NCBI GenBank assembly: GCA_021773815.1
Contig: JAJFJS010000035.1
Span: 62,001-126,000 of the forward strand
Source: Gammaproteobacteria bacterium
GTDB lineage: Bacteria; Pseudomonadota; Gammaproteobacteria; Steroidobacterales; GCA-2729495
Reading direction: 5' to 3'
Length of the DNA stretch: 64,000 bases
Of the stretch, positions 1-64,000 are shown in pieces. The position numbers were made by a program, and so were the translations under genes. Numbering within the stretch: the first letter of the stretch is position 1; every line of letters begins with the position of its first letter. The notes under the pieces are model-generated. The model ran no database searches. It saw only the letters and a program-made list of their open reading frames with translations, and was not told the origin of the DNA.

Positions 1-1391
1 TTGAAACCGGAAACGATGATCATGTCTTTCTTGCGATCGACGATCCTGAAATATCCCTGTTCGTCGACGACGGCAATATCACCCGTCCGAAAGAAACCGT
101 CATCGGTCATCACGGCGGCCGTCGCCTCGCGGTTGTTCCAGTAACCGGACATGACCTGCGGTCCACGGACGCACAGCTCGCCGGCTTCGCCGATCGGCAT
201 CTCGCTACCGCTCTCGTCCCGCAGTGAAACATCGGTGCTCGGCAGCGGCAGCCCGATGCTGCCGCGAAACTCCGTCAGGCCCATCGGATTGGAGGTGATG
301 ACCGGCGATGTCTCGGACAGGCCGTACCCCTCGGTGATAACCATTCCGGTGACATCAAACCATTGCCGTGCCGTATCGTCGAGCACGGCCATGCCGCCCG
401 CCGAAACGATCTTCAGATGGGAGAAATCGACACCGGCAAAGTCCGGATAATTGACCAGGCTCTGGTACAGCGTATTGACGCCGGTAATCGCCGTGAACGG
501 ATATTTTTTCATCTCGCGAACGAACGCCGCTGTGTCGCGCGGATCGGTGATCAGCAGGTTGTGCCCGCCGTGGCTCAGGTAGCACAGGCAGTTACACATC
601 AATGCATAGACGTGATACAGCGGCAGCGCCGTGACGATCAGCTCGCGACCCTCCTCGATGCCCGCCGCAAACCACGCATTGAGCTGACGCACGTTGGCGA
701 CGAGGTTGCGATGGTGGAGCATCGCCCCCTTGGCCCGGCCCGTCGTGCCGCCGGTGTATTGCAGAACGGCCAGGTCCGCACCGGTCATCCGCTCCTCGCT
801 AAACCCGTCCGGCGCGGTCTCGAGCACCTGCCGAAATCCGACGGCACCGGCGATTCGCCAGGCCGGCACCCTGCGCTTGATATAGCGCACGGCGAAATTG
901 ACGATTTGCCGCCGCGGGAACGGCAGCAGGTCGCCGATGTCCGTGACGATGACGCGATCCACGGCGGTTTCACCGATGACATCGGCCAGCGTGGCGGCGC
1001 TCGTCGAGGCGATAACGATCGCCCGCGCGCCCGAATCGATCAGCTGATACTCAAGTTCCCGCGGCGTATACAGCGGGTTCACGTTGACGATGACCAGACC
1101 GGCCCGCAGCGCCCCGAACAACGCGACCGGATACTGCAGCAGGTTCGGCATCATGATCGCGATGCGATCGCCTCGCGAGAGGCGGCCCTCGGTCTGCAGC
1201 CAGGCCGCGAAGCGCTTCGTCAGGTCATCGAGTTCGGCGTAGGTCAGCGACGCACCGAGGTTCGAATAGGCAATCCGGTCGGGAAACCGACGACAGGCGC
1301 TGCCGAACAGATCCAGCAGCGATTCGGCCGGATCCAGGTCGAGCTCGTGCGGCACGCCCTCGGTATATTGCTTGAGCCAGATTTTTTCCAT
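1..1391 (-). CDS. fadD: Long-chain fatty acid-CoA ligase, C-terminus beyond window
   Basis: Activates long-chain fatty acids to acyl-CoA through an acyl-adenylate, feeding beta-oxidation; a peripheral inner-membrane enzyme in E. coli. The 463 visible residues begin MEKIWLKQY and contain MPNLLQYPVALFG, NVNPLYTPREL, the AMP-binding motif YTGGTTGRAKGA (about residues 210-221) and YGLSETSP, all close to E. coli FadD (561 aa). The frame is still open at position 1 in RKKDMIIVSGF, so roughly the last 90 residues lie outside the window. The ATG at 1389-1391 is divergent from the mevalonate genes. The family call is firm; FadD is preferred over other AMP-binding ligases because of the near-identical N-terminal blocks. 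Confidence 0.93.
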   Translation of the reverse strand, partial: MEKIWLKQYTEGVPHELDLDPAESLLDLFGSACRRFPDRIAYSNLGASLTYAELDDLTKRFAAWLQTEGRLSRGDRIAIMMPNLLQYPVALFGALRAGLVIVNVNPLYTPRELEYQLIDSGARAIVIASTSAATLADVIGETAVDRVIVTDIGDLLPFPRRQIVNFAVRYIKRRVPAWRIAGAVGFRQVLETAPDGFSEERMTGADLAVLQYTGGTTGRAKGAMLHHRNLVANVRQLNAWFAAGIEEGRELIVTALPLYHVYALMCNCLCYLSHGGHNLLITDPRDTAAFVREMKKYPFTAITGVNTLYQSLVNYPDFAGVDFSHLKIVSAGGMAVLDDTARQWFDVTGMVITEGYGLSETSPVITSNPMGLTEFRGSIGLPLPSTDVSLRDESGSEMPIGEAGELCVRGPQVMSGYWNNREATAAVMTDDGFFRTGDIAVVDEQGYFRIVDRKKDMIIVSGF

Positions 1392-1534
1392 GCACCGTCC
1401 GGGTTCGGCTACTCAACAGGCTGCTGGTCGGGTTATTGTCGCATCGCGACGGGGCCTTTGCACCCGTCCCGTCACGGCCGGCGGTGCACTGTTGCACGAA
1501 TCCCCTTGGCAGCTGACGACGAATGCTGCTAGCG

Positions 1535-1691
1535 TGCATTATTCATGAAGGCGGCGCCGACTGCGGCCAATCGCATACTGAGTCGAGCCTCGTGACAACA
1601 CGAGAACTTAACAGTCTGTATATTCGGCGGGCGCCTGTCTCGGTTGTGCCGGCCCGTGGCGGCACAACGGCGATCCTTCATGAATAATGCA
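1535..1691. repeat. 157-bp element bounded by 17-bp perfect inverted repeats
   Basis: The left arm TGCATTATTCATGAAGG (1535-1551) is the exact reverse complement of the right arm at 1675-1691. Between them sit two further perfect stems: CTCGTG/CACGAG with loop ACAA (1589-1604), and GTTGTGCCG/CGGCACAAC (1643-1651 with 1660-1668). The layout resembles a small MITE/REP-like element or a structured leader. I see no clear target-site duplication at the ends and no second copy in the window. Confidence 0.6.
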
Positions 1692-1704
1692 GGCGAAGGT
1701 CCAT

Positions 1705-1747
1705 GCCGCCTTGTTGCGGCCATTGAAAGCACCTTATATAAAGGTGC
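1705..1747 (+). promoter_or_regulatory. Two hairpins in the leader of the HMGR fusion gene
   Basis: GCCGC/GCGGC with a 6-base loop (1705-1720) is followed by GCACCTT/AAGGTGC around ATATA (1729-1747). The second stem is perfect and ends 27 bases before the GTG start. It could be an operator dyad or an RNA structure near the ribosome site; the sequence does not decide. Confidence 0.4.
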
Positions 1748-1774
1748 CTGAACACCAGCGTGACGGAGTGAAAA

Positions 1775-4018
1775 GTGGCCGGATCGAGAATTCCTCGTTT
1801 TTACAAGATGAGCGTCGACGAGCGTGTCCGCGCGGTCCGCGACCAGGGGCTGCTGACGGACCGGGATCTCGACAGCCTGCTGTCCGGCGAAACGACACTG
1901 GGCGTCAACGCCGCCGACAAGATGATCGAGAACGTCATCGGCGTGCTCGGCCTGCCGATCGGCCTCGGACTGAATTTCCTGATCAACAGCAAGGAATACG
2001 TCATTCCGCTGGTCGTCGAGGAACCATCGATCGTCGCGGCGCTGAGCGCCGCCGCCAAACTGTCGCGCGGCTCGGGCGGATTCACCACCACCTCGACCGA
2101 TCCGATCCTGATCGGACAGATCCAGATCATCGATCCGCCAAACATGACCCGCGCCCGGGCAGCCGTGCTGGAACACAAGCAGGAAATACTCGATCTGGCC
2201 AACAGTTTCCACCCGCGCATGGTGGCGCGCGGCGGCGGCGCCGTGGATATCGAGATTGCCAGCTACCCGTTGAAATCGACGAACGGCGAGATGCTCGTCG
2301 TGCACCTGCTCGTGGACACGCGCGATGCGATGGGCGCCAACCTGGTCAACGGCATGTGCGAGGGCGTGGCACCGCTGATCGAAACGATCACCGAGGGCAA
2401 CGTGTTCCTGCGCATCCTGTCGAACCTGACCGATCGCGCCCTGGCAACCGCCGAAGTCACGCTCACGGTCGAGCAACTGGCGGGCAAGGGCTATGACGGG
2501 AAGCGCGTTCGTGACGGCATCATCATCGCCGCGGACTTCGCGCACGTCGACCCGTATCGTGCCGCGACCCACAATAAAGGCGTCATGAACGGCATCGACG
2601 CCGTCGCGCTGGCCACCGGCAATGACTGGCGGGCCATTGAGGCGGGCGCGCACGCATATGCCGCGCGGCACGGCCGTTACGGATCGCTGACGCAGTGGTC
2701 GAAGGACGCCGACGGCAATCTGCGCGGGCGCATCGAACTGCCGATCAAGGTCGGCATCGTGGGCGCACCGCTCGAATCGAATCCGGGCGTGGCCATGAAT
2801 CTCAGGATGATGGGCGTCGAATCGGCAACGGAACTCGCCGAAGTCATGGCCGCGGTCGGCCTGGCGCAGAATTTTGCAGCGCTCAAGGCGCTGACGACAG
2901 AGGGCATTCAGACCGGACACATGACACTGCATGCACGCAGCGTCGTCAAGGCCGCCGGCGCCCCGCCGGAACTGTTCGACGAGACGCTGGAACAACTGGT
3001 CCGCAGTGGCGACATCAAGGTCTGGAAGGCCGAGGAAATCCTCGGCCAGCTGCGCGACGCGGATGCGACGGAGCCGCAGGTAGCCGATACGGAAACCGGC
3101 GTCGGTTTCGGCAAGGTCATCCTGCTCGGCGAACATGCCGTCGTATACGGTCGGCATGCGATCGCCTGCCCGCTGCCGCTGACGATGCGTGCCGTCGTCG
3201 AGGATCACGACAAGGGCGTCGAACTGCTGATTCCCCGCTGGGGCATCGAGTACCAGCTCGCCAAGCCCCCCGAGCAACGGCGCTCGTTCGAGAAGGCCGC
3301 CGGCCTGATCATGGATCGGCTCGGCCTCGGTAACCGGGGCATGCGCATCGAGGTTTTTCCCGACGTGCCGCGCGGCATGGGCATGGGCGGCTCGGCGGCG
3401 CTGGCAGTGGCCATTATTCGCGCGCTGGATCTGCATTACCGGCTCGGACTGACGGATGAGGAAGTCAACGCGCTGGCCTACCAGTCGGAGAAAGTCGCGC
3501 ATGGCCAGCCGAGCGGTATCGACAACACGCTGGCGACTTACGGCAAGCCGCTCGTCTACCGCAAGGGAACCCCGCCCCTGGTCGAGGAGCTGCAAATCCC
3601 GGTACCGCTGTCGCTCGTCATCGGCATGACCCGCAACGAGGGATTGACGGCCCGGACGGTACTCAATGTGCGTGAGGCGCGGGACCGGCAACCGAAACTC
3701 TACGAAAAGATCTTCGACGACATCGATGCACTCGTGCGGCAGGGCATTACGGCCGTGCAAACCAACGATATCCGCACCCTCGGCGAACTGATGAACGTTT
3801 GTCAGGGACTGCTCAACGCGCTGCAGGTCTCGACGCCGGAGCTCGAACGACTGATCGGCGTCGCGCGCCGGGCCGGGGCCCTCGGCGCCAAGCTGACCGG
3901 TGGTGGCGGCGGCGGAGCGGTCATCGCGTTGTGCGACGACAATGCGGACGAGGTGCAGGCCGCAATGGAACGTCAGGGTTTCCAGGCGATGACGGTCGTC
4001 GTCGGCAACAAACAATGA
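1775..4018 (+). CDS. Fused HMG-CoA reductase (class II) - mevalonate kinase
   Basis: A 747-residue protein that would catalyse two mevalonate-pathway steps: HMG-CoA to mevalonate, then mevalonate to 5-phosphomevalonate. Residues about 1-425 are a bacterial-type HMG-CoA reductase with ENVIG (near 52), DAMGANLVNGM (near 183), HNKGVMNG (the lysine motif), GNDWRA (catalytic Asp) and GHMTLHAR (catalytic His near 386). Residues about 444-747 are a GHMP kinase with LLGEHAVVYG (near 449), PRGMGMGGSAA (near 531), PSGIDN (near 578) and LTGGGGGGA (near 707). The linker is rich in D, E and T. A GTG start with GGAG six bases upstream was chosen. Both halves keep their catalytic residues, so two activities are likely. 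The stop overlaps the IPP isomerase start (ATGA). I know of thiolase-HMGR fusions (MvaE) but not of this pairing as a standard architecture. Confidence 0.93.
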   Translation: MAGSRIPRFYKMSVDERVRAVRDQGLLTDRDLDSLLSGETTLGVNAADKMIENVIGVLGLPIGLGLNFLINSKEYVIPLVVEEPSIVAALSAAAKLSRGSGGFTTTSTDPILIGQIQIIDPPNMTRARAAVLEHKQEILDLANSFHPRMVARGGGAVDIEIASYPLKSTNGEMLVVHLLVDTRDAMGANLVNGMCEGVAPLIETITEGNVFLRILSNLTDRALATAEVTLTVEQLAGKGYDGKRVRDGIIIAADFAHVDPYRAATHNKGVMNGIDAVALATGNDWRAIEAGAHAYAARHGRYGSLTQWSKDADGNLRGRIELPIKVGIVGAPLESNPGVAMNLRMMGVESATELAEVMAAVGLAQNFAALKALTTEGIQTGHMTLHARSVVKAAGAPPELFDETLEQLVRSGDIKVWKAEEILGQLRDADATEPQVADTETGVGFGKVILLGEHAVVYGRHAIACPLPLTMRAVVEDHDKGVELLIPRWGIEYQLAKPPEQRRSFEKAAGLIMDRLGLGNRGMRIEVFPDVPRGMGMGGSAALAVAIIRALDLHYRLGLTDEEVNALAYQSEKVAHGQPSGIDNTLATYGKPLVYRKGTPPLVEELQIPVPLSLVIGMTRNEGLTARTVLNVREARDRQPKLYEKIFDDIDALVRQGITAVQTNDIRTLGELMNVCQGLLNALQVSTPELERLIGVARRAGALGAKLTGGGGGGAVIALCDDNADEVQAAMERQGFQAMTVVVGNKQ

Positions 4019-4587
4019 GTGTCGCGCGCCAGTCCGTATCGAGCCCGACCGAATCGCTGATCCTCGTCGACGCCCACGATCGGGACATCGGCTTTCGCAG
4101 CAAGGCAGAGTGTCACGCAGGCGACGGCTTGTTGCATCGGGCCTTCTCGGTCTTCCTGTTCAACCGGGACGGTCAGGTGTTGCTGCAGCAGCGCAGCGCA
4201 CAGAAGCCACTGTGGCCGCTGTACTGGTCCAACAGTTGCTGCAGTCACCCGCGGCAGTCGGAATCGATCGAGGATGCCGGGCGACGACGAATTCGCGAGG
4301 AACTGCATCTCGACTGCGACGTGTGGTTTCTGTACAAGTTCCAGTATCAGGCGACCTATGGCGACGCCGGCAGCGAACACGAGTTCTGCCACGTGTTTGC
4401 CGGGATCGCCGACGGCGCGGTCTCGGCCCACCCGGATGAGATCGTCGACTGGCGCTACGTCGATCCGGACACGCTGACGCGGGAGATTGCGGCCGACGGC
4501 GACCGCTTCACGCCGTGGCTCAAGATGGAGTGGGAGCGCATCCGCGCGGACTTTCTGGACGACATCCTCGCCGGTCGGTCCCCCTAG
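4015..4587 (+). CDS. idi: Isopentenyl-diphosphate delta-isomerase, type I
   Basis: Interconverts isopentenyl and dimethylallyl diphosphate, the step that supplies both C5 units after the mevalonate pathway. The 190-residue Nudix-fold protein has the type I signatures SNSCCSHP (catalytic Cys near residue 74) and EHEFCHVF (catalytic Glu near 120), plus a Nudix-like segment around RRIREEL. The ATG at 4015 overlaps the TGA of the HMGR-mevalonate kinase gene in an ATGA, so the two are translationally coupled. This strongly supports one isoprenoid operon. The remaining pathway genes (HMG-CoA synthase, phosphomevalonate kinase, decarboxylase) are not in the window. Confidence 0.95.
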   Translation: MSVARQSVSSPTESLILVDAHDRDIGFRSKAECHAGDGLLHRAFSVFLFNRDGQVLLQQRSAQKPLWPLYWSNSCCSHPRQSESIEDAGRRRIREELHLDCDVWFLYKFQYQATYGDAGSEHEFCHVFAGIADGAVSAHPDEIVDWRYVDPDTLTREIAADGDRFTPWLKMEWERIRADFLDDILAGRSP

Positions 4588-4637
4588 CTGGCCGCCGGCC
4601 GCAGTCGCGGCCCGCGACATATCCCGGAGAACCATTC

Positions 4638-5450
4638 GTGGCCAACGTCATCATCACGGGCAGTAGCAAGGGTATCGGGCGCGGGCTGGCCGAGGCGTTC
4701 GTGCGCCGCGGCCACCGGGTCGTCATCTCGGCACGCGGTCAGGCGGATATCGACCGGACCGTCGCCGAACTCAACGCTATCGGCCCCGGCACGGCGACCG
4801 GTGCAGTCTGCGACGTTGCCGCCAAAGACCAGATCCAGGAGCTGTGGGATCGCGGCAGCGCCGAACTCGGCCCGATTGATTTCTGGATCAATAACGCCGG
4901 CACGGCCGATGCCCGTCACGAGTTGCACGACACACCGGAGGCTATCGTGCACACGCTGATCGACAGTAACCTCAAGGGCACGATCTTCGGTTCGCAGGTC
5001 GCGATTAACGGTTTTCGCCAACAGGGTTCGGGTGCGCTGTACAACATGCTCGGCGGCAGCTTCGACGGCAAGCGACTGACGCCAAACATGTCAGTCTACA
5101 GTTCGACGAAGGCGGCCATCTGGATACTGACGAAGTATCTGCTGATGGAGAACCGGGATCGGGGCATCATGATCGGCATGATCAGTCCCGGCATGTTGCT
5201 GTCCGACAACTGGTTCTCCGAACAGAAGAAGATGACGCCCGAAGATTGGCGGAAGATCCGACCGATTCTCAATATTCTGTGCGACGACGTCGAGACGGCC
5301 GCGCCGTGGCTGACCGACGAGATATTGCGCAACGATCGCTACGGCCATCGCATCGCCTGGCTGACGACGGGCAAGATGCTGCGCCGTTTTTTCGCCGCGA
5401 AGGTGCTCGGTCGCAAACGCGACCTGTTCAGCCGTTACGGACTCGACTGA
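4638..5450 (+). CDS. Short-chain dehydrogenase/reductase
   Basis: A 270-residue NAD(P)-dependent oxidoreductase of the classical SDR type. The cofactor motif TGSSKGIG lies at residues 7-14, NNAG near 88, and the catalytic Tyr/Lys pair in YSSTK near 152-156. The GTG start at 4638 was chosen because GGAGA sits 7 bases upstream. It begins 50 bases after idi on the same strand and probably shares its transcript, but nothing in the sequence identifies the substrate. A role in isoprenoid or quinone metabolism is only suggested by position. Confidence 0.85.
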   Translation: MANVIITGSSKGIGRGLAEAFVRRGHRVVISARGQADIDRTVAELNAIGPGTATGAVCDVAAKDQIQELWDRGSAELGPIDFWINNAGTADARHELHDTPEAIVHTLIDSNLKGTIFGSQVAINGFRQQGSGALYNMLGGSFDGKRLTPNMSVYSSTKAAIWILTKYLLMENRDRGIMIGMISPGMLLSDNWFSEQKKMTPEDWRKIRPILNILCDDVETAAPWLTDEILRNDRYGHRIAWLTTGKMLRRFFAAKVLGRKRDLFSRYGLD

Positions 5451-5484
5451 CCGTGCATCGGGCCGGCACGCCGGCCGTCGAACC

Positions 5485-5514
5485 GCAAAGAAAAGGGGGC
5501 GTTGACGCCCCCTT
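5485..5514 (-). terminator. Intrinsic terminator (hsp20; possibly bidirectional)
   Basis: A perfect 9-bp stem AAGGGGGCG/CGCCCCCTT with loop TTGA (5493-5514) lies between two convergent genes. On the minus strand it is followed by TTTTCTTT, which fits termination of hsp20; on the plus strand the trailing bases are only moderately T-rich. Confidence 0.8.
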
Positions 5515-5556
5515 CTCCACCCGGCCAGTTGTATCGGGTCCGTTACGCAGGGGGGC

Positions 5557-6003
5557 TTACCGGACCTTGATATCGATGGCCTTGGGCTTCTCGACCTCGG
5601 CCTTGGGGATATGAATCTTCAGCACGCCATCCCGGCTCTCCGCATGGATCCCGCCCTCGTTGGCATCGGCCGGCAGGCTGAAGCTGCGCGCAAAGCTGCC
5701 GTAGAACGATTCGATACGGTGCTGCCTTTCATTCTCCTCGGTATTCTCGATCCGGCGCTCACCCTTGATCGTAATCACGCCGTCATGCACCGAAACCTCG
5801 ACGTCTTCCTTCGGGACCTCGGGCAACTCGGCCTTGATCAGGTATTCCTTGTCCGTCTCGGAAATATTGGCCACGGGGCGCCACGCCGCCGTGTCACGTT
5901 CACTGCCCTCGTTACCGGACCGGAAGCGCCGCGCCGGCAGCGCGCCGTAACGGCTGAACAGGTCATCGAATTCCCGGAACGGGCTCCAGTTTACTAAAGT
6001 CAT
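5557..6003 (-). CDS. Small heat shock protein, Hsp20/alpha-crystallin family
   Basis: An ATP-independent holdase chaperone that binds unfolding proteins under stress. The 148-residue product has a short N-terminal arm (NWSPFREFDDLF), an alpha-crystallin domain from about 45 to 140 (ISETDKEYLIKAELP, VHDGVITIKGER, DGVLKIHIPKA), and a short charged tail. The second of two nearby ATGs (6001-6003) is preferred because AGGAGG is 7 bases upstream of it but only 1 base from the first ATG (6007-6009). A sigma-32-type promoter lies upstream and a terminator downstream, so the gene is probably monocistronic and heat-induced. Confidence 0.95.
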   Translation of the reverse strand: MTLVNWSPFREFDDLFSRYGALPARRFRSGNEGSERDTAAWRPVANISETDKEYLIKAELPEVPKEDVEVSVHDGVITIKGERRIENTEENERQHRIESFYGSFARSFSLPADANEGGIHAESRDGVLKIHIPKAEVEKPKAIDIKVR

Positions 6004-6058
6004 TTCCATTCCTCCTCAAGGTCTGAAACTTCCGGACGCGTGCGCGCCCTGTATCCAG

Positions 6059-6087
6059 AACGTGGGGATGGACGGGAAAATTTCAAG
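6059..6087 (-). promoter_or_regulatory. Sigma-32-type heat shock promoter for hsp20
   Basis: On the minus strand CTTGAAA (6087-6081) is followed, after 13 bases, by CCCCACGTT (6067-6059). The E. coli RpoH consensus is CTTGAAA, a spacer of 11-16 bases, then CCCCATnT. It sits 56 bases upstream of the chosen hsp20 ATG, after the end of the upstream PLP-enzyme gene. Confidence 0.75.
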
Positions 6088-6102
6088 TGGCAGGCTACGC
6101 CT

Positions 6103-7257
6103 TCAGTCGAGCGCATCCAGCGCGTCACGCAACGCATCAATCAGGTCATCGGCGTCCTCGAGCCCGACTGACAAGCGCACCAGGCCGTCCGTAATGCCGG
6201 CCCGCGCGCGCTGCTCCGGTTCGACGTCCGAATGGGTCATGCTGGCCGGATGGGTGACGAGAGACTCCACGGAACCGAGGCTCTCGGCGAGGCTCCACAG
6301 TTCGAGCGAATCCATCAGCGCCTTGCCGGACCGCACGCCGCCGGCGACCTCGAACCAGACCATGGCACCGAACCCGGACGCCTGCGAGACCGCCAGTTCA
6401 TGCTGCGGAAAGGATTTGAGCCCCGGATACCCGACGCGTTCGACGGCCGGGTGGTCGGTAAGAAAGGTCGCAATCCGCAGCGCCGTCTCGGACTGCCGGT
6501 CCATGCGCACCGACAGCGTTTTGCTGCCCTGTAATGTCAGCCAGGCTACCTGCGGCGACATGATGATGCCTGACGCATTCTGCACGAAGCGCAATGCCTC
6601 GTCTTGCTCGGCGGTGCGCGCGACGACTGCGCCGCCCACCGTCGCATTGTGCCCGTCGAAATACTTCGTCGTACTGTGTATGACAAGGTCCGCCCCCAGC
6701 TCCAGCGGCCGCTGAAAGTACGGTGTCAGGAACGTGTTGTCGACGGCATGCGGGATCCCGGCGGCGCGCGCGATGTCTGATACGGCGCGAATATCCGTCA
6801 GCTTCAGCGTTGGATTACCCGGCGTCTCGGTCACGATCAGCTTCGTGTTCGGGCGCAGGCTCCGGCGCACGTTGTCCGCGTCGGACGTGTCGACGAAACT
6901 GAATTCGACGCCGAAGCGGGCGAATATCTGGTTGCACAGTCGATAGGTGCCACCGTAGATCACGTCGGACAGTACGGCATGATCGCCGGCGTTCAGGAAT
7001 GCCGTCAGCACGCAGTTGATTGCGGCCATGCCCGTCGCATAGCAGGTGCAGTCGGCGCCCCCCTCGAGGTCGGCGATGCGCAGCTCCAGGGCCCGAACGG
7101 TCGGATTGCCGGATCGCGAGTATGAGTACCCTTTCGCCATGTACTCGTCGACCGAATCCTGCACATAGGCCGTCGTCTGGTAGATCGGCGTCAGGATCGA
7201 CCCCGTCACCGGGTCGGGCGTCACGCCGGCATGGATCTGCCTGGAACTGAACCGCAT
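6103..7257 (-). CDS. Cystathionine gamma-synthase/lyase family PLP enzyme
   Basis: A trans-sulfuration enzyme acting on C-S or C-O bonds of homoserine derivatives or cystathionine. The 384-residue protein matches the family length (E. coli MetB is 386). Visible motifs are YSRSGNPTVRALE (PLP and substrate binding), VDNTFLTP, the PLP-lysine motif HSTTKYFDGH (Lys near 199), and the C-terminal ESLVTHPASMTH with RLSVGLED. The ATG at 7257 follows GAGGCGAG at a workable distance. Whether it is a gamma-synthase, gamma-lyase or methionine gamma-lyase cannot be read from the motifs. It is not linked to other methionine genes here. Confidence 0.9.
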   Translation of the reverse strand: MRFSSRQIHAGVTPDPVTGSILTPIYQTTAYVQDSVDEYMAKGYSYSRSGNPTVRALELRIADLEGGADCTCYATGMAAINCVLTAFLNAGDHAVLSDVIYGGTYRLCNQIFARFGVEFSFVDTSDADNVRRSLRPNTKLIVTETPGNPTLKLTDIRAVSDIARAAGIPHAVDNTFLTPYFQRPLELGADLVIHSTTKYFDGHNATVGGAVVARTAEQDEALRFVQNASGIIMSPQVAWLTLQGSKTLSVRMDRQSETALRIATFLTDHPAVERVGYPGLKSFPQHELAVSQASGFGAMVWFEVAGGVRSGKALMDSLELWSLAESLGSVESLVTHPASMTHSDVEPEQRARAGITDGLVRLSVGLEDADDLIDALRDALDALD

Positions 7258-7410
7258 CTGTCTCGCCTCTGCTTCTGCTGGTGGTCGATCGTCTAAGAAC
7301 GCGATTCTATCCTGAATGCGACGGGTGAATGCAGCGAACGGGCGCATCCGGTTGCGATGACGGACGGATTGCCGGATCATCTGCAGCAACAACGAATCGG
7401 GAGACGCCCA

Positions 7411-7743
7411 ATGACCGACAGCGCATGGCAGGTTTTTTCCCTGGACGAACTCATGGCGAAGGTCGTCGGTACCGAGCCGCGTTTCTACGAGTTCCTGCGC
7501 GTACCGGCCCTGAGTTCGGCAATCTATCGCCTGCCCGCCGGCGCCAAAGACATGCAGGCGCCGCATCTCGAGGACGAGGTCTATGTCGTCATCGAGGGTC
7601 GCGCGCGGCTCAGGATCGACGGCAAGGACCACGACATTCAGCGCGGCTCGATTCTGTATGTCCGCGCCACCGCCGAGCACTCGTTTTTCGATATCGAAGA
7701 AGACCTGACAGTGCTGGCCTTCTTCGGCGCGACGAATCCGTAA
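7411..7743 (+). CDS. Small cupin-domain protein
   Basis: A 110-residue single-domain cupin. Metal-ligand candidates lie in PHLEDEVYVVIEG (first cupin motif, His near 51) and in RATAEHSFFDI (second motif, His near 91). The ATG at 7411 is preferred over an upstream one because GGGAG lies 7 bases before it. The fold is shared by dioxygenases, isomerases and sugar-binding proteins, so no reaction is assigned. It is convergent with the acyl-CoA dehydrogenase gene, 6 bases away. Confidence 0.85.
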   Translation: MTDSAWQVFSLDELMAKVVGTEPRFYEFLRVPALSSAIYRLPAGAKDMQAPHLEDEVYVVIEGRARLRIDGKDHDIQRGSILYVRATAEHSFFDIEEDLTVLAFFGATNP

Positions 7744-7749
7744 CGACGG

Positions 7750-9525
7750 TCAGAACTGCTCGTCATCCAAGGCCATGGTCGTACCGGCGCCGGTAACGAT
7801 CGCGGCACGGTAGGCGCCGGCCAGCGGCAACACCTGCTCGGCGAAAAAGCGGGCCGTCACGATCTTCGCCGCACAGAACGACCGGTCGCCCGCACCCGCA
7901 TCGATCTGCCCCGCCGCGACCGCGGCCGCGCGCGCCATCTGCCAGCCGCCGCACACGGTGCCCATCAGCATCAGGAAATTGAATGCCACGGCGCCCGGCG
8001 TATCCGCATCATCGGCAAAATGTTCGGCCAGCCATTGCGCGGCGGCGGTCAGTTCGCCGACCCCCGTCTGCAACGCGTCGCGAATCGCCGTGAGCCGCTC
8101 GTCGGCCGCATCCAGCCCGTCGACCGTCGCCTGAATATCGCCGATCAGGTCCCTCAGGGCCTGCCCGCCGTCGCGCAGGATCTTGCGTCCGATCAGATCG
8201 TTCGCCTGGATACCCGTCGTGCCTTCATAGATCGTCGTAATGCGCGCATCGCGCAGATGTTGTGCCGCGCCGGTTTCCTCGACGTACCCCATGCCACCGT
8301 GCACCTGCAGCCCGATCGACGCCAGCGACTGGGCCGTCTCGGTGCACCAGCCCTTGACGACCGGCGTCAACAGTTCAAGCCTCGCCCGCTCGCGATCTCT
8401 GCTCGCGGCATCCGGCGAGTGATGCGCATAATCGAGATGGGCGCCGGCGGTATAAGCCAGTCCGCGCATGGCCTCAATATGCGCCTTCATGTGCATCAGC
8501 ATCCGCCGCACGTCCGGATGCTCGATGATCGCCACACCGGATTTTCCGCCGGGCTTCTGCCCCTGAACCCGGTCGCGCGCATAGCCGAGTGCCTGCTGAT
8601 AGGCGCGCTCGGCAATCGCGACACCCTCCAGACCGACACCGAGGCGCGCGTGATTCATCATCGTGAACATGCAGGCCAGCCCGCTGTTGGGTTCACCGAC
8701 GAGATAGCCGAACGCATTGTCGAACGACAGGACGCAGGTCGGACTGCCGTGGATACCGAGCTTGTGCTCGACCGACACCGGCCACACCTCGTTGCGTTCG
8801 CCTAACGCGCCGTCCGTGCCGATCAGCCGCTTCGGCACCGCGAACAGCGACAGGCCCCGAACGCCGGGCGGCGCATCGACGAGCCGCGCGAGCACGAGGT
8901 GAATGATGTTGTCCGTCATCTCGTGGTCACCCCACGTGATGAAGATCTTCTGCCCGGTGATCCGGTAGCCATCACCGTCCGCCACCGCCGTCGAGCGAAT
9001 GGCGGCCAGGTCCGAACCGGCCTGCGGCTCGGTCAGATTCATCGTGCCGGTCCATTCACCGGCAATCATCTTGTTCAGCATCAGCGCCTTGAGCGCATCG
9101 CTACCGTGTTCCTCGATAGCGCGGGCCGCCCCCTGCGTCAGCAGCGGGCACAGTGACCAGGCGAGACTCGCCGACTGCCACATCTCTTCGACGGCCAGAC
9201 CGACGAGGTACGGCAATCCCATGCCGCCGATGTCCGACGACTGCGAGATACCCGCCCAGCCGCCTGCGGTGAATTGCCGGTAGACGGTCTTGAACTCGTC
9301 CGGCACGACGACCTTGCCGTCTTCGACGCGCGTGCCCTCGCGGTCACCGATCTCATTGACCGGCGCGACCACCTCATTGGCCAGCTGCGCGGCCTCATCG
9401 AGGACGGCCTCGACCAGATCCGGCGTCGCTTCCTCGAATCCCGGCAGCCGGTTGATGCGTTCGAGGCCGGCGAGATGCGTGATGGCAAACAGCATATCGC
9501 TGACCGGGGCGCGATAATCAGACAT
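7750..9525 (-). CDS. Acyl-CoA dehydrogenase, long (about 590 aa) subfamily
   Basis: An FAD enzyme introducing the alpha,beta double bond into an acyl-CoA. The 591-residue length, and a C-terminal extension of about 120 residues after the core, match the subfamily that includes DmdC (3-methylmercaptopropionyl-CoA dehydrogenase). Motifs: MNLTEPQAGSDL (FAD and substrate binding), VHGGMGYVEE, and IYEGTTGIQANDLIGRK, which carries the catalytic glutamate. The ATG at 9525 follows AGGAG at 8-9 bases. Without other DMSP genes nearby, DmdC is only one option; general fatty acyl-CoA oxidation is equally possible. Confidence 0.92.
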   Translation of the reverse strand: MSDYRAPVSDMLFAITHLAGLERINRLPGFEEATPDLVEAVLDEAAQLANEVVAPVNEIGDREGTRVEDGKVVVPDEFKTVYRQFTAGGWAGISQSSDIGGMGLPYLVGLAVEEMWQSASLAWSLCPLLTQGAARAIEEHGSDALKALMLNKMIAGEWTGTMNLTEPQAGSDLAAIRSTAVADGDGYRITGQKIFITWGDHEMTDNIIHLVLARLVDAPPGVRGLSLFAVPKRLIGTDGALGERNEVWPVSVEHKLGIHGSPTCVLSFDNAFGYLVGEPNSGLACMFTMMNHARLGVGLEGVAIAERAYQQALGYARDRVQGQKPGGKSGVAIIEHPDVRRMLMHMKAHIEAMRGLAYTAGAHLDYAHHSPDAASRDRERARLELLTPVVKGWCTETAQSLASIGLQVHGGMGYVEETGAAQHLRDARITTIYEGTTGIQANDLIGRKILRDGGQALRDLIGDIQATVDGLDAADERLTAIRDALQTGVGELTAAAQWLAEHFADDADTPGAVAFNFLMLMGTVCGGWQMARAAAVAAGQIDAGAGDRSFCAAKIVTARFFAEQVLPLAGAYRAAIVTGAGTTMALDDEQF

Positions 9526-9657
9526 AACAGACTTCTCCTGATTCAGGCGGCGTATTCTATCAATACCCGCCGTGTCTGCGGGTACGGGTTTACCCCGGCC
9601 GCCGCCGCCGGCCCCACGGGCTTGCCGTCGGGCGCCGGAACCGTTCAGAATCGCCAC

Positions 9658-10521
9658 ATGAGCCGGCCAGACAGTTCCTACATCCTGACGATTGTCTGTC
9701 CCGACACCGTCGGCATCGTCGCCGCCGTCGCCGGATTCCTCGCCGAGCGGCGGTATTTCATCGAGGCCTCCGATCATTACGGCGACCCGGACACGCAGCG
9801 ATTCTTCATGCGCACCCGGTTCACGCCGACGGACGAGCCGTTCTCGCGGACGCGGTTCACAGACGCATTTGCACCGATCGCCGAACGATTTGCCATGGAT
9901 TGGCACGTGTTCGACCTGAAGATATTGCCGCGCGTGTTGCTCGTCGCATCAAAACACGAGCATTGCGTCAACGACCTGTTGTATCGCTACCGAACCGGCG
10001 CACTGCGCATGACGATCCCGGCGATCGTCTCCAACCACCTCGACCTCGCACCGCTGGCAGACTGGCACCGGGTTCCGTTTTTCCACGTGCCCGTGGAACC
10101 CGGCGGCAAACCTGCGGCCGAACGCCGGCTGCTCGAAATTATCGACGACACGAAGGCGGACCTCGTCGTGCTGGCGCGCTACATGCAGATTCTGAGCGAC
10201 GAACTGTGCCACCGGATGGCCGGACGCATGATCAATATCCACCACTCCTTCCTGCCCGGATTCAAGGGCGCGCGGCCGTATCACAAGGCGCACGAGCACG
10301 GCGTAAAACTGATTGGCGCCACCGCGCACTACGTCAGCCCGGCGCTCGACGAGGGTCCGATCATCGAGCAGATGGTCGAGCGCGTCGATCATGGGCAATC
10401 CGTCGACGAACTCGTCGCGGTCGGGCGCGACGTGGAAAGCATCACGCTGGCCCGCGCCGTCGGGCTGCACATCAATCACCGCGTGTTCCCGAACGGCAAC
10501 AAGACCGTCGTGTTCAGGTAG
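9658..10521 (+). CDS. purU: Formyltetrahydrofolate deformylase
   Basis: Hydrolyses 10-formyl-THF to formate and THF, balancing one-carbon pools and supplying formate to PurT. The 287-residue protein has an N-terminal ACT domain (about 5-85: LTIVCPDTVGIVAAVAGFL) and a C-terminal formyltransferase fold (about 90-285) with INIHHSFLPGFKGA near 193-206 and the catalytic Asp in LDEGPIIEQ near 228. The length equals E. coli PurU (280). The ATG at 9658 is divergent from the acyl-CoA dehydrogenase gene with 132 bases between. Confidence 0.95.
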   Translation: MSRPDSSYILTIVCPDTVGIVAAVAGFLAERRYFIEASDHYGDPDTQRFFMRTRFTPTDEPFSRTRFTDAFAPIAERFAMDWHVFDLKILPRVLLVASKHEHCVNDLLYRYRTGALRMTIPAIVSNHLDLAPLADWHRVPFFHVPVEPGGKPAAERRLLEIIDDTKADLVVLARYMQILSDELCHRMAGRMINIHHSFLPGFKGARPYHKAHEHGVKLIGATAHYVSPALDEGPIIEQMVERVDHGQSVDELVAVGRDVESITLARAVGLHINHRVFPNGNKTVVFR

Positions 10522-10531
10522 ACGGCGACCG

Positions 10532-12481
10532 TTACCCGCCGTCGCCGGTACCGATATGGGTATCGAGAAAGCGGCCGATCCGGGTCAACATATCTATTCG
10601 ATAATCTTCTCGCCAGAGCGAATGTGCCGTGTTTTTATAGAGCACCAGTTCGGTGTCCTTGTCGGCTTTTTTCAGCGCCTTGTTCAGCAGCTTGCTGTGC
10701 CGTACGGAAACGTTGATGTCCCGGTCGCCGTGAAACAAGATCACCGGTCGCTGGATCTCCGCTGCACGCCTCAGCGGCGAACCTTGCTCCAGCGTCTCTT
10801 CCTCCGTGCCGATGTATTCCCTGGTCGCATTGCGGTTCAGAAAATTTCGATAGTCCTTGATCAACGTCCAGGGATCCGTCACGCCCGCAATGCTGCCCGT
10901 GCATCGATACAGTTGCGGCGCTTCAATCGCGCCGAGCAGCGCGGCGTATCCGCCATAGCTCCAGCCGAGGATGCAGACTCGCCGGGGATCGGCAATGCCT
11001 TCATCGATCAGCCACTGCGTACCATCGTTGATATCGTTCACGGCGGTACGCCACTGTCGGAAACCACCCTCTCCTGCCCAGTCATTCCCGTACCCGCCGG
11101 ATCCGCGGAAGTTGCTCTGCAATACGGCGTAACCCTGCGCGGCCAGGTACTGCGGCAACCAGTCAAATTCCCAGATGTCACGGCTCTCGGGACCGCCATG
11201 CGGCATGATCACGGTCGGCAATGCACCGGCTTCGCTGTTTACCGGTAGCGTCAGGTAGCCGGGAACCTCCGCACCGTCGCGCGCCGAATAGGAGATCGGT
11301 TTCATGGCGGCCAGTTCCTGACCCTCCATCTCAGGCCGCCGACGATAGATCTCTTCCATCCGGTTTTCCTCGAGATCCAGCCGGAAGTAAGTGCCCGGAT
11401 CGCGATCACTGCGAATCAGCACCAGGTAATATCGCCGGTTCCACGATTCGTCGATAACACTGACGAGCTTGCCGGGCATGACCTGCGAAACCCGCTCATG
11501 AATTTTTTCTACCGCATCGTCGAAGTAGTGAAGTTTCGGCTTATCGGTCACGTAAGTGACGGCCGCCAGGCGCTGGTAGCGGCCCAACGTCAAAGTTCCA
11601 TTAATATCAACGGCCGGATGCGCAAAAACGATCCGATCCTCACGCTGTCGACTCAGATCTTCTGACATTAACGCGAGACGACCCTCGTACGGCTTGTATA
11701 CCAGCAACGCATTGCGGTCCTCGCCGAAGCCGATCGGGTAATAATCGTCATTGATTTCTTCCATCCGCGCCTCGTGCAGCACGGTCCATTTGTCGGAGTC
11801 GGCGAGACGAAAGTACCACTTCTTCTTTTGTGAACTCATATACAGTCGCAGTCGTACGGTGCCTCGACCGTCCGAAATCCACTCCCGGGTTCCGTCCCGG
11901 TCGCGTTCTACGATGCTGGTTCGTCCCGTATAAATATCGAGCTTGCTGACCCCCGAGCCCCTGTCGGTAGGCATTTCGACCAGCACGTGTTCGGGATCGT
12001 CAGGCAACCAATCGACGATATCGTCCTGAAACTGCGTATCCTGGTTCTTCAGTTTGTCCTGCAGCAGCACGCGATTATCACTGCCATCGATGTTCACCGC
12101 GACCAGGCGGGTTACTGAAAACAGCATGCCACGTCGGCTGTCGATACCCTCGAAGCCACACAGCAGGCGCGTGTCATTCGCCCATTCGCACCACTGGATA
12201 TCGAACTTGCCGGGCGTGCTCGCGACCACCGGCACCGGATCCCCGTCAGCCGCCATGACGTAGGCAACGGGAACGCCGGCCTCGACCATGTGCAGGAATG
12301 AAACGGTCGAACCGTCGGGCGACAGGCGCACGCCCCATAGTTCAGGAAACTTACCGAATGCCGCGGCAAGCGGCTCCGCGACATCTCTCGCCGATGCAGA
12401 CCGGCCGACACCCGGCACCAGTATGGCGGCCGTGGCGACGGCAATAACTACGGCAATGGCGCGGCGAGTCGGGCTGAACAC
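10532..12481 (-). CDS. S9 family (prolyl oligopeptidase-type) serine peptidase, exported
   Basis: A 649-residue peptidase predicted to cleave short peptides in the periplasm or at the surface. A hydrophobic signal segment (AIAVVIAVATAAILVPGV) opens the protein, a beta-propeller-like region spans about 40-400, and an alpha/beta hydrolase domain follows with GWSYGGY (Ser near 511), HGDRDI (Asp near 587) and TAHSLW (His near 621). The GTG at 12481 is preferred over TTG at 12487 because GGAG lies at a proper distance from it. It resembles dipeptidyl aminopeptidase/acylaminoacyl peptidases; the exact specificity is not readable. Confidence 0.9.
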   Translation of the reverse strand: MFSPTRRAIAVVIAVATAAILVPGVGRSASARDVAEPLAAAFGKFPELWGVRLSPDGSTVSFLHMVEAGVPVAYVMAADGDPVPVVASTPGKFDIQWCEWANDTRLLCGFEGIDSRRGMLFSVTRLVAVNIDGSDNRVLLQDKLKNQDTQFQDDIVDWLPDDPEHVLVEMPTDRGSGVSKLDIYTGRTSIVERDRDGTREWISDGRGTVRLRLYMSSQKKKWYFRLADSDKWTVLHEARMEEINDDYYPIGFGEDRNALLVYKPYEGRLALMSEDLSRQREDRIVFAHPAVDINGTLTLGRYQRLAAVTYVTDKPKLHYFDDAVEKIHERVSQVMPGKLVSVIDESWNRRYYLVLIRSDRDPGTYFRLDLEENRMEEIYRRRPEMEGQELAAMKPISYSARDGAEVPGYLTLPVNSEAGALPTVIMPHGGPESRDIWEFDWLPQYLAAQGYAVLQSNFRGSGGYGNDWAGEGGFRQWRTAVNDINDGTQWLIDEGIADPRRVCILGWSYGGYAALLGAIEAPQLYRCTGSIAGVTDPWTLIKDYRNFLNRNATREYIGTEEETLEQGSPLRRAAEIQRPVILFHGDRDINVSVRHSKLLNKALKKADKDTELVLYKNTAHSLWREDYRIDMLTRIGRFLDTHIGTGDGG

Positions 12482-12524
12482 GGTCAATCTCCGGCAGTTC
12501 CGCCAACCATTCTAAAATAAATTT

Positions 12525-12550
12525 GATCCCGGAAAAAGCACCTGTTCCGG
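12525..12550 (-). terminator. Weak terminator candidate after DAHP synthase
   Basis: The stem CCGGAA/TTCCGG around a 10-base loop is followed on the minus strand by GATCAAATTTATTTT. The stem is short and the U-tract interrupted, so it is a weak candidate only. Confidence 0.3.
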
Positions 12551-12571
12551 ATGCCGCGCATCAGGTGGCCG

Positions 12572-13636
12572 TCAGCGTGCGGCGATTGAGGGACGCAACG
12601 CGGCCGCGGCGGCAAGCAAAGTCTTCTCTGTCGTTTCCCAGTCGATGCAACCGTCGGTCACCGACACGCCGTATTTCAGATCGGCGAGGTTCGACGTAAT
12701 TTTCTGGTTGCCGGCATGCAGGTTGCTCTCGAGCATCAGACCGATGATCGAGCGATTGCCGCTGACGACCTGTTCGATGCAATTGCGCGCGACGACCGGC
12801 TGCACCTCGGGATCCTTACTGCTGTTGGCATGACTGCAGTCGATGACGACATGATCGGGCAGGCCCGCGTTGACCAGCGCCTGCGACGCGGCCGCGACAC
12901 TCTGCGCGTCGTAGTTCGGCTGGCCGCCGCCGCCGCGCAAGACCACATGCCCGTATGCGTTGCCGCGCGTCTGGAACACCGCCGTCCGGCCTTTCTGGTT
13001 GATGCCGAGAAAATGATGCGGCTGACGGGCCGACTGCAGCGCATCGATCGCCACCTGCAGCGAGCCGTCGGTGCCGTTCTTGAAGCCGACCGGCGTCGAC
13101 AGGCCGCTGGCCATCTCGCGATGCGTCTGCGACTCGGTCGTGCGCGCACCGATGGCCGTCCACGTGATCAGTTCGCCCATGTATTGCGGCATGATCGGGT
13201 CGAGCGCCTCGGTGGCGGTCGGCAACCCACGCTCGCCCAGCGCGAGCAGCAGCTTGCGCGCGATGCGGATGCCCTTCTCGATATGAAAGGAATCGTCCAT
13301 GTCCGGGTCGTTGATCAACCCCTTCCAGCCGACCGTAGTGCGCGGTTTCTCGAAATACACGCGCATCAGGATAAACAGCGTGTCGGCGACCTCCGCGGCG
13401 AGCCGCTGCAGGCGGTCGGCGTATTCGAGGGCCGCATCGACATCGTGAATGGAGCACGGGCCGACAACGGCGAACAGGCGCCGATCCCTGCCGTCGAGGA
13501 TGTCCCTGATGACGGCGCGGCTGCGAAGCACGGCCGCTTCGACAATCGGCGTGGTCGGCAACTCCGCCATGATCTCGGCGGGTGTCGGCAGAATCGTCTT
13601 GTTGACGACGTTGACGTTGTAAATCTGGCTGTCCAT
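12572..13636 (-). CDS. 3-deoxy-7-phosphoheptulonate (DAHP) synthase, AroG/F type
   Basis: Condenses phosphoenolpyruvate with erythrose 4-phosphate, the first step of the shikimate pathway. The 354-residue protein matches class I-alpha enzymes (E. coli AroG, 350 aa): VVGPCSIHD, MRVYFEKPRTTVGWKG, GLINDPDMD, IGARTTESQTHRE, GFKNGTDGSL and DCSHANSSKD, the last with metal and substrate residues. The ATG at 13636 was chosen on homology; the ribosome site is weak and another in-frame ATG lies 24 bases upstream. Which aromatic amino acid feeds back on it (Phe, Tyr or Trp) cannot be told. Confidence 0.95.
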   Translation of the reverse strand: MDSQIYNVNVVNKTILPTPAEIMAELPTTPIVEAAVLRSRAVIRDILDGRDRRLFAVVGPCSIHDVDAALEYADRLQRLAAEVADTLFILMRVYFEKPRTTVGWKGLINDPDMDDSFHIEKGIRIARKLLLALGERGLPTATEALDPIMPQYMGELITWTAIGARTTESQTHREMASGLSTPVGFKNGTDGSLQVAIDALQSARQPHHFLGINQKGRTAVFQTRGNAYGHVVLRGGGGQPNYDAQSVAAASQALVNAGLPDHVVIDCSHANSSKDPEVQPVVARNCIEQVVSGNRSIIGLMLESNLHAGNQKITSNLADLKYGVSVTDGCIDWETTEKTLLAAAAALRPSIAAR

Positions 13637-13827
13637 ATCCTGATCCGGTAGCGGCGGCATCGGCCGGGCGCATAGCCGGGCGGACCCGGCGAGGCCGGCA
13701 AGGATACCAGTTTCAGGGTGACGGGGAAGCCGGGCGCCGGACCGGTATCCGCCGCCGGCCAAGCTGACGTAGAATCAACGGAGCATCCTAAGCAGACTCA
13801 GGAATAACCCATGAAGGCAGTACGCTC

Positions 13828-14631
13828 GTGCCCCGCAAGAAACTGCTGAGGGCACGTCAGAAACTCGGCAAGTACCGCATCGATCGGCGCCTGTCCGACG
13901 GCCCTCGAGCCTCCGTCTACCAGGCCTATGACACCATCCACGGCATCAAGGTCGCACTGAAAATCCCCGATCCGGAGATCATGGACGACGAATTCCTCGA
14001 CGAGTTCCGTCGCGAGGCACGCCTGTCCGAGCGCATGGAGCACCCGAACGTGCTGCCGATCCAGAACGCCTGTTTCCTGGACGGGTTCTTCGTCATCGCA
14101 ATGCCGCTCGGCATCGAGACGCTGGCCGACCGGCTGACGCGGCGTATATCGAACGAACGGGCGCTTGATTTTACGCGTCAGGCGCTGGCCGCCGTCGCCC
14201 ATGCACACAGTCGCAAGATCATCCATTGCGACGTCAAGCCCGAAAACTTCATCCTGTTTCCCGACAACCGGTTGCGACTGACCGACTTCGGGTTTTCGAA
14301 AATCGCGCTGCGTTCGCTCAAACGCGCGTCGGGTTCGGGCACCGTCGGTTACCTGTCGCCCGAACAGGCGCTGGGGCGGCCGATGTTTCAGTCCGATGTC
14401 TTCGCGCTGGGACTGGTTATCTACGAGATGTTCAGCGGCGAATTACCGGAATGGCCATACAAATGGCCGCCGCCCGGCTATGCACGAATTCGCGGCAAAT
14501 TGCGGCCCAAGATGCTGACCTGGCTGCGCACGGCGCTGGAGTTCAAACCGCAGGACCGGTTCAAGAACGCGGTCACGATGCAGCGCGCGCTGGACAAGAT
14601 TCATCTGAAGGTGGTGAAGCGTGCCCGCTAA
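13828..14631 (+). CDS. Eukaryote-like serine/threonine protein kinase
   Basis: A 267-residue single-domain Hanks kinase without transmembrane or sensor extension, thus probably cytoplasmic. Conserved elements: VALKIPD (ATP lysine near 45), HCDVKPENF (catalytic loop, Asp near 135), LTDFGFSK (metal-binding DFG near 152) and GTVGYLSPEQ (activation segment). The catalytic loop reads HCD rather than HRD, so it is a non-RD kinase. The GTG start at 13828 has only a weak ribosome site. A 12-codon frame starting at ATG 13811 overlaps it and could couple translation. It overlaps the PP2C gene by 11 bases. Confidence 0.9.
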   Translation: MPRKKLLRARQKLGKYRIDRRLSDGPRASVYQAYDTIHGIKVALKIPDPEIMDDEFLDEFRREARLSERMEHPNVLPIQNACFLDGFFVIAMPLGIETLADRLTRRISNERALDFTRQALAAVAHAHSRKIIHCDVKPENFILFPDNRLRLTDFGFSKIALRSLKRASGSGTVGYLSPEQALGRPMFQSDVFALGLVIYEMFSGELPEWPYKWPPPGYARIRGKLRPKMLTWLRTALEFKPQDRFKNAVTMQRALDKIHLKVVKRAR

Positions 14632-15484
14632 CAGCACGCCAGAAATGAGCCACAAGGGGGCCCTCAAGGCCGTACGCATGCTGGTCGGCGCGGCGGATGC
14701 GGAACACGAAGCGTATACGACGACGCTCGGCGAGGTCGCGGTCGTCTCGATCGCCAACAGCGATAAGCCTGGACCGAACGAGGACTCGGCCGCACTGATC
14801 CCGGTCAATGACCGGCACCTCGTACTGATCGTCGCCGACGGCGTCGGCGGCATGGCCGGGGCGCGGCGCGCGTCGAACCTGACCGTCGAGACGCTCAGCC
14901 GGCATATCGCCGGCATCGACGCCACCAACGAGCCGCGCCTGCGGACCGCGATCCTCGACGGTATCGAGGCCGCCAACCAGGCGGTGCTCGATCTCGGCAA
15001 CGGTTCGGCCAGCACGCTGGCCCTGGCCGAAATCGGTCCCGGCTACGTGCGAACCTACCATGTCGGTGATTCCATCGTGCTGATGTGCGGGCAGCGCGGC
15101 AGGCTGAAGTTCCTGACGACGCCGCACTCCCCGGTCGGCTTCGCGATGGAGGCCGGCCTCATCGATGAATCCGAAGCGCTCCAGCACAATGAGCTGAACC
15201 TGATATTCAACGTCATCGGCTCGGCCGACATGCGCATCGAGGTCGGTTCCGAACTGCCGATCGCCCCGCTCGATTCCCTGCTGCTGGCCAGCGACGGCCT
15301 GACCGACAATGTCCTGCAGGATGAGATTATCGGGGCAATACGCACCGGGCCGGTCGCTGACGGGCTGGCCGAGATCACCGCCCTGGCCCGGCGGCGCATG
15401 GAGGTCGAGCGGCCGGGAGAACCATCCAAACCTGACGACTGCACGGCCATACTGTTTCGCCCGCAGCGACGCTCGGCTGACTGA
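14621..15484 (+). CDS. PP2C-type protein phosphatase
   Basis: A metal-dependent Ser/Thr phosphatase of 287 residues, the natural counterpart of the upstream kinase. PPM-family landmarks: NEDSA (near 54), VADGVGGMAGA (metal-binding Asp and Gly near 72), LLASDGLTDNV (near 222-232) and a late DDCTAILF. The GTG start at 14621 lies inside the end of the kinase gene (11-base overlap), so the two are translationally coupled. No regulatory or membrane domain is visible. The pair probably sets the phosphorylation state of shared targets that are not identified here. Confidence 0.88.
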   Translation: MPANSTPEMSHKGALKAVRMLVGAADAEHEAYTTTLGEVAVVSIANSDKPGPNEDSAALIPVNDRHLVLIVADGVGGMAGARRASNLTVETLSRHIAGIDATNEPRLRTAILDGIEAANQAVLDLGNGSASTLALAEIGPGYVRTYHVGDSIVLMCGQRGRLKFLTTPHSPVGFAMEAGLIDESEALQHNELNLIFNVIGSADMRIEVGSELPIAPLDSLLLASDGLTDNVLQDEIIGAIRTGPVADGLAEITALARRRMEVERPGEPSKPDDCTAILFRPQRRSAD

Positions 15485-15570
15485 CGCCACGAACGACCCG
15501 TCCGGCCCCGGCACCGGCATGAACAGCGGGCATCAGGTGAACGCGCCGGTGCAGCGCGCAAAAACTCCGA

Positions 15571-15598
15571 TTGCTACCCCGCGCTTCGCCTGTAGAAT
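15571..15598 (+). promoter_or_regulatory. Sigma-70-type promoter candidate
   Basis: TTGCTA (15571-15576) and TAGAAT (15593-15598) are separated by 16 bases, about 30 bases before the ATG at 15628, with GGAG in between as ribosome site. Confidence 0.5.
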
Positions 15599-15627
15599 GA
15601 CCGGTTCCAGAAAACCGGAGAACGACA

Positions 15628-16578
15628 ATGACAAAGCAATCCACCCTGAAGCCATTCGAGAAAGGCGATGTTTTTGTCGGCGCCACGCTGCTGAACAATG
15701 CCGACGACGATCACGCCGGCGACGGGCGCATCATTCAGTACGACGCCGACCTGAACGAGAAGGGGATTTTCTGGGCCGATGACACGACTCACCTGATCAC
15801 CGGGTTGAAGTTCGATCCCGATGGCAATCTGTGGGCATTCGACAGTATCGCGTACAAGGTCGTGCGCATCGCGCCGGACGGCAAGCGCCTGCCGAATGTC
15901 GATTTTGCGCAGCGGTCGTTTTCAAACTGCAATTTCACACCGGACGGCAACGTGCTGCTGGCCGAGCACCTCGTCGGCCATGAAATCAAGTTGCCGCCCA
16001 ACCGGCCGCTCGGCACGACGCTGTCGTTCATGCCCGGCACCGAGCGTTTCGGCGACGGCCACGTCTTCAAATTCACGCTCGACGGCGAGTGCCTGCAGGA
16101 ATTTGCGACCAAGACGTACGGCGGTATGCCCGGTTTCCTTGGCTGCACATCATCGGCGCTGGCGCCGGATGGCAAGACGCTGGTTTATTGTTCCGAGTTG
16201 AGTCCGCACCTGTGCCGCTATGACATCGAGGCTGACAAGCAACTCGATGACCTCATCACGTACGCACCCGACAGCGGCGACATGTCGATGACGATGGTCT
16301 ATCAGCCGGACGGCTCGCTGCTGCATATCATGGCGAACTTCCGCAAAGGCTTCTTCGTCCAGGCGCTGGACGATGCCGGCAACGTCACCCGGACCTACGA
16401 AATCGAGGGCACCGGCTGGGCGGGACTCGGCGCATCGATTGAACCGGGCATCGCGTTCGTCGGCAACTTCTTCACCGGCAGCGTGATCAAGCTGGATCTT
16501 GCCAGCGGCGAGACGCTCGCGCGGGCCGAGACCAACGTGGAGCGTTCGCTGGCGGGCATCGCGCAATACCCGGGCTGA
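15628..16578 (+). CDS. SMP-30/NHL-like beta-propeller protein
   Basis: A 316-residue protein built of repeated blade-like segments (GLKFDPDGNLWAFD, NFTPDGNVLLAEH, ALAPDGKTLVYCS, MVYQPDGSLLH) with the recurring x-PDG-x turn seen in SMP-30/gluconolactonase and NHL propellers. No signal peptide is visible, so it is probably cytoplasmic. The ATG at 15628 has GGAG at a proper distance and a promoter candidate upstream; the gene looks monocistronic. Gluconolactonase-like hydrolase activity is possible but the metal-binding residues were not confirmed, so function stays open. Confidence 0.75.
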   Translation: MTKQSTLKPFEKGDVFVGATLLNNADDDHAGDGRIIQYDADLNEKGIFWADDTTHLITGLKFDPDGNLWAFDSIAYKVVRIAPDGKRLPNVDFAQRSFSNCNFTPDGNVLLAEHLVGHEIKLPPNRPLGTTLSFMPGTERFGDGHVFKFTLDGECLQEFATKTYGGMPGFLGCTSSALAPDGKTLVYCSELSPHLCRYDIEADKQLDDLITYAPDSGDMSMTMVYQPDGSLLHIMANFRKGFFVQALDDAGNVTRTYEIEGTGWAGLGASIEPGIAFVGNFFTGSVIKLDLASGETLARAETNVERSLAGIAQYPG

Positions 16579-16603
16579 CGGCAGCTTCCGGGCGGCGCCG
16601 CTC

Positions 16604-19012
16604 TCAGGCCGGACGCAGTCGCCGGTCCGCGTCCTCGATGTGCGGCGCCCAGCCGAGGCCGATGAACTGCACGTGTATGTTCGTTGCCGATGCGCGGACC
16701 GTCACGTCCTTCAGCTCTTCGGCTTGCGCGTCATAGGCATCGTCGAGCGCATCGACGTCGACATCGAATCGTTGCTCGAGCTCGAGCAGTTGCGCACGAA
16801 CCGTCTCGACGGTCTCCTCCGCGCGACGCACGTCGCCGGACTGCTTGCCAAGCCGACCGGCCTTGCGCACCGCGGTGCCGACCCGCGATGCCGACGTCGC
16901 CGAGACGCGCTTGCGCCCGAGCAGCGCGCCGAGTAGCGCCGTACCGAAAGAAATGGCCGTATCCACCTTGTAGCCTCGCACCTGCTCGGCCTCCCGCTCG
17001 ACGACCTGTTCGGCTCGACGCAGACGGTCTTCCAGCCGCGCTACCTTCGCCTCGTAGCGCACCCGCAATTTCGCGACCCGCTGATCGCGCAGCTCGTTGC
17101 CCCGCTGCTGCAGGCGAATCCGGAAATCGCGTTCGGACTCACCGGGCTGTGACGTTTCTTTCAATCGCCCGCTTTTGAACAAAGTCAGCGGCCGCTCGGT
17201 CCGGAGCCAGCGACGCAGATCCTTCTGCCAGGCCGGGTAGGCTTTCGCCCTGACCAGCATCGCGGGGCACTCGCCGAACCGTGCCTCCGGCAGCGGGGTC
17301 CGGTCGATAACGTCCGGGTCGATGTCGAGTTCTTCGGCATCATTCCAGTCGATACCATCGGTCGAACCGAGCGGCTCGACCGACAGCAGCAGCGACCGTT
17401 GTTCATTGATGTTCAGCCGCGCGTTCGTATACAGCACGCGTGCCGCCGCGGTGACGCGCGGCACGTAGACGAGTCGCTCGCCTGCACCCGGCCGGCCGTT
17501 CACCGGCAAATAAAATTGCTCGACACCGGGCGGCAGGATCGGCGCCGCGGCGGACGTATCCGGTGCGGATACGTCCGGTTTCACAGGCTCGGCCGGTAAA
17601 TTCGACCGCATGGGCGCCATCAGGCGCCTGATCTGATCGCGCGTCAGCGGACCGGCCAGGTAAGACATGACCCAACGGGTCTCGAACAGCACCGGTTCCT
17701 TTTCATGGACGTTATGCAGCAGGAAACGCCGCTTACCGAGGCCCGTCAGCATGTCACCCAGCGAGGCACCGGAAAACGCCTCGCTGCCGGCCGCAGTTCG
17801 CAGGCCCTCGCTCACGCGGGCCTTGTCGCGCTCGGTTTGCAGCCGCCCGATAAACCACGTGCCGGTATTGGATAACGCCTTGTAATCCAGGTCGACGGGA
17901 TTCTGCGTGGCCAGTACAAGGCCGATACCGTAGGCCCGCGCCTGCTTCAGCAACGTCAGGAACGGCTTTTTGGACGGCGGGTTCGCGACGGGCGGCAGAT
18001 AGCCGAAAATCTCATCCATGTAGAGCACTGCGCGCAGTGAGCCACTGCCCGGTTGCCCGCGCATCCAGCTGATCAGTTCGTTCAACAGCATCGTCACGAA
18101 GAACATGCGTTCGGCATCGCCGAGGTGAGCGATTGACATGATCGACACGCGCGGCTGACCGGACGGCGTGTACAGCAACCCATCCATATCCAGCGGCGCA
18201 CCCTGCATCCATGCGTCAAACCCGGGCGCGGCCAGCAGATTGTTGATGCGCATCGCCAACTCGAAGCGTTCTGATGGCGGATAAAAAGTGTCCAGATCCA
18301 TGACGCCGATCCTGGCGAAGCCCGGCGCCTGGATCGCCGCAATCAGGCCGGCCAGGTCGAGGCCGGCGCCGTTGCGCCATGACTGGTCCAGCACATTGGC
18401 GATCAGGATATGCTCGCGACTCGTCAGCGGGTCGGCCGTCATGTCCAGCAGCGTCAGGATGCCCGTTGTCGTGCTCTGCAGCCGCTCACGGTACGCATCC
18501 GCATCCGCCAGCAGCTCGGCGGATGGCGCCGCGAATTGCCCGAGCAGCGACAGCGGCAGACCCGCGGTGCTGCCCGGCGTATAGATCGCCATGTCGCAGG
18601 CCGAGCGCAGCTTCTCGATTCGCGACGGCGCCTGACCCCACTGCGCCAGGCCGTTACGCCACAGATCGGCGGTCGCGCTCGCAAACGCGGACCGGTCGGC
18701 GCCGGCTTCGAGCGCCGCTTGCGGGTCCACCCAGGGCTCGAAGTCCGCCGCTGCGAGCCGCGGGAAAGTCAACAACAGGTTGCCGAGGTCGCCCTTCGGA
18801 TCAATCGCGATAACCGGAATGCGATCGATCGCCGCCTCTTCGATGAGCCCGATACCGAGACCGGTCTTGCCGCTGCCGGTCATGCCGATGATGCACGCAT
18901 GCGTGGTCAGGTCTTTGGAATCGTAGAGGATCAACTCGTTCGACGGCGCCATCGACGCCGGGTCGACGCGGCGGCCGAGATAAAACGCCCCGAGCTTTTC
19001 ATACGAATCCAT
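16604..19012 (-). CDS. HerA/VirB4-like ATPase with C-terminal coiled coil
   Basis: An 802-residue P-loop ATPase of the HerA-FtsK group (COG0433-like). Walker A GMTGSGKTG near 44-52, a further IAIDPKGDLGN, Walker B VLYMDEIFG near 327, and LATQNPVDLDYKAL typical of this group. Residues about 620-740 are highly charged with heptad-like R/E/A runs, a likely coiled coil, interrupted by a small hydrophobic segment (AISFGTALLGALLG). The ATG at 19012 fits AGGGAG 7-8 bases upstream better than the TTG at 19015. A DNA-translocation or membrane-remodelling role is plausible. No NurA nuclease or phage-defence partner is adjacent. Confidence 0.85.
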   Translation of the reverse strand: MDSYEKLGAFYLGRRVDPASMAPSNELILYDSKDLTTHACIIGMTGSGKTGLGIGLIEEAAIDRIPVIAIDPKGDLGNLLLTFPRLAAADFEPWVDPQAALEAGADRSAFASATADLWRNGLAQWGQAPSRIEKLRSACDMAIYTPGSTAGLPLSLLGQFAAPSAELLADADAYRERLQSTTTGILTLLDMTADPLTSREHILIANVLDQSWRNGAGLDLAGLIAAIQAPGFARIGVMDLDTFYPPSERFELAMRINNLLAAPGFDAWMQGAPLDMDGLLYTPSGQPRVSIMSIAHLGDAERMFFVTMLLNELISWMRGQPGSGSLRAVLYMDEIFGYLPPVANPPSKKPFLTLLKQARAYGIGLVLATQNPVDLDYKALSNTGTWFIGRLQTERDKARVSEGLRTAAGSEAFSGASLGDMLTGLGKRRFLLHNVHEKEPVLFETRWVMSYLAGPLTRDQIRRLMAPMRSNLPAEPVKPDVSAPDTSAAAPILPPGVEQFYLPVNGRPGAGERLVYVPRVTAAARVLYTNARLNINEQRSLLLSVEPLGSTDGIDWNDAEELDIDPDVIDRTPLPEARFGECPAMLVRAKAYPAWQKDLRRWLRTERPLTLFKSGRLKETSQPGESERDFRIRLQQRGNELRDQRVAKLRVRYEAKVARLEDRLRRAEQVVEREAEQVRGYKVDTAISFGTALLGALLGRKRVSATSASRVGTAVRKAGRLGKQSGDVRRAEETVETVRAQLLELEQRFDVDVDALDDAYDAQAEELKDVTVRASATNIHVQFIGLGWAPHIEDADRRLRPA

Positions 19013-19374
19013 CAACTGATCTCCCTGCTGTGATCAGCGCCTCTGGTGCATAGCAGCACAACGCCCGCAAGCCCGCCGCCCATCCGTTACGCGCATCAAA
19101 GACGCCAGCCCGTAAATTGCGTTGCATCCAAATCGGCCGGCGGCGCGAAAACCCGATGCATGCATTGTCACTCTGCTAGAATCGGGCATATCGCGATAAA
19201 AATACTAACAGACAGGTTCGCCACCGGACCGCTTGTAGATTCCGTCCCGGCCCAACCCACGCGGCCAGCGGCGTGCTTGTCGAATCATGCATTTCTCGGT
19301 ACCCAGAGTACACCGCCGAATGTCCCGCTACGGCCGGCTTCCCGGCCGGCCATCTGTGAAAAAAGGAGAAATTA
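19013..19374. other. Intergenic region upstream of dodecin
   Basis: This 362-base stretch has no convincing gene. An AT-rich patch near 19195-19210 could hold a promoter. A perfect hairpin CGGCCGG/CCGGCCG with loop CTTC (19331-19348) lies just before the ribosome site AAGGAG of dodecin. Nothing else stands out. Confidence 0.6.
19331..19348 (+). promoter_or_regulatory. GC hairpin in the dodecin leader
   Basis: A 7-bp perfect stem with tetraloop CTTC ends about 15 bases before AAGGAG. It could protect the 5' end of the mRNA or tune ribosome access; that is inference. Confidence 0.35.
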
Positions 19375-19578
19375 ATGAGCGTTGCCAGAATTACTGAAAT
19401 TACCTCGACATCGGAAAAAGGTTTCGACGATGCGGTCGCCTCGGGTATCAAGCGAGCCGCGAAAACCCTGAAGAACATCACCGCGGCGTGGGTCAAGGAC
19501 CAGCAGGTTGAGGTCAAGAAAAACAAGATCAGTCAGTACCGGGTGTGCCTGAAGGTCACGTTCATCCTGGAAGACTGA
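19375..19578 (+). CDS. Dodecin family flavin-binding protein
   Basis: A 67-residue protein forming hollow dodecamers that bind and store flavins. It shows the dodecin layout: strand VARITEITSTSE, helix GFDDAVASGIKRAAKTL, then AAWVKDQQVEV with the flavin-stacking Trp, and KISQYRVCLKVTFILED at the end. The length matches the family (65-75). The ATG at 19375 follows AAGGAG. It stands alone; the next gene is 161 bases downstream. Confidence 0.9.
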   Translation: MSVARITEITSTSEKGFDDAVASGIKRAAKTLKNITAAWVKDQQVEVKKNKISQYRVCLKVTFILED

Positions 19579-19617
19579 TACTTCGCGCAAAGTTTTCGGT
19601 CGCAGCAGGCTGAAAAA

Positions 19618-19655
19618 TCCCGACCGGCCGCCACGGACGGCCTGTGCCGGCGGGA
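19618..19655 (+). terminator. Imperfect GC hairpin between dodecin and the HhH gene
   Basis: Arms 19618-19628 and 19646-19655 pair with one bulge, enclosing GGCCG/CGGCC. No U-tract follows, so it may be an attenuator or mRNA-stabilising structure rather than a terminator. Confidence 0.35.
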
Positions 19656-19739
19656 ATGTTAATCACCGGAAAGACGACGGGGCATGACCCGCACCCGTAA
19701 CGGATTTCCGTTTTCATGTAACTCACAGGAGACCATACC

Positions 19740-20144
19740 GTGGCAAAACTGGATACGATCGAGGGCATAGGCCCCGCAATCACCGAAAAGCTGGCAACGG
19801 CCGGCGTCAAGAGCGTCGAAGGACTGCTGGAAACCGGCGGCACGAAAAAGGGTCGGGCCCAGATCTCGGCCGCTTCGGGCATCACCGAAATACAGATCCT
19901 GAAACTGGTTAATCACGCCGACCTGATGCGCATCAAGGGTATCGGCGGCGAATATTCGGAACTGCTCGAAGCCGCCGGCGTCGACACGGTGCCGGAACTG
20001 GCCCAGCGCAGTGCGAAGAATCTCGCCGACAAGGTCAAGGCGATCAACGAAGATAAGAAACTGGTGCGCACGGTGCCGACCGAAACACAGATCGAGAACT
20101 GGATCGGTCAGGCGAAAAAATTACCCAAAGCCATTCATCATTGA
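19740..20144 (+). CDS. Helix-hairpin-helix (DUF4332-like) protein
   Basis: A 134-residue protein with two copies of the helix-hairpin-helix turn: IEGIGPAITEKL near 7-18 and IKGIGGEYSELL near 63-75. The second half repeats the pattern of the first (AGVKSVEGLLETG versus AGVDTVPELAQRS). Such proteins usually bind nucleic acids non-specifically or act in structural roles. The GTG start at 19740 follows AGGAG. No partner gene suggests a specific process. Confidence 0.75.
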   Translation: MAKLDTIEGIGPAITEKLATAGVKSVEGLLETGGTKKGRAQISAASGITEIQILKLVNHADLMRIKGIGGEYSELLEAAGVDTVPELAQRSAKNLADKVKAINEDKKLVRTVPTETQIENWIGQAKKLPKAIHH

Positions 20145-20152
20145 GATCGGAA

Positions 20153-20184
20153 ACGACCGCCGGCCCGTGTGCGCCGGCGGTCGT
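20153..20184. terminator. Perfect 12-bp hairpin between convergent genes
   Basis: ACGACCGCCGGC (20153-20164) pairs exactly with 20173-20184 around an 8-base loop. It sits between the stops of convergent genes at 20144 and 20190, as expected of a shared terminator, but neither side has a U-tract. Confidence 0.55.
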
Positions 20185-20189
20185 ATCAT

Positions 20190-21068
20190 TCACCAGGGCA
20201 GGATCGTTCCGTCGTATTGATAGAACGAGCCGGTCGTCTCGACAGTGAGCTGATCGATGTTGCGCATCATGTCGGTAACCGCATCCGGCGTCGGGCGCAG
20301 CATCTTCTTCGGCAGGCCGGCCATGAAATCCGTGTCCGTCGGCCCGGGATTGACCAGCGCGACACTGACGCCCTTGCGCTTCAGCGCCAGCGCGAGATTT
20401 TTCATCGCCATGTTCAGCGCCGCCTTGCTCGAACGATAGAAATACAGCCGCGGCTGACTGGCCTTTTCGATCGACCCCTCACTGCTGGATACCGTGATGA
20501 TCTTCTTGTCACGACTGGCGATAACGTGTGGATAGAATGCCTCGGCGATCTTCATCGGCGCGATCGTGTTGACGCGCAGCACCTGCTCCCAGACCTCCCA
20601 TTGCATGTTCAGGAAGTACTGGTTTTCCGACCCGCCGCCGATACCGGCGTTGTTCAACAGGATATCGATCGGGGTCCCGGCATATTTTTTTGCCAGCTCG
20701 TCGACACGGTCGAAGTCCGTGACATCGAGTTGTTCGATGACGATTCCCGGATGCTTTGCAGCCAGCGCCGACAGCGCCTCGGCCGCGGACGGGTCACGAG
20801 CCGTCGCGATGACATTCCAGCCCCGTTCTGCATACTGGCGCGTGAAATCGAGGCCCAGGCCGCGGTTCGACCCGGTGATCAGAACGGTCGGCACGTAGTC
20901 CGCCGCAAAGCTCGCCGGATCGACGGGATCAGGGAACTGCTTGAAGAGTTTTCCACCGCCGTGCGCGGCCGCGGATGCCACCGGCACCCATGCTGCCACA
21001 ACGAGCATTAAGATCAGCGCCGCGACTAATCTCGCGGCGCCGCCTGGATTTGATCGGAACATCGTCAT
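20190..21068 (-). CDS. SDR-family oxidoreductase with an N-terminal signal-like segment
   Basis: A 292-residue SDR. The first 37 residues look like a Sec signal (LVAALILMLVVAAWVP then ASAAAHG), followed by the cofactor motif LITGSNRGLG near 64-73, LLNNAGIGGG, and the catalytic YRSSK near 208-212. An exported NAD(P)-dependent SDR would be odd, because the periplasm has no free NAD(P) pool. The segment may instead be a membrane anchor, or the true start may be internal. The substrate is unknown. It lies downstream of the Rieske gene on the same strand with a 90-base gap. Confidence 0.75.
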   Translation of the reverse strand: MTMFRSNPGGAARLVAALILMLVVAAWVPVASAAAHGGGKLFKQFPDPVDPASFAADYVPTVLITGSNRGLGLDFTRQYAERGWNVIATARDPSAAEALSALAAKHPGIVIEQLDVTDFDRVDELAKKYAGTPIDILLNNAGIGGGSENQYFLNMQWEVWEQVLRVNTIAPMKIAEAFYPHVIASRDKKIITVSSSEGSIEKASQPRLYFYRSSKAALNMAMKNLALALKRKGVSVALVNPGPTDTDFMAGLPKKMLRPTPDAVTDMMRNIDQLTVETTGSFYQYDGTILPW

Positions 21069-21158
21069 GGACCGGCTCTCCCCTGGTCAGGCGTGTGATT
21101 TACTGGCGAAATATCGGCCTCACCGGACAACGGAACGGTGTCGGCGTGCCGACGAATA

Positions 21159-22295
21159 TCAATGCGCCGCCCGGACTTTCTCCGTGGCGCGCGCGCCGTC
21201 GATCAGCGGCACCGGATCCAGGACCCAGCCCTTGACCTCGCGGCGCTGCGGACTCGGGATGGCATACGCCACCTTCTTTTCGTTACGACGCGCCTCGTCG
21301 CTGTCGATACGCCAGCCCTTCGCATCCCAATCGCGCAGCCATTCGCGATACATCAGGATGCACTTGTCCGACGGAACCATGAATTCCTTGGTATTGCTGT
21401 TCGGCGTCAGCACCGGGTGCAGGTTCTGGATGATCGTGACGTCCTGCATGGCTACGTAAGTATTGCGTTCATTCATCAGTTCGTCATGTTCGGCTTCGAG
21501 CATGCAGTTGCGCATGCACAACAGATAGATATGCGTGTTTTCTTCGTCGATCGGCCGTTCAAACAGGTATTGATGAAAATGATAGGCCGGATTCGGGTGG
21601 ATATAGGTCCAGACCTGGTTCGGGCCATGGTGACCGGTACCGACCTCGAGATCGCCGGATTGCTCGCGCAATTTTCGCATCTCGCCCTCCGGCAGCGGCG
21701 GCGCGTTGAACGTGTGCCAGAAACCGTGGCCCCATTCAGAGGGGACCTCACGCAACTCGCCGACGTTGTAATCGTCGTTCTCGCCGCTGAACCCGTGCGT
21801 GTCATGCACGAATTCATTGTGCGCCGGGTCGATGCCGTTCTCGATCGACCGTTCGTAGTTGCCCTTGATCGGGTAATCAACGACTGTGGGGCGCCAGCCC
21901 GCCTGACCTTCTTCGGGCACCGGAATGATCGGCGGCCGCTCCGCCTCCGGCAAATCACCGAGGAAGGCAAAAACAATACCGTAACGCTCTTCGACCGGAT
22001 ACGCGTCGACACGGGACCGGCCCGGCACCTTGCCGTCCTTGCCCAGTGACGGAATCTTCCGGCACGCCCCGTCGCCATCGAATTCCCAGCCATGATACGG
22101 GCACTGGATGCAGTCGCCCTTGATCTTGCCACCGGCCAGCGAGCCGCCGCGATGCGAGCACGTGTTGCTGAGGCAGCGTGCGTTGCCCCCGGTATCGCGG
22201 AACACGACGAACGCCTGACCGAGCGCCTGAACCTGCAGCGGCTGGTCGCCCAGTTCTTCGGTCGTGGTCATCGGGTACCAGAAATTGATATACAT
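21159..22295 (-). CDS. Rieske-type ring-hydroxylating oxygenase alpha subunit
   Basis: A 378-residue terminal oxygenase. Its N-terminal Rieske domain has CSHRGG and CIQCPYHGW (C-x-H ... C-x2-H, about residues 43-66). Its C-terminal catalytic domain has the mononuclear iron motif GIDPAHNEFVH near 150. It would hydroxylate an aromatic or otherwise unactivated substrate using electrons from a reductase that is not encoded nearby. The ATG at 22295 follows GGAGAGAG. An imperfect dyad lies 110-125 bases upstream. Neighbours (MFS transporter, amidase-type hydrolases) suggest a catabolic role. Confidence 0.9.
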   Translation of the reverse strand: MYINFWYPMTTTEELGDQPLQVQALGQAFVVFRDTGGNARCLSNTCSHRGGSLAGGKIKGDCIQCPYHGWEFDGDGACRKIPSLGKDGKVPGRSRVDAYPVEERYGIVFAFLGDLPEAERPPIIPVPEEGQAGWRPTVVDYPIKGNYERSIENGIDPAHNEFVHDTHGFSGENDDYNVGELREVPSEWGHGFWHTFNAPPLPEGEMRKLREQSGDLEVGTGHHGPNQVWTYIHPNPAYHFHQYLFERPIDEENTHIYLLCMRNCMLEAEHDELMNERNTYVAMQDVTIIQNLHPVLTPNSNTKEFMVPSDKCILMYREWLRDWDAKGWRIDSDEARRNEKKVAYAIPSPQRREVKGWVLDPVPLIDGARATEKVRAAH

Positions 22296-22599
22296 TCGAT
22301 CTCTCTCCGTTTCGATCGGGATTCGCAACGCCGGTGAAGGGCTTGGGGACCCGACGGATCCGGATGCGCATCCCTGCATGCCGCAGTACGGCAGAATCAA
22401 ATATAGACTATATATGGTCTTTTCTTACCATTTATAGAATCCGCTACCCGGTACATCACTCGTCGAGTCGCCGGACCCCTATGGCTTGATCGCATTATCC
22501 TAGTCCATTCACCTACCGGCCGCATCCCCGATCTGCCACCCGAACACACCGCCGTATCGACCTATTCGTCGCCACCGCTACGCTCGGATGCAAAACCGG
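22296..22599. other. Intergenic region upstream of the Rieske oxygenase gene
   Basis: About 300 bases without a gene. An AT-rich patch (22395-22440), conspicuous against the GC-rich background, contains the dyad at 22405-22420 and probably the promoter of the Rieske gene. The rest shows nothing I recognise. Confidence 0.6.
22405..22420. promoter_or_regulatory. Operator-like dyad AGACTATATATGGTCT
   Basis: 14 of 16 positions are palindromic. It shares the CTATATAT core with a dyad at 27411-27428 at the other end of the same gene cluster. It is a candidate binding site for a dimeric repressor of the Rieske gene. Confidence 0.4.
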
Positions 22600-23805
22600 T
22601 TATACCGGCGGCTCCGGCGGCCCGGCCGCCGCGGTGCGTCTGAAGTGCGCCTGCAGCGCCCGGACGGCCCAGAAACACGCGAACATGATCCCGGCGGCCG
22701 CGTACAAAGGCGCCTGGACCGCGACCGTCTGAAACAACAATCCGGAAACCGGCGGACCCATGAAGCGACCCATCCACGCGCTCGAGTTGTAAACGCCGAG
22801 CACCAGCCCGCGTTCGTGCTCGCCGGCCTGCCGCGACACCAGGCTCGTCATGTTCGTCACCGCGATCGCTCCGCCGCCGGCCGTAAATGTGATACCGAAC
22901 ATCATCGGCAACCAGCCCGGCGACTGGGTCATCCACAGCAGGCCGAAGCAATAGGCCGCCACACCGCCCAGCACCAGCTTGCTCTCGCCGAAGCGCGGCG
23001 CGAGCTTGCCGACGAGATAACCCTGAGTAATGGCCACGACGAGGCCGAGATAGGTGAAACACCAGCCGATATCCCGCGGACCCCAGCCGAAGCGCGCCTC
23101 GCTCCACAACGGCATGATTGTCTCGAAAAACCCCATGGCGATATAGATCAGGAAGCCGATGATGATCAGTCTCGTCACGGTCGGCCGGCGCAGGACCATG
23201 CGGACGGCCGCCAGCCCTTTTGGACGAGTGTCCGCGTCCGCTGCCGACGCCCGCTTTTCCGGTGGCAGGCTTTCGGTCAGAAACAGCGTCGCGACCAGTG
23301 TGAAGCAGCACAGGGCCGCCGCCCCGAGACCCGGCCACATCAGTGTCGCCGAATCGGCATCCGCGCCGCTCAACAGGCCACCGAGGGCCGGACCGACGAT
23401 AAAGCCGAGGCTGATCGCCCCACCGACCATGCCCATGCCCTGGGCGCGCTTCTCGATCGGGGTGATGTCCGTGATGTAGGCCATCGCGACGGGCACGTTC
23501 GCCCCCATGATGCCGGTCAGCATGCGCGCCAGACCCAGCACCCACAGGTTTTCAGAAAATGCCATCAACACATAGGCGACAAACATTCCGGCCGTACTCA
23601 GCAGCAGGATCGGCTTGCGTCCGTAGCGGTCACTCATGCGCCCCCAGATCGGGTTAGCGAAGAACTGGCCAAAGGAATAGGCGCCGACGATCGTCGTGGC
23701 GATGACCGGTGATGCGCCGAGGTTTTCGGCAAAGAACAGGAATGCCGGCAGCACGAGTCCGAAACCCATGCCGGACAGCATGATGATCAATAACAGTACA
23801 GGCAT
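22600..23805 (-). CDS. MFS transporter (TetA-like, 12 TM)
   Basis: A 401-residue major facilitator permease. The loop 2-3 motif GRMSDRYGRKPILL near 55-68 is the classic MFS signature. About twelve hydrophobic helices follow, with a charged central loop (TESLPPEKRASAADADTRP) near 175-195. It is closest in style to drug:H+ antiporters of the TetA/Bmr type, but could also import a substrate of the adjacent catabolic genes. The ATG at 23805 has no strong ribosome site, so the start is uncertain. Confidence 0.88.
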   Translation of the reverse strand: MPVLLLIIMLSGMGFGLVLPAFLFFAENLGASPVIATTIVGAYSFGQFFANPIWGRMSDRYGRKPILLLSTAGMFVAYVLMAFSENLWVLGLARMLTGIMGANVPVAMAYITDITPIEKRAQGMGMVGGAISLGFIVGPALGGLLSGADADSATLMWPGLGAAALCCFTLVATLFLTESLPPEKRASAADADTRPKGLAAVRMVLRRPTVTRLIIIGFLIYIAMGFFETIMPLWSEARFGWGPRDIGWCFTYLGLVVAITQGYLVGKLAPRFGESKLVLGGVAAYCFGLLWMTQSPGWLPMMFGITFTAGGGAIAVTNMTSLVSRQAGEHERGLVLGVYNSSAWMGRFMGPPVSGLLFQTVAVQAPLYAAAGIMFACFWAVRALQAHFRRTAAAGPPEPPV

Positions 23806-23970
23806 GATCGGGCCGGATTCGGTCCTGAGAAATACGGCTGCGTACTATCGGGCATCCCGGTCGCGAAAACAACGGCGGAAACGGGCAGATGCCGTCTGCC
23901 GGATCGACATTCGAGCGGTCAATTCAATCACCGCCCACCGATAATGTTTGCCGATGAAATACGGTGCAAA

Positions 23971-23996
23971 AAAAAGGAGGGCCATGCCCTCCTTTC
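23971..23996 (-). terminator. Strong intrinsic terminator of the cupin operon
   Basis: A perfect 10-bp stem AAAGGAGGGC/GCCCTCCTTT with a 3-base loop (23973-23995) is followed on the minus strand by eight T residues. It lies 18 bases after the stop of the cupin/lysine-tail gene. Confidence 0.9.
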
Positions 23997-24013
23997 TTCG
24001 TTGACCGTCGTTC

Positions 24014-25141
24014 TTACCGACGCCCGGCCTTTTTCCTGGTCTTTTTCTTCGACTTCTTTTTCGCTGCCGGTTTGCGTGCGACCTTTTTCTTCGCAGATTT
24101 CTTTGCAGATTTCTTTGCAGCAGATTTCTTCTTCGCGGCGGGTTTGCCGGCCGCCTTCTTTGCCGAAGTTTTCTTCGTCTGTTTTTTGGCGACCGCCACG
24201 GCCTGCTCTTCGAGCGGCATCGGCGGGTGGCCGTGCAGGTGCCTGACCTGCGCATCATCGTGGTAATGAGGATGCTCGAAGTCGCCCGGACCGTGCGGGT
24301 GGTTGTGCCCTTCCGACGCGACCCACTCATAGAGCTTCGGTCGCTGGCGATACAGATGAGCGGCGGCCCGCAGCTTATTCTCGTCCACGTTTGACCACGG
24401 GTTGTAGTGGAAGTAGTTGTGCAGCTTCGAATCCGTGCGACCGAAAGCGATCGTGCCGAGTTCGCAGCGGAACGCCCCGTGATTGATGTACTCCGGCCGC
24501 CAGAAATAACCGCCCGTCGGCAGGTAACCGAATTGCATCATCCAGGACTCGCCCCAGATGTGATAACTCTCCTCGGCGGCGTCATGGTAGGAAATATTGT
24601 CCTGCCGGAACTGCGGCGTCATGCAGTACAGGAAGCTGATCGCCTCGGTCAGCGGATCGTAGTGCAGCGGCTTGATCAGGCAGCCTGACGCCACCGACGG
24701 ACTAACGATATTACCGGGCGCCCACGGCGCGTCGGAATACGTATTCAGGTCCATGTACGCAGCCGTCAGCGCCAGTTGGTGATCCTGATCCGATTCCTCA
24801 AAACTCGGCTCGCTGTCGTTAAACATGACCAGCGCCTCGGCGCCCTGCGAACTGCTGATCGCGCCGATATGCATGCCGGCCGGGATAAACGCGTAGTGAC
24901 CGCGGCTCCAGACCTGGTCACCGACCTTGAGTCGCCCCTCGAGCACGAAAATCTCCATGTCCGAGTAACTCAGGCCGGGCTTGCGCTTGTAACCGCCGTT
25001 GAACTGTACCTTGAGGGTACAGGCGCCAATATCCGTGTCCAGGGACAATATCTTGTATTCGCTGCCCTTGAATCCGGCGATGTTGAATTTCTTGTACGAC
25101 GTGTCGAGTTCGACGTACGGCTCGATATGAGGTCGCGCCAC
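24014..25141 (-). CDS. Cupin-domain protein with histone H1/AlgP-like Lys-Ala tail
   Basis: A 375-residue protein. Residues about 1-310 look like a bicupin of the DUF4437 type (LSYSDMEIFVLEGRL, HYAFIPAGMHIG, a His/Trp-rich second half), ending with a His-rich segment (GHNHPHGPGDFEHPHYHDD). From about residue 315 the sequence changes to a 60-residue tail of Lys, Ala, Ser and Pro (AKKAAGKPAAKKK and similar), as in histone H1, AlgP and HU tails that bind DNA or RNA. The tail DNA carries near-repeats of GCAGATTTCTTT. It is the last gene of a four-gene operon and is followed by a terminator. The reaction is unknown. Confidence 0.8.
   Translation of the reverse strand: MARPHIEPYVELDTSYKKFNIAGFKGSEYKILSLDTDIGACTLKVQFNGGYKRKPGLSYSDMEIFVLEGRLKVGDQVWSRGHYAFIPAGMHIGAISSSQGAEALVMFNDSEPSFEESDQDHQLALTAAYMDLNTYSDAPWAPGNIVSPSVASGCLIKPLHYDPLTEAISFLYCMTPQFRQDNISYHDAAEESYHIWGESWMMQFGYLPTGGYFWRPEYINHGAFRCELGTIAFGRTDSKLHNYFHYNPWSNVDENKLRAAAHLYRQRPKLYEWVASEGHNHPHGPGDFEHPHYHDDAQVRHLHGHPPMPLEEQAVAVAKKQTKKTSAKKAAGKPAAKKKSAAKKSAKKSAKKKVARKPAAKKKSKKKTRKKAGRR
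24089..24140. repeat. Short tandem near-repeats coding the lysine tail
   Basis: About three successive copies of GCAGATTTCTTT (minus-strand codons for KKSA units) lie in the 3' end of the cupin gene. Such repeats can vary in number by slippage, which would change tail length. Confidence 0.6.
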
Positions 25142-25188
25142 TGCTAATTCTCCTTATTCAACTGATACGGGGTCGACGCCTGCGGGCG

Positions 25189-25458
25189 TCAATAGACCAC
25201 CTTGTCCTTGCGTTTCGGTTTCTTCGGCAATTCACTCTTCGGAATCACCCGCTTCATATCGCCGGTGACATTAAAGCCAGTCGTCGAAACGTTCTTGAGA
25301 AATTGCTTGTACCACTTGTCGCGCTGCGCAGCGAGATCGTCATTCATCTCCTTCATGATGGAGCGGTGACGCTGCTTCTGCTCGGCAATGTTTTCCTTCA
25401 ACCACGCGACGTTCTCGGTCGGACGCGGCGGAGCGGCATCTTGTACGCGTTTTGCCAT
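25189..25458 (-). CDS. Small hypothetical protein (89 aa) of the cupin operon
   Basis: A charged 89-residue protein with no signal peptide. The first half is predicted helical (TENVAWLKENIAEQKQRH, SIMKEMNDDLAAQRDKW), and the C-terminus is basic (KKPKRKDKVVY). It lies 21 bases after the PuuE-like gene and 47 bases before the cupin gene on the same strand, so it is almost certainly co-transcribed. I do not recognise the family. It might be a small subunit or partner of a neighbouring enzyme. Confidence 0.7.
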   Translation of the reverse strand: MAKRVQDAAPPRPTENVAWLKENIAEQKQRHRSIMKEMNDDLAAQRDKWYKQFLKNVSTTGFNVTGDMKRVIPKSELPKKPKRKDKVVY

Positions 25459-25479
25459 TTGCTTCAGTCTCCGGTGTTC

Positions 25480-26397
25480 TCACATGTATTGTTTGCGGTA
25501 CCAGTCATTGACGTCGTCGCCCGTCGTGAGCCAGACGTCGTCATGCTTGGCGATGTACTCGAAGGCACGCTTGAGGTGCTTGAACTTGTTCGGCTGGCCG
25601 ACATGGAAGGTATGCAGGCATATGGGCATGCAGCGCGCGTTGGTCGCCCCCTCTTCGTATAGCACGTCGAACTGGTCGATGATCATATCGCCGAATGCCT
25701 CCGACGACACGCCCAGATTCAAAAATGCCGGGATATCGTTGATCTCGACCGTGTACGGCACCGAGATCAGGTTGTTCTGCGGCGTATTGAAGCGGAACGG
25801 ATGATCGTCGGCCGTATAATCGCACAGGTACTCGACACCGTATTCCTCCAGCAGGCGCGGCGTGTTATCGGTGTGCGTCAGAAACGGGCTCAGCCAGCCC
25901 TTGGTCTTGCGGCCCAGGGCTTCCTGCATCGGAATCAGCGTCGCCTGCAGGATCTCGCGTTCGCGCGCCTCATCGAGCGCATGGACGATGTCGCCGTTGG
26001 CATCCGTGACGTTGCCGATGAAATTCGCCGGGGCATTGTTGACGCCGTGACCGATCCAAGCCCAGTTGCGCTTCTCACCCTCTTCGATGATCCGCGGATA
26101 CTCGCGAATGATCTCGGCATTCAGGCACACGGTGCCGCGCATGCCGCAGGCGTCCATCAGATCCATCATGCGCCACAGGCCAACACGGTTGCCGTAGTCG
26201 CGCCAGCCGTAATTCAGCGGATCCGGGCTGAATACGGTCGTGCCCGGGATCAGCGCCGTGCCCTTGATGGCCGCCGGAAAGTGCTCGATATTGATATACG
26301 GCATCACGGCAACGCGCGCGCCGTCCGGTAGCTTGAACGGTTCACGATCAATGATCGGCACATAGTCGTAATGCCGGCTTTGCGTAAGTTCAGACAT
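25480..26397 (-). CDS. Polysaccharide deacetylase-fold hydrolase (PuuE allantoinase-like)
   Basis: A 305-residue protein of the NodB/CE4 fold. PYINIEHF, MDACGMRGTVCLNAEII, WIGHGVNNA, GWLSPFLTHTDNTPRLLEE and the late LHTFHVGQP fit the cofactor-poor allantoinase/PuuE and related C-N hydrolase group better than true sugar deacetylases. A cytoplasmic ring-opening or amide-hydrolysing step is likely. It lies 56 bases downstream of the isochorismatase-like amidase gene and 21 bases upstream of the small protein gene. The exact substrate is unknown. Confidence 0.82.
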   Translation of the reverse strand: MSELTQSRHYDYVPIIDREPFKLPDGARVAVMPYINIEHFPAAIKGTALIPGTTVFSPDPLNYGWRDYGNRVGLWRMMDLMDACGMRGTVCLNAEIIREYPRIIEEGEKRNWAWIGHGVNNAPANFIGNVTDANGDIVHALDEAREREILQATLIPMQEALGRKTKGWLSPFLTHTDNTPRLLEEYGVEYLCDYTADDHPFRFNTPQNNLISVPYTVEINDIPAFLNLGVSSEAFGDMIIDQFDVLYEEGATNARCMPICLHTFHVGQPNKFKHLKRAFEYIAKHDDVWLTTGDDVNDWYRKQYM

Positions 26398-26453
26398 CGA
26401 TAACCCCTTCTGAATATGTTAATGAGTCACGACCAACGGGTCGCTAACAAAAA

Positions 26454-27083
26454 TCAAAGACCATTCAGGTACTCAAGCGTTTCCTGCTTGCTGATGACGT
26501 CGCCGTATTTCGCGTTGATGTCGAACAGGTTGGCCTCGTGCGGTCCGTCGTGACGGTCGCCGATGCACTCACGGACACAGATCGGCCGGAAACCGTGCTG
26601 AACCGCATCGACGGCCGTCGCGCGAATACACCCTGATGTCGTGCAGCCGGTAATGATCAGCGTATCAACGTCCAGGCCGTTCAGAGTTGCCACCAGCGAC
26701 GTGCCGAAAAACGCGCTCGCATATTGCTTGACGATCACCGGTTCGCCGGCCTTCGGCACGACATCGTCACAGAACTCCGCATACGGATTGCCCGCCACGA
26801 GATCCCGGAGCACCGGCGCTTTCTTGATCCAGACGCCGCCGTCCTCGTAGTTCGGCGCCGTGTACAGCACCCGGGTATGGATGATCGGCACGCCCTTCTC
26901 GCGCGCCAGGTCCAGCAGTTCCGGCATCTCCTTGACGCAGGCAACGACGCCGGGTGCGTACAACGGCGACCCTTCGGTTGTGTAGCCCTGCAACAGGTCG
27001 ATGACGATAATCGCCGATTTCTTGCCGAAGCCGAGCCGGTTGTCCCATACACCCTGATAATTCTGGTTAGCGGAATCCGCCAT
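26454..27083 (-). CDS. Isochorismatase-fold amidohydrolase (N-carbamoylsarcosine amidase-like)
   Basis: A 209-residue cysteine hydrolase. The triad is visible: Asp in IIVIDLLQGY, Lys in VIVKQYASAFFGT, and Cys in GCTTSGCIRATA (near 151). The GCTTSGC form and the RATAVDA context match N-carbamoylsarcosine amidohydrolase and related ureido hydrolases more than isochorismatase itself. The ATG at 27083 follows AGGGGG. It is the first gene of a four-gene minus-strand operon running to the terminator at 23971. Together with the PuuE-like hydrolase it points to breakdown of an N-containing ring or ureide. Confidence 0.85.
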   Translation of the reverse strand: MADSANQNYQGVWDNRLGFGKKSAIIVIDLLQGYTTEGSPLYAPGVVACVKEMPELLDLAREKGVPIIHTRVLYTAPNYEDGGVWIKKAPVLRDLVAGNPYAEFCDDVVPKAGEPVIVKQYASAFFGTSLVATLNGLDVDTLIITGCTTSGCIRATAVDAVQHGFRPICVRECIGDRHDGPHEANLFDINAKYGDVISKQETLEYLNGL

Positions 27084-27482
27084 GTGTGCCCCCTCGGCTG
27101 CGATCTGGTAATCGAATGACGCGAGCACCGCCCCGGCGAGCGATTCAGCTCCAGAAAGACATCGGTTCAATGGAGGGGACCCGCACCCCGGCGACTGAAG
27201 CGTGTTCTTCTTTTTTGCGTCTGACGGCCAATGGTGTCACCGAAAACGCGCATCTGCAACCGGCCCGCAACCCGGGTGGCAACGGACGTTCGCTGCGCGC
27301 ACGGGGCGGAAAAGCGACACCGTCGATGGTTCGCTGCACATCCCCGGCGAACGGCCGACCTGCGGTTGTTGCAGTGCGGTCAAGCGGTCAACCTTGCCGT
27401 CGACTCCGGGAATGATCTATATATCATTACAGCAGCCGGTATACGGACCGGCTGATTCAAGACTTTGAGAGAGGACAAGACC
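27084..27482. other. Divergent intergenic region of the amidase operon
   Basis: About 400 bases between divergent genes without a convincing ORF. Near the plus-strand gene it holds the AT-rich dyad at 27411-27428 and a hairpin CAGCCGGT/ACCGGCTG (27433-27440 with 27447-27454). A GAGAGGAC ribosome site follows. Confidence 0.6.
27411..27428. promoter_or_regulatory. Operator-like dyad AATGATctatatATCATT
   Basis: Perfect 6-bp arms around CTATAT in otherwise GC-rich sequence, 55-72 bases before the ATG of the 197-residue gene. The CTATATAT core recurs at 22405-22420. Confidence 0.45.
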
Positions 27483-28076
27483 ATGGCAGAACCGGCAGTT
27501 GCGGAAGTTCCGCCGCACATGAAGAAAAAGACCAACGTCGTCGACAGCTACAAGACCAACAGCGGTTTCGAAGGCTATGAGACCGAGCTCGGCCGCTCGA
27601 TCAACGTGGTGCTGAAAATGCTCAGCAACCATGCCGGCTATGCGCACGAGCTGAACGACCCACTCGTCAAGGCGCACCTGCTGGCCATCCAGTTCGCCAA
27701 GAACAACGGCATGCTGGCCGAATATATCCAGCACGACATCGACACGATGGCGCCGATCAATGAGCGAATGCGGCGCATCATCGAGAAAACCGGCGAGAAA
27801 GAAATCGCGCTCGTCGGCCTGTTCGACCGCACGGCCTGCCATTATGCGCTGGCGCTCGACAGCGAAGGCTCGGGCAACTCCCGCTCCTGGTCAGAACCGT
27901 TCAATCACGTGTTGACGGCGGCGAAGAAGATCGGCCAGTTCGACCTGACGGCCGAAGAGATCCACGAGACCTGGACCAAACCGCGGCTGCACGGCTACGC
28001 ACAGGCCATGGGTGTGGCGATCCGGGTTTCGGATCTCGGCGCGGATCGCCGGATCACGGTCGAACTGGCGGACTGA
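27483..28076 (+). CDS. Hypothetical protein (197 aa) divergent from the amidase operon
   Basis: A soluble, mostly helical 197-residue protein; no signal peptide or membrane segment. Segments such as ELGRSINVVLKMLSNHAGYAHELND and EKTGEKEIALVGLFDRTACHYALALD do not match a family I know. The ATG at 27483 is used because GAGAGGAC precedes it. It faces the amidase/PuuE/cupin operon across a region with an operator-like dyad, so a role in the same pathway or its control is reasonable. That is inference from position alone. Confidence 0.75.
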   Translation: MAEPAVAEVPPHMKKKTNVVDSYKTNSGFEGYETELGRSINVVLKMLSNHAGYAHELNDPLVKAHLLAIQFAKNNGMLAEYIQHDIDTMAPINERMRRIIEKTGEKEIALVGLFDRTACHYALALDSEGSGNSRSWSEPFNHVLTAAKKIGQFDLTAEEIHETWTKPRLHGYAQAMGVAIRVSDLGADRRITVELAD

Positions 28077-28258
28077 CGCTCAGCGCCTGATCACGAAACG
28101 CCAGGCGCTGGCCGGGCGAACCGTCTGGACCGCTTAATCTTCAGATCGATAGCTGCTAGGATCCTGACGCGCACGGAACTATTCGAACTTAGTAATGGCC
28201 GCGGGATTTGGCCGCACGCAACCGCGACAGTGAAACCGTATCTGGAGAGTTACACGAT

Positions 28259-30472
28259 ATGAAGACAAGTAGTCTCATTGCGTTATCGATCGGCTTTGCG
28301 ACGATCTGCACAGAACCTGCATTGGCCCGCGATGAAATGGTGATCGAGGCCTCGCGCCGAGCCGCATCGGTACAGGACACGGCTATCGCCGTCACGGCCA
28401 TCAGCAGCGACTCGATCGAGAAACTGCAGATCGTCGAGGTCAGCGATATCGGCGCGATGGTGCCGAACCTGCAGACCTACGAGGTCACGGCCAACGGCGC
28501 GGCGATGCAGGTCCATGCGCGCGGCGCGAGCGTGCAAAATCCCGGCTTCATCACCTCAGAATCCCCCGTAGGACTGTACGTTGACGACGTGTACAACGGC
28601 CGCCTCGCCACCGCCAACCTCGACCTGCTCGACGTCGAGCGGATCGAGGTCCTGCGCGGGCCGCAGGGCACGCTGTACGGACGCAACACCTCGGCCGGCG
28701 CGATCAAGATCATCACGCGCACGCCCGGCGACGAGTTCTATCTGCACGGTCAGGCCGGCTATGGCAACTACCAGACATCGAAGCTCGGCATCGCGGTCGG
28801 CGGCCCGCTGGTGCCGGAGAATCTCGCCGGATCCTTTGCGGGCAGTTACCAGCAACGCAACGAGGGTTACATCAAGAACCCGCTCGAAGGGATTGACCTC
28901 GGCGAATACGAGAACACGGTTCTGCGCGGCAAGCTGCACTGGTACTCGCTCGACAACTTCAAGGCAACGCTGACCGGCTGGCTGGTCGACGCAGAGAATG
29001 ACGGGTACAACGGCGTCCCGTACATACCGTTCGACGTCGCCTCGGCCGCCCCCGGCGATGCGCCGAGCCCGGGCCGGCCAATCGGCGGTTTCTATGACAA
29101 CTACTCGCCCGCATCCGCAACGCCGAACGGCCGCGCGAATTACGGGCAGACCGACCAGTCGGGCGTCAGCCTGGACTGGACCTGGTCGGTGGCCGGCATC
29201 GACATCCGCTCGATAACCGCCTACAGCGACGCCGATGACGAATTCGGCTTCGACCTGGCCGGCGGCGGTTTCGCCGGATTTGCCGGTGTCCCGGGACAGC
29301 TGATCACATCGACGTCAAATATGAAGCAGCTGAGCCAGGAACTGCACGCGTTCGGCACGGCATTCGACGATCGACTCGACTGGATCGCCGGCGTCTTCTA
29401 TATGAACGAGGACGGCGATCAGGCCTATAGCGGCTTCGTGCCGCAGTTCCCGCCGTGCCCGGCCAACTGCCTCGATTACACCGAGAGCAGCAATACCGAT
29501 ACGAAGAGCTACGCGTTATTCGCCGAGGCGACGTGGCAGCTCACCGAACGCTGGTCCCTGGTCGCCGGCGCGCGCTATACCGATGAAGAAAAGGAATTCG
29601 ACCTGAACTGCGCGGGCCTGACGCCAAGCAGCGGTACCGGGACCTGCGTATCCGGTTCGATCGGTAACTTCAGCACCCGGCAGGAAATCGATTTCGATCA
29701 ATTCGATCCAAAGATCGGCATCAATTTCGATCTCGACGAGAACCAGATGCTCTACGGCATCGTCGCGAGCGGTTTCAAGGCCGGCGGTTTCCAGACGTTA
29801 TGCTTCGGCGACCTGCTGTGCCAGGAACAGACGTATCAGCCCGAGGAAGTGCTGTCCTACGAAATCGGCTACAAGGCCACGATCGGCACGGTGCAGGTGA
29901 ATGCGGCGGCATTCTTTGCACAGTATGAAGATCTCCAGCAGTCGGTCATCACGTTTCTGCCCGGCCCGCGACTGCTGATCAGAACCGACAACGTCGGCGA
30001 CGCCGATGTCTGGGGTATCGAGCTGGATTCCAGCTGGGCAGTCACGCAGGGCCTGGACGTGTTCCTGAATGCCGGCTACATGAAAGACAGCCTCGACCTC
30101 GACGCCTCGTCCAGCGCCGCCTCCTCGGGCGCGCGTGATCTGCCGTCCCGCCCGGACCTGTCGGCCCGGATCGGCTTCGATTACGCAGTTCAGGTGGCGG
30201 CGGGTCTGGATGTCTTCTTCGGCTCGGATATCCAGTACGTCGACAATTATTTTTCGGAAGCGACAAACGCACTGGAGATCGACAGCTACACGCGCCTGAA
30301 TGGATTCATCGGCCTCCGGCATCCGGACGGTCTGTGGCAGGTCACGCTCGACGGCAAGAATCTGATCGACGACGATGACAATGTGTCCGGCATCTATGCG
30401 GACGGCTTCGCCAACATCCGTACCGTACTGCCGCCACGCGAAATCATGCTAAACGTGCGCGTCCGACTGTAA
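28259..30472 (+). CDS. TonB-dependent outer-membrane receptor
   Basis: A 737-residue TonB receptor. The signal peptide (MKTSSLIALSIGFATICTEPALA) is followed by a TonB-box-like MVIEASRR and a plug domain (PVGLYVDDVYNGR, VERIEVLRGPQGTLYGRNTSAGAI near 125-148). A beta-barrel then ends in EIMLNVRVRL, with a hydrophobic last residue as required for barrel assembly. It belongs to the broad substrate class used for siderophores, vitamins and oligomers; no substrate is readable. It lies downstream of the catabolic cluster and could import its substrate. A terminator follows. Confidence 0.93.
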   Translation: MKTSSLIALSIGFATICTEPALARDEMVIEASRRAASVQDTAIAVTAISSDSIEKLQIVEVSDIGAMVPNLQTYEVTANGAAMQVHARGASVQNPGFITSESPVGLYVDDVYNGRLATANLDLLDVERIEVLRGPQGTLYGRNTSAGAIKIITRTPGDEFYLHGQAGYGNYQTSKLGIAVGGPLVPENLAGSFAGSYQQRNEGYIKNPLEGIDLGEYENTVLRGKLHWYSLDNFKATLTGWLVDAENDGYNGVPYIPFDVASAAPGDAPSPGRPIGGFYDNYSPASATPNGRANYGQTDQSGVSLDWTWSVAGIDIRSITAYSDADDEFGFDLAGGGFAGFAGVPGQLITSTSNMKQLSQELHAFGTAFDDRLDWIAGVFYMNEDGDQAYSGFVPQFPPCPANCLDYTESSNTDTKSYALFAEATWQLTERWSLVAGARYTDEEKEFDLNCAGLTPSSGTGTCVSGSIGNFSTRQEIDFDQFDPKIGINFDLDENQMLYGIVASGFKAGGFQTLCFGDLLCQEQTYQPEEVLSYEIGYKATIGTVQVNAAAFFAQYEDLQQSVITFLPGPRLLIRTDNVGDADVWGIELDSSWAVTQGLDVFLNAGYMKDSLDLDASSSAASSGARDLPSRPDLSARIGFDYAVQVAAGLDVFFGSDIQYVDNYFSEATNALEIDSYTRLNGFIGLRHPDGLWQVTLDGKNLIDDDDNVSGIYADGFANIRTVLPPREIMLNVRVRL

Positions 30473-30494
30473 GGTTCCAAATCTGATTTTTTCG

Positions 30495-30522
30495 AAGGGG
30501 CACACGTGCCCCTTTTTTTTTT
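30495..30522 (+). terminator. Intrinsic terminator after the TonB receptor
   Basis: An 8-bp stem AAGGGGCA/TGCCCCTT with loop CACG, followed by a run of T residues, 22 bases after the TonB receptor stop. Confidence 0.92.
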
Positions 30523-30573
30523 CGCGCCACCCCGCGATACTGACAGACTGACGCGACTGGAGACTAAGACTCG

Positions 30574-31770
30574 ATGCGCAGGTTCCGACTCACCATTTTG
30601 CTGCTGATCGCCATCGCGGTCGCATTCAGCATCCTGTACTTCGAGGATCCGTGGCTCTGGCGGCGCTTCGCCACCACCATCATTCCGCTCGGGAACGAGC
30701 AGCCGCAAATACTCAAGCCGAATGAACCGATTACCGGCGGCGGCTCGTTCGCGCTGCCGCGGGCGACGACCGAGGAACGCACGATCGATCCGCTGGCGAT
30801 CAAGGCCGTCGAAGACTATGCGGCCAGATTCGATTCACACGCGTTAATCGTCGTGCACAAGGGCAAGATACAGACGGAGTGGTACGCACAGGGACTTGAT
30901 CGCAACAGCCTGACCCAGTCCCAGTCGATGCACAAATCGCTGCTCGCACTGCTGATTGGCGTCGCGATCGAGGCAGGGATCATCGACTCAATCGATGACC
31001 CGGTCGGCAAGTACATTCCGGAGTGGCTGGACCGTCCGCGCGGCGACATCACGCTGCGTGAATTAATGATGATGTCATCGGGTCTCGCGCAATACGACTT
31101 CACGCTCAACCCGTTCAGCGACGATTTTCGCTGGCTGTATTCAGGCGCGAGCCAGACCTATGTTCTGAAGACGCCGATGGCCGACTGGAACCCGGGCACG
31201 CGCTTCGACTACAACAACATCAATGCCGAACTGCTCGGCACGGTACTGGAAGCGGCTACCGGCCGGCGCTATGCCGAATACCTGGAAGCCAGGCTCTGGA
31301 AGCCGATGGGCGGCCAGGACGCCCTCGTGTGGCTCGACAGCGAGTTCGGCGATGCGTTCACGTCCTGCTGTCTGATGGCAACGGCGATGGACTGGGCGCG
31401 CATCGGCCAGTTGATGCTGAACCGCGGCCGGATCAACGGCAACCGGATCGTGTCGGGGGTATGGATCGACGAGATGACGCGGCGTTCGCCGGTATCCAAA
31501 TGGTACGGACTGCAGACCTGGCTCGCCTACGAAGAAGCGGTGAATCCGCGCAGCCAGATACCATCAGCGATGGGCGCCTATGATCGCCGGGAGCCGTTCC
31601 TCGCGCGCGACGTCTATTATTTCTCGGGGCGCGGCGCGCAGCGAGTCTACATTGTGCCGTCCCGCGAACTGGTCATCGTGCGTCTCGGCCCGGCCCTCGG
31701 CCGCGCGCCGTTGAAACCCGGCTGGGATAATGCGTTCCTGGTCAACAGCGTGATCAGCGGCATGCAATGA
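30574..31770 (+). CDS. Serine hydrolase, class C beta-lactamase family, membrane-anchored
   Basis: A 398-residue protein with an N-terminal hydrophobic segment (LTILLLIAIAVAFSILYF) that exports or anchors it to the periplasmic face. Active-site motifs: SMHKSL (SxxK, near 118-121), DYNNIN (YxN, near 211) and a late FSGRGAQRVYIVPS in place of KTG/HTG. The family includes esterases, D-aminopeptidases, 6-aminohexanoate-dimer hydrolase and AmpC; the tryptophan-rich middle favours an esterase/amidase rather than a true beta-lactamase. Its stop overlaps the next ATG (ATGA), so it is coupled to the flavocytochrome gene. Confidence 0.87.
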   Translation: MRRFRLTILLLIAIAVAFSILYFEDPWLWRRFATTIIPLGNEQPQILKPNEPITGGGSFALPRATTEERTIDPLAIKAVEDYAARFDSHALIVVHKGKIQTEWYAQGLDRNSLTQSQSMHKSLLALLIGVAIEAGIIDSIDDPVGKYIPEWLDRPRGDITLRELMMMSSGLAQYDFTLNPFSDDFRWLYSGASQTYVLKTPMADWNPGTRFDYNNINAELLGTVLEAATGRRYAEYLEARLWKPMGGQDALVWLDSEFGDAFTSCCLMATAMDWARIGQLMLNRGRINGNRIVSGVWIDEMTRRSPVSKWYGLQTWLAYEEAVNPRSQIPSAMGAYDRREPFLARDVYYFSGRGAQRVYIVPSRELVIVRLGPALGRAPLKPGWDNAFLVNSVISGMQ

Positions 31771-33485
31771 ACCATCGGCGACGCCGCGGCTGCAGCCGGG
31801 TACTGGCTAGCGCCCTCGCCTTTTGCCTCGGCGCACACGCCGACAACCCACCGCAGGCCGATGCCGATGTCATCGTCATCGGCGGCGGTATCGCCGGCCT
31901 GTCCGCGGCGCTCGAAGCCAGCGCGCTCGGCGCACGCGTACTGGTCATCGAGGCATCATCGGTAGCCGGCGGCCACGCCGTAAAAGCCGGCGGGTTTGCG
32001 CTCGTCGGCACGCCGTTGCAGATTCGCAAGGGGTTCGTCGACACGCCGGATACGGCATTCAGCGACCTGATGGCCTGGGGAGAAGATGCGGATCCTGCGT
32101 GGGTGCGTATCTTCGTCGATCACTCACGCACCGACATTCATGACTGGCTCACCGGGTTCGGCGTCCGGTTCACGATCCTGCTCGACACGCCCGAGGACTC
32201 GGTACCGCGTTTTCATTTCGCCGGCGGCACGGCCGTCAACGTCGTCGTGCCGATGACGCGTGCCGCCGTCGCTCGCGCGAACCTGCGGATTCTTTACCAC
32301 ACCGAAGCCGTCGGTCTTGCCGCCGACGCGACCGGCGGTTTCACCGTGACCGTCCGCAACCTGCGTGACGGCCGGCAACATGCCGTCAACGCCGCTGCCG
32401 TCATCATCGCGACCGGCGGCTTCCAGAGCAATCTCGACCTTGTCCGCACGCATTTTCGGGCCGGCGACGTCGCCGCACCGGCGCATTTACTGATCGGCTC
32501 GGGCCGACGCGCCACCGGGGACGGTCTGCGTCTCGGCGCCGCCGTCGGCGCCCGGCTCACCCGGCTGGACCGCCAGGTCATCTTCGTCGACGGCCTGGCC
32601 GACCCGCGCGAACCGCAACGCGGGCTCAAGGTCGATAACCCGGCGGCGATCCGCGTCGATTCACAGGGCCGGCGCTTCGTCGACGAAACGGCGCCGTCAC
32701 GCAACATCGAAGCCGCGGTGCTGGCCCTTCCCGAACCCCGGCACTGGCTCGTCTACGATGCCCGCGGCAAGAAGCAGCTGCGCATCCGCGGCGCCGTCTG
32801 GCTGGACCGCAACACGATGACGACCGAGATTCTCGATGAGCCGACCGTCGTGCCGCGCGGCGATTCAATCCGCGCACTGGCGGCAGCCGCCGGACTGCCG
32901 GCCGACGCGCTGCAGGCCACCGTCGACCGCCACAACGCGCAGGCGACGGGCGAAACCCACCCGGCCGCGCTAACCGAGGCGCCGTTTTATGCGATGCCGT
33001 TGTGGCCAATGACCCGCAAGAGTATGGGCGGGCTGCAGATCGACACGGACGCACAGGTGATCGGGCCCGACGCGGCGCCGATCGAGGGACTGTTCGCCGC
33101 CGGCGAAGCCACCGGGGTCGCGGGCATCAACGGCCGACATGGCGGGTCCGGCACCTTTCTCGCACCGGCGGTGCTGACCGGCCGCGTCGCGGGCCGGAGT
33201 GCGGCCGCGCATGCCCAGTCGGCGTCCGCCATGGCTGCCGAACCAGAACCCGAGTCAAAACCGGCAGCGACCGCCGGCGGACCGATCGCAACACACGCCG
33301 ATGAACTGCGTCGCCAACTTGCCATCGAGCGTCCCGGTTACTGGCACTGGCAACGTTCGCACGCGATCGTGCTCGAACGCGCACTGGCCTGTACCGATTG
33401 CCACTCGACCACGTGGCCGACGACACCGGCCACGACGCGCGCGCAGGAATTGCTCCGGCTCGCGACCTGTTCACGCTGCCACTGA
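31767..33485 (+). CDS. FAD-dependent reductase/dehydrogenase with C-terminal diheme motifs (flavocytochrome c-like)
   Basis: A 572-residue exported flavoprotein. A signal segment (VLASALAFCLGAHAD) precedes the FAD dinucleotide motif VIVIGGGIAGLSAALEA (near 36-52). The fumarate reductase/3-ketosteroid dehydrogenase-like fold continues to the C-terminal FAD motif GINGRHGGSGTF (near 452). After an Ala/Pro/Glu-rich linker come two haem-c sites, CTDCH (near 541) and CSRCH; the second forms the very last residues. Shewanella-type flavocytochromes carry their haem domain at the N-terminus, so this order is unusual. It is coupled to the serine hydrolase. Substrate unknown; periplasmic electron transfer is implied. 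Confidence 0.85.
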   Translation: MNHRRRRGCSRVLASALAFCLGAHADNPPQADADVIVIGGGIAGLSAALEASALGARVLVIEASSVAGGHAVKAGGFALVGTPLQIRKGFVDTPDTAFSDLMAWGEDADPAWVRIFVDHSRTDIHDWLTGFGVRFTILLDTPEDSVPRFHFAGGTAVNVVVPMTRAAVARANLRILYHTEAVGLAADATGGFTVTVRNLRDGRQHAVNAAAVIIATGGFQSNLDLVRTHFRAGDVAAPAHLLIGSGRRATGDGLRLGAAVGARLTRLDRQVIFVDGLADPREPQRGLKVDNPAAIRVDSQGRRFVDETAPSRNIEAAVLALPEPRHWLVYDARGKKQLRIRGAVWLDRNTMTTEILDEPTVVPRGDSIRALAAAAGLPADALQATVDRHNAQATGETHPAALTEAPFYAMPLWPMTRKSMGGLQIDTDAQVIGPDAAPIEGLFAAGEATGVAGINGRHGGSGTFLAPAVLTGRVAGRSAAAHAQSASAMAAEPEPESKPAATAGGPIATHADELRRQLAIERPGYWHWQRSHAIVLERALACTDCHSTTWPTTPATTRAQELLRLATCSRCH

Positions 33486-33514
33486 AGCGGGCAGATCATC
33501 GCGGATCGGGACGT

Positions 33515-34588
33515 TCAGGTGCCCGGAAACGCGGCGCGCACGATGGCATCGAGCGCATCGCGCTGCTGCGCCAGCGACTCGGCCACGTGTAACTGGCTGG
33601 CCGCACGCGCCTGATTGTGTTCGCTGCGGGTCGCAAACCGGTCAGGATTCCAGCCGAAATAACATTCATTCAACGCATCGGCACAAAACCGGGCAGCCAG
33701 TTCGACGAGGATCCGCTCGGTCGCCGCGACCAGCGACGATGCCTCATCGTCCGTCATCCAGCCGCGCGCGCCCTCGGCATAGCCGCGCACTGAATCGGCA
33801 AACAACGCTGCCGAAAACTCACTGATACGATCATCTTCGCCGGCCGGATTACACCACGAACGAAAGGCATCGCCGAGTTCGAGCGGCAGCGGCATCCAGG
33901 CCAGCGTATCGAGGTCGACGAGGCTGAAGGCACGATCGGTAGCATGCGAAAACATCAGGTTATTGATCTTCGGATCGCCATGGACGATACGGTCCGGCGT
34001 CTGCGGATAGGCGGGCAGCGCCTCGGCCGCGGCGAGAATCCGCCGGCCGAGGCGCGCAATATCGGCATGCTGGGGATGGTCGGCCTTCTCCCGCAGCGTG
34101 TCGCGCAGGAACGCCAGGTGGCGCACCGTATCGTGAATACCCAGGCGCGGATTCGTGAACGTGTGCTCGAGGCCGTCCATGGCCCGGTGAAAACGCACCA
34201 GCAGGGCGCCGGCCGACTCGGCCTGGTGCGGAGAAGACAGGCGGTCATGACTCACGCCGTCGACGAACGTCAGCAGGCGCCAGGCCCGACCGCCAGATTC
34301 GGTCCATAGCCGGCCGGCCGCATTCGGTATGAGCCGGCAGGTATCGAAACCGTGCGCGGCCAAATGCCGCGTGACAACATCGATGTCGATATTGACCTCG
34401 GCCGGGAATATCGGGTTCAGGCATTGCAGCACCCGGCGGGTCGCACCGCTCTGCGCCAGCCAGGTGCCGTTGATCAGGCCCTTGCCGAGCGGTGTTAGCT
34501 GCGCTGCAGTCAAGCCGTACTCGGCCCGCACGGCGTCGGGTATGGTCGTATTACGTATCATCGGTTGGCATTTCATCGGCTGGCCCAC
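33515..34588 (-). CDS. Aminoglycoside phosphotransferase-fold small-molecule kinase
   Basis: A 357-residue kinase-like protein (APH/choline kinase fold). The Brenner-type catalytic motif RIVHGDPKINNLMF near 215 and the metal site SLVDLDTLAW near 235 are intact. The style is close to NahK/N-acetylhexosamine kinase and homoserine-kinase-like APH proteins that phosphorylate sugars or amino alcohols. The start is uncertain: GTG at 34588, ATG at 34576 and ATG at 34561 are in frame and none has a good ribosome site. It is divergent from erpA. Confidence 0.8.
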   Translation of the reverse strand: MGQPMKCQPMIRNTTIPDAVRAEYGLTAAQLTPLGKGLINGTWLAQSGATRRVLQCLNPIFPAEVNIDIDVVTRHLAAHGFDTCRLIPNAAGRLWTESGGRAWRLLTFVDGVSHDRLSSPHQAESAGALLVRFHRAMDGLEHTFTNPRLGIHDTVRHLAFLRDTLREKADHPQHADIARLGRRILAAAEALPAYPQTPDRIVHGDPKINNLMFSHATDRAFSLVDLDTLAWMPLPLELGDAFRSWCNPAGEDDRISEFSAALFADSVRGYAEGARGWMTDDEASSLVAATERILVELAARFCADALNECYFGWNPDRFATRSEHNQARAASQLHVAESLAQQRDALDAIVRAAFPGT

Positions 34589-34635
34589 GCGCCGTCAACG
34601 CGCGGCGGGCATATTCGCGAACTGGGTCACCCATT

Positions 34636-34662
34636 TAGTAGCGATACCGAACTATATTGACA
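34636..34662 (+). promoter_or_regulatory. Shared regulatory motif upstream of erpA
   Basis: TAGTAGCGA, then a variable stretch, then AACTATATTGACA. The same 27-base block recurs at 52381-52407, before the Grx-rhodanese fusion, with 23 of 27 identical. TATATT (34653-34658) may be the -10 box. A partial dyad TTGAC...GTCAA spans 34657-34674. It lies 30 bases before the erpA ATG, which has no evident Shine-Dalgarno. Confidence 0.6.
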
Positions 34663-34692
34663 CCAAGGGGTCAAACTCTTAGCTTAACCGCC

Positions 34693-35049
34693 ATGACACA
34701 AGCAATAGCACAACCCACCGGACCCTCGCTGGTCTTCACCGACGCCGCTGCCCTGAAGGTCAGCGACCTGATCGCGCAGGAAGACAATGGCGAACTCAAG
34801 CTGCGCGTCTTCATCAGCGGCGGCGGTTGCTCGGGCTTTCAGTACGGCTTCACGTTCGATGAAGAAATCCAGGACGGCGATGTCGAGATTGAAAAACACG
34901 GTGTGAAACTGCTCGTCGACCCGATGAGCATCCAGTATCTGATCGATGCCGAGATCGACTACAAGGAAGATCTCGAAGGTTCGCGATTCGTCATCCGCAA
35001 TCCAAACGCAGCGACGACCTGCGGCTGCGGCTCATCGTTCTCAACCTGA
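34693..35049 (+). CDS. erpA: Iron-sulfur insertion protein ErpA
   Basis: An A-type carrier that delivers Fe-S clusters to apo-enzymes, including IspG/IspH in bacteria with the MEP route and respiratory enzymes. The 118-residue protein aligns along its length with E. coli Erp[49 protein letters not shown] and TCGCGSSFS, with the three cluster cysteines present. The ATG at 34693 is chosen by homology; the upstream in-frame start would add an unrelated extension. A hairpin terminator follows at 35061. Confidence 0.97.
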
Positions 35050-35060
35050 TTCTGAACAAG

Positions 35061-35086
35061 AAAAATCCCGCTGCAGCGGGATTTTT
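35061..35086. terminator. Bidirectional intrinsic terminator
   Basis: An 11-bp perfect stem AAAAATCCCGC/GCGGGATTTTT with loop TGCA gives a U-tract on both strands. It lies between erpA (plus) and the membrane protein gene (minus), which converge here. Confidence 0.92.
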
Positions 35087-35109
35087 CGACCTGTCCGGAT
35101 ATACCGGCG

Positions 35110-36090
35110 TCAACCGTCGTCGGGCATGACCCCGAGTTCCTCACGCGACAGCTCCGCCTTTTTGTGCGACGGCGTCTTGACGACCAGTATCGCGGCAATG
35201 ATGACGCCAACCGTGATCAGCCCCATTTCCAGCGCGAACTCCTGCGGCCGTTCCCAGAATTCCGTATACAGGTGCCAGCGCCCCGCTATCTCGATGCAAT
35301 TCCAGGTAATGATCGCCGTCGGTATCCCGTAGCGAATCGCTGTCGTGACCTTCCAGAACTTCATGAGGCGCTGGATCAGGTAAACGGACCAGATCACCAT
35401 GATGAAAAAGATGCCGTAGGTAACCGGATGCCGGTCGCCGAGAATATTTTCGTCATAGATAAACAGCAGCAACAGGTAACAGAACCAGATCACGTAGATC
35501 GTTTCGAGCGCCGTGATCGCCGCAAAATTGCGCTTGTACCCGCGCGTCGGCTTACCGGTCCGCAAATTCAGATGGCGCTGGAAGAAAATGAAGAAGTTGC
35601 ACTTCGTCTCCCTGTTGAGCAGAAAGTACACGAGCGTCGCGCCGAGCACGCCGACCGACGACATCATGACCAGGTACTCCGCCTTGGTCGCGATCTCATT
35701 AACCAGGATCGGATCCATCAAGTCCGGCACATTCAGGTAATTGCCCGACCAGACAAAGGCGAACTCGACCCAACCCGTCCACAGGAAGGTGCCGGCCCAG
35801 AATCCATACCATGTCGCGGCCACTTCTCTCGTGCTCTTCATGCCAATGAACAATAGCGCCGCACCGAGCAGTCCCATCGCAAACGCCGACTCATAGACAT
35901 AGTCCTGTCCAGGCCAGACTTCTTCCATGACGATCATTACCGTATGGCCGAGCGCCTGGACGACGAGCACGACAAAGAAGGCCACGAGCCCCACGAAGGG
36001 CGGCCGGTAAAACAGACTCACCAGTGCATTCTTGCCGGCCGGTTTCTTGTCCGCGGCTGGGCTGTCGTTGGTACTACTCTGGGTACTCAT
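35110..36090 (-). CDS. Multi-pass membrane protein, paralogue of the 48205 gene
   Basis: A 326-residue inner-membrane protein with about seven hydrophobic helices and many aromatic residues. It is clearly homologous to the product of 48205-49146: ETIYVIWFCY versus ETFYVTWFCY, RYGIPTAIITWNCIEI versus RYGLPTANILWISVEI, and KCNFFIFFQRHLNLR versus RCNMFVWIQNRLGLR. I do not recognise a named family. The ATG at 36090 is preferred because GGAG lies upstream at a normal distance. It is divergent from the response regulator gene. No catalytic motif is evident; a sensor, transporter or scaffold role is open. Confidence 0.85.
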   Translation of the reverse strand: MSTQSSTNDSPAADKKPAGKNALVSLFYRPPFVGLVAFFVVLVVQALGHTVMIVMEEVWPGQDYVYESAFAMGLLGAALLFIGMKSTREVAATWYGFWAGTFLWTGWVEFAFVWSGNYLNVPDLMDPILVNEIATKAEYLVMMSSVGVLGATLVYFLLNRETKCNFFIFFQRHLNLRTGKPTRGYKRNFAAITALETIYVIWFCYLLLLFIYDENILGDRHPVTYGIFFIMVIWSVYLIQRLMKFWKVTTAIRYGIPTAIITWNCIEIAGRWHLYTEFWERPQEFALEMGLITVGVIIAAILVVKTPSHKKAELSREELGVMPDDG

Positions 36091-36271
36091 TTTTTCATCT
36101 CCGTTGCACATCGCTGCCAATGAGCAGGATTCCGCGGGACGCGAGGCCTCGACCGCGATCCCGGGCGATTCGACGTTTGGTACAATTCCTGTCCCTATAC
36201 TAGATCTGCGGACCCCGTCTGAACGTCAACAGAATGTTAACGGTCGATAACGGACGGTAATCGTCGCTAAG

Positions 36272-36997
36272 ATGCAAAAAATGAGTCAGGCGCCCCCCCG
36301 GCTGTTGCTGATCGACGACGACGTCGGCCTCGCCAAGATGCTGCATGAATTCCTGGAGATCCACGGCTTCCAGGTCGATGTCGCGCACGAAGGCGAGGCA
36401 GGCCTGCAACGGATCGACGAGCACACCCCTGACCTGGTCATTCTTGACGTCATGCTCCCGGATATCAGCGGCTTCGATGTGCTCAAGCGCCTGCGCGCAG
36501 ATCGCGATATCCCGGTCGTCATGCTGACGGCGCGCGGCGAAGAATCCGACCGGATCTACGGCCTGATGGGCGGCGCCGACGACTACCTGCCCAAACCGTT
36601 CAGCCCACTCGAACTGACCGTGCGTATCCAGGCGGTACTCAAGCGATCGGCGGGCGAGCCGCACGGCAGAACCGAGCGCGACAGGCTGGTCGTCGGGCCG
36701 TTAACGCTGGACCTGAAGCGCCGCACGATGAGCGTCGCCGACACGCCGGTGCAACTGACGGCGGCCGAGATGCGCGTCCTCGAACACCTGATGCGCCATC
36801 CGGGCGAAGTGCTGTCCCGGGCGCGCCTGACGAAACTCGCTCTCGACCGACCGATCGAGGCCTATGACCGGAGTATCGACACCCTCGTCAGCAAGATCCG
36901 CGGCAAGCTCGCGGCCGCCGGATTCGCGAATCAGTGCATCCGCGGACTGCGCGGCCACGGCTACGTGCTCGACGATGATTTTTCGGGCCAGGACTGA
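36272..36997 (+). CDS. OmpR/PhoB-family response regulator (CpxR-like)
   Basis: A 241-residue transcription factor. The receiver domain (about 10-125) has acidic residues in LLLIDDDVG, the phospho-acceptor Asp59 in ILDVMLPD, and Lys in YLPKPFSP. The C-terminal winged helix (about 140-235) carries LTAAEMRVLEHLMRHPGEV and IRGLRGHGYVL. An alternative ATG lies at 36281. It is followed after 2 bases by the histidine kinase gene, so the pair is an operon. The overall pattern is closest to CpxR of envelope stress, but targets are not visible. Confidence 0.92.
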   Translation: MQKMSQAPPRLLLIDDDVGLAKMLHEFLEIHGFQVDVAHEGEAGLQRIDEHTPDLVILDVMLPDISGFDVLKRLRADRDIPVVMLTARGEESDRIYGLMGGADDYLPKPFSPLELTVRIQAVLKRSAGEPHGRTERDRLVVGPLTLDLKRRTMSVADTPVQLTAAEMRVLEHLMRHPGEVLSRARLTKLALDRPIEAYDRSIDTLVSKIRGKLAAAGFANQCIRGLRGHGYVLDDDFSGQD

Positions 36998-36999
36998 GC

Positions 37000-38370
37000 A
37001 TGGATCTACCCTATCCTCGCCTGTATTTCCGCATGGCCGTCTATATCGGCGCGGCGCTGGCCGCCTTTATTCTCGTCGGCGCCGGTACGCTGGTGCTGAT
37101 CGCCTCGGCCGAACTGGCCGGCTATGTCGCCACACGCCACAGCGCACTCGGTCACGATGCCGCCGACGTGCTGGCTGCGGGTGGTCAGCCGGCGCTCGAG
37201 AACTGGCTCAGGAACGAGGCCGAGGTGCCGGCCGACGTCTCGATATTTATTCTCGATCAGGACAGTCGTGACATTCTCGGCCGCCCGCTACCGGCGGAGT
37301 TCGCCAACTTCGTGCGCAATTCGGTCGTCGCGCCGGCAGACCGGGCGGATGCAAACTACCGACCGCTGCGCCTGGCGCCGCAACTGATCGGCGCCGACGG
37401 CAGTGTCTATGCCTTTCTCGTCCTGCCCAAGAGCATCGGACCATGGGGCAGTCCCGCCACCCTGTTCGGCCTGCTCGCGGCCGGCCTGTTCGTCGTCGGT
37501 TCCGTCGCCTGGCTGATCGCCAGCCGCTTCGGCCGGCCGATCGGCGAACTGCAGGCCGCCGTGCGTGAACTCGCCTCCGGCCACATCGACGCGCGTGTGC
37601 CGTCGGCAATATCGGCACGGCGCGACGAGCTCGGCGCGCTGGCCGCCGATTTCAATTCGATGGCCGATCAATTGCAGAGCCTGATGGCCAGTCGCGAACA
37701 GCTGATGCAGGAGATGTCGCACGAACTCCGATCGCCGCTGGCGCGGCTGCAGGCGTCACTTGCCCTGGCGGAACATCATGAGCGGCTCGGCGAAACAGAA
37801 CGCGAGCAGATCGACGAGGAAGTGCGCCGGATCGACCAGACCATTGGCGAGATGCTACGCTTTTCGCGACTGGACACACCGGCTTCCGTCGCACGCAAGC
37901 TGATCCGGATCGATCGGCTGCTGCACGACCTGATCCGCGTGGAAGAGGTCGAGGCGACGGCCCGCGGGTGCCGGCTCGAATCCCACATCGACCGTGATCT
38001 GCCGGTAATCGGCGATCCCGATTTGCTGCGTAGCGGATTCGAGAACATACTACGCAATGCGATTCGCTATGCACCTGCCGATAGTTGCGTGGAACTGACG
38101 TCGCACAGGGAAAAGTCGACCAGAGAACAGTCAACAATCGTCGTGCAAATCAGTGACCGTGGGCCCGGTGTGCCCAGCCAGTATCTGGAGCGGATATTTG
38201 AACCCTTCTTCCGCGTCAAGAGCGGCGTCGCCGACGTTGGCGGCAGCGGTCTGGGACTGGCCATCGCCCAGAGAGCATTCAAGGCGCATGGCGGCTCTAT
38301 CGTCGCGTCGCATCGTGCGGGGGGTGGTCTGACGTTTACGCTGAAATTGCCGGCTGCCGACCTGACCTGA
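37000..38370 (+). CDS. Sensor histidine kinase (CpxA-like), partner of the upstream regulator
   Basis: A 456-residue inner-membrane kinase. TM1 lies about 10-35, a periplasmic sensor about 36-150, TM2 about 153-175, and a HAMP linker about 176-230. The HisKA domain has the phospho-acceptor His241 in MSHELRSPL, and the ATPase domain has FENILRNAIRYAP (N box), ISDRGPGVP (G1) and GGSGLGLAIAQ (G2). It begins 2 bases after the response regulator stop. The TTG-started methyltransferase gene follows 27 bases later and may be co-transcribed. Confidence 0.93.
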   Translation: MDLPYPRLYFRMAVYIGAALAAFILVGAGTLVLIASAELAGYVATRHSALGHDAADVLAAGGQPALENWLRNEAEVPADVSIFILDQDSRDILGRPLPAEFANFVRNSVVAPADRADANYRPLRLAPQLIGADGSVYAFLVLPKSIGPWGSPATLFGLLAAGLFVVGSVAWLIASRFGRPIGELQAAVRELASGHIDARVPSAISARRDELGALAADFNSMADQLQSLMASREQLMQEMSHELRSPLARLQASLALAEHHERLGETEREQIDEEVRRIDQTIGEMLRFSRLDTPASVARKLIRIDRLLHDLIRVEEVEATARGCRLESHIDRDLPVIGDPDLLRSGFENILRNAIRYAPADSCVELTSHREKSTREQSTIVVQISDRGPGVPSQYLERIFEPFFRVKSGVADVGGSGLGLAIAQRAFKAHGGSIVASHRAGGGLTFTLKLPAADLT

Positions 38371-38397
38371 GCAACAGCAACCAGAAGGATTAGTCGA

Positions 38398-39252
38398 TTG
38401 GAAACAGGCAAGCACAGTTACATGGCCGAGGCCTCCGCCTACCTCAGGGCGGTGCACATGTCACTCGACGGCCAGCCGAAAATTCTCGATGACCCGCTTG
38501 CCGCAACGCTGCTGGGACCAGGACTCGATAAAAAGATCGACGATGACGGTGAACGGCTCGCCAGCGCGCCGCTGGTCAAGGCCCGCTCGCTGATCGTCAT
38601 GCGCAGCCGGTTTGCAGAAGAAGAACTCGCCGCGGCCATCGAACGCGGCGTTACCCAGTATGTGGTCCTCGGCGCCGGACTCGACACATCGCCTTATCGC
38701 AGCAACCACCCGGCCCGGCAAGTGCAAACCTTCGAGGTCGACCATCCGGACACGCAGCGCTGGAAACTCGAACGACTCGAAGCTGCGGGCGTCCGGCTTC
38801 GCGACAACCTGCACCATGTTCCCGTGGACTTTGAAACGGACTCCCTCGCCGAACAACTGGCGGCGAGCGGTTTCGATCACAATGCGCCGGCGTTCTTCTC
38901 GTGGCTCGGGGTGTCGTACTACCTGAACCGCGACTCGGTACTCGACGTTTTCAAATTTGTCGCCGGCCTGCCGGCGCCCAGCCAAATCGTCTTCGATTTC
39001 GTCATGGGCGACGCGGAGCTCAACGACACCGAGCGCAAGGCCATGAAGACCATCACGGAATTTGTCGAACGATACGGCGAACCGTGGTTATGCAGGTTCG
39101 GCCCGACCGAACTGCAGCAGATGCTGCTCGATGTCGGATTCAGCAAGACGTTTTATTTCAGCCACGCATTGGCGACACAACGATATTTCGACGGTCGCGA
39201 GGACGGGCTGCATCTGGATTTCACGACCCAGATGATGAGCGCTATCGTTTAG
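38398..39252 (+). CDS. SAM-dependent methyltransferase, LCMT/TIGR00027 type
   Basis: A 284-residue class I methyltransferase of the leucine-carboxymethyltransferase-like group. The SAM-binding glycine loop is YVVLGAGLDTSPYR near 91-104, followed by FEVDHPDTQRWK (acidic residue for the SAM ribose). The N-terminal SYMAEASAYLRAVHM and ILDDPLAATLL are typical of TIGR00027 proteins found in many bacteria and linked to polyketide or unknown methylation. A TTG start is used because AAGGA lies 9 bases upstream; ATG 38422 is the alternative. The 3' end overlaps the convergent MetE-like gene by 11 bases. Confidence 0.85.
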   Translation: METGKHSYMAEASAYLRAVHMSLDGQPKILDDPLAATLLGPGLDKKIDDDGERLASAPLVKARSLIVMRSRFAEEELAAAIERGVTQYVVLGAGLDTSPYRSNHPARQVQTFEVDHPDTQRWKLERLEAAGVRLRDNLHHVPVDFETDSLAEQLAASGFDHNAPAFFSWLGVSYYLNRDSVLDVFKFVAGLPAPSQIVFDFVMGDAELNDTERKAMKTITEFVERYGEPWLCRFGPTELQQMLLDVGFSKTFYFSHALATQRYFDGREDGLHLDFTTQMMSAIV

Positions 39253-40393
39253 ACCACAGTCGCGCCGAGGCCATCCGGGCACCTTCGGCCAGTGCGCCAA
39301 GCTTCGCGAATACGACATCGGCGTCCACCGCGCCGTGATCGGCAAACGTACCGAAGCCGCAGTCGGTGCCGGCGATCACGCGCTCGCGGCCGACGATATC
39401 GGCGAACCGGCTGATCCGTTCAGCGACGAGCTTCGGATGCTCGATAAAGTTCGTTGTCGAGTCGATGACTCCGGGCACCAGGATCTTGTCGTCGGGAATC
39501 TGCAGGTCGCGAAACACCGTCCACTCGTGGGCATGCCGCGGATTGGCCGACTCGAACAACAGCGCCTGGGCATTGGCCCGCAGCGCGATCGGCAGCACGA
39601 GTTCCATCGGCGCGTCGTGATTATGCGGCCCCTCGTAATTGCCCCAGCAAACGTGCAGGCGCACGCGCTCGGCATCGATATTGCGCAATGCGTGATTCAG
39701 CACCTCGATGTGCAGATTCGCCAACTGCTGGTACTCCGCATCGCTCTTGTCACGAAAAATCGTGTGCCGACCCATGCCGATATCCGGCGCATCGATCTGC
39801 AACAGGAAGCCGGCCGCGACGATCCCCTCGTACTCGGCGCGCATGGCCTCGCCGAGCGCCGCGAGATATTCCTCGTGGCCCGGGTAATAATCATTCGGCT
39901 GAAACAATGCGATGACGCCCGGCGCGGCCGCGTTCATGAATGCCTCGACGGGTCGATGCGCTTCGACGGCCGCACGCAGATTCGCGACATCGGTTTCCAG
40001 CGGCTCCATATCTTTGACGCCGACTGCGCCGATACACCGCGGGGGCTTCGCCTCGGATCGGGTGCCGGACTCATGCCGGCGACGCAGAACGCCCGGAAAA
40101 TCGAGCAGATCCTGGGCCGGCTCACGGTTCGACTCGCCGCCGAAGCCGGTCAGGCGATCCTTGATATAGGTGGCGTAACTGATCTTGCTCAATTCACCGT
40201 CGCTAACGACGTCGACGCCGATCTCGCACTGGCGACGCACGATCTCGCCGACGGCATCGGCAATAATCGCATCCCCGGCGGCCGAATCCGTCTCCGCCCC
40301 CTGCTCCCGGCCAAACACGACGTCGACGACGGCCTGGCTGCGCGGCAGGCTGCCGACGTGCGTGGTCAAAATCCGGTCTTTACTCGCCTGCAT
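39242..40393 (-). CDS. MetE C-terminal-like, cobalamin-independent methionine synthase family protein
   Basis: A 383-residue protein matching only the catalytic C-terminal half of MetE (753 aa). Zinc-ligand candidates are His in LTTHVGSLPR, His/Cys in RLHVCWGNYEG, and Cys in GTDCGFGT. Such stand-alone proteins (MetE2/YxjG-like) transfer methyl groups to homocysteine or act on other thiol or C1 donors. The ATG at 40393 follows GGGAG. No metE partner, cobalamin riboswitch or MetJ site is seen. The donor may differ from the polyglutamylated folate used by full MetE. Confidence 0.85.
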   Translation of the reverse strand: MQASKDRILTTHVGSLPRSQAVVDVVFGREQGAETDSAAGDAIIADAVGEIVRRQCEIGVDVVSDGELSKISYATYIKDRLTGFGGESNREPAQDLLDFPGVLRRRHESGTRSEAKPPRCIGAVGVKDMEPLETDVANLRAAVEAHRPVEAFMNAAAPGVIALFQPNDYYPGHEEYLAALGEAMRAEYEGIVAAGFLLQIDAPDIGMGRHTIFRDKSDAEYQQLANLHIEVLNHALRNIDAERVRLHVCWGNYEGPHNHDAPMELVLPIALRANAQALLFESANPRHAHEWTVFRDLQIPDDKILVPGVIDSTTNFIEHPKLVAERISRFADIVGRERVIAGTDCGFGTFADHGAVDADVVFAKLGALAEGARMASARLWSKR

Positions 40394-40510
40394 CTTGGCA
40401 TCTCCCTGATCGTGGCGTCGGCGTGACTCGATCTCGAGTCCCGCCGGGATAACGGCATATTGTAGTGGTATCCGCAGCGATCGCGTGTCCGGCACGCGAT
40501 CATGGTGCGA

Positions 40511-42622
40511 TCAGCCCGACGACTCCGGCGGCATATCGCTCCATTTCGACCATGAATGCTGGAGATTTTCGGCGATATGAAACAGCGCCGCGAGCACATG
40601 GCGATCGTACCGGGTGTCCGCATCCTGCATCAGCCGGTCGATCGCGGCCCCGACCGGCATCGCGTCACGGAAGGCCCGCGGACTGACGAGTGCGACGAAG
40701 GCGTTCGCGACCGACAGAATTCGGCCCGGCATCGTCATTTGCTCCGCCGTCAGCCCCCCCGGATAGCCGCTGCCGTCCAGGCATTCTTGTTTTTGCGCGA
40801 TCGTCTCAATGACCGGCCCTGAGAAATTCAGTTTCTCGAGCAGTTGCAGCGTTGCCCCGACGTGCATCTGCAGCGAGGCCGCCTCGGCCTCCGTCAGGTC
40901 GCCCGTCTTCAGCAGCAATTCGCGCGGCAGGGCGATCTTGCCCACGTTCGCCAGCGTCGCGGCCATATCCAGCGCTTCGAGTTCATCGCGCTGCATACCC
41001 AGCTCGCGGCCGATGGCGCCGCAGACCTCGGCGAGACGCTCGGAATGGAACGCCGAATACGGATCGTGCAGGTCGACGACGTGCACCAGTGTCGATATCA
41101 GCGTGCGCAGCTGCGCCTCATCTCGCTTGCGGGCTCGCTGCAACTCGGTGATATCGCTGAAAACGAGCAGCACCAGGTCACGGTAGTGGCCGATACGCGG
41201 CACCGGTATAAAACCAACCTGGTAAATGCGGTCATGGACACCGAGTCGCAGCGGCATGATGCGATGGCTGCGCCGGCCGGTCTGTTGCGCCTGCGCAATG
41301 CCGGCCTGCAGTTCGGCTGCGGTCGCCGGCCCCAGGACCGCCGTCAACTCATTGTCGACAATGTCGACAATCCTCGAATCGACCGCATCGGCGGTTGCCT
41401 GGTTCGTAAACACGACCTCATGCGCGTCACTGATCAGCAGCGTCATCACATCGACGTTGTCGGTAATTGCATGCAGCAATTCCGTCTGGCGCTGCAGGCG
41501 CGTCGCCTTGTCCGACAGTTCGGCCGCCTGATGCTGGGCACGAACACCGCTGCCGTGGCGCCAGGCGGCAATGGCGATGGCGACGATCGAAAGCAACAAC
41601 AACGACATCGAAATCAACAGAAAGCGACGCCGTTCGTTAGACTCACGCAACGCCTGGATTGCATCGACCTGCTGCGCCAGCACCCAGGTCTGTCGATCGA
41701 CGCGCCGGCTGACCTGCAAAACCGGTTGCCCGACATAGTTATCGAGCAGCGCGAAACCGTCCAGCGTCGTGACCGCCTGCGCCGCCGCGAGCTGTGCACG
41801 GTTCAGCGGCATGCTCCGGCGCATCGGCCGCGCACCGTCGCGGGTCGACGACAAATACACCACCCGATCGCCGCGCATCTCCAGCAGCAGCGCCTCATTT
41901 TCCTCGGCGAACCCGGCCCCGCTGTTGACCAGCGGAAACAACTCCGGCGCGGCGGCGCGCACGCCGACGAGCAGCCCGATCGGTGCATCACCGCCGTCGG
42001 CATGACTGCCCATGACGGGCCTGACCGTCACGGCAAAAACAATCACGGCCTGATCCTGGCCCTCCGGCACGAGGCCGCTCGCCTGACGTTCGATACCGCC
42101 GAGTGCGCGCTGCAGGGGCTCACGCATGGTCGCACCGATCGCCGGCATGCCAGGTGTCGCAACGACCGGATTCAGATCCGGATCGAGCAAGGCCAGACCG
42201 GAGACGCTGGTCGTTGCGACATTTGCGGCGACACGCGGCGTATCGCCGGACCAGTATCCGTAGCGGTCGGCGGAGACCAGCAACAGGTTGCGCAAATAAT
42301 TGAATTCGGCCGATTGTGTCGCTGCACCCTCACCGGTCGCCCTCGCCTGCAGCAGTTCCCCGAGGTAGAGTTGCAGCGAAGCGTTGTCCGCCATTTCCTG
42401 AAGGTCGTCGAACGTCCGCGTCAGGAAGGCCTGAATCGACTCGACCTTGGCATCGGCAACCAGCCCGAGCCGCGCTTCCCATTGCTGCAGGTCGCGCGCA
42501 CGCTCGCTCTCTATGTACGCATTGATAAAGAAGGCACCGACCAGCACCAGCAACACCAGGGCCACGACGGGAATAACGATGGACAGTCGTGACGGGGCTT
42601 GTGTGTCGGTCGGTGACATCAT
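40511..42622 (-). CDS. Membrane receptor with PAS and degenerate HD-GYP domain (LapD-analogue candidate)
   Basis: A 703-residue inner-membrane protein: TM1 about 14-36, a large periplasmic sensor about 37-332, TM2 about 335-357, a coiled linker, a PAS-like domain about 380-505, and an HD-GYP fold about 515-690. The HD-GYP domain has lost key residues: the LHDIGK motif reads LANVGK (near 554), HHE reads QKQE before CLDGSGYPGG, and the late ADVFDAL reads ANAFVAL. Metal-dependent c-di-GMP hydrolysis is therefore unlikely, leaving a binding or receptor role. Its ATG overlaps the stop of the LapG-type protease gene (ATGA). LapD, the usual LapG partner, is likewise a membrane receptor with degenerate c-di-GMP domains, but of GGDEF-EAL type. 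Confidence 0.85.
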   Translation of the reverse strand: MMSPTDTQAPSRLSIVIPVVALVLLVLVGAFFINAYIESERARDLQQWEARLGLVADAKVESIQAFLTRTFDDLQEMADNASLQLYLGELLQARATGEGAATQSAEFNYLRNLLLVSADRYGYWSGDTPRVAANVATTSVSGLALLDPDLNPVVATPGMPAIGATMREPLQRALGGIERQASGLVPEGQDQAVIVFAVTVRPVMGSHADGGDAPIGLLVGVRAAAPELFPLVNSGAGFAEENEALLLEMRGDRVVYLSSTRDGARPMRRSMPLNRAQLAAAQAVTTLDGFALLDNYVGQPVLQVSRRVDRQTWVLAQQVDAIQALRESNERRRFLLISMSLLLLSIVAIAIAAWRHGSGVRAQHQAAELSDKATRLQRQTELLHAITDNVDVMTLLISDAHEVVFTNQATADAVDSRIVDIVDNELTAVLGPATAAELQAGIAQAQQTGRRSHRIMPLRLGVHDRIYQVGFIPVPRIGHYRDLVLLVFSDITELQRARKRDEAQLRTLISTLVHVVDLHDPYSAFHSERLAEVCGAIGRELGMQRDELEALDMAATLANVGKIALPRELLLKTGDLTEAEAASLQMHVGATLQLLEKLNFSGPVIETIAQKQECLDGSGYPGGLTAEQMTMPGRILSVANAFVALVSPRAFRDAMPVGAAIDRLMQDADTRYDRHVLAALFHIAENLQHSWSKWSDMPPESSG

Positions 42623-43263
42623 TGCGGCACGTGCAACCACCATTGCGTATCACTGACCGAATAGACCGGGGCGTAATGCACGATGGTCGTATGCGAACGA
42701 ACCTCGTCGACCTGATTGTCCAGGATCAAAATATCGTCGGGCATCCCGAGCGCGAGCACCGCGTGCGCAATCCGCAGATTCGTATCCTGCAGGACCACGA
42801 TGCGCAGCGCATCGGCGGAATAACCGAGCCAGCGTAGCGACAGCATTTTGGTGATCGCGTAATCCTCACAGTCGCCGCCGTTAAAAAGGAATTCCCGCGG
42901 AATCGCCCAGTAGTCCTCCAGACCGTAGTTGTCCAGGTCGAGCACGTAGTCCTTGTTATTCGCGTACCCGTTGATCCGCCGGACCTGCTCCATTGGCGGC
43001 AACCCCCGGATGTCGTTCAGAAATGACTGCCAGTCCCGCATATAACAGGTGTTGAGCCGGCCGCCGCGACAGTCACCGTCGCGCAGGTCGTCGGCCAGAT
43101 GCCGCTCCAGCGCCCGAACCCACTGCGGGAATACGCCGATATCCGTCCGCGGTTTCTGGCGGTAGCCGAACAGGTCAGCCGGGAATCCACCCGCAGCCGC
43201 CGGAACCGCCCCGAGCAGACCGAACAGAATCAGCGTGGCGACAAATTTCTTTCGGTTCCGCAC
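42619..43263 (-). CDS. LapG-type periplasmic transglutaminase-like cysteine protease
   Basis: A 214-residue protein of the bacterial transglutaminase-like cysteine protease family (BTLCP). LapG cleaves the N-terminus of giant RTX adhesins and so releases biofilm cells. The signal peptide (KKFVATLILFGLLGAVPAAAG) is followed by the triad Cys in NGGDCEDYA (near 131), His in RIAHAVLALG (near 165) and Asp in LILDNQVDEV (near 180). The GTG at 43263 is chosen because it opens a clean signal peptide; no in-frame ATG or strong ribosome site is present. It is coupled to the degenerate HD-GYP receptor and divergent from the Slam gene. No adhesin gene is in the window. Confidence 0.9.
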   Translation of the reverse strand: MRNRKKFVATLILFGLLGAVPAAAGGFPADLFGYRQKPRTDIGVFPQWVRALERHLADDLRDGDCRGGRLNTCYMRDWQSFLNDIRGLPPMEQVRRINGYANNKDYVLDLDNYGLEDYWAIPREFLFNGGDCEDYAITKMLSLRWLGYSADALRIVVLQDTNLRIAHAVLALGMPDDILILDNQVDEVRSHTTIVHYAPVYSVSDTQWWLHVPQ

Positions 43264-43350
43264 TAAAAAAATCGAGGGCGACAGGTTGCAATCGGCGTTA
43301 GAATCTCTATATATGTACTCATAATAATTCGAAACGTGAACGTTTACATA

Positions 43351-44643
43351 ATGAAAATCAAGAAAAATATCGTTGCCGGGTGTTTGTCGTTCCTCTGGCT
43401 GGCCGTGGCGCTTTCCGGCCCGGCAATGGCCCAGACTGATTCGGACGAGATTCAGCGTAAATTCGATGATGCCATCGAGGCCATCGATCAGGATCGCCTG
43501 CGCACCGCCCGCCGGACCCTGCAGAACCTGCTGGCCGAGCATCCGAACCTGCAGCGGGCGCGCCTGGAACTGGCGCGCGTCCATTACCTGAGCTACGACT
43601 ACGACGCGGCCGAGGGGCTCGCGCAGCAGGTACTGAATGATCCGAACACGCCGCCGACCGTGCAGACGACGGTGCTGGCGTTCCTCGCCCAGATCCGCGA
43701 CGACCGGCAGCGCCTGGCCAAGCGCCATTCGGTGACGCCATCGATCTATGCGGGGCTGATGTTCGATACGAACGTCAATTTCGGGCCGAGCCGGGACATC
43801 ATTGAAATCGGCGGCATCCCGTTCACGGTGGTGCCGAGTTCCCAGGAGATCGACGACTGGGCATTGGTCGTCAATCCGGCGATCGCACACACGTATTACC
43901 CCGGCAAGCCCTTCACCGCCGGCGAGCACAACGGCTTTTTTGTCTGGCAGAGTCAGGCCAACCTGTACTACCGCCGATATTTCTCCGAAGACGATTTCAA
44001 TTTCGGCGTGCTGACACTGCGTACAGGCCCGGCCTGGGTCGTGCCGGGGCACTGGCGCGCCGGCATCGGGTTGCAGGGCGACCAGCTCTGGCTCGGCGAC
44101 AACAGCCTCGCCTGGTTCACGTCCCTGAACCCGAACGTCACCTGGGAACTGGGCGCCGACACCGAATTGACGCTCGACGCATTCGTCACGCAGCGACATT
44201 ACTGGCGTAGCCGTGATGACGGCCGTGACGGCTGGTACAAGCGCGCCGGTATCTCCGCGGAACACCTGCTGGCCGACGACAAAGTGACGCTGAGCGGAGG
44301 CCTTGGCTACTCCGATTTCAATGCCGACGACAATCAATACGGCTACAAGGGTCCGGACGTCTTTGTCGGTGTTGCCGTCAACGCCTGGCAGGACGGACAG
44401 ATCTATGCCCGCGCCCGCTACAAGAAACTCGACTTCCGAGGCATCGAGCCCGGCTTCAACCGGTCACGCGACGATGACGAGTTCCGTTATACCGTCGGCT
44501 TCCAGCACGATTTCCGCTCCGGCGTGATGCGTGACTGGGCAGTCCTGGGTAACTGGACCTACACGGACAACCAGTCGGACGATGTGCCGATATATGACTA
44601 TGATCGCCATGAGGTGAATCTGGGCCTGTCGCGCTACTTCTAA
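43351..44643 (+). CDS. Slam-type outer-membrane protein (type XI secretion)
   Basis: A 430-residue protein. The signal peptide (LSFLWLAVALSGPAMA) is followed by TPR-like helices about 35-110 (RKFDDAIEAIDQDRLRTARR, AEHPNLQRARLELARVHYL) and a beta-barrel domain from about 125 opening with SIYAGLMFDTNVNFGPS and closing at HEVNLGLSRYF. This matches surface lipoprotein assembly modifiers (DUF560 barrel), which move lipoproteins or soluble haemophores across the outer membrane. The ATG at 43351 is preferred over GTG 43336 for the signal peptide. The next gene downstream looks like its cargo. It is divergent from the LapG-type gene with 87 bases shared. Confidence 0.82.
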   Translation: MKIKKNIVAGCLSFLWLAVALSGPAMAQTDSDEIQRKFDDAIEAIDQDRLRTARRTLQNLLAEHPNLQRARLELARVHYLSYDYDAAEGLAQQVLNDPNTPPTVQTTVLAFLAQIRDDRQRLAKRHSVTPSIYAGLMFDTNVNFGPSRDIIEIGGIPFTVVPSSQEIDDWALVVNPAIAHTYYPGKPFTAGEHNGFFVWQSQANLYYRRYFSEDDFNFGVLTLRTGPAWVVPGHWRAGIGLQGDQLWLGDNSLAWFTSLNPNVTWELGADTELTLDAFVTQRHYWRSRDDGRDGWYKRAGISAEHLLADDKVTLSGGLGYSDFNADDNQYGYKGPDVFVGVAVNAWQDGQIYARARYKKLDFRGIEPGFNRSRDDDEFRYTVGFQHDFRSGVMRDWAVLGNWTYTDNQSDDVPIYDYDRHEVNLGLSRYF

Positions 44644-44789
44644 AACAGTGCGCGCCAGGCGCGGCAAAACCCTACATAATGTTCGGATGCCCGCACAGAC
44701 ACGAGTGGTGGCGATGACCGAGTGCAATTTTCAACGGATTCTTGTAGAAGTACAGGTATAAGAATGGCCCGACACGGAGCCTCAAAAAA

Positions 44790-45908
44790 ATGATCAGAAC
44801 CATGAAAAACCTACTGCTCCTGATGCTTGTCATCGTCGGTTTCGCAGCCGGCGGCGCGTATGCCGCCGATATCGTTCAATCAGAACGCGACTGCGCCGAA
44901 ATCCTCGAGCAGTGGGCCAATGATCCCGACTCAGTGCCCCGGCATCTCGTCGACGAGTGCAAGGAGAGCATGGCCGCTGAGACGGCGCCCGATATCATGC
45001 CGTTTGCGGGCGGCCCGGCGGCCGATCCCTGCGCGGGACCCGGCGCTTCCGGCTCGGCGCACTGCTGGGGACCGTGGAGCAGTCTCGCCCCGGCCGCTTC
45101 CGGCGAGGCGCCGCCGCCCGACCTGCTGCCGGTCGACGAATACGACCTGCGGCCCGAACTGGCCAACCGCTACGATCCCGTCGTCGGATCCTGCGCGCCG
45201 GGCACGCCGTGCGGTTTCGCCACCATCGTCGACGGCATCAGCGGTCAGGGTCCGGCCGACGATACCGCGATCGCATCGTTCGATCTGGCCGGTGACGGTT
45301 CACAGTTTACGGTCGCTGCCGGTCAAGCCGGCGAGATCGCCTCGGTCGGCGGCATGACCCCGGCCTATACAAACCGGCCCGACGGCTACGAGAACATGCG
45401 CTCGGGCGGCGCGAACGGTGCGCTGCGCTCACGCCTGATCGCGCGCGTGAGTCGCAACGGCAACGGTGACATCGTGACTGCCGCCGATGCCTGGGCGCAC
45501 GGCGATGCGGCCGCCGGCACATCCAATTCCGGGTTTTTCGCCACGGGCGTCTCACTGGCGCAGAACGAAGTCAATGCCCTGAATACTTCTGCGGTGTCGG
45601 CCGTGTTCAATGGGCCGATGTCGGTCGATAACAACACGGCTGCGACGATTACCGTGAACTTCGGCTCGGACCCGACATGGTCCGGCGGCTGGACAAATCC
45701 GGGTTATGCCTTCAACGCGGGCGGCTCACTGATCGGCGTCGACCTCGTGTCGGACCCCGGACAGTTTTCCGGCAACGTCGTCGGCAGCGACAACTTCGTC
45801 CAGGGCGCGCTGCTTGGCCCGAACGATACCAAGTCGATCGCCCATGTCATCGACGTGGAAATCGACGGCATCGGCCGCATCCGTGACGTCGGGCTGTTGC
45901 GCGAATAG
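44790..45908 (+). CDS. Exported protein, probable Slam cargo with TbpB-like barrel
   Basis: A 372-residue exported protein with a type I signal (LLLLMLVIVGFAAGGAYA) and no lipobox. After an acidic N-terminal region and a Pro/Gly/Cys-rich linker, the second half is rich in short beta-strands with Gly/Asn/Thr turns. It includes TAATITVNFGSDPTWSGGW and DNFVQGALLGPNDTKS, the latter resembling the FxGAFYGPxA segment of TbpB-like barrels found in Slam cargoes and haemophilins. It starts 146 bases after the Slam gene. Ligand (haem, metal or another) unknown. The barrel match is by eye and moderate. Confidence 0.65.
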   Translation: MIRTMKNLLLLMLVIVGFAAGGAYAADIVQSERDCAEILEQWANDPDSVPRHLVDECKESMAAETAPDIMPFAGGPAADPCAGPGASGSAHCWGPWSSLAPAASGEAPPPDLLPVDEYDLRPELANRYDPVVGSCAPGTPCGFATIVDGISGQGPADDTAIASFDLAGDGSQFTVAAGQAGEIASVGGMTPAYTNRPDGYENMRSGGANGALRSRLIARVSRNGNGDIVTAADAWAHGDAAAGTSNSGFFATGVSLAQNEVNALNTSAVSAVFNGPMSVDNNTAATITVNFGSDPTWSGGWTNPGYAFNAGGSLIGVDLVSDPGQFSGNVVGSDNFVQGALLGPNDTKSIAHVIDVEIDGIGRIRDVGLLRE

Positions 45909-46046
45909 AGGACTGTTGCAAAGAAATTAATCAGTGACTTATGTATACAAGGAATTGAGAGTCTGACTACGCTGTAGTACATTGTTGAAAGCCGCCCCTG
46001 CGGTACCCGATGACGCAAAAATCGGTACTTGTTAAGGGGACAAAAA

Positions 46047-46640
46047 ATGTTAAAAATCCTGCGAACTGTCGCAATTCTCATTGCGCTGAGTCTGGCCGGG
46101 ATTCCATCAACGACTGCATTTGCAGCTTCCGTTTATTTAGATCCGTCGTCCGTCGCGGTCGCCGAAAACGGTGACTTTACGATCGACCTGATGATGAATG
46201 CCGCTGATACGCTCGGCAGCCATCCCGGATCGTTTGGCGGCGGCGTCGTCATCGACTTCGATCCCGCCCTCGCCGTCTACACGGGCTTCAGCGCCCAGTT
46301 GCCGGCAACGCTGGTCGGCGGGCCGACAACAGGTTCGAACGCCGGGCTGCAGACCGTCACGATCGAATTCGACACGGCGCTCGACGTCGGCGCCATCGGC
46401 ACGTTCAGCTTCACGGCAGCCGGCACTGCCGGCAGTATCATCAGCTTCGGCATCGCCGATCAGGATGACTTCTTCGGCACGTTTGCCAACCATATACCGA
46501 CCAACCAGCCGTTCACGCCGACGTTCACCGGCACCAGCGTCGCCATCACCGCCATACCGGTGCCGGCCGCCGCCTGGCTGCTGCTGTCCGGCCTCGGTGC
46601 TATTGGTGGTCTCCGGGGTTTCCGGGCCCGACGACGCTAA
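46047..46640 (+). CDS. VPLPA-CTERM sorted, cohesin-like surface protein
   Basis: A 197-residue exported protein. Signal peptide to about 27 (LIALSLAGIPSTTAFA), then a cohesin-like beta-sandwich (YLDPSSVAVAENGDFTIDL, VVIDFDPALAVYTGF), ending in IPVPAAAWLLLSGLGAIGG followed by an Arg-rich tail. That is the VPLPA-CTERM variant of the PEP-CTERM signal recognised by an exosortase, which is not encoded in the window. It is expected at the surface or in exopolysaccharide matrix. The ATG at 46047 follows AAGGGG. Confidence 0.85.
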   Translation: MLKILRTVAILIALSLAGIPSTTAFAASVYLDPSSVAVAENGDFTIDLMMNAADTLGSHPGSFGGGVVIDFDPALAVYTGFSAQLPATLVGGPTTGSNAGLQTVTIEFDTALDVGAIGTFSFTAAGTAGSIISFGIADQDDFFGTFANHIPTNQPFTPTFTGTSVAITAIPVPAAAWLLLSGLGAIGGLRGFRARRR

Positions 46641-46674
46641 GCCTGGCATGTGCCGCGAGCGCAGCGGGCGATGC

Positions 46675-48120
46675 ATGAGGATGCCGCCCGCTCGCGCCGG
46701 CCGCTTCATTCTCTTTGTCCTCATGACGCTGGCGGCCACGGCCGCCGGCGCACAGGGCCGGGCGCAGTTCGAGGCGCTGATCGCCGCACACGAACACGGC
46801 CTGACACCGGCCGACTACGACGTCGCCGCGCTGGCCGAACTGGCGGCGAATCCCGCGACCACCGGACGGTTCACCGACCGACTGCACGATGCATTCCTGC
46901 GCTATGCCGCCGATGTTGCCCGCGGGCGACTGTCACCCGGCATCGACCCTGACTGGCACATCCGGCCGCCACCGGCCGATGACATTCCGGCAATAGACGA
47001 TATTGCTCACCTGCCGCCGCCTCATGCCGACTACCGGCGCCTGCACGATGCGCTGCGCCGCTACGAGGCCATCCGGGCGCAGGGCGGCTGGACGACGCTG
47101 CCGCCCGGACCGACACTGACCGTCGGCATGCGTGTTCCGGACGTCGCCATCGCCCGCAACCGCCTGCGGTTGACCGACGATTACGATGCAACGCTGCTGC
47201 AGGCCGATTCACACATGTTCGATGCCGGCCTCGACGCAGCCGTGCGCGCGTTTCAGGCGCGCCACGCGCTGCGCGTCAGCGGGCGCATCGACGACGCCAC
47301 TCGCGCCGCGCTGAACGTTCCGGTCGAGGCGCGCATCGAACAGCTGGCGATCGCGATGGAACGCTGGCGCTGGCTGCCGCGCGAGCTCGGCGCCCGATTC
47401 GTCTGGGTCAATGCCGCCGAGGCGACGCTCCGGGTCATCGATGCCGGCCAGACCGTGCTGTCCATGCGCGCGATCGTCGGACATTCGACACGACCGACGC
47501 CGAGCCTGCAGGGCGAAATCCGGCATATCGTCTTCAACCCGACCTGGTCGGTGCCCATGACCATTGCCACCGAGGACCTGCTGCCGAAATTGCGGCGCGA
47601 TCCCGACTTTCTGGCGCGAAATAATTTCCGACTTTTCTCGGGCTGGGGTGAAACCGCACGTGAAATCACGGCCGCCGATGTTGACTGGGCGGCCGTCGAC
47701 CCGGATCGGCTGCCGTACCGGTTCGTCCAGCAACCCGGACCGACCAACAGCCTCGGGCGCATCAAGATCGCCTTCGACAATCCGTATGACATCTATATTC
47801 ACGACACGCCGTCCAAGCGCCTGTTCGGTCTGCGGACCCGCACGTTCAGTTCCGGATGTGTGCGTCTCGAACAGGCCGCCGAGTTTGCCGCGCAGCTTTT
47901 GGCGCAAGACCCGAACGGTGCCGGCCTGAACATGCAACGCAATCTCGACCAGCCCGACACGCGCGGCATCACCCTCGCACGCCCGGTGCCGATCTATATC
48001 GTCTACATCACCAGTTGGGTCACGGCGGACGGGCAGGTGCATTTCCGACGCGACCTGTATGGCCGTGACGCACCCGTCGCAACGGCCCTGCGCAGCGCCC
48101 GAGACCGGCCGCCCTCGTGA
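46675..48120 (+). CDS. L,D-transpeptidase, YcbB/LdtD-like
   Basis: A 481-residue periplasmic enzyme that forms 3-3 cross-links in peptidoglycan. A signal segment (FILFVLMTLAATAAGA) is followed by an N-terminal helical region, a PG_binding_1 domain about 180-225 (AAVRAFQARHALRVSGRIDD), and a YkuD catalytic domain with IYIHDTPSK and SSGCVRLEQ (Cys near 395). The layout matches E. coli LdtD (615 aa), though shorter. The start is uncertain: ATG 46675 is chosen for the signal peptide; 46648 and 46681 are alternatives. The AT-rich inverted repeat right after the stop may end transcription. Confidence 0.9.
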   Translation: MRMPPARAGRFILFVLMTLAATAAGAQGRAQFEALIAAHEHGLTPADYDVAALAELAANPATTGRFTDRLHDAFLRYAADVARGRLSPGIDPDWHIRPPPADDIPAIDDIAHLPPPHADYRRLHDALRRYEAIRAQGGWTTLPPGPTLTVGMRVPDVAIARNRLRLTDDYDATLLQADSHMFDAGLDAAVRAFQARHALRVSGRIDDATRAALNVPVEARIEQLAIAMERWRWLPRELGARFVWVNAAEATLRVIDAGQTVLSMRAIVGHSTRPTPSLQGEIRHIVFNPTWSVPMTIATEDLLPKLRRDPDFLARNNFRLFSGWGETAREITAADVDWAAVDPDRLPYRFVQQPGPTNSLGRIKIAFDNPYDIYIHDTPSKRLFGLRTRTFSSGCVRLEQAAEFAAQLLAQDPNGAGLNMQRNLDQPDTRGITLARPVPIYIVYITSWVTADGQVHFRRDLYGRDAPVATALRSARDRPPS

Positions 48121-48127
48121 GCAACAC

Positions 48128-48170
48128 GGATTGCATAAAATAATACATATATGTATATTTTTTGTAATCC
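48128..48170. repeat. Long AT-rich imperfect inverted repeat
   Basis: GGATTGCA at the left end pairs with TTGTAATCC-side sequence at the right end. The centre ATACATATATGTAT (48143-48156) is a perfect 14-bp palindrome. It lies between the L,D-transpeptidase stop and the membrane protein start. It could be a terminator-like hairpin or an operator for the downstream gene. Confidence 0.6.
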
Positions 48171-48204
48171 GTCTCCCCGTGACCGATGACCCCGGAGTTG
48201 CGCC

Positions 48205-49146
48205 ATGACCTCGCCCGTGCTCGATCAAGCAAAAGACGCCCGACCCGGCGAGTCGAAACTCTGGCGCGCCCCGTTTGTCGGCATCATCGTGACGCTCATC
48301 ATGCTGTTTGCGATCGGGCTCGCGCACGCGCTGATGACCATCATCGAAGAGTCCCTCGGCAGGGACAACACCTACATCGCCTCAATTTTTCTTGGCTTCG
48401 CCGCGATCGTCGCATTGTGGTACGGCATCAAGTCGAAAAGCGAAAATTTCGCGACCTGGGTCGGCTTTTTTTCCGGCATCGTGATCTGGATGACCTGGAT
48501 CGAGTTCTTCTACATGTACTACGGCCGGAAGAATTTCGGCATGCTGCCGCGCCTCGATGAAACGGGCGTCACGACCGAACCGGAATACCTGATCATGACG
48601 GCGACCATCGGCGTGTTGCTGACGATGATGGCGTTCTATACGTTCGACAAGGACACCCGCTGCAACATGTTCGTCTGGATCCAGAATCGGCTGGGACTGC
48701 GTGACGGCCTGGGGCCGAGCACGAAGACCGCCAAAGACCGGAACTACGCGATCATCACGTTCATGGAGACGTTTTACGTCACGTGGTTCTGTTATGCATG
48801 GAACCTGCTGGCGTTCGAACCGGCGTTCGCCGGCACCGGCAATCAGGCCTTCATCGCCGAGGCGCTCACCGTGTTCGTTTCCATCACCTGGGGCGGATTC
48901 TGCTTTAGTCGCCTGCTCAAATATCGCCGCACGTCGACGGCCGTACGCTACGGACTGCCGACGGCCAACATCCTGTGGATCAGCGTCGAGATCTCGTCGC
49001 GCTGGGGCGTGCTGACCGAGATCTGGCTGTACCCGAAGGAATACGCGATCGAACTACTCGTGCTGCTCGCGGCGTTTACGATCCTGACGGTCATGATCTA
49101 CAAAGCACCGAAGAAACGCTCCGAAATCGAAGGATGGGATCGCTAG
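48205..49146 (+). CDS. Multi-pass membrane protein, paralogue of the 35110 gene
   Basis: A 313-residue inner-membrane protein with about seven hydrophobic helices and dense Trp, Tyr and Phe (ATWVGFFSGIVIWMTWIEFF). It shares spaced motifs with the product of 35110-36090: a conserved RCNxF segment, ETFYVTWFCYAW, and STAVRYGLPTANILW. The family is not one I know. Only 2 bases separate it from the HdeA-like gene, so the two are co-transcribed. That partner may point to envelope or pH stress, but this is only context. Confidence 0.85.
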   Translation: MTSPVLDQAKDARPGESKLWRAPFVGIIVTLIMLFAIGLAHALMTIIEESLGRDNTYIASIFLGFAAIVALWYGIKSKSENFATWVGFFSGIVIWMTWIEFFYMYYGRKNFGMLPRLDETGVTTEPEYLIMTATIGVLLTMMAFYTFDKDTRCNMFVWIQNRLGLRDGLGPSTKTAKDRNYAIITFMETFYVTWFCYAWNLLAFEPAFAGTGNQAFIAEALTVFVSITWGGFCFSRLLKYRRTSTAVRYGLPTANILWISVEISSRWGVLTEIWLYPKEYAIELLVLLAAFTILTVMIYKAPKKRSEIEGWDR

Positions 49147-49148
49147 CC

Positions 49149-49571
49149 ATGCACAGAATCAACGCAAACGCGACGGGCCGGCGAGTCGGCGGCGCGGTGG
49201 CGCTGGCGCTGGTCTGGACGGTCGTCTTCGCTGACACGGCGTGCGCCGACCGCCTGACCCTGCGGCCCGGCATGACCGGCGTGCCCGACCTCGGCGCGAT
49301 CAGTTGTGAACTCTTTAACGAGATCCACCCGAACGGTCCGACGGGCCTCGAACAGATGATCCTGACCTGGGCCGGCGGCTACTTCTATGCGCGCACCGGA
49401 AAAACGATCGATGAAGTCCTCGCACTGCCGTCCAACGCGGGCGAGGCCTGGGACTTCGACAGCCTGACCGGTCATATCGTCACGTATTGCGCGGCCCACC
49501 CGGATGCGCAGGTGCCCGAAGCGGTGATCGACCTGTGGGGCCGGCTCGAACCCGAGCCGAATCCCCGCTGA
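49149..49571 (+). CDS. Small periplasmic protein, HdeA/HdeB-like pattern
   Basis: A 140-residue exported protein with signal segment ALALVWTVVFADTACA. The mature part has two cysteines spaced as in HdeA-type acid chaperones (ISCELFNEI and IVTYCAAHPDAQVPEAVIDLW), with an aromatic WAGGYFYARTG between. The pattern Cys...GY...YC..HP...V..A is characteristic, but the protein is longer than HdeA (about 90 mature residues) and the match is by eye. It lies 2 bases after the membrane protein gene. Confidence 0.6.
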   Translation: MHRINANATGRRVGGAVALALVWTVVFADTACADRLTLRPGMTGVPDLGAISCELFNEIHPNGPTGLEQMILTWAGGYFYARTGKTIDEVLALPSNAGEAWDFDSLTGHIVTYCAAHPDAQVPEAVIDLWGRLEPEPNPR

Positions 49572-49578
49572 ACGCGGC

Positions 49579-50052
49579 CTAGTCTTCCCGGTCGTCCCGT
49601 TCGACACGAATCGTCGGCTGGAAGCGGCCCGTCAACCCACGCCACGCCTGCACCCCGACCATGATCGCGGCCGCGGCGATGCCGGCGAGCAGCACGAACC
49701 GGTTGTAAGCCGGCAATGGCCCGGCCTGCGTAAACTTCAGCGCCCACGACGCCATCGCGATCCACGCCAGCTGCGGGAACAGCGAACAGAACCCGGCGGC
49801 GATCGCCAGCCCGCACGAGGCCAGAAGGCCGACGGGGACCAGCAGCAGCCACGACGATGCGACGGCATTCGGTTCCCAGGACATGACCGGGAACAGGATG
49901 CTGATCACGAACACGAGCACCGCGGGAATCGCCGGCTGCGGGCGACAATGCGCGATGATCGACTCGACAATCGACTGCGGCGCGCGCACAGCCGGCTCAT
50001 CTGTTTGATCACCGGCATCGTCACCCGGCTCCGGGCGCCCGGTGTCGTTCAT
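49579..50052 (-). CDS. Small four-TM membrane protein coupled to TetR
   Basis: A 157-residue protein with an acidic N-terminus (about 40 residues), roughly four hydrophobic helices (AIPAVLVFVISILFPVM, WLLLVPVGLLASCGLAIAAG, WIAMASWALKF, FVLLAGIAAAAIMVGV) and a charged C-terminus. Family unknown. The ATG overlaps the stop of the TetR gene (ATGA), so the two are translated together and it is likely either the regulator's target or a co-regulated membrane component. Confidence 0.75.
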   Translation of the reverse strand: MNDTGRPEPGDDAGDQTDEPAVRAPQSIVESIIAHCRPQPAIPAVLVFVISILFPVMSWEPNAVASSWLLLVPVGLLASCGLAIAAGFCSLFPQLAWIAMASWALKFTQAGPLPAYNRFVLLAGIAAAAIMVGVQAWRGLTGRFQPTIRVERDDRED

Positions 50053-50660
50053 TCCGGGTCGGGCCGGCCGAGCAGCGCGACCAGCGCATCGCTATACACG
50101 GCACGCAGATCGCTGCGATCAGCATAGATGCGCAACAGCGGCAATGCGGTGCGACTGATGACCTTGAAAGAATCATCCGCGCTGTCGTTACGCAAACAGC
50201 CGGCCTCCTCGGCGCGCCGGAGCTGCGCCCGCATCGCCCGACCAAATCGCGTATGGCCCGGTTCGATGTACGGCAGCAGTTCGACGTCGATCCGACCAAC
50301 CAGTTGCAGCGCGTCGCGGTGCCGTGCCCACAGGTCGAGGTACAGGGTGGCGATGCCCGGGACGATTTCCGCCGGATCTCGCGCACCGAGCGCTTTGAGT
50401 CCCTGCTCACCCGATTCGAGCACCGGCTGCAGCAGGCGGGCCACCAGTTCGTATTTGTTGGCAAAGAACCCGTAAAACGTACGCCGCGAGATGCCGACCT
50501 CGGCGATCAACTCTTCGACGCTGACGGCATCGATACCGTGCTCGCCAAACAGGCGCGCGCCGGCGGTCAGCAACGCGTCGCGAATCCGGCTGCGGCGCGC
50601 GACGACCTTGGGACTGCGAATGACGGCCCCGGTTCGCGGCTGTGAAACTGCCTTGTCCAT
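50049..50660 (-). CDS. TetR/AcrR family transcriptional regulator
   Basis: A 203-residue one-component repressor. The N-terminal helix-turn-helix (about 25-70) reads RIRDALLTAGARLFGEHGI, VSVEELIAEVGISRRTFYGFF and ANKYELVARLL, the standard TetR pattern. The C-terminal ligand domain is not specific. The ATG at 50660 is divergent from the LLM flavoprotein gene across 118 bases, which likely hold its operator. The gene is coupled to the small membrane protein gene downstream. Ligand and targets are unknown. Confidence 0.92.
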   Translation of the reverse strand: MDKAVSQPRTGAVIRSPKVVARRSRIRDALLTAGARLFGEHGIDAVSVEELIAEVGISRRTFYGFFANKYELVARLLQPVLESGEQGLKALGARDPAEIVPGIATLYLDLWARHRDALQLVGRIDVELLPYIEPGHTRFGRAMRAQLRRAEEAGCLRNDSADDSFKVISRTALPLLRIYADRSDLRAVYSDALVALLGRPDPE

Positions 50661-50778
50661 GCCGGCAATTATACATGTCGGTTTCCGCCACATGGCTCGC
50701 CTCGGGGCGACCCGATGACAACCGGCGGCGGTTGCACCAGAATGGCACACGGGTTTATCTGAACATAATGGGCCAGCC

Positions 50779-51795
50779 ATGAAATTCCATATCATTCTCG
50801 AAGCCAACAACTCTCCCGAGCGGGTCGCCGAACTGGCCAGGCTGGCCGAGGGCTACGGCATGTCCGGCATCTGGGTGTCGAACATGCACGATGCCCGCGA
50901 TCCGTTCGTTCTGTTTACCGAAGCCGCGCGGACTACCGAGCACATCCGGCTCGGCCCGGTCGCCGTCTCACCGTACGAACTGCACCCGCTGAAGATGGCC
51001 AACTCGCTGCTCACGCTCAACGAGATTGCCGGCGGGCGCGCGCAGATCGGCGTCAGCGCCGGTGACGGCGGCACCGCGATGGCGATGGGCTTCAAGGCCA
51101 AACGCCGCCTGCGCGCCGTGCGCGAATGCGTCGAGATCATCGAGGCGGCCGCAACGGGCGAACCGATCCGTTACGACGGACAGATGTACAAGGCGCTGTA
51201 CTACCATCCTTCGTGGGTCACCCAGCCCGCACCGAAGGTCTATGTCTGCGCCGGCGGGCCGCAGATGCTCGCCTCGAGCGCGAAATACGCACAGGGCATT
51301 TTTCTCGGCGACCACCTGCCCGAACACGTCGCGGCGGTCAATGAAACCATTCGCGGCGCGCAGGCCGAGGTCGGCCGCCAAGACGACGACTTCCGGCTGC
51401 TGAATTTCTGGGCCTGGCACGTCAAGGAAAGCCGCGAGGACGCGCGCGCCGAGGCGCGGATGTGGCTGGCCGTGCGCGTGACGCCGTGGCCGGTCTACTA
51501 TCACCGCGGCATCCTGCCCGACACGGACATGCAGGTCGTCTGGGACAACCTGCCGGCCATCAACCAGGCATTCTTCCATAAGAGCCCGGACATCAAGGGC
51601 ATACCGCGCGACATCCTCGATCGACTCGTCGACCGGTGCTCATCGACCGCATCGATCGCCGAACTCGACACGGAAATCGATCGTATACGGCAATTCGAGG
51701 CGGCCGGGCTGACCGACATCGCGCTGCGGATCTATGCCAATCCGGATGACTCGATTCGCCTGATCGGCGAACGTGTCATGCCGGCCCTGAACTGA
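50779..51795 (+). CDS. LLM-class flavin-dependent oxidoreductase
   Basis: A 338-residue luciferase-like monooxygenase of TIM-barrel type (bacterial luciferase/F420-dependent reductase family). Typical segments: LAEGYGMSGIWVSNMHDARDP, HIRLGPVAVSPYELHPLKMA, LNEIAGGRAQIGVSAGDGG and KVYVCAGGPQML. Flavin (FMN or F420) and substrate cannot be told; FMN is more usual in gammaproteobacteria. It faces the TetR gene, which may regulate it, and its 3' end overlaps the convergent MarR gene by 20 bases. Confidence 0.88.
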   Translation: MKFHIILEANNSPERVAELARLAEGYGMSGIWVSNMHDARDPFVLFTEAARTTEHIRLGPVAVSPYELHPLKMANSLLTLNEIAGGRAQIGVSAGDGGTAMAMGFKAKRRLRAVRECVEIIEAAATGEPIRYDGQMYKALYYHPSWVTQPAPKVYVCAGGPQMLASSAKYAQGIFLGDHLPEHVAAVNETIRGAQAEVGRQDDDFRLLNFWAWHVKESREDARAEARMWLAVRVTPWPVYYHRGILPDTDMQVVWDNLPAINQAFFHKSPDIKGIPRDILDRLVDRCSSTASIAELDTEIDRIRQFEAAGLTDIALRIYANPDDSIRLIGERVMPALN

Positions 51796-52372
51796 GCGGC
51801 CGAAACCGGACGCAGAGTTCCTCAAACTCCTTAGCCGCGAGTGGTTCCCGCAACAGCCGGCAACAGGCTTCCTGACTTTGGTCGCCGCGATCCCGATATC
51901 CGCACAGCCGGCAGACGCCGACAGGCGACTGCTGCCGGCCGTCGCGCAGGTCCGCGAGCATCGCGCGCAGATTCGTCGTCATCTGACTGCGGTCGTCGGC
52001 GCCGAGCCGGGCGGCGGCCTGCGCCACTGCTTCGAGCGGGTCGTCCGGCAGTTTCCGCCGCGCGCGGGCCGTCAGGTCGAAACGGACGCTGCGCGCATCC
52101 TTCTCGGATGGCGTGCGTATGAGATAACCCTTCTCGACGAGGCTCTTGACGGTTTGTGAGGCCGTGCCACGCGTCGTCGCGTGAAATTGGGCAAAACCGG
52201 AGATCGTCCGCGAGAACCGGTTTGCCCGCGCGAAGAACCGGATCGCGATCCACTGCGCCGGTGTCAGCCCGGTCGACGCGCAGTCAACATAGGCCGCGCG
52301 ACCGAGCTGCAGCACCAGGTCCGCAATCTCAGATGCGGCACCGGCTGCATCCTCTCGATCATTCGTCACCAT
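51776..52372 (-). CDS. MarR family regulator with C-terminal cysteine cluster
   Basis: A 198-residue winged-helix regulator. The DNA-binding part (about 40-110) includes FARANRFSRTISGFAQFH, ASQTVKSLVEKGYL and RTPSEKDARSVRFDLT. The C-terminal extension carries CRLCGYRD and then EACCRLL (C-x2-C plus CC), which could bind an Fe-S cluster or metal, or sense thiol stress. It is divergent from the Grx/A-type-like/rhodanese gene across the 27-base shared motif, so control of Fe-S genes is plausible. The 3' end overlaps the LLM gene. Confidence 0.85.
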   Translation of the reverse strand: MVTNDREDAAGAASEIADLVLQLGRAAYVDCASTGLTPAQWIAIRFFARANRFSRTISGFAQFHATTRGTASQTVKSLVEKGYLIRTPSEKDARSVRFDLTARARRKLPDDPLEAVAQAAARLGADDRSQMTTNLRAMLADLRDGRQQSPVGVCRLCGYRDRGDQSQEACCRLLREPLAAKEFEELCVRFRPLSSGPA

Positions 52373-52380
52373 ACGGCGAT

Positions 52381-52407
52381 AGTAGCGAGTCGAAACTATA
52401 TTGACAA
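52381..52407 (+). promoter_or_regulatory. Shared regulatory motif upstream of the Grx-rhodanese fusion
   Basis: TAGTAGCGA, then a variable stretch, then AACTATATTGACA; 23 of 27 bases match the block at 34636-34662 before erpA. It lies between the divergent MarR and Grx-fusion genes, 68 bases before the latter's ATG. TATATT (52398-52403) may be its -10 box; TATAGC at 52423-52428 is a second candidate. Confidence 0.6.
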
Positions 52408-52475
52408 CGCTCCGCTCTCGCTATAGCGTGGCGACCTCACGGCGGGCGCCCGGCCCCACAGCGAAGGATATGAAC

Positions 52476-53390
52476 ATGCCGCTCGACAGCGAAACTCAGG
52501 GAATGATCGACAATCTGCTCAGCTCGAACCGCGTCGTGCTGTTCATGAAGGGCACGCCGCAGCAGCCCCAGTGCGGGTTCTCGGCCAAGACGACCGCAGC
52601 GCTAACCATGCTGATTCCCGATTTCTTCTCGGTCAATGTGCTCGAACACCCCCAGCTTCGGGAAGGCATCAAGGTGCATTCGAACTGGCCGACGATTCCC
52701 CAGCTGTACATCAACGGCGAGTTGATCGGCGGCAACGATATCGTCCAGGACATGCTCAACAACGGCGAACTCGCCGACGCGCTCGGCGTGGAGAAACCGG
52801 CGGCGACGCAGCCGACGATCACGATTTCCGACGACGGCATCGCCGCGCTGAAAAATGCCGTGGCCTCGCAGCCCGACGGCGTGCTGCACCTGCAGGTCAA
52901 TGCGAGCTGGACGCACCAGCTCTCGCTCGACGCAAGCCGTGACGGCGACATTCACGTTCATGTCGGCGGTATCGACATCCACATGGACCCGTGGACAGCC
53001 GCGCGCGCCGACGGCCTGAACATGATTCTCGAAGAGGACCTGACCGGGACGCGCTTCATCTTCGACAACCCGAACGCACCACCGGCGGTCAAACCAATGA
53101 CGGTACAGGACCTCAAGGCGCGACTCGATGCCGGCGGCGATGTGGTCCTGATCGACGTGCGCTCGGATGAAGAACGCAGCGCCGGATCGATTCCGGGCTC
53201 GCGGCCGTGGAACGACGAGACGCGAATCTTCGTCGAGTCGCTGCCGAAGGATGTCGAGATTATCTCCTGCTGCCAGGCCGGCGGCCGCAGCCAGGCGCTG
53301 GCCGATGCGCTGCGTCAGCGCGGGCATACGGATCTGTACAACGTCACCGGCGGCATCGCAGCCTGGAACGAGGCGTTCGGCGCCTCCTGA
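52476..53390 (+). CDS. Three-domain Grx4 / degenerate A-type carrier / rhodanese protein
   Basis: A 304-residue protein likely acting in Fe-S or sulfur trafficking. Residues about 1-105 are a monothiol glutaredoxin with the CGFS motif (QCGFSAKT, Cys near 33). About 110-205 aligns with ErpA/IscA but lacks all three cluster cysteines: GGGCSG is replaced by NASWTH and TCGCG by PAVKP, while GTRFIFDNPNAP is kept. About 210-304 is a rhodanese with the active-site loop CCQAGGRSQ (near 265). ATG 52476 is preferred because AAGGA lies at a normal distance. It shares an upstream motif with erpA and is divergent from a Cys-rich MarR regulator. Confidence 0.9.
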   Translation: MPLDSETQGMIDNLLSSNRVVLFMKGTPQQPQCGFSAKTTAALTMLIPDFFSVNVLEHPQLREGIKVHSNWPTIPQLYINGELIGGNDIVQDMLNNGELADALGVEKPAATQPTITISDDGIAALKNAVASQPDGVLHLQVNASWTHQLSLDASRDGDIHVHVGGIDIHMDPWTAARADGLNMILEEDLTGTRFIFDNPNAPPAVKPMTVQDLKARLDAGGDVVLIDVRSDEERSAGSIPGSRPWNDETRIFVESLPKDVEIISCCQAGGRSQALADALRQRGHTDLYNVTGGIAAWNEAFGAS

Positions 53391-53406
53391 GCCGGCCGCG
53401 CGCGAG

Positions 53407-54153
53407 CTACCGGCTCTTGCGCGTCAGATGCACGTGGTGCCGATAGACATCGGCACGATAGTAGGCCACCAGCCGCTCCACCGGACGCCGTTGCTCGTCG
53501 AACACGACGAGCCGCATATCCATCAGCGGTGCACCGACGGCGACATGCAGCAGGCCCGCGAGCCGCGTATCGGCCAGCGTAGCGCCGAACACCTGGTCGG
53601 CGGAGGCCACACTGACACCGGCCCGCTCGAGCAGCGTCAGCATCGGCTGCTCGTTGAGTTCGGACAACGCAAAACCGATCGAAAGATCCGCCGGGATATA
53701 CGTCACGTTGTAGCCGATCGGCTCGCCGTCGAGTATGCGCACATGCGAGGCGCGATGAACCCGTGCGCCATCCGGCAACCGGAGGTCCGTGCGGGTCTCA
53801 CGATCGGCGGCAATCGTGACGATTTCGGAGCTGGAAACGCTCGTGCTCTTGCCCAGGCGATCGACCTTCAGCAACAGCTGCTCCATGTCGCCGGTCATCG
53901 GCGGCTCGGCCAGGTCCTCGACGACGAACGTGCCGCGGCCCCGGCGGCGCACAACCATCTCCTCGTCGACAAGCATTTCCATGGCCCGACGCACCGTAAT
54001 CTTCGACACGTCGAACATCTTGCACAGGTCGTTCTCGGTCGGCAGCCGCTCGCCGGGGGCGTAACGACCGCGGTAGATCCAGTTGCGCACCGCCGTGTAC
54101 ACCTGGATGTACCGGGGGCTGCGTATCTGCGAATTGTCGATCTGTTCTACCAT
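53407..54153 (-). CDS. GntR family (HutC/UTRA) transcriptional regulator
   Basis: A 248-residue regulator. The N-terminal winged helix has VRNWIYRGRYAPGERLPTE, DLCKMFDVSKITVRRAMEML and RRRGRGTFVV. The C-terminal UTRA effector domain (about 95-245) includes RLPDGARVHRASHVR and ERLVAYYRADVYRHHVHL. ATG 54153 is taken as start (GTG 54156 possible). It is 22 bases downstream of the amine oxidase stop on the same strand, so it probably controls the amine oxidase/TonB receptor locus in response to a small ligand. Confidence 0.92.
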   Translation of the reverse strand: MVEQIDNSQIRSPRYIQVYTAVRNWIYRGRYAPGERLPTENDLCKMFDVSKITVRRAMEMLVDEEMVVRRRGRGTFVVEDLAEPPMTGDMEQLLLKVDRLGKSTSVSSSEIVTIAADRETRTDLRLPDGARVHRASHVRILDGEPIGYNVTYIPADLSIGFALSELNEQPMLTLLERAGVSVASADQVFGATLADTRLAGLLHVAVGAPLMDMRLVVFDEQRRPVERLVAYYRADVYRHHVHLTRKSR

Positions 54154-54175
54154 CACACTCGCACCTGCGGGCGAC

Positions 54176-55582
54176 TCATAAACTCAGGATCTCGAGGGCC
54201 GCGCGCTCACCGGATTCCAGCGCGCCCTCGATTCCGGCCATCAGCACCGCGGTATGTTCGCCGGCAAAATGGATGCGCCGATGCGGATCGGCCAGCACGT
54301 TGCCGTATTTTCGAATCTGGCCCGGCTTGCGATAAGCCGTGACGCCACGCACGAACGGGTCGCGGCTCCATGAATGGGCGCCGATGTATCGCAGGCGCCC
54401 CTGCATGCTCGGGCGCATCCGGTACAACTCGGCCTCGACGTAAGCGACGACGTCGGGCATCGAGAGTCCGGCAACGGCCCGATCGGCCGCCCCGGGCAGG
54501 TTGACCCAGAGGTAGTCGTGCTCGGTGTTCACGCGCCGCATGACCTTGCTGACGGGGCCGTTCGACCACATCGCCTCTGGTCGGCCATCGATCTCCCAGT
54601 ACGGCTCCAGCGGCCGGAAATACAGCGCCGTCGATTGCCGGTACGGCAGTTCGCGCAGCGCCTCGGCCTGCAGCGCCGGCAGCGCGGGCGTGATCTCGAC
54701 ATCGCGCAAGATCGTTGTCGGTAACGTTGAGACGACAAAGCCCGCCCGGTATTGGCTGCCGTCTGCACAGTCCACGACAACCCGGTCGGACTCCGCGTGG
54801 ATCGCCCGAACCCACCGGTCGAACACGACCGGTTCAGTCAGCGCCACCGCCATCGCAGCCGGCACGCTATCGGCCCCCTCTTCGACGAAGATATACCCCG
54901 GCTCGCTTTTGGCTGCCCGGCGCCGGGTCGCGCGGATCATGTCGCGGATCACGTACAGCGTCGAAACCTGGTCCGGCGGCGTGCCGGCGGCCGGTGCCTG
55001 CAGCAGTTCGAGTGCCGCGGGGCTGATGCCGTGGCTCAACAGGAAATCGGAATAGGCAAAGTCGTACGGCAGCAGTTCGTCGTCAAACCAGTCGAACTCG
55101 CCGCTGGTCACGCGCTCGGGCAGCGGGAACAGACCCTTGAGCCGGTTGGGCTTGACGGACCGCTCACGCGCCGTGAGGCCGTTCTGCGTTGCCACCTGCC
55201 ATTCCGCGAGGCTGTAGGGCACGCCGTCGATGTGATACTCGTACTCCTGCACGAGCTGTCGGCGGCCCAGGTGCAGGCCGTGCCGTTGCGCCAGGTCGAT
55301 CATGCGCGCATAGAGCGGGCCGATCTCGTGACCGCCGGTCTCGACCGGACCGGGTGCATGAAATTCGGTGTGTACGCGGCCGCCGACGCGGTCGCTTGCT
55401 TCGAGGACCAGTACGCGGGCGCCGCCCTCTTGCAGCAACAAGGCCGCGTTCAGGCCGGCCAAGCCCGCCCCGAGGACGATGACGTCGGCGTCGAGGCCGC
55501 CGCCCGAACCGCAGGCGCCGAGGACCGTGGGCATTAACAGGCCCGCCCCGGCTCGCTGGATGAATTGACGCCGCCCGATCAT
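54176..55582 (-). CDS. Tat-exported FAD amine oxidase
   Basis: A 468-residue flavin monoamine oxidase-like protein. The start MIGRRQFIQRAGAGLLMP is a twin-arginine signal and LGAC may be a lipobox. FAD-binding VIVLGAGLAGLNAALLL (near 34-50), ASDRVGGRVHTEF, and the C-terminal IHFAGEHTAVLMAGIEGAL (near 437) define the family. It would oxidise an amine or amino acid in the periplasm. A GntR regulator follows and a TonB receptor gene lies upstream on the same strand. The tail of the window holds a second, partial member (63024). Confidence 0.88.
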   Translation of the reverse strand: MIGRRQFIQRAGAGLLMPTVLGACGSGGGLDADVIVLGAGLAGLNAALLLQEGGARVLVLEASDRVGGRVHTEFHAPGPVETGGHEIGPLYARMIDLAQRHGLHLGRRQLVQEYEYHIDGVPYSLAEWQVATQNGLTARERSVKPNRLKGLFPLPERVTSGEFDWFDDELLPYDFAYSDFLLSHGISPAALELLQAPAAGTPPDQVSTLYVIRDMIRATRRRAAKSEPGYIFVEEGADSVPAAMAVALTEPVVFDRWVRAIHAESDRVVVDCADGSQYRAGFVVSTLPTTILRDVEITPALPALQAEALRELPYRQSTALYFRPLEPYWEIDGRPEAMWSNGPVSKVMRRVNTEHDYLWVNLPGAADRAVAGLSMPDVVAYVEAELYRMRPSMQGRLRYIGAHSWSRDPFVRGVTAYRKPGQIRKYGNVLADPHRRIHFAGEHTAVLMAGIEGALESGERAALEILSL

Positions 55583-55685
55583 CGCCAGCTGATTATCGTT
55601 GACTGATCTTTATCAGGCATGGCCGCGGCAGCGGTAGCCCCGGACCGGGTGCGGCCAAACGCCGCACCCGGCTGGGGTGGATGAA

Positions 55686-58127
55686 CTAGAAATTCCAGAC
55701 CGCGCCGATACCGACCTCGCGGCCCCGCGAAACGCCAAGCCCGCTACAACGCTGCGAGGGGCTGGTGAACGTCGTCAGCGCCGCATTCCGGTAAGAACAC
55801 GAGCTCGTGCCGGAGAAGTTGCCCGGCGACGTCTTGTCGTTGTTCAGGTTGCGCGCGAACAGCGAGATCGTCCAGATTTCCGTGCCGAAATTCGTCAGCA
55901 GGTTGACCTGAGTGTTGTCGCCGACCCAAGCCTTGTTGGCGATATCAACATAGGCTTTGCTGCGGTACGTCGCGTCGAGCCGGACCAGCAGGTCGTAGCC
56001 CGTCATGACGGCCGTCGCATACTCGATGCCGCCGCTGATCGTGGTCTTCGGCACACCCACGGACCGCTTGCCCACCATCGTGTCGCCGTCCAGGATTGCC
56101 CGGTCCAGCGACGATCCCGGGATGAAGTCCGTGTCGTACTCGTGATCGGCGACACCGATGCCCAGATTGGCCGTGATGTTTTCGGTGATCCCGGCGAAGG
56201 CCTCGAACTCGAAGCCCCAGACGGTGGATTCGCCGACGTTCTGCGTGAACGATTGCGTCGTGAGCGGCAACTGGGCCGTCTGCTGCTGGTCCTCGACGTC
56301 GAGGTAGAAGACGGAGAGTGAAGTCTGCACCCGGTCATCCCAGAAGCTGTTCTTGGCGCCGATCTCGTAGTTCTGCAGGTCTTCCGGCTCGACGTAGACG
56401 AAGTCGGCGAAGTTGCCGACGAAGCCCGTCGGTTCGCTGGTGTTGAACCGGCCGCTCTTCGTGCCTTCCGAATACAGCACGTAGTAGGTCTGCGTCTCGC
56501 TCGGCTGCCACGTCAGCGTGACGCGCGGCAGGAACTCGTTCTCGGATTCTTTCAGGTCATAGCCGTTGTCATCGCCGAAGCTCGCCAGGCGACAATCCGG
56601 GCACTGCTTCTTCTCGATCGTCTCACGCTGGAAACGTGCCTCGAGAGAGGCGGTCAACTCGTCGATGATGTCGAACTCGATCTGGCCAAACGCCGCGATG
56701 TTCTCAAGATCATCCGGGCCACGGTCGACGATCCTGTGGACGTTGTCCAACGCGGTAATGGAACCACTGTGCGACGTCCGGGGGGTGAAATTGTCGACGC
56801 TGTAGTTCGTGTTCTTCTCATCGAAGTAGTAGAGCCCGGCCAGCCAGCGCAGCCGCTGCTCATCAGGCGATATGATCCGCACCTGGTGCGAGTAGTTCTC
56901 GAAGTCCTCCTCGGTCGCAAGAAAGGCAAACGCAGACTTGCCGCCCGGATAGACACCGTTGCCGGCGCCGAAGAACGGGTCGAAGCCGAGGCCGTCGACG
57001 TTACCGCGCGCGATGAAGTCGTTATTCGACTGGAGTTCGGACCGGAACCACGATCCCCGGTAGGAGACTTCATAGCCGCTCATGTCATATTCGACGATCA
57101 GCGAGGCGAAATCGCGGTCCTGATTCTCGCCGCAATCGAGGGGCGAGCCGCGGCCAACCGAGCCGGTCTCCGGATTGATCGTACCGTCAAGGACACCGGC
57201 CGTCGAGGTGCTCGACCGGTCGTAGTTCGGCTGACACTCGGTCGTGCCTTCGATCGGGTGCATGACCTCGCCTGACGGCCATAGATGGCCGTTGCCAAGG
57301 ACGGTAGTCGCAACACCGTTGGCGATCCACTCGTCGGGAGCCGTGGTATGAATCATCGCGGTGTCATCACGGTCTTCGGCCCGGTTGTAACGGAACTTGA
57401 CCGACAGGTTGTCCATCGGCTCGGCATAGAGCACGAGTCCGAAGGCCGTGGTCTCTTCGCCACCGACTCCGGTACTGCCCGACGGCGTGCCGGCAAAGCT
57501 CTCGACTTCGCTGTACGAACCCGAGACCGAACCCCAGAGCTTGTCGGCCATGATCGGGAAATCGAGCCGGCCGCTGAGATCATATTTCGGCGTGCTGCCG
57601 ACCGAGTACTGTGAATAGCTGCCGCCGAACTTACCGGTCAGGTCATCGACCTTCGGCGTCCGCGTCACGAGATCGATCGCGCCCGTGTACGTGGAGCGAC
57701 CGAACATCGCGCTCTGCGGACCGCGCACGACTTCGACGCGTTCCAGGTCCTGCAATTTCAGGCTGGCAATCGAGCCACTCTGGTAGATGCCGTCGACGAA
57801 AACCGAGACGCCGCGCAGCTGTTCGTTGGTCGTGTTCGGCGACAGGCCGCGCATGACGATCGTCGAAGAACGCCGCCCCGACGGGGTGCGAATGTCCAGC
57901 GACGGAACCCAGCGGTCCAGGTCGTCCAGCGTCGTAATGCCGAGTTGCTCAATCCTCTCTTCATCGACAACCGAGATCGACAGCGGCACATCGTATAACG
58001 ACTGCTCGCGACCCTTGGCCGTGACGACGATCTCTTCCCTGGCTGCCACCGGGTCACTGATAATCAGCCCCGTCGTGGCGATCGCGCACGCGGCGATGCC
58101 GCTGCGAATGAACCTAATCCTCGACAT
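55686..58127 (-). CDS. TonB-dependent receptor upstream of the amine oxidase
   Basis: An 813-residue outer-membrane receptor. The signal (FIRSGIAACAIATTGLIIS) is followed by a TonB-box-like REEIVVTAKGREQSL, a plug with LRGVSVFVDGIYQSG and VEVVRGPQSAMFGRSTYTG, and a long barrel ending in GIGAVWNF with terminal Phe. ATG 58127 fits AAGGGGG at 8 bases. It is likely co-regulated with the Tat amine oxidase (103 bases downstream) and GntR genes as an uptake-and-oxidation unit. Substrate unknown. Confidence 0.93.
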   Translation of the reverse strand: MSRIRFIRSGIAACAIATTGLIISDPVAAREEIVVTAKGREQSLYDVPLSISVVDEERIEQLGITTLDDLDRWVPSLDIRTPSGRRSSTIVMRGLSPNTTNEQLRGVSVFVDGIYQSGSIASLKLQDLERVEVVRGPQSAMFGRSTYTGAIDLVTRTPKVDDLTGKFGGSYSQYSVGSTPKYDLSGRLDFPIMADKLWGSVSGSYSEVESFAGTPSGSTGVGGEETTAFGLVLYAEPMDNLSVKFRYNRAEDRDDTAMIHTTAPDEWIANGVATTVLGNGHLWPSGEVMHPIEGTTECQPNYDRSSTSTAGVLDGTINPETGSVGRGSPLDCGENQDRDFASLIVEYDMSGYEVSYRGSWFRSELQSNNDFIARGNVDGLGFDPFFGAGNGVYPGGKSAFAFLATEEDFENYSHQVRIISPDEQRLRWLAGLYYFDEKNTNYSVDNFTPRTSHSGSITALDNVHRIVDRGPDDLENIAAFGQIEFDIIDELTASLEARFQRETIEKKQCPDCRLASFGDDNGYDLKESENEFLPRVTLTWQPSETQTYYVLYSEGTKSGRFNTSEPTGFVGNFADFVYVEPEDLQNYEIGAKNSFWDDRVQTSLSVFYLDVEDQQQTAQLPLTTQSFTQNVGESTVWGFEFEAFAGITENITANLGIGVADHEYDTDFIPGSSLDRAILDGDTMVGKRSVGVPKTTISGGIEYATAVMTGYDLLVRLDATYRSKAYVDIANKAWVGDNTQVNLLTNFGTEIWTISLFARNLNNDKTSPGNFSGTSSCSYRNAALTTFTSPSQRCSGLGVSRGREVGIGAVWNF

Positions 58128-58298
58128 AATCATTTCCCCCTTGGGAATAAAAGATACGTTGACGCGCTGCAATCGGGGCTGCGTCCGTCCCATGCCCCGA
58201 TTACACCGGCAGATCTTCCAGCAATACGCCAGCGCTGCCAATTGTGGGTATTACGGACCCGCGCGCTGCAACGCATTGGCCCGTCATACTCGTACTAA

Positions 58299-58314
58299 GT
58301 TGATGATAACATCA
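58299..58314. promoter_or_regulatory. Operator-like dyad upstream of the TonB receptor
   Basis: TTGATG ATAA CATCAA is a perfect 6-bp inverted repeat in a locally AT-rich patch about 170 bases before the receptor ATG. It is a candidate site for the GntR protein encoded at 53407 or another dimeric regulator. Confidence 0.35.
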
Positions 58315-58351
58315 ATTTATTAAGTCGCAAGCCAGCCGCATGGGCGGTCGG

Positions 58352-58822
58352 TCAGGGCGCGGATAGCGCGGGAACGGCCGGGAAAAACCAGTCCGGCCCG
58401 GCGCAGGGCGCCGACAATTCGATGTCGAGCGCGACCTCGGCGGCCGGAAACGCGTCGGCCACGGTTAGACCGGCAATATCGGTGCGACCGGTCGGCGTAC
58501 ACAGCACACCGTCACCGTCGGTATCGAGCCACGCATAAACGACCAGCCCCTCGCCCAGCTCGACGGGATAGTCGAACGCATGGCGAAACTCGCCGACCGC
58601 GGCCGGGAAGCTGCCGATGAATTCCAGCGGATGCCGCAACGGGCCTTCGAGCGCCCACGCGTGATACAGATTGACGGTCACCGGACGGCCCGCGCCCACG
58701 CCCTCAGGCGCCCGAATCGCGCCGACGACCGTGACCGGCGTCGTCACCGGCGCCTCTTCGGCTGCACAACCGATCAACAGCACCGCAAGCACACCACTCA
58801 ACCCCAATAAGCGGACACTCAT
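58352..58822 (-). CDS. Small putative lipoprotein
   Basis: A 156-residue exported protein with a type II signal: VLAVLLIGC, lipobox LIGC. The mature part is beta-rich (VTVVGAIRAPEGVGAGRPVTVNL, GLVVYAWLDTDGDG) with a Ca-binding-like DTDGDG turn and a pair of cysteines. Family not recognised. ATG 58822 follows AAGGTGG and begins 13 bases after the stop of the amidohydrolase lipoprotein gene, so the two form an operon. Confidence 0.75.
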   Translation of the reverse strand: MSVRLLGLSGVLAVLLIGCAAEEAPVTTPVTVVGAIRAPEGVGAGRPVTVNLYHAWALEGPLRHPLEFIGSFPAAVGEFRHAFDYPVELGEGLVVYAWLDTDGDGVLCTPTGRTDIAGLTVADAFPAAEVALDIELSAPCAGPDWFFPAVPALSAP

Positions 58823-58835
58823 ACGATAACCCACC

Positions 58836-59855
58836 TTATAACTCGAACGCCGGCATGTTGAACACGCGACTGAAATTGTCGGCCAGCACCAGGCGCATCT
58901 CATCGACAGTAAACCCGGCCGCCTGCATTGCCGCGACAAATGCATCCAAGTGCGAGGCGACGTACCCGGGGAACTGCGGCCCGTCCGAGCCGTAGATCAG
59001 CTTGTGTGCAACATTACCTTTCTTGATCCGGCCGACGAAATCGGCCAGCACCTGTTCAGCCCGTTTCGCGCCGAGCGCGCCCGGCTCCATGTAGACGTTG
59101 TCGTAGCGCTGCGCCAGATCGATACAGGCATCAACGTAGGTCAGCTTGCGGTTGAGAGTATCCCAGCCGGCATGGCCGAGGATGAAGATCGTATCCGGAT
59201 AACGCCGGATTGCATCCTCGAGGTAATACGGATTGGTATACGGCGGCTCCATGCGCACGCCGGGGTTCGGACTCGTCGCCGTATGCAGGTAGATGGGCTT
59301 GCCGAGCCGCCCGGCAATCTCATAGATCCCGTAGAACCGCGGATCATCAAACCGAAACTGCTGGTGTGCATGCGCAAGCTTGACACCGACCATGTTGTCG
59401 AGCTCCGTCAACGCGGCCTCGAACGCGGCCAGTTGCTCTTCCGCATCGACATTCCACTGGTCGACGCGGATGCTGGCAAAACCGAACAGCCGGGACGGGT
59501 CGGCTGCGATCTGCTCGGCGACGAATTCGTTGGTCGCGATGCCGGTCGTATGCGGGGAATACAGCGCGAACACGCCGCCGGCGCTGACGCCGCCGTCGTC
59601 GAGATGGCCCAGGATGCCGCTGCCCGACAGCCAGCGGTCCATCAGCAATCCCATCGACCACTTGAAGCCGCGCGGAATGCGCTCTGCGATGCGCGCCTGA
59701 AAACGCGGCGGTGTCATATCGAATGTACCGGTGTGCAGGTGCAGGTCAACGACGGCGAGTCGCTGGCCGTCGACAACGACGCCCGGCTCACGCTTGCCGC
59801 CACACGCGGAAAGCACCAACGCACAGCACAACGCAACTGCGATCAATCTGCCCAT
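58836..59855 (-). CDS. Amidohydrolase-family lipoprotein
   Basis: A 339-residue metal-dependent hydrolase anchored as a lipoprotein (VALCCALVLSACGG, lipobox LSAC). The fold is the amidohydrolase_2 (ACMSD/TIM-barrel) type: VVDLHLHTGTF (metal motif HxH), KPIYLHTATSPN, TIFILGHAGWDTL and LIYGSDGPQFPG (metal Asp). Such cytoplasmic enzymes usually decarboxylate or hydrolyse aromatic acids; a lipoprotein form acts in the periplasm or at the surface. ATG 59855 follows GGGGGTGG. It is 94 bases downstream of the PPOX gene. Confidence 0.85.
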   Translation of the reverse strand: MGRLIAVALCCALVLSACGGKREPGVVVDGQRLAVVDLHLHTGTFDMTPPRFQARIAERIPRGFKWSMGLLMDRWLSGSGILGHLDDGGVSAGGVFALYSPHTTGIATNEFVAEQIAADPSRLFGFASIRVDQWNVDAEEQLAAFEAALTELDNMVGVKLAHAHQQFRFDDPRFYGIYEIAGRLGKPIYLHTATSPNPGVRMEPPYTNPYYLEDAIRRYPDTIFILGHAGWDTLNRKLTYVDACIDLAQRYDNVYMEPGALGAKRAEQVLADFVGRIKKGNVAHKLIYGSDGPQFPGYVASHLDAFVAAMQAAGFTVDEMRLVLADNFSRVFNMPAFEL

Positions 59856-59949
59856 ACCACCCCCAAAGGCGTTCTCGACACGCACAGCATACCGATGCAA
59901 CGCGCTGAATTCATCTGCACGAGCGGTCAACTCCGCCGGCAACGACGCA

Positions 59950-60516
59950 TCACTCAGCGGCCTTCGCCCATTGTCGATACCAGTAGCGATCCGATCGCTT
60001 CTCGCCCCCGGTATCGTCCGCGACGGACTCCCACAATCGGGAAAATCGCAGCGCCCGCGGGCAATGTGGATAGACTTCGTCGATCTCGATCCGCAGCGCC
60101 TGCTGAACGGCGGTGCGCTCGTCCGGATCGAAGACCGGCGCCTCAACACCGTCGGCCGCCAGCGTCTCACTGTCGACCACCGTGGCGCGTCCGTTCGCGC
60201 GCACGGTCACGCCGCAGCCGGGGATCATGAAGATCAGGCCGACCTTCGGATTTGTCTCGATGTTCTGGTACGACTGGAACAGCTTGTTGCCGGGCAGGTC
60301 GGGCAACAACAGCGTGCGCTCGTCGATGACGCGGATGAATCCGGGCCGGCCGCCCTTCGGCGATGCGTCGCAATCCCCGTGCGCATTACTGGTCGCCATG
60401 ACAACGAACGGCGCGCTGCGTATGAATTCCTGAACGACGGCGTCCATGGTCGGCTGGATCTTCTGCAGGATCGCCGGATGCGGCTCACCGAATGCCTGTT
60501 GCGCACGATTGGACAT
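59950..60516 (-). CDS. Pyridoxamine 5'-phosphate oxidase-related FMN protein
   Basis: A 188-residue split-barrel flavoprotein (PPOX family, MSMEG_1061-like). VVMATSNAHGDCDASPKGG (near 38-57) and LLLPDLPGNKLFQSYQNI (near 68-87) are typical. Such proteins bind FMN and reduce or protect against small molecules, but few have an assigned function. ATG at 60516 is 3 bases after the stop of the YdjM-like gene, so the two are in one operon. Confidence 0.8.
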   Translation of the reverse strand: MSNRAQQAFGEPHPAILQKIQPTMDAVVQEFIRSAPFVVMATSNAHGDCDASPKGGRPGFIRVIDERTLLLPDLPGNKLFQSYQNIETNPKVGLIFMIPGCGVTVRANGRATVVDSETLAADGVEAPVFDPDERTAVQQALRIEIDEVYPHCPRALRFSRLWESVADDTGGEKRSDRYWYRQWAKAAE

Positions 60517-60519
60517 GCC

Positions 60520-61623
60520 TCACTCCTGTGGTTCGGGTACAAATTCGTTTGCCGGCGCCGCCGCCGCGAGCACTGCCGACGCACAAGCCGCCGGAAACGC
60601 ATCGGCGAGCAATTGCCCGACAGTCTCGCCCGACACCTCGGGCCGGCTGTTGAAGCGTTCCGGCCGACCGATCAACGCGCCATCGCGATCGAAGCGGGCG
60701 CGGACGCCCCACAGTCCCCGGGTCGGATCGAGCGCATAGCCGTAGCGCAGATCGATCATCTCGACGACTCGTTCGTCGCCGACGGACTGCTCCTTGCTGA
60801 TCAGGCGGCCGCCGGTAAACCAGTCGTAGATCTGCCCTTCCCGCGTCGCGCGCAGCGTCTCGACATTGGCGCTCGTATGCACCGGCGCGCGGCCCCACTC
60901 GATCGTGCACGGACGCCACATGGAGACGAAACCGACCCAGACCTCGTCATCGAACTGCGCGACGAGTCGCCGGTGCGGCAACTGCAGCATCGTCGGATAG
61001 GCGCTGACCTCGAATCCCGATCGGCCCATGGCCACGAGCTGTTGCCGCGCCTCGAGTTCGGCGAGCGCGTTGATGCGCATGCCGAGCATCAGGTAGGCAG
61101 TCGACAGGACCAGCGCAATGGCGGTCGGCCAACCGGCGCGGGGCCGGCCCGCAAGCCAGCGCCCGCCGAGCAGCCCGAGACCGAGCGTCACGGTATAGAC
61201 CGGATCGACAACCGCGACGCCGTCGAGCGCAAAGCGCGCGCGCGAAAACGGCGCCAGCAGCTGCGTGCCGAAGGTCGTGAACCAGTCGAGCAGCGGATGG
61301 GACACCAGCGCGCAGATAAACAGCCCGATCCAGACACCGGGACCAACCTCCGCCGGCGACGCGGGCCCCGCACGCCGCCGCAGCCAGCGCCACCAGGCCC
61401 AGCCGGCCAGCGTCCCGACGACCGGGCCGAAAAACAGCGAATGCGTGATGCCGCGATGGGAGACGAGCCGACCGAACGGCCCCTCGAGCGTGCCGTAGAA
61501 CGTATCGATGTCCGGAAACATGCCGACCACGGCCCCGACGGCGGCTGCCCGCATGCCGAGCCGGCGATGGAACACGGCGTGTCCGACGGCGGCGCCGAGC
61601 GCGGCCTGGGTAATCGGGTCCAT
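60520..61623 (-). CDS. YdjM-like membrane-bound metal-dependent hydrolase family
   Basis: A 367-residue integral membrane protein of the DUF457/YdjM group. Conserved polar and histidine motifs inside membrane helices (GMFPDIDTFYG, SHRGITHSLFF, VSHPLLDWFTTFGTQLLAPF) are the metal-site candidates of the family. A cytoplasmic or periplasmic C-terminal half follows (about 215-367). Substrate unknown; the family is related to phospholipase-like and YdjM SOS-linked proteins. It is upstream of the PPOX gene with a 3-base gap. Confidence 0.83.
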   Translation of the reverse strand: MDPITQAALGAAVGHAVFHRRLGMRAAAVGAVVGMFPDIDTFYGTLEGPFGRLVSHRGITHSLFFGPVVGTLAGWAWWRWLRRRAGPASPAEVGPGVWIGLFICALVSHPLLDWFTTFGTQLLAPFSRARFALDGVAVVDPVYTVTLGLGLLGGRWLAGRPRAGWPTAIALVLSTAYLMLGMRINALAELEARQQLVAMGRSGFEVSAYPTMLQLPHRRLVAQFDDEVWVGFVSMWRPCTIEWGRAPVHTSANVETLRATREGQIYDWFTGGRLISKEQSVGDERVVEMIDLRYGYALDPTRGLWGVRARFDRDGALIGRPERFNSRPEVSGETVGQLLADAFPAACASAVLAAAAPANEFVPEPQE

Positions 61624-61712
61624 GGCCGGATTCTAACCGGCAAAGTTGTCGCGCGGGGTCAGGTCTGCGAGAATCGGTACCAAGCAAAATCGCGAGCCCG
61701 TCAATAATAATA

Positions 61713-62270
61713 ATGACAGACCCGACCCGCCGCGCCCTGCTCCGCCGTATTGGCTGCGCCGCCGCCGTTTGTGCCCTGCCCGGCACGGCGCTGGCGCGCC
61801 CGCTGATGGCTGTCACGTCGGCGCCGGAACCCCGCAGACTTCGCTTCTACCACACACACACGCGGTCGCGCCTCGAACTCGCCTACCATGACGGCGACCG
61901 ATACCTGCCGGACGCGCTGGAACGAATCGACGTATTCCTGCGCGATTTCCGCACGCGCGACGTACACCCGATCGATCCCGGGCTGCTCGACATCCTGTCC
62001 ACAATGCAATCGACGTTCGGTCCCGACCGGCGCTTCGAGGTCATTTCCGGCTACCGCTCACCGATCACGAACGAACACTTGCGCAGCCGGACCGACGGGG
62101 TCGCCAAGGCCAGCCTGCACATGCAGGGCCGCGCCATCGACGTGCGACTCGCCGGGGTCAATACGAACCAGTTACGCCGGGCCGCAACGGATCTCGGTCG
62201 CGGCGGCGTCGGCTATTACCCTGAATCGGATTTCGTCCATCTCGATACCGGCCGCTTCAGGACCTGGTAG
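61713..62270 (+). CDS. DUF882/YcbK-like (MepK-type) peptidase, Tat or Sec exported
   Basis: A 185-residue periplasmic protein of the peptidase M15-like DUF882 family, which includes MepK, a zinc endopeptidase cleaving 3-3 peptidoglycan cross-links. The N-terminus TRRALLRRIGCAAAVCALPG resembles a Tat signal. Metal-site candidates are GYRSP, ASLHMQGRAIDVRL (His and Asp near 140-150) and FVHLDTG (His near 180). The L,D-transpeptidase at 46675 makes the bonds that this family cuts, though the genes are not adjacent. ATG at 61713 has no clear ribosome site. Confidence 0.88.
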   Translation: MTDPTRRALLRRIGCAAAVCALPGTALARPLMAVTSAPEPRRLRFYHTHTRSRLELAYHDGDRYLPDALERIDVFLRDFRTRDVHPIDPGLLDILSTMQSTFGPDRRFEVISGYRSPITNEHLRSRTDGVAKASLHMQGRAIDVRLAGVNTNQLRRAATDLGRGGVGYYPESDFVHLDTGRFRTW

Positions 62271-62276
62271 TCGCGG

Positions 62277-62936
62277 ATGCGACAACTGCAAAAAGCAGCT
62301 TCCGTTGCGGCGTTCCTGATCGTCGCCGGACTACTGATCCATAACCTCAACGCGCTCTATTTCGAACCCTACACACTCGGCTTCGAGAACAAGGCGACCG
62401 ATTACGGCGACATGGCCAAGATCGAGAATGCGCTGTGGTCGTTCTCGTTCACGTCGAGCGGTATCGCGCATATCGTCGTCGGCTGCTCACTGATGATCGT
62501 CGGTCTGTTTCTGAGCGAGTATTTCCGGACGCGGTTGCCGATCGCGGCGAAGTTCCTGCTGCTGTCGGCCGTGCTGTCGGGACTCGGTTTCGTGCTGACC
62601 GGTATCTCGGACATACCGGGCACGGTGTACGCGGGCATCCTGCGCGACCTGAATCCGGCGCAAAACACCGAGATCCTGCTGATGACGACGATCTTCCGGG
62701 GCATGGTCAACATCCTGGCGATCGCCGCGCTCGGCGCCTTCGCCGGCACGGTCGCCTGGTGCGCCGGCCGCACCGACACGTTCCCCAAGGGTCTGCGGAT
62801 CTTCGCCTGGATCAATGTCCTGCCGGGCATCATGAGCCTCGTCTTCCCGCCCGCCGGTTTCGCCTATATCCAGTTGCTGCCGCTGTGGATGCTGTGGCTG
62901 GGCTGGCGTATCCGCACACTCCCCGTCCCGCATTGA
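62277..62936 (+). CDS. Hypothetical multi-pass membrane protein
   Basis: A 219-residue protein with about six hydrophobic helices (AAFLIVAGLLIHNLNALYF, IAHIVVGCSLMIVGLFL, FLLLSAVLSGLGFVL, IRNILAIAALGAFAG-like region, and a C-terminal IQLLPLWMLWLGW). No family recognised and no catalytic motif seen. ATG at 62277 lies 6 bases after the DUF882 stop, so it is probably co-transcribed. Function unknown. Confidence 0.78.
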   Translation: MRQLQKAASVAAFLIVAGLLIHNLNALYFEPYTLGFENKATDYGDMAKIENALWSFSFTSSGIAHIVVGCSLMIVGLFLSEYFRTRLPIAAKFLLLSAVLSGLGFVLTGISDIPGTVYAGILRDLNPAQNTEILLMTTIFRGMVNILAIAALGAFAGTVAWCAGRTDTFPKGLRIFAWINVLPGIMSLVFPPAGFAYIQLLPLWMLWLGWRIRTLPVPH

Positions 62937-63023
62937 CCGCTCGCGGCACGGGCCAGCCGCTATAATCGACCGAACCATCCAGCGCCGCACCGCCATCATT
63001 CGCAACGCCGAACGGAAGCACTT

Positions 63024-64000
63024 ATGAGCAAGCCAACGAACACCCGGATCACGACGCCGCTGACGCGCCGTAGCGTTCTCCGTGGCCTCGGCGCCGCCTC
63101 GGTCGCCGCGACGACGCCGCGCTGGGCGCGGGCGCAGAACCGGTCGGACGTCATCGTCATCGGCGCGGGACTGTCCGGACTCGGCGCGGCGCTGATGCTG
63201 CAGGACGCCGGCGTCAACGTGCAGGTCATCGAGGGGCGCAACCGGATCGGCGGGCGCATCGAGTCTTTCCGGCATATCCCGGGCAATCCCGAGGCCGGCG
63301 GCACGGCATTCGGGCCAGGCTACGCGCGGCTGGTGGAGGCCGCGAAAAAACACGGCGCACCGCTGATTGACATCACGCCGATGACACCGTACTTCTTCCA
63401 GCGACAGTTGATCATCGACGACGAATTCATCGCCAACGCGGACTGGGCCGAACACCCGCGCAATCCGTTCCCCGCGGCTGCCAGGAAAACCATGCCGTGG
63501 ATGTACCTGCCGATGCTGCTCGCGCGGGCGAACCCGCTGCAGTCGTCCGAGGCATGGCGGGCCCCCGCACATGCCGACCTCGACGTATCGCTGCACGAAT
63601 TCCTGCACCGCATCGAGCAGAGCGACGACACCATCGATATCGCCTATAACATGAGTCCGCAGTGGGCCCGCTCCGCACACGGCGTGTCGGCGCTGATGGC
63701 GCTGTCGGCGCACTACTTCGCCAACATCCAGCGCACGCTCACGACCGGCAACCCGATCAAGGGCTACACGGCCGTCGGCGGCAACCAGTCGATTCCCGAG
63801 GCCATGGCCGGCTCGCTGCGCAACGAGGTACGGCTGAATCAACCCGTCATCGGCATACGCTCGGATTCGACGGGCGCCGAGGTGCACTGCGCAGACGGCA
63901 CGATCTATCGCGCCGGCCGGGTGATCTGTTCGCTGCCGTGTTCAGTCCTGCGACGCATCCGGATCGAACCGCGGTTCACCGGCCTGCAGGCGCGCGCCGT
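63024..64000 (+). CDS. Tat-exported FAD amine oxidase, C-terminus beyond window
   Basis: 325 residues are visible of a flavin amine oxidase-like protein cut by the right edge. The twin-arginine signal LTRRSVLRGLGAASVAA is followed by the FAD motif VIVIGAGLSGLGAALML (near 45-61), NRIGGRIESF, and a substrate domain. It is a paralogue-like relative of the 54176 gene but differs in the middle region. ATG 63024 was chosen for the Tat signal. Substrate unknown. Confidence 0.85.
   Translation, partial: MSKPTNTRITTPLTRRSVLRGLGAASVAATTPRWARAQNRSDVIVIGAGLSGLGAALMLQDAGVNVQVIEGRNRIGGRIESFRHIPGNPEAGGTAFGPGYARLVEAAKKHGAPLIDITPMTPYFFQRQLIIDDEFIANADWAEHPRNPFPAAARKTMPWMYLPMLLARANPLQSSEAWRAPAHADLDVSLHEFLHRIEQSDDTIDIAYNMSPQWARSAHGVSALMALSAHYFANIQRTLTTGNPIKGYTAVGGNQSIPEAMAGSLRNEVRLNQPVIGIRSDSTGAEVHCADGTIYRAGRVICSLPCSVLRRIRIEPRFTGLQARA

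Follow-up and report, generated by a model that had tools for sequence, protein, structure and literature searches.

Does a single reading frame at this locus encode two consecutive enzymes of the mevalonate pathway, and, if so, how would such a joined enzyme work? In the window, by which we mean the whole 64,000-nucleotide stretch of DNA that was analysed, a gene at 1775-4018 (+) runs from a GTG start to a TGA stop over 747 codons, and the ORF listing and translation contain no internal stop. Pfam assigned HMG-CoA_red (PF00368) to residues 14-387 of the protein (E 2.6e-105; 352.9 bits against a cut-off of 27), GHMP_kinases_N to residues 506-589 (E 5.7e-18) and GHMP_kinases_C to residues 659-734 (E 2.4e-17). 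No other Pfam domain was found, and the thiolase domain of an MvaE-type fusion is absent. The NCBIfam models agree, with TIGR00532 matching the reductase half at 404.9 bits (cut-off 259.95) and TIGR00549, mevalonate kinase, matching residues 446-719 at 245.1 bits (cut-off 163.05). The original prediction of HMG-CoA reductase (HMGR) and mevalonate kinase (MvK) within one 747-residue frame was thus borne out by the ORF, Pfam and NCBIfam, and the key motifs that it named as intact in both halves were all found in the translation. We interpret the protein as a bifunctional enzyme that performs two consecutive biosynthetic mevalonate steps at separate, complete sites joined by a flexible linker, on what is probably the sole route to IPP, and we give this reading a probability of about 0.88. 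Within it, both activities, the choice of cofactor, the absence of tunnelling and essentiality are what we infer.

The GTG is a plausible start codon, since a putative ribosome-binding site, GGAG, can be read at 1765-1768 (+), ending 6 bases before it, and since conservation begins upstream of the first in-frame ATG: residues 5, 7 and 9 are at least 90% conserved across 43 aligned proteins, and all precede Met12. On the opposite strand, an open frame of 828 codons (1529-4015, -) spans nearly all of the fusion gene. It has no Pfam match and we rejected it as a real gene; it is probably a GC-driven shadow frame.

The reductase half comprises residues 1-427 (1775-3055, +) and aligns with Pseudomonas mevalonii HMGR over residues 3-427. 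Its scores exceed the PF00368 and TIGR00532 cut-offs, and the Glu, Lys, Asp and flap His of class II HMGR are kept and align with those of the P. mevalonii enzyme. The closest solved reductases by sequence are those of P. mevalonii and Delftia acidovorans, and when the AlphaFold model was searched by fold, P. mevalonii entries came first for this half (PmHMGR 9dcp, E 1.6e-42). Near full-length alignment, fold and the E/K/D/H set are common to the fusion and the solved class II enzymes (P. mevalonii 1qax/9dcp, D. acidovorans 6dio, Streptococcus pneumoniae 5wpj), whereas the fusion adds a C-terminal mevalonate kinase and has a helix reading HPRMVAR where that of P. mevalonii starts with D. The kinase half, residues 442-747 (3098-4015, +), passes the TIGR00549 cut-off and its GHMP motifs are retained across relatives. 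Its closest solved kinases by sequence are the Leishmania major and Methanosarcina mazei MvK, and in the fold search it matched L. major MvK (2hfu) at E 2.1e-22. It shares fold and motif residues with the GHMP mevalonate kinases of both organisms (2hfs and 6mde) but, unlike them, has no free N-terminus and is tethered to HMGR.

We aligned the window protein with those of 84 loci, giving 85 rows, two pairs of which are identical in each half; L050, L077 and L080 were left out by a coverage filter and L001, L083 and L084 as copies of the window. The same residue occupies reductase positions E83, K268, D284 and H382 and kinase positions K447, E453, S540 and D583 in 85/85 fused rows. We take these residues to be catalytic, as in the respective families. 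A Glu/Lys/Asp/His catalytic set, quoted for class I HMGR and FcrA in a passage of PMC11948995, agrees with the residues of the reductase half. The identity of 42 other aligned fusions to the window protein ranges from 51 to 82%.

The cofactor helix, HPRMVAR (residues 146-152; 2210-2230, +), bears on which dinucleotide the reductase half would use. The rule of Miller and Kung, as quoted in a passage of PMC13370337, reads Dx(V/L)xxxL as NADH-type and (H/Y)xSxxxR as NADPH-type, and the same source passage describes a third, 'undefined' group of HMGRs that fits neither motif. Among the fused rows, H146 and R152 are each present in 84/85, while the NADH-type ends, D at 146 and L at 152, occur in 0/85. 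At position 3 of the helix the window has R; the residue is K, R or N in 74/85 rows and the S of the published NADPH motif in 1/85. The Asp at P. mevalonii residue 146 aligns with His146 of the window, and among the five class II reductases without a fusion that were compared in the class sample, four have D and one has A at the first helix position. We had also considered the conserved Asp158 as the counterpart of the P. mevalonii cofactor residue, and rejected it, as P. mevalonii HMGR has this same Asp at its own residue 158. By sequence, then, the NADH motif is missing from the fused reductases, which carry both ends of the NADPH motif. We predict that the reductase half uses NADPH, contrary to the 'NAD, degradative' name of its best model, a prediction that is only partly supported because helix position 3 is R rather than S. 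In Ruegeria pomeroyi HMGR, replacement of a single cofactor-site Asp (D154K) is reported to have given access to NADPH (PMC12292504). The change in the cofactor helix makes for a clear prediction on NADPH use.

Between the halves, the C-terminal HMGR helices of the flap region (residues 378-429; 2906-3061, +) include His382, and the kinase is attached at their end. We presume from class II HMGRs in general that this C-terminal element moves as a flap during catalysis. The C-terminal helix of class I HMGR is also described as mobile in catalysis in a passage of PMC11948995, and a flap appears in a passage of PMC13370337 as well. The linker proper, residues 430-438 (3062-3088, +), is the sole stretch with pLDDT below 50 in the AlphaFold model of the whole fusion, which has a mean pLDDT of 83.1 and a pTM of 0.55. 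Among relatives it is hypervariable: the junction between window columns 424 and 444 measures 16 to 63 residues without a visible sequence pattern (86 rows, including one window copy). Since the junction is hypervariable, the linker of low pLDDT and the pTM modest, the two enzymes look like separate bodies joined by a flexible string in the model, which is of a monomer, so that an interface formed solely in an oligomer would escape it.

We propose that the N-terminal class II HMGR would convert HMG-CoA to mevalonate, probably with NADPH, and free the product into solution, and that the C-terminal GHMP kinase, tethered at equal concentration, would phosphorylate it with ATP. The tether would be flexible and would start where the mobile C-terminal flap of the reductase ends. 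The likely gain would be a fixed 1:1 stoichiometry, co-expression and proximity of the two enzymes, without a substrate tunnel; IPP isomerase would be the next protein translated. Control of the mevalonate pathway is classically exerted at HMGR and MvK. The original prediction had the fusion bypass kinase control; any escape from feedback would be a matter of its own, determined by the kinase half. The M. mazei kinase is described as feedback-resistant in the abstract of PMC5817203; by analogy, feedback resistance of the kinase half itself is plausible, and it would be owed to this likeness and not to the fusion.

A type I isopentenyl-diphosphate isomerase of 190 aa (4015-4587, +) follows, as the original prediction had it. 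It begins at 4015 within the stop of the fusion gene (ATGA overlap), so that translational coupling of the two is likely. Next comes a short-chain dehydrogenase (4638-5450, +), and a similar gene lies 3' of the isomerase in L004-L008. By eye, we noted three other neighbours: a frame of 555 residues that looks like an AMP-dependent acyl-CoA ligase, at 1-1391 (-) and extending upstream of the window, which is divergent from the fusion gene; a small heat-shock (Hsp20-like) protein at 5557-6009 (-); and a cystathionine gamma-synthase-like PLP enzyme at 6103-7680 (-).

The remainder of the pathway was sought in the source genome, a 3.87 Mb draft of 149 contigs that is 98.95% complete and in which the window corresponds to C78:62001-126000. 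A PF00288 profile search (E 0.001) gave three matches, namely the fusion and two genes on contig C149. One of these is a diphosphomevalonate decarboxylase (TIGR01240, 232.1 bits; cut-off 171.35) and the other is phosphomevalonate-kinase-like, with TIGR01220 as its best model at 91.7 bits, under the cut-off of 165.7. The pair adjoins a divergent HMG-CoA synthase, over the Pfam but under the NCBIfam cut-off, and a farnesyl diphosphate synthase. The set HMGS, HMGR, MvK, PMK and MDD is therefore present, the PMK and HMGS assignments being below the NCBIfam cut-offs. The MEP markers IspG and IspH had 0 matches in this 98.95% complete genome (as controls, IspG was matched in 9/14 genomes and IspH in 10/14). 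Because the other pathway genes are present and neither IspG nor IspH is matched, the biosynthetic mevalonate pathway is probably the only IPP route of this genome, and isoprenoid synthesis is the likely role of the fusion.

How far the architecture extends was assessed with a whole-protein scan of a species-genome collection, from which we analysed the best 80 of at least 567 relatives, under a ranking that favours fused ones. Both halves lie in a single open frame in 80/80 of these loci, with L050, L077 and L080 incomplete or partly covered. Isolates among them include Wenzhouxiangella sediminis, Dyella dinghuensis, Rhodanobacter lindaniclasticus and Marinobacter gelidimuriae; MAG carriers are labelled Calditrichaeota/Calditrichota, Balneolaceae/Balneolota, Melioribacteraceae, Planctomycetota, Myxococcales and Nakamurella, where single labels may be binning errors. 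The mevalonate route had been called unusual in gammaproteobacteria, which holds for the class, where MvK exceeds the cut-off in 26/369 sampled genomes, but not for the window's order, where it does so in 149/246. In the order sample, the frame around the MvK match is 700 residues or longer in 140/149 cases, a length that by itself is no proof of the partner. The other nine frames measure 334-692 residues, and the one examined (L124) ends at a contig edge and still has a reductase tail. In the class sample, the ten top-scoring MvK matches (236-256 bits) belong to HMGR-MvK fusions: nine lie in frames of 748-797 with an HMGR match, and G181 has a 390-residue frame with a weak HMGR tail (22.7 bits, below cut-off), apparently broken off at the contig end. 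The other 16 score at most 178; the frame measures 322-386 residues in 12 of them and 739-767 in the remaining four, where MvK is joined to a different partner.

PF00368 matches are more numerous in the class sample (73/369, of which 72 are over cut-off). We rejected the reading of all of them as mevalonate-pathway HMGR: 17 of the 29 loci L089-L117 have no match to the window's HMGR at the search thresholds used, and DAMGAN is missing in 5 of 6 loci inspected. In bacteria, homologues of class I HMGR may in fact be reductases of fatty acyl-CoA, according to a passage of PMC11948995. Spread of the fusion on plasmids was likewise rejected, as 38 plasmid records matched and none reached 80% query cover; the 20 of these 38 that were listed match essentially the HMGR part.

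Among 50 of the 80 carrier genomes, IspG has no match in 43, is over cut-off in six and present as broken, below-cut-off pieces in one (L036). By this count the mevalonate pathway is not the sole IPP route in every carrier of the fusion. In the L036 genome, which also holds a fusion operon, IspG lies in four pieces at G636:C13:44063-45228, two of them with an in-frame stop; these pieces may represent a decaying MEP gene or assembly errors.

In relatives, the fusion gene is usually preceded by genes for the decarboxylase and then the phosphomevalonate kinase, and followed by that for the isomerase. The preceding pair is found in 50/72 and the following isomerase in 64/76 loci with enough flank; the position filter behind these counts is strict and overlooks L055 and L077, although their genes are visible. 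The upstream pair is absent at the locus in the window and in its nearer relatives L002, L004-L012 and L022, and the operon was apparently broken up in the window's clade. Distances calculated for the two halves correlate with r 0.85 (n=84, omitting L110, which is identical to L022), a value reached in 0/1000 permutations. We calculated a tree for each half, both of them quick trees with long-branch warnings and few outside rows. In the reductase tree, all fused rows fall on one side against five reductases without a kinase fusion (>100 bits; support 88), and in the kinase tree on one side against 20 kinases not fused to HMGR (>40 bits, best row per locus; support 92), some of which come from HMG-CoA synthase fusions and some of which may be another GHMP kinase of their locus. 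These results show that the halves descended together, with one shared history, and they are compatible with a single fusion event, though no proof of one. Most rows that bear labels of other phyla belong, in the reductase tree, to a set of 11 (support 87) that also contains two members of the window's class; the Nakamurella row is placed outside that set, and the kinase tree gives no resolution in this part. Marinobacter gelidimuriae, whose genome has IspG, clusters in both trees with a Wenzhouxiangella and a Lysobacterales MAG, a placement suggestive of transfer.

Could the long frame be an artefact, in which a lost stop or a frameshift merged neighbouring genes during sequencing or assembly? 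The origin of the window in a 149-contig draft speaks for this, and nothing further does. A frameshift hidden between the domains, the danger named in the original prediction, is contradicted by the same fusion in independent assemblies and named isolates, and the counts of single open frames among the best loci and of long frames in the order point the same way. We therefore rejected an artefact, which we regard as barely conceivable. A reductase half that runs backwards, degrading mevalonate as in P. mevalonii, would fit the word 'degradative' in the name of TIGR00532, its best NCBIfam model, as well as the P. mevalonii and D. acidovorans enzymes being its closest solved structures and P. 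mevalonii leading the fold matches. Against it stand the mevalonate kinase fused to it, the overlapping IPP isomerase gene, the pathway genes elsewhere in the genome, the lack of an IspG or IspH match and the replacement of the NADH-type helix ends D and L by H and R. The name itself is uninformative on function, because a Listeria record among the listed plasmid matches bears the same product name, yet Listeria is described as making IDP primarily via the MEV pathway (PMC13001223, passage). Degradation, rejected on genome context, appears highly improbable.

The original prediction had mevalonate handed directly between the sites; such transfer is possible but finds no support in these results. 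The fusion could channel, either by mevalonate moving from site to site in an oligomer or by coupling of the HMGR flap motion to the kinase; the kinase does sit directly behind the C-terminal helices by which HMGRs close their active site, a role we presume for the flap, and the architecture has been kept despite the large divergence of the 42 proteins. The hypervariable length and sequence of the linker, its disorder at 430-438 and a pTM of just 0.55 in the monomer model count against channelling, which we consider quite unlikely. A broader proposal, that an undescribed pathway branch has moved as a unit into several phyla, with an NADPH-switched class II HMGR and a flap-hung kinase whose capture of mevalonate is kinetically coupled to flap opening, strikes us as unlikely. 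We retain the reading of two complete enzymes on a flexible linker.

Other isoprenoid enzymes are also joined in nature. Enterococcus faecalis MvaE combines acetoacetyl-CoA thiolase with HMGR (PMC13001223, passage), but its partner acts two steps upstream, whereas the partner in the window is the kinase directly downstream in the pathway. IspDF, said in a passage of the same source to be common, belongs to the MEP pathway and joins non-consecutive steps, unlike the HMGR-MvK fusion. In the text of PMC13001223 'fusion' occurs once, for IspDF, and 'fused' does not occur; 'fused' and 'mevalonate kinase' are absent from the text of PMC13370337, on bacterial HMGR diversity; and a passage of PMC7691419 reports the mevalonate pathway as specific to Wenzhouxiangella relative to Marinicella, with no fusion in that passage. 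The original prediction had left room for the architecture being widespread and already characterised. Widespread it is, and a description of it was not found in the open-access literature, among the titles and abstract openings of the matches listed. The HMGR-MvK fusion is a widespread and apparently undescribed bifunctional joining of known enzymes, and represents no new kind of chemistry. As a natural fusion that has been retained, it offers a ready-made test of what covalent linkage does to flux, intermediate leakage and feedback. Under a product name like 'hydroxymethylglutaryl-CoA reductase, degradative' the kinase would go unnoticed, and surveys that seek a separate MvK gene may score carriers as incomplete.

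Two further kinds of fusion were met in the same class. At L139:1366-3582 (-), L143:193-2463 (+) and L147:202-2502 (+), HMG-CoA synthase is fused to a mevalonate-kinase-like GHMP kinase. L151 has a similar frame, the Pfam evidence covering the other three. These proteins measure 739-767 aa, and IspG had no match in the four genomes. On their domain content they constitute a second, non-consecutive mevalonate-pathway fusion, of which gene-name surveys could miss either part. At L158:7715-10234 (+), the same gene as L099:1291-3831, an HMGR-family domain without DAMGAN (class I-like) is joined to an APH-family phosphotransferase. The genome has IspG and no TIGR00549 match at E 1e-30. The genes that follow it, up to 15705, encode CDP-alcohol phosphatidyltransferase/CarS-like, formyltransferase-like, AMP-binding/hydrolase and UbiA-like proteins. 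This gene is possibly an independent fusion of an HMGR-family protein with a kinase and, by analogy with FcrA as described in a passage of PMC11948995, possibly an acyl-CoA reductase joined to an alcohol kinase for an unusual lipid.
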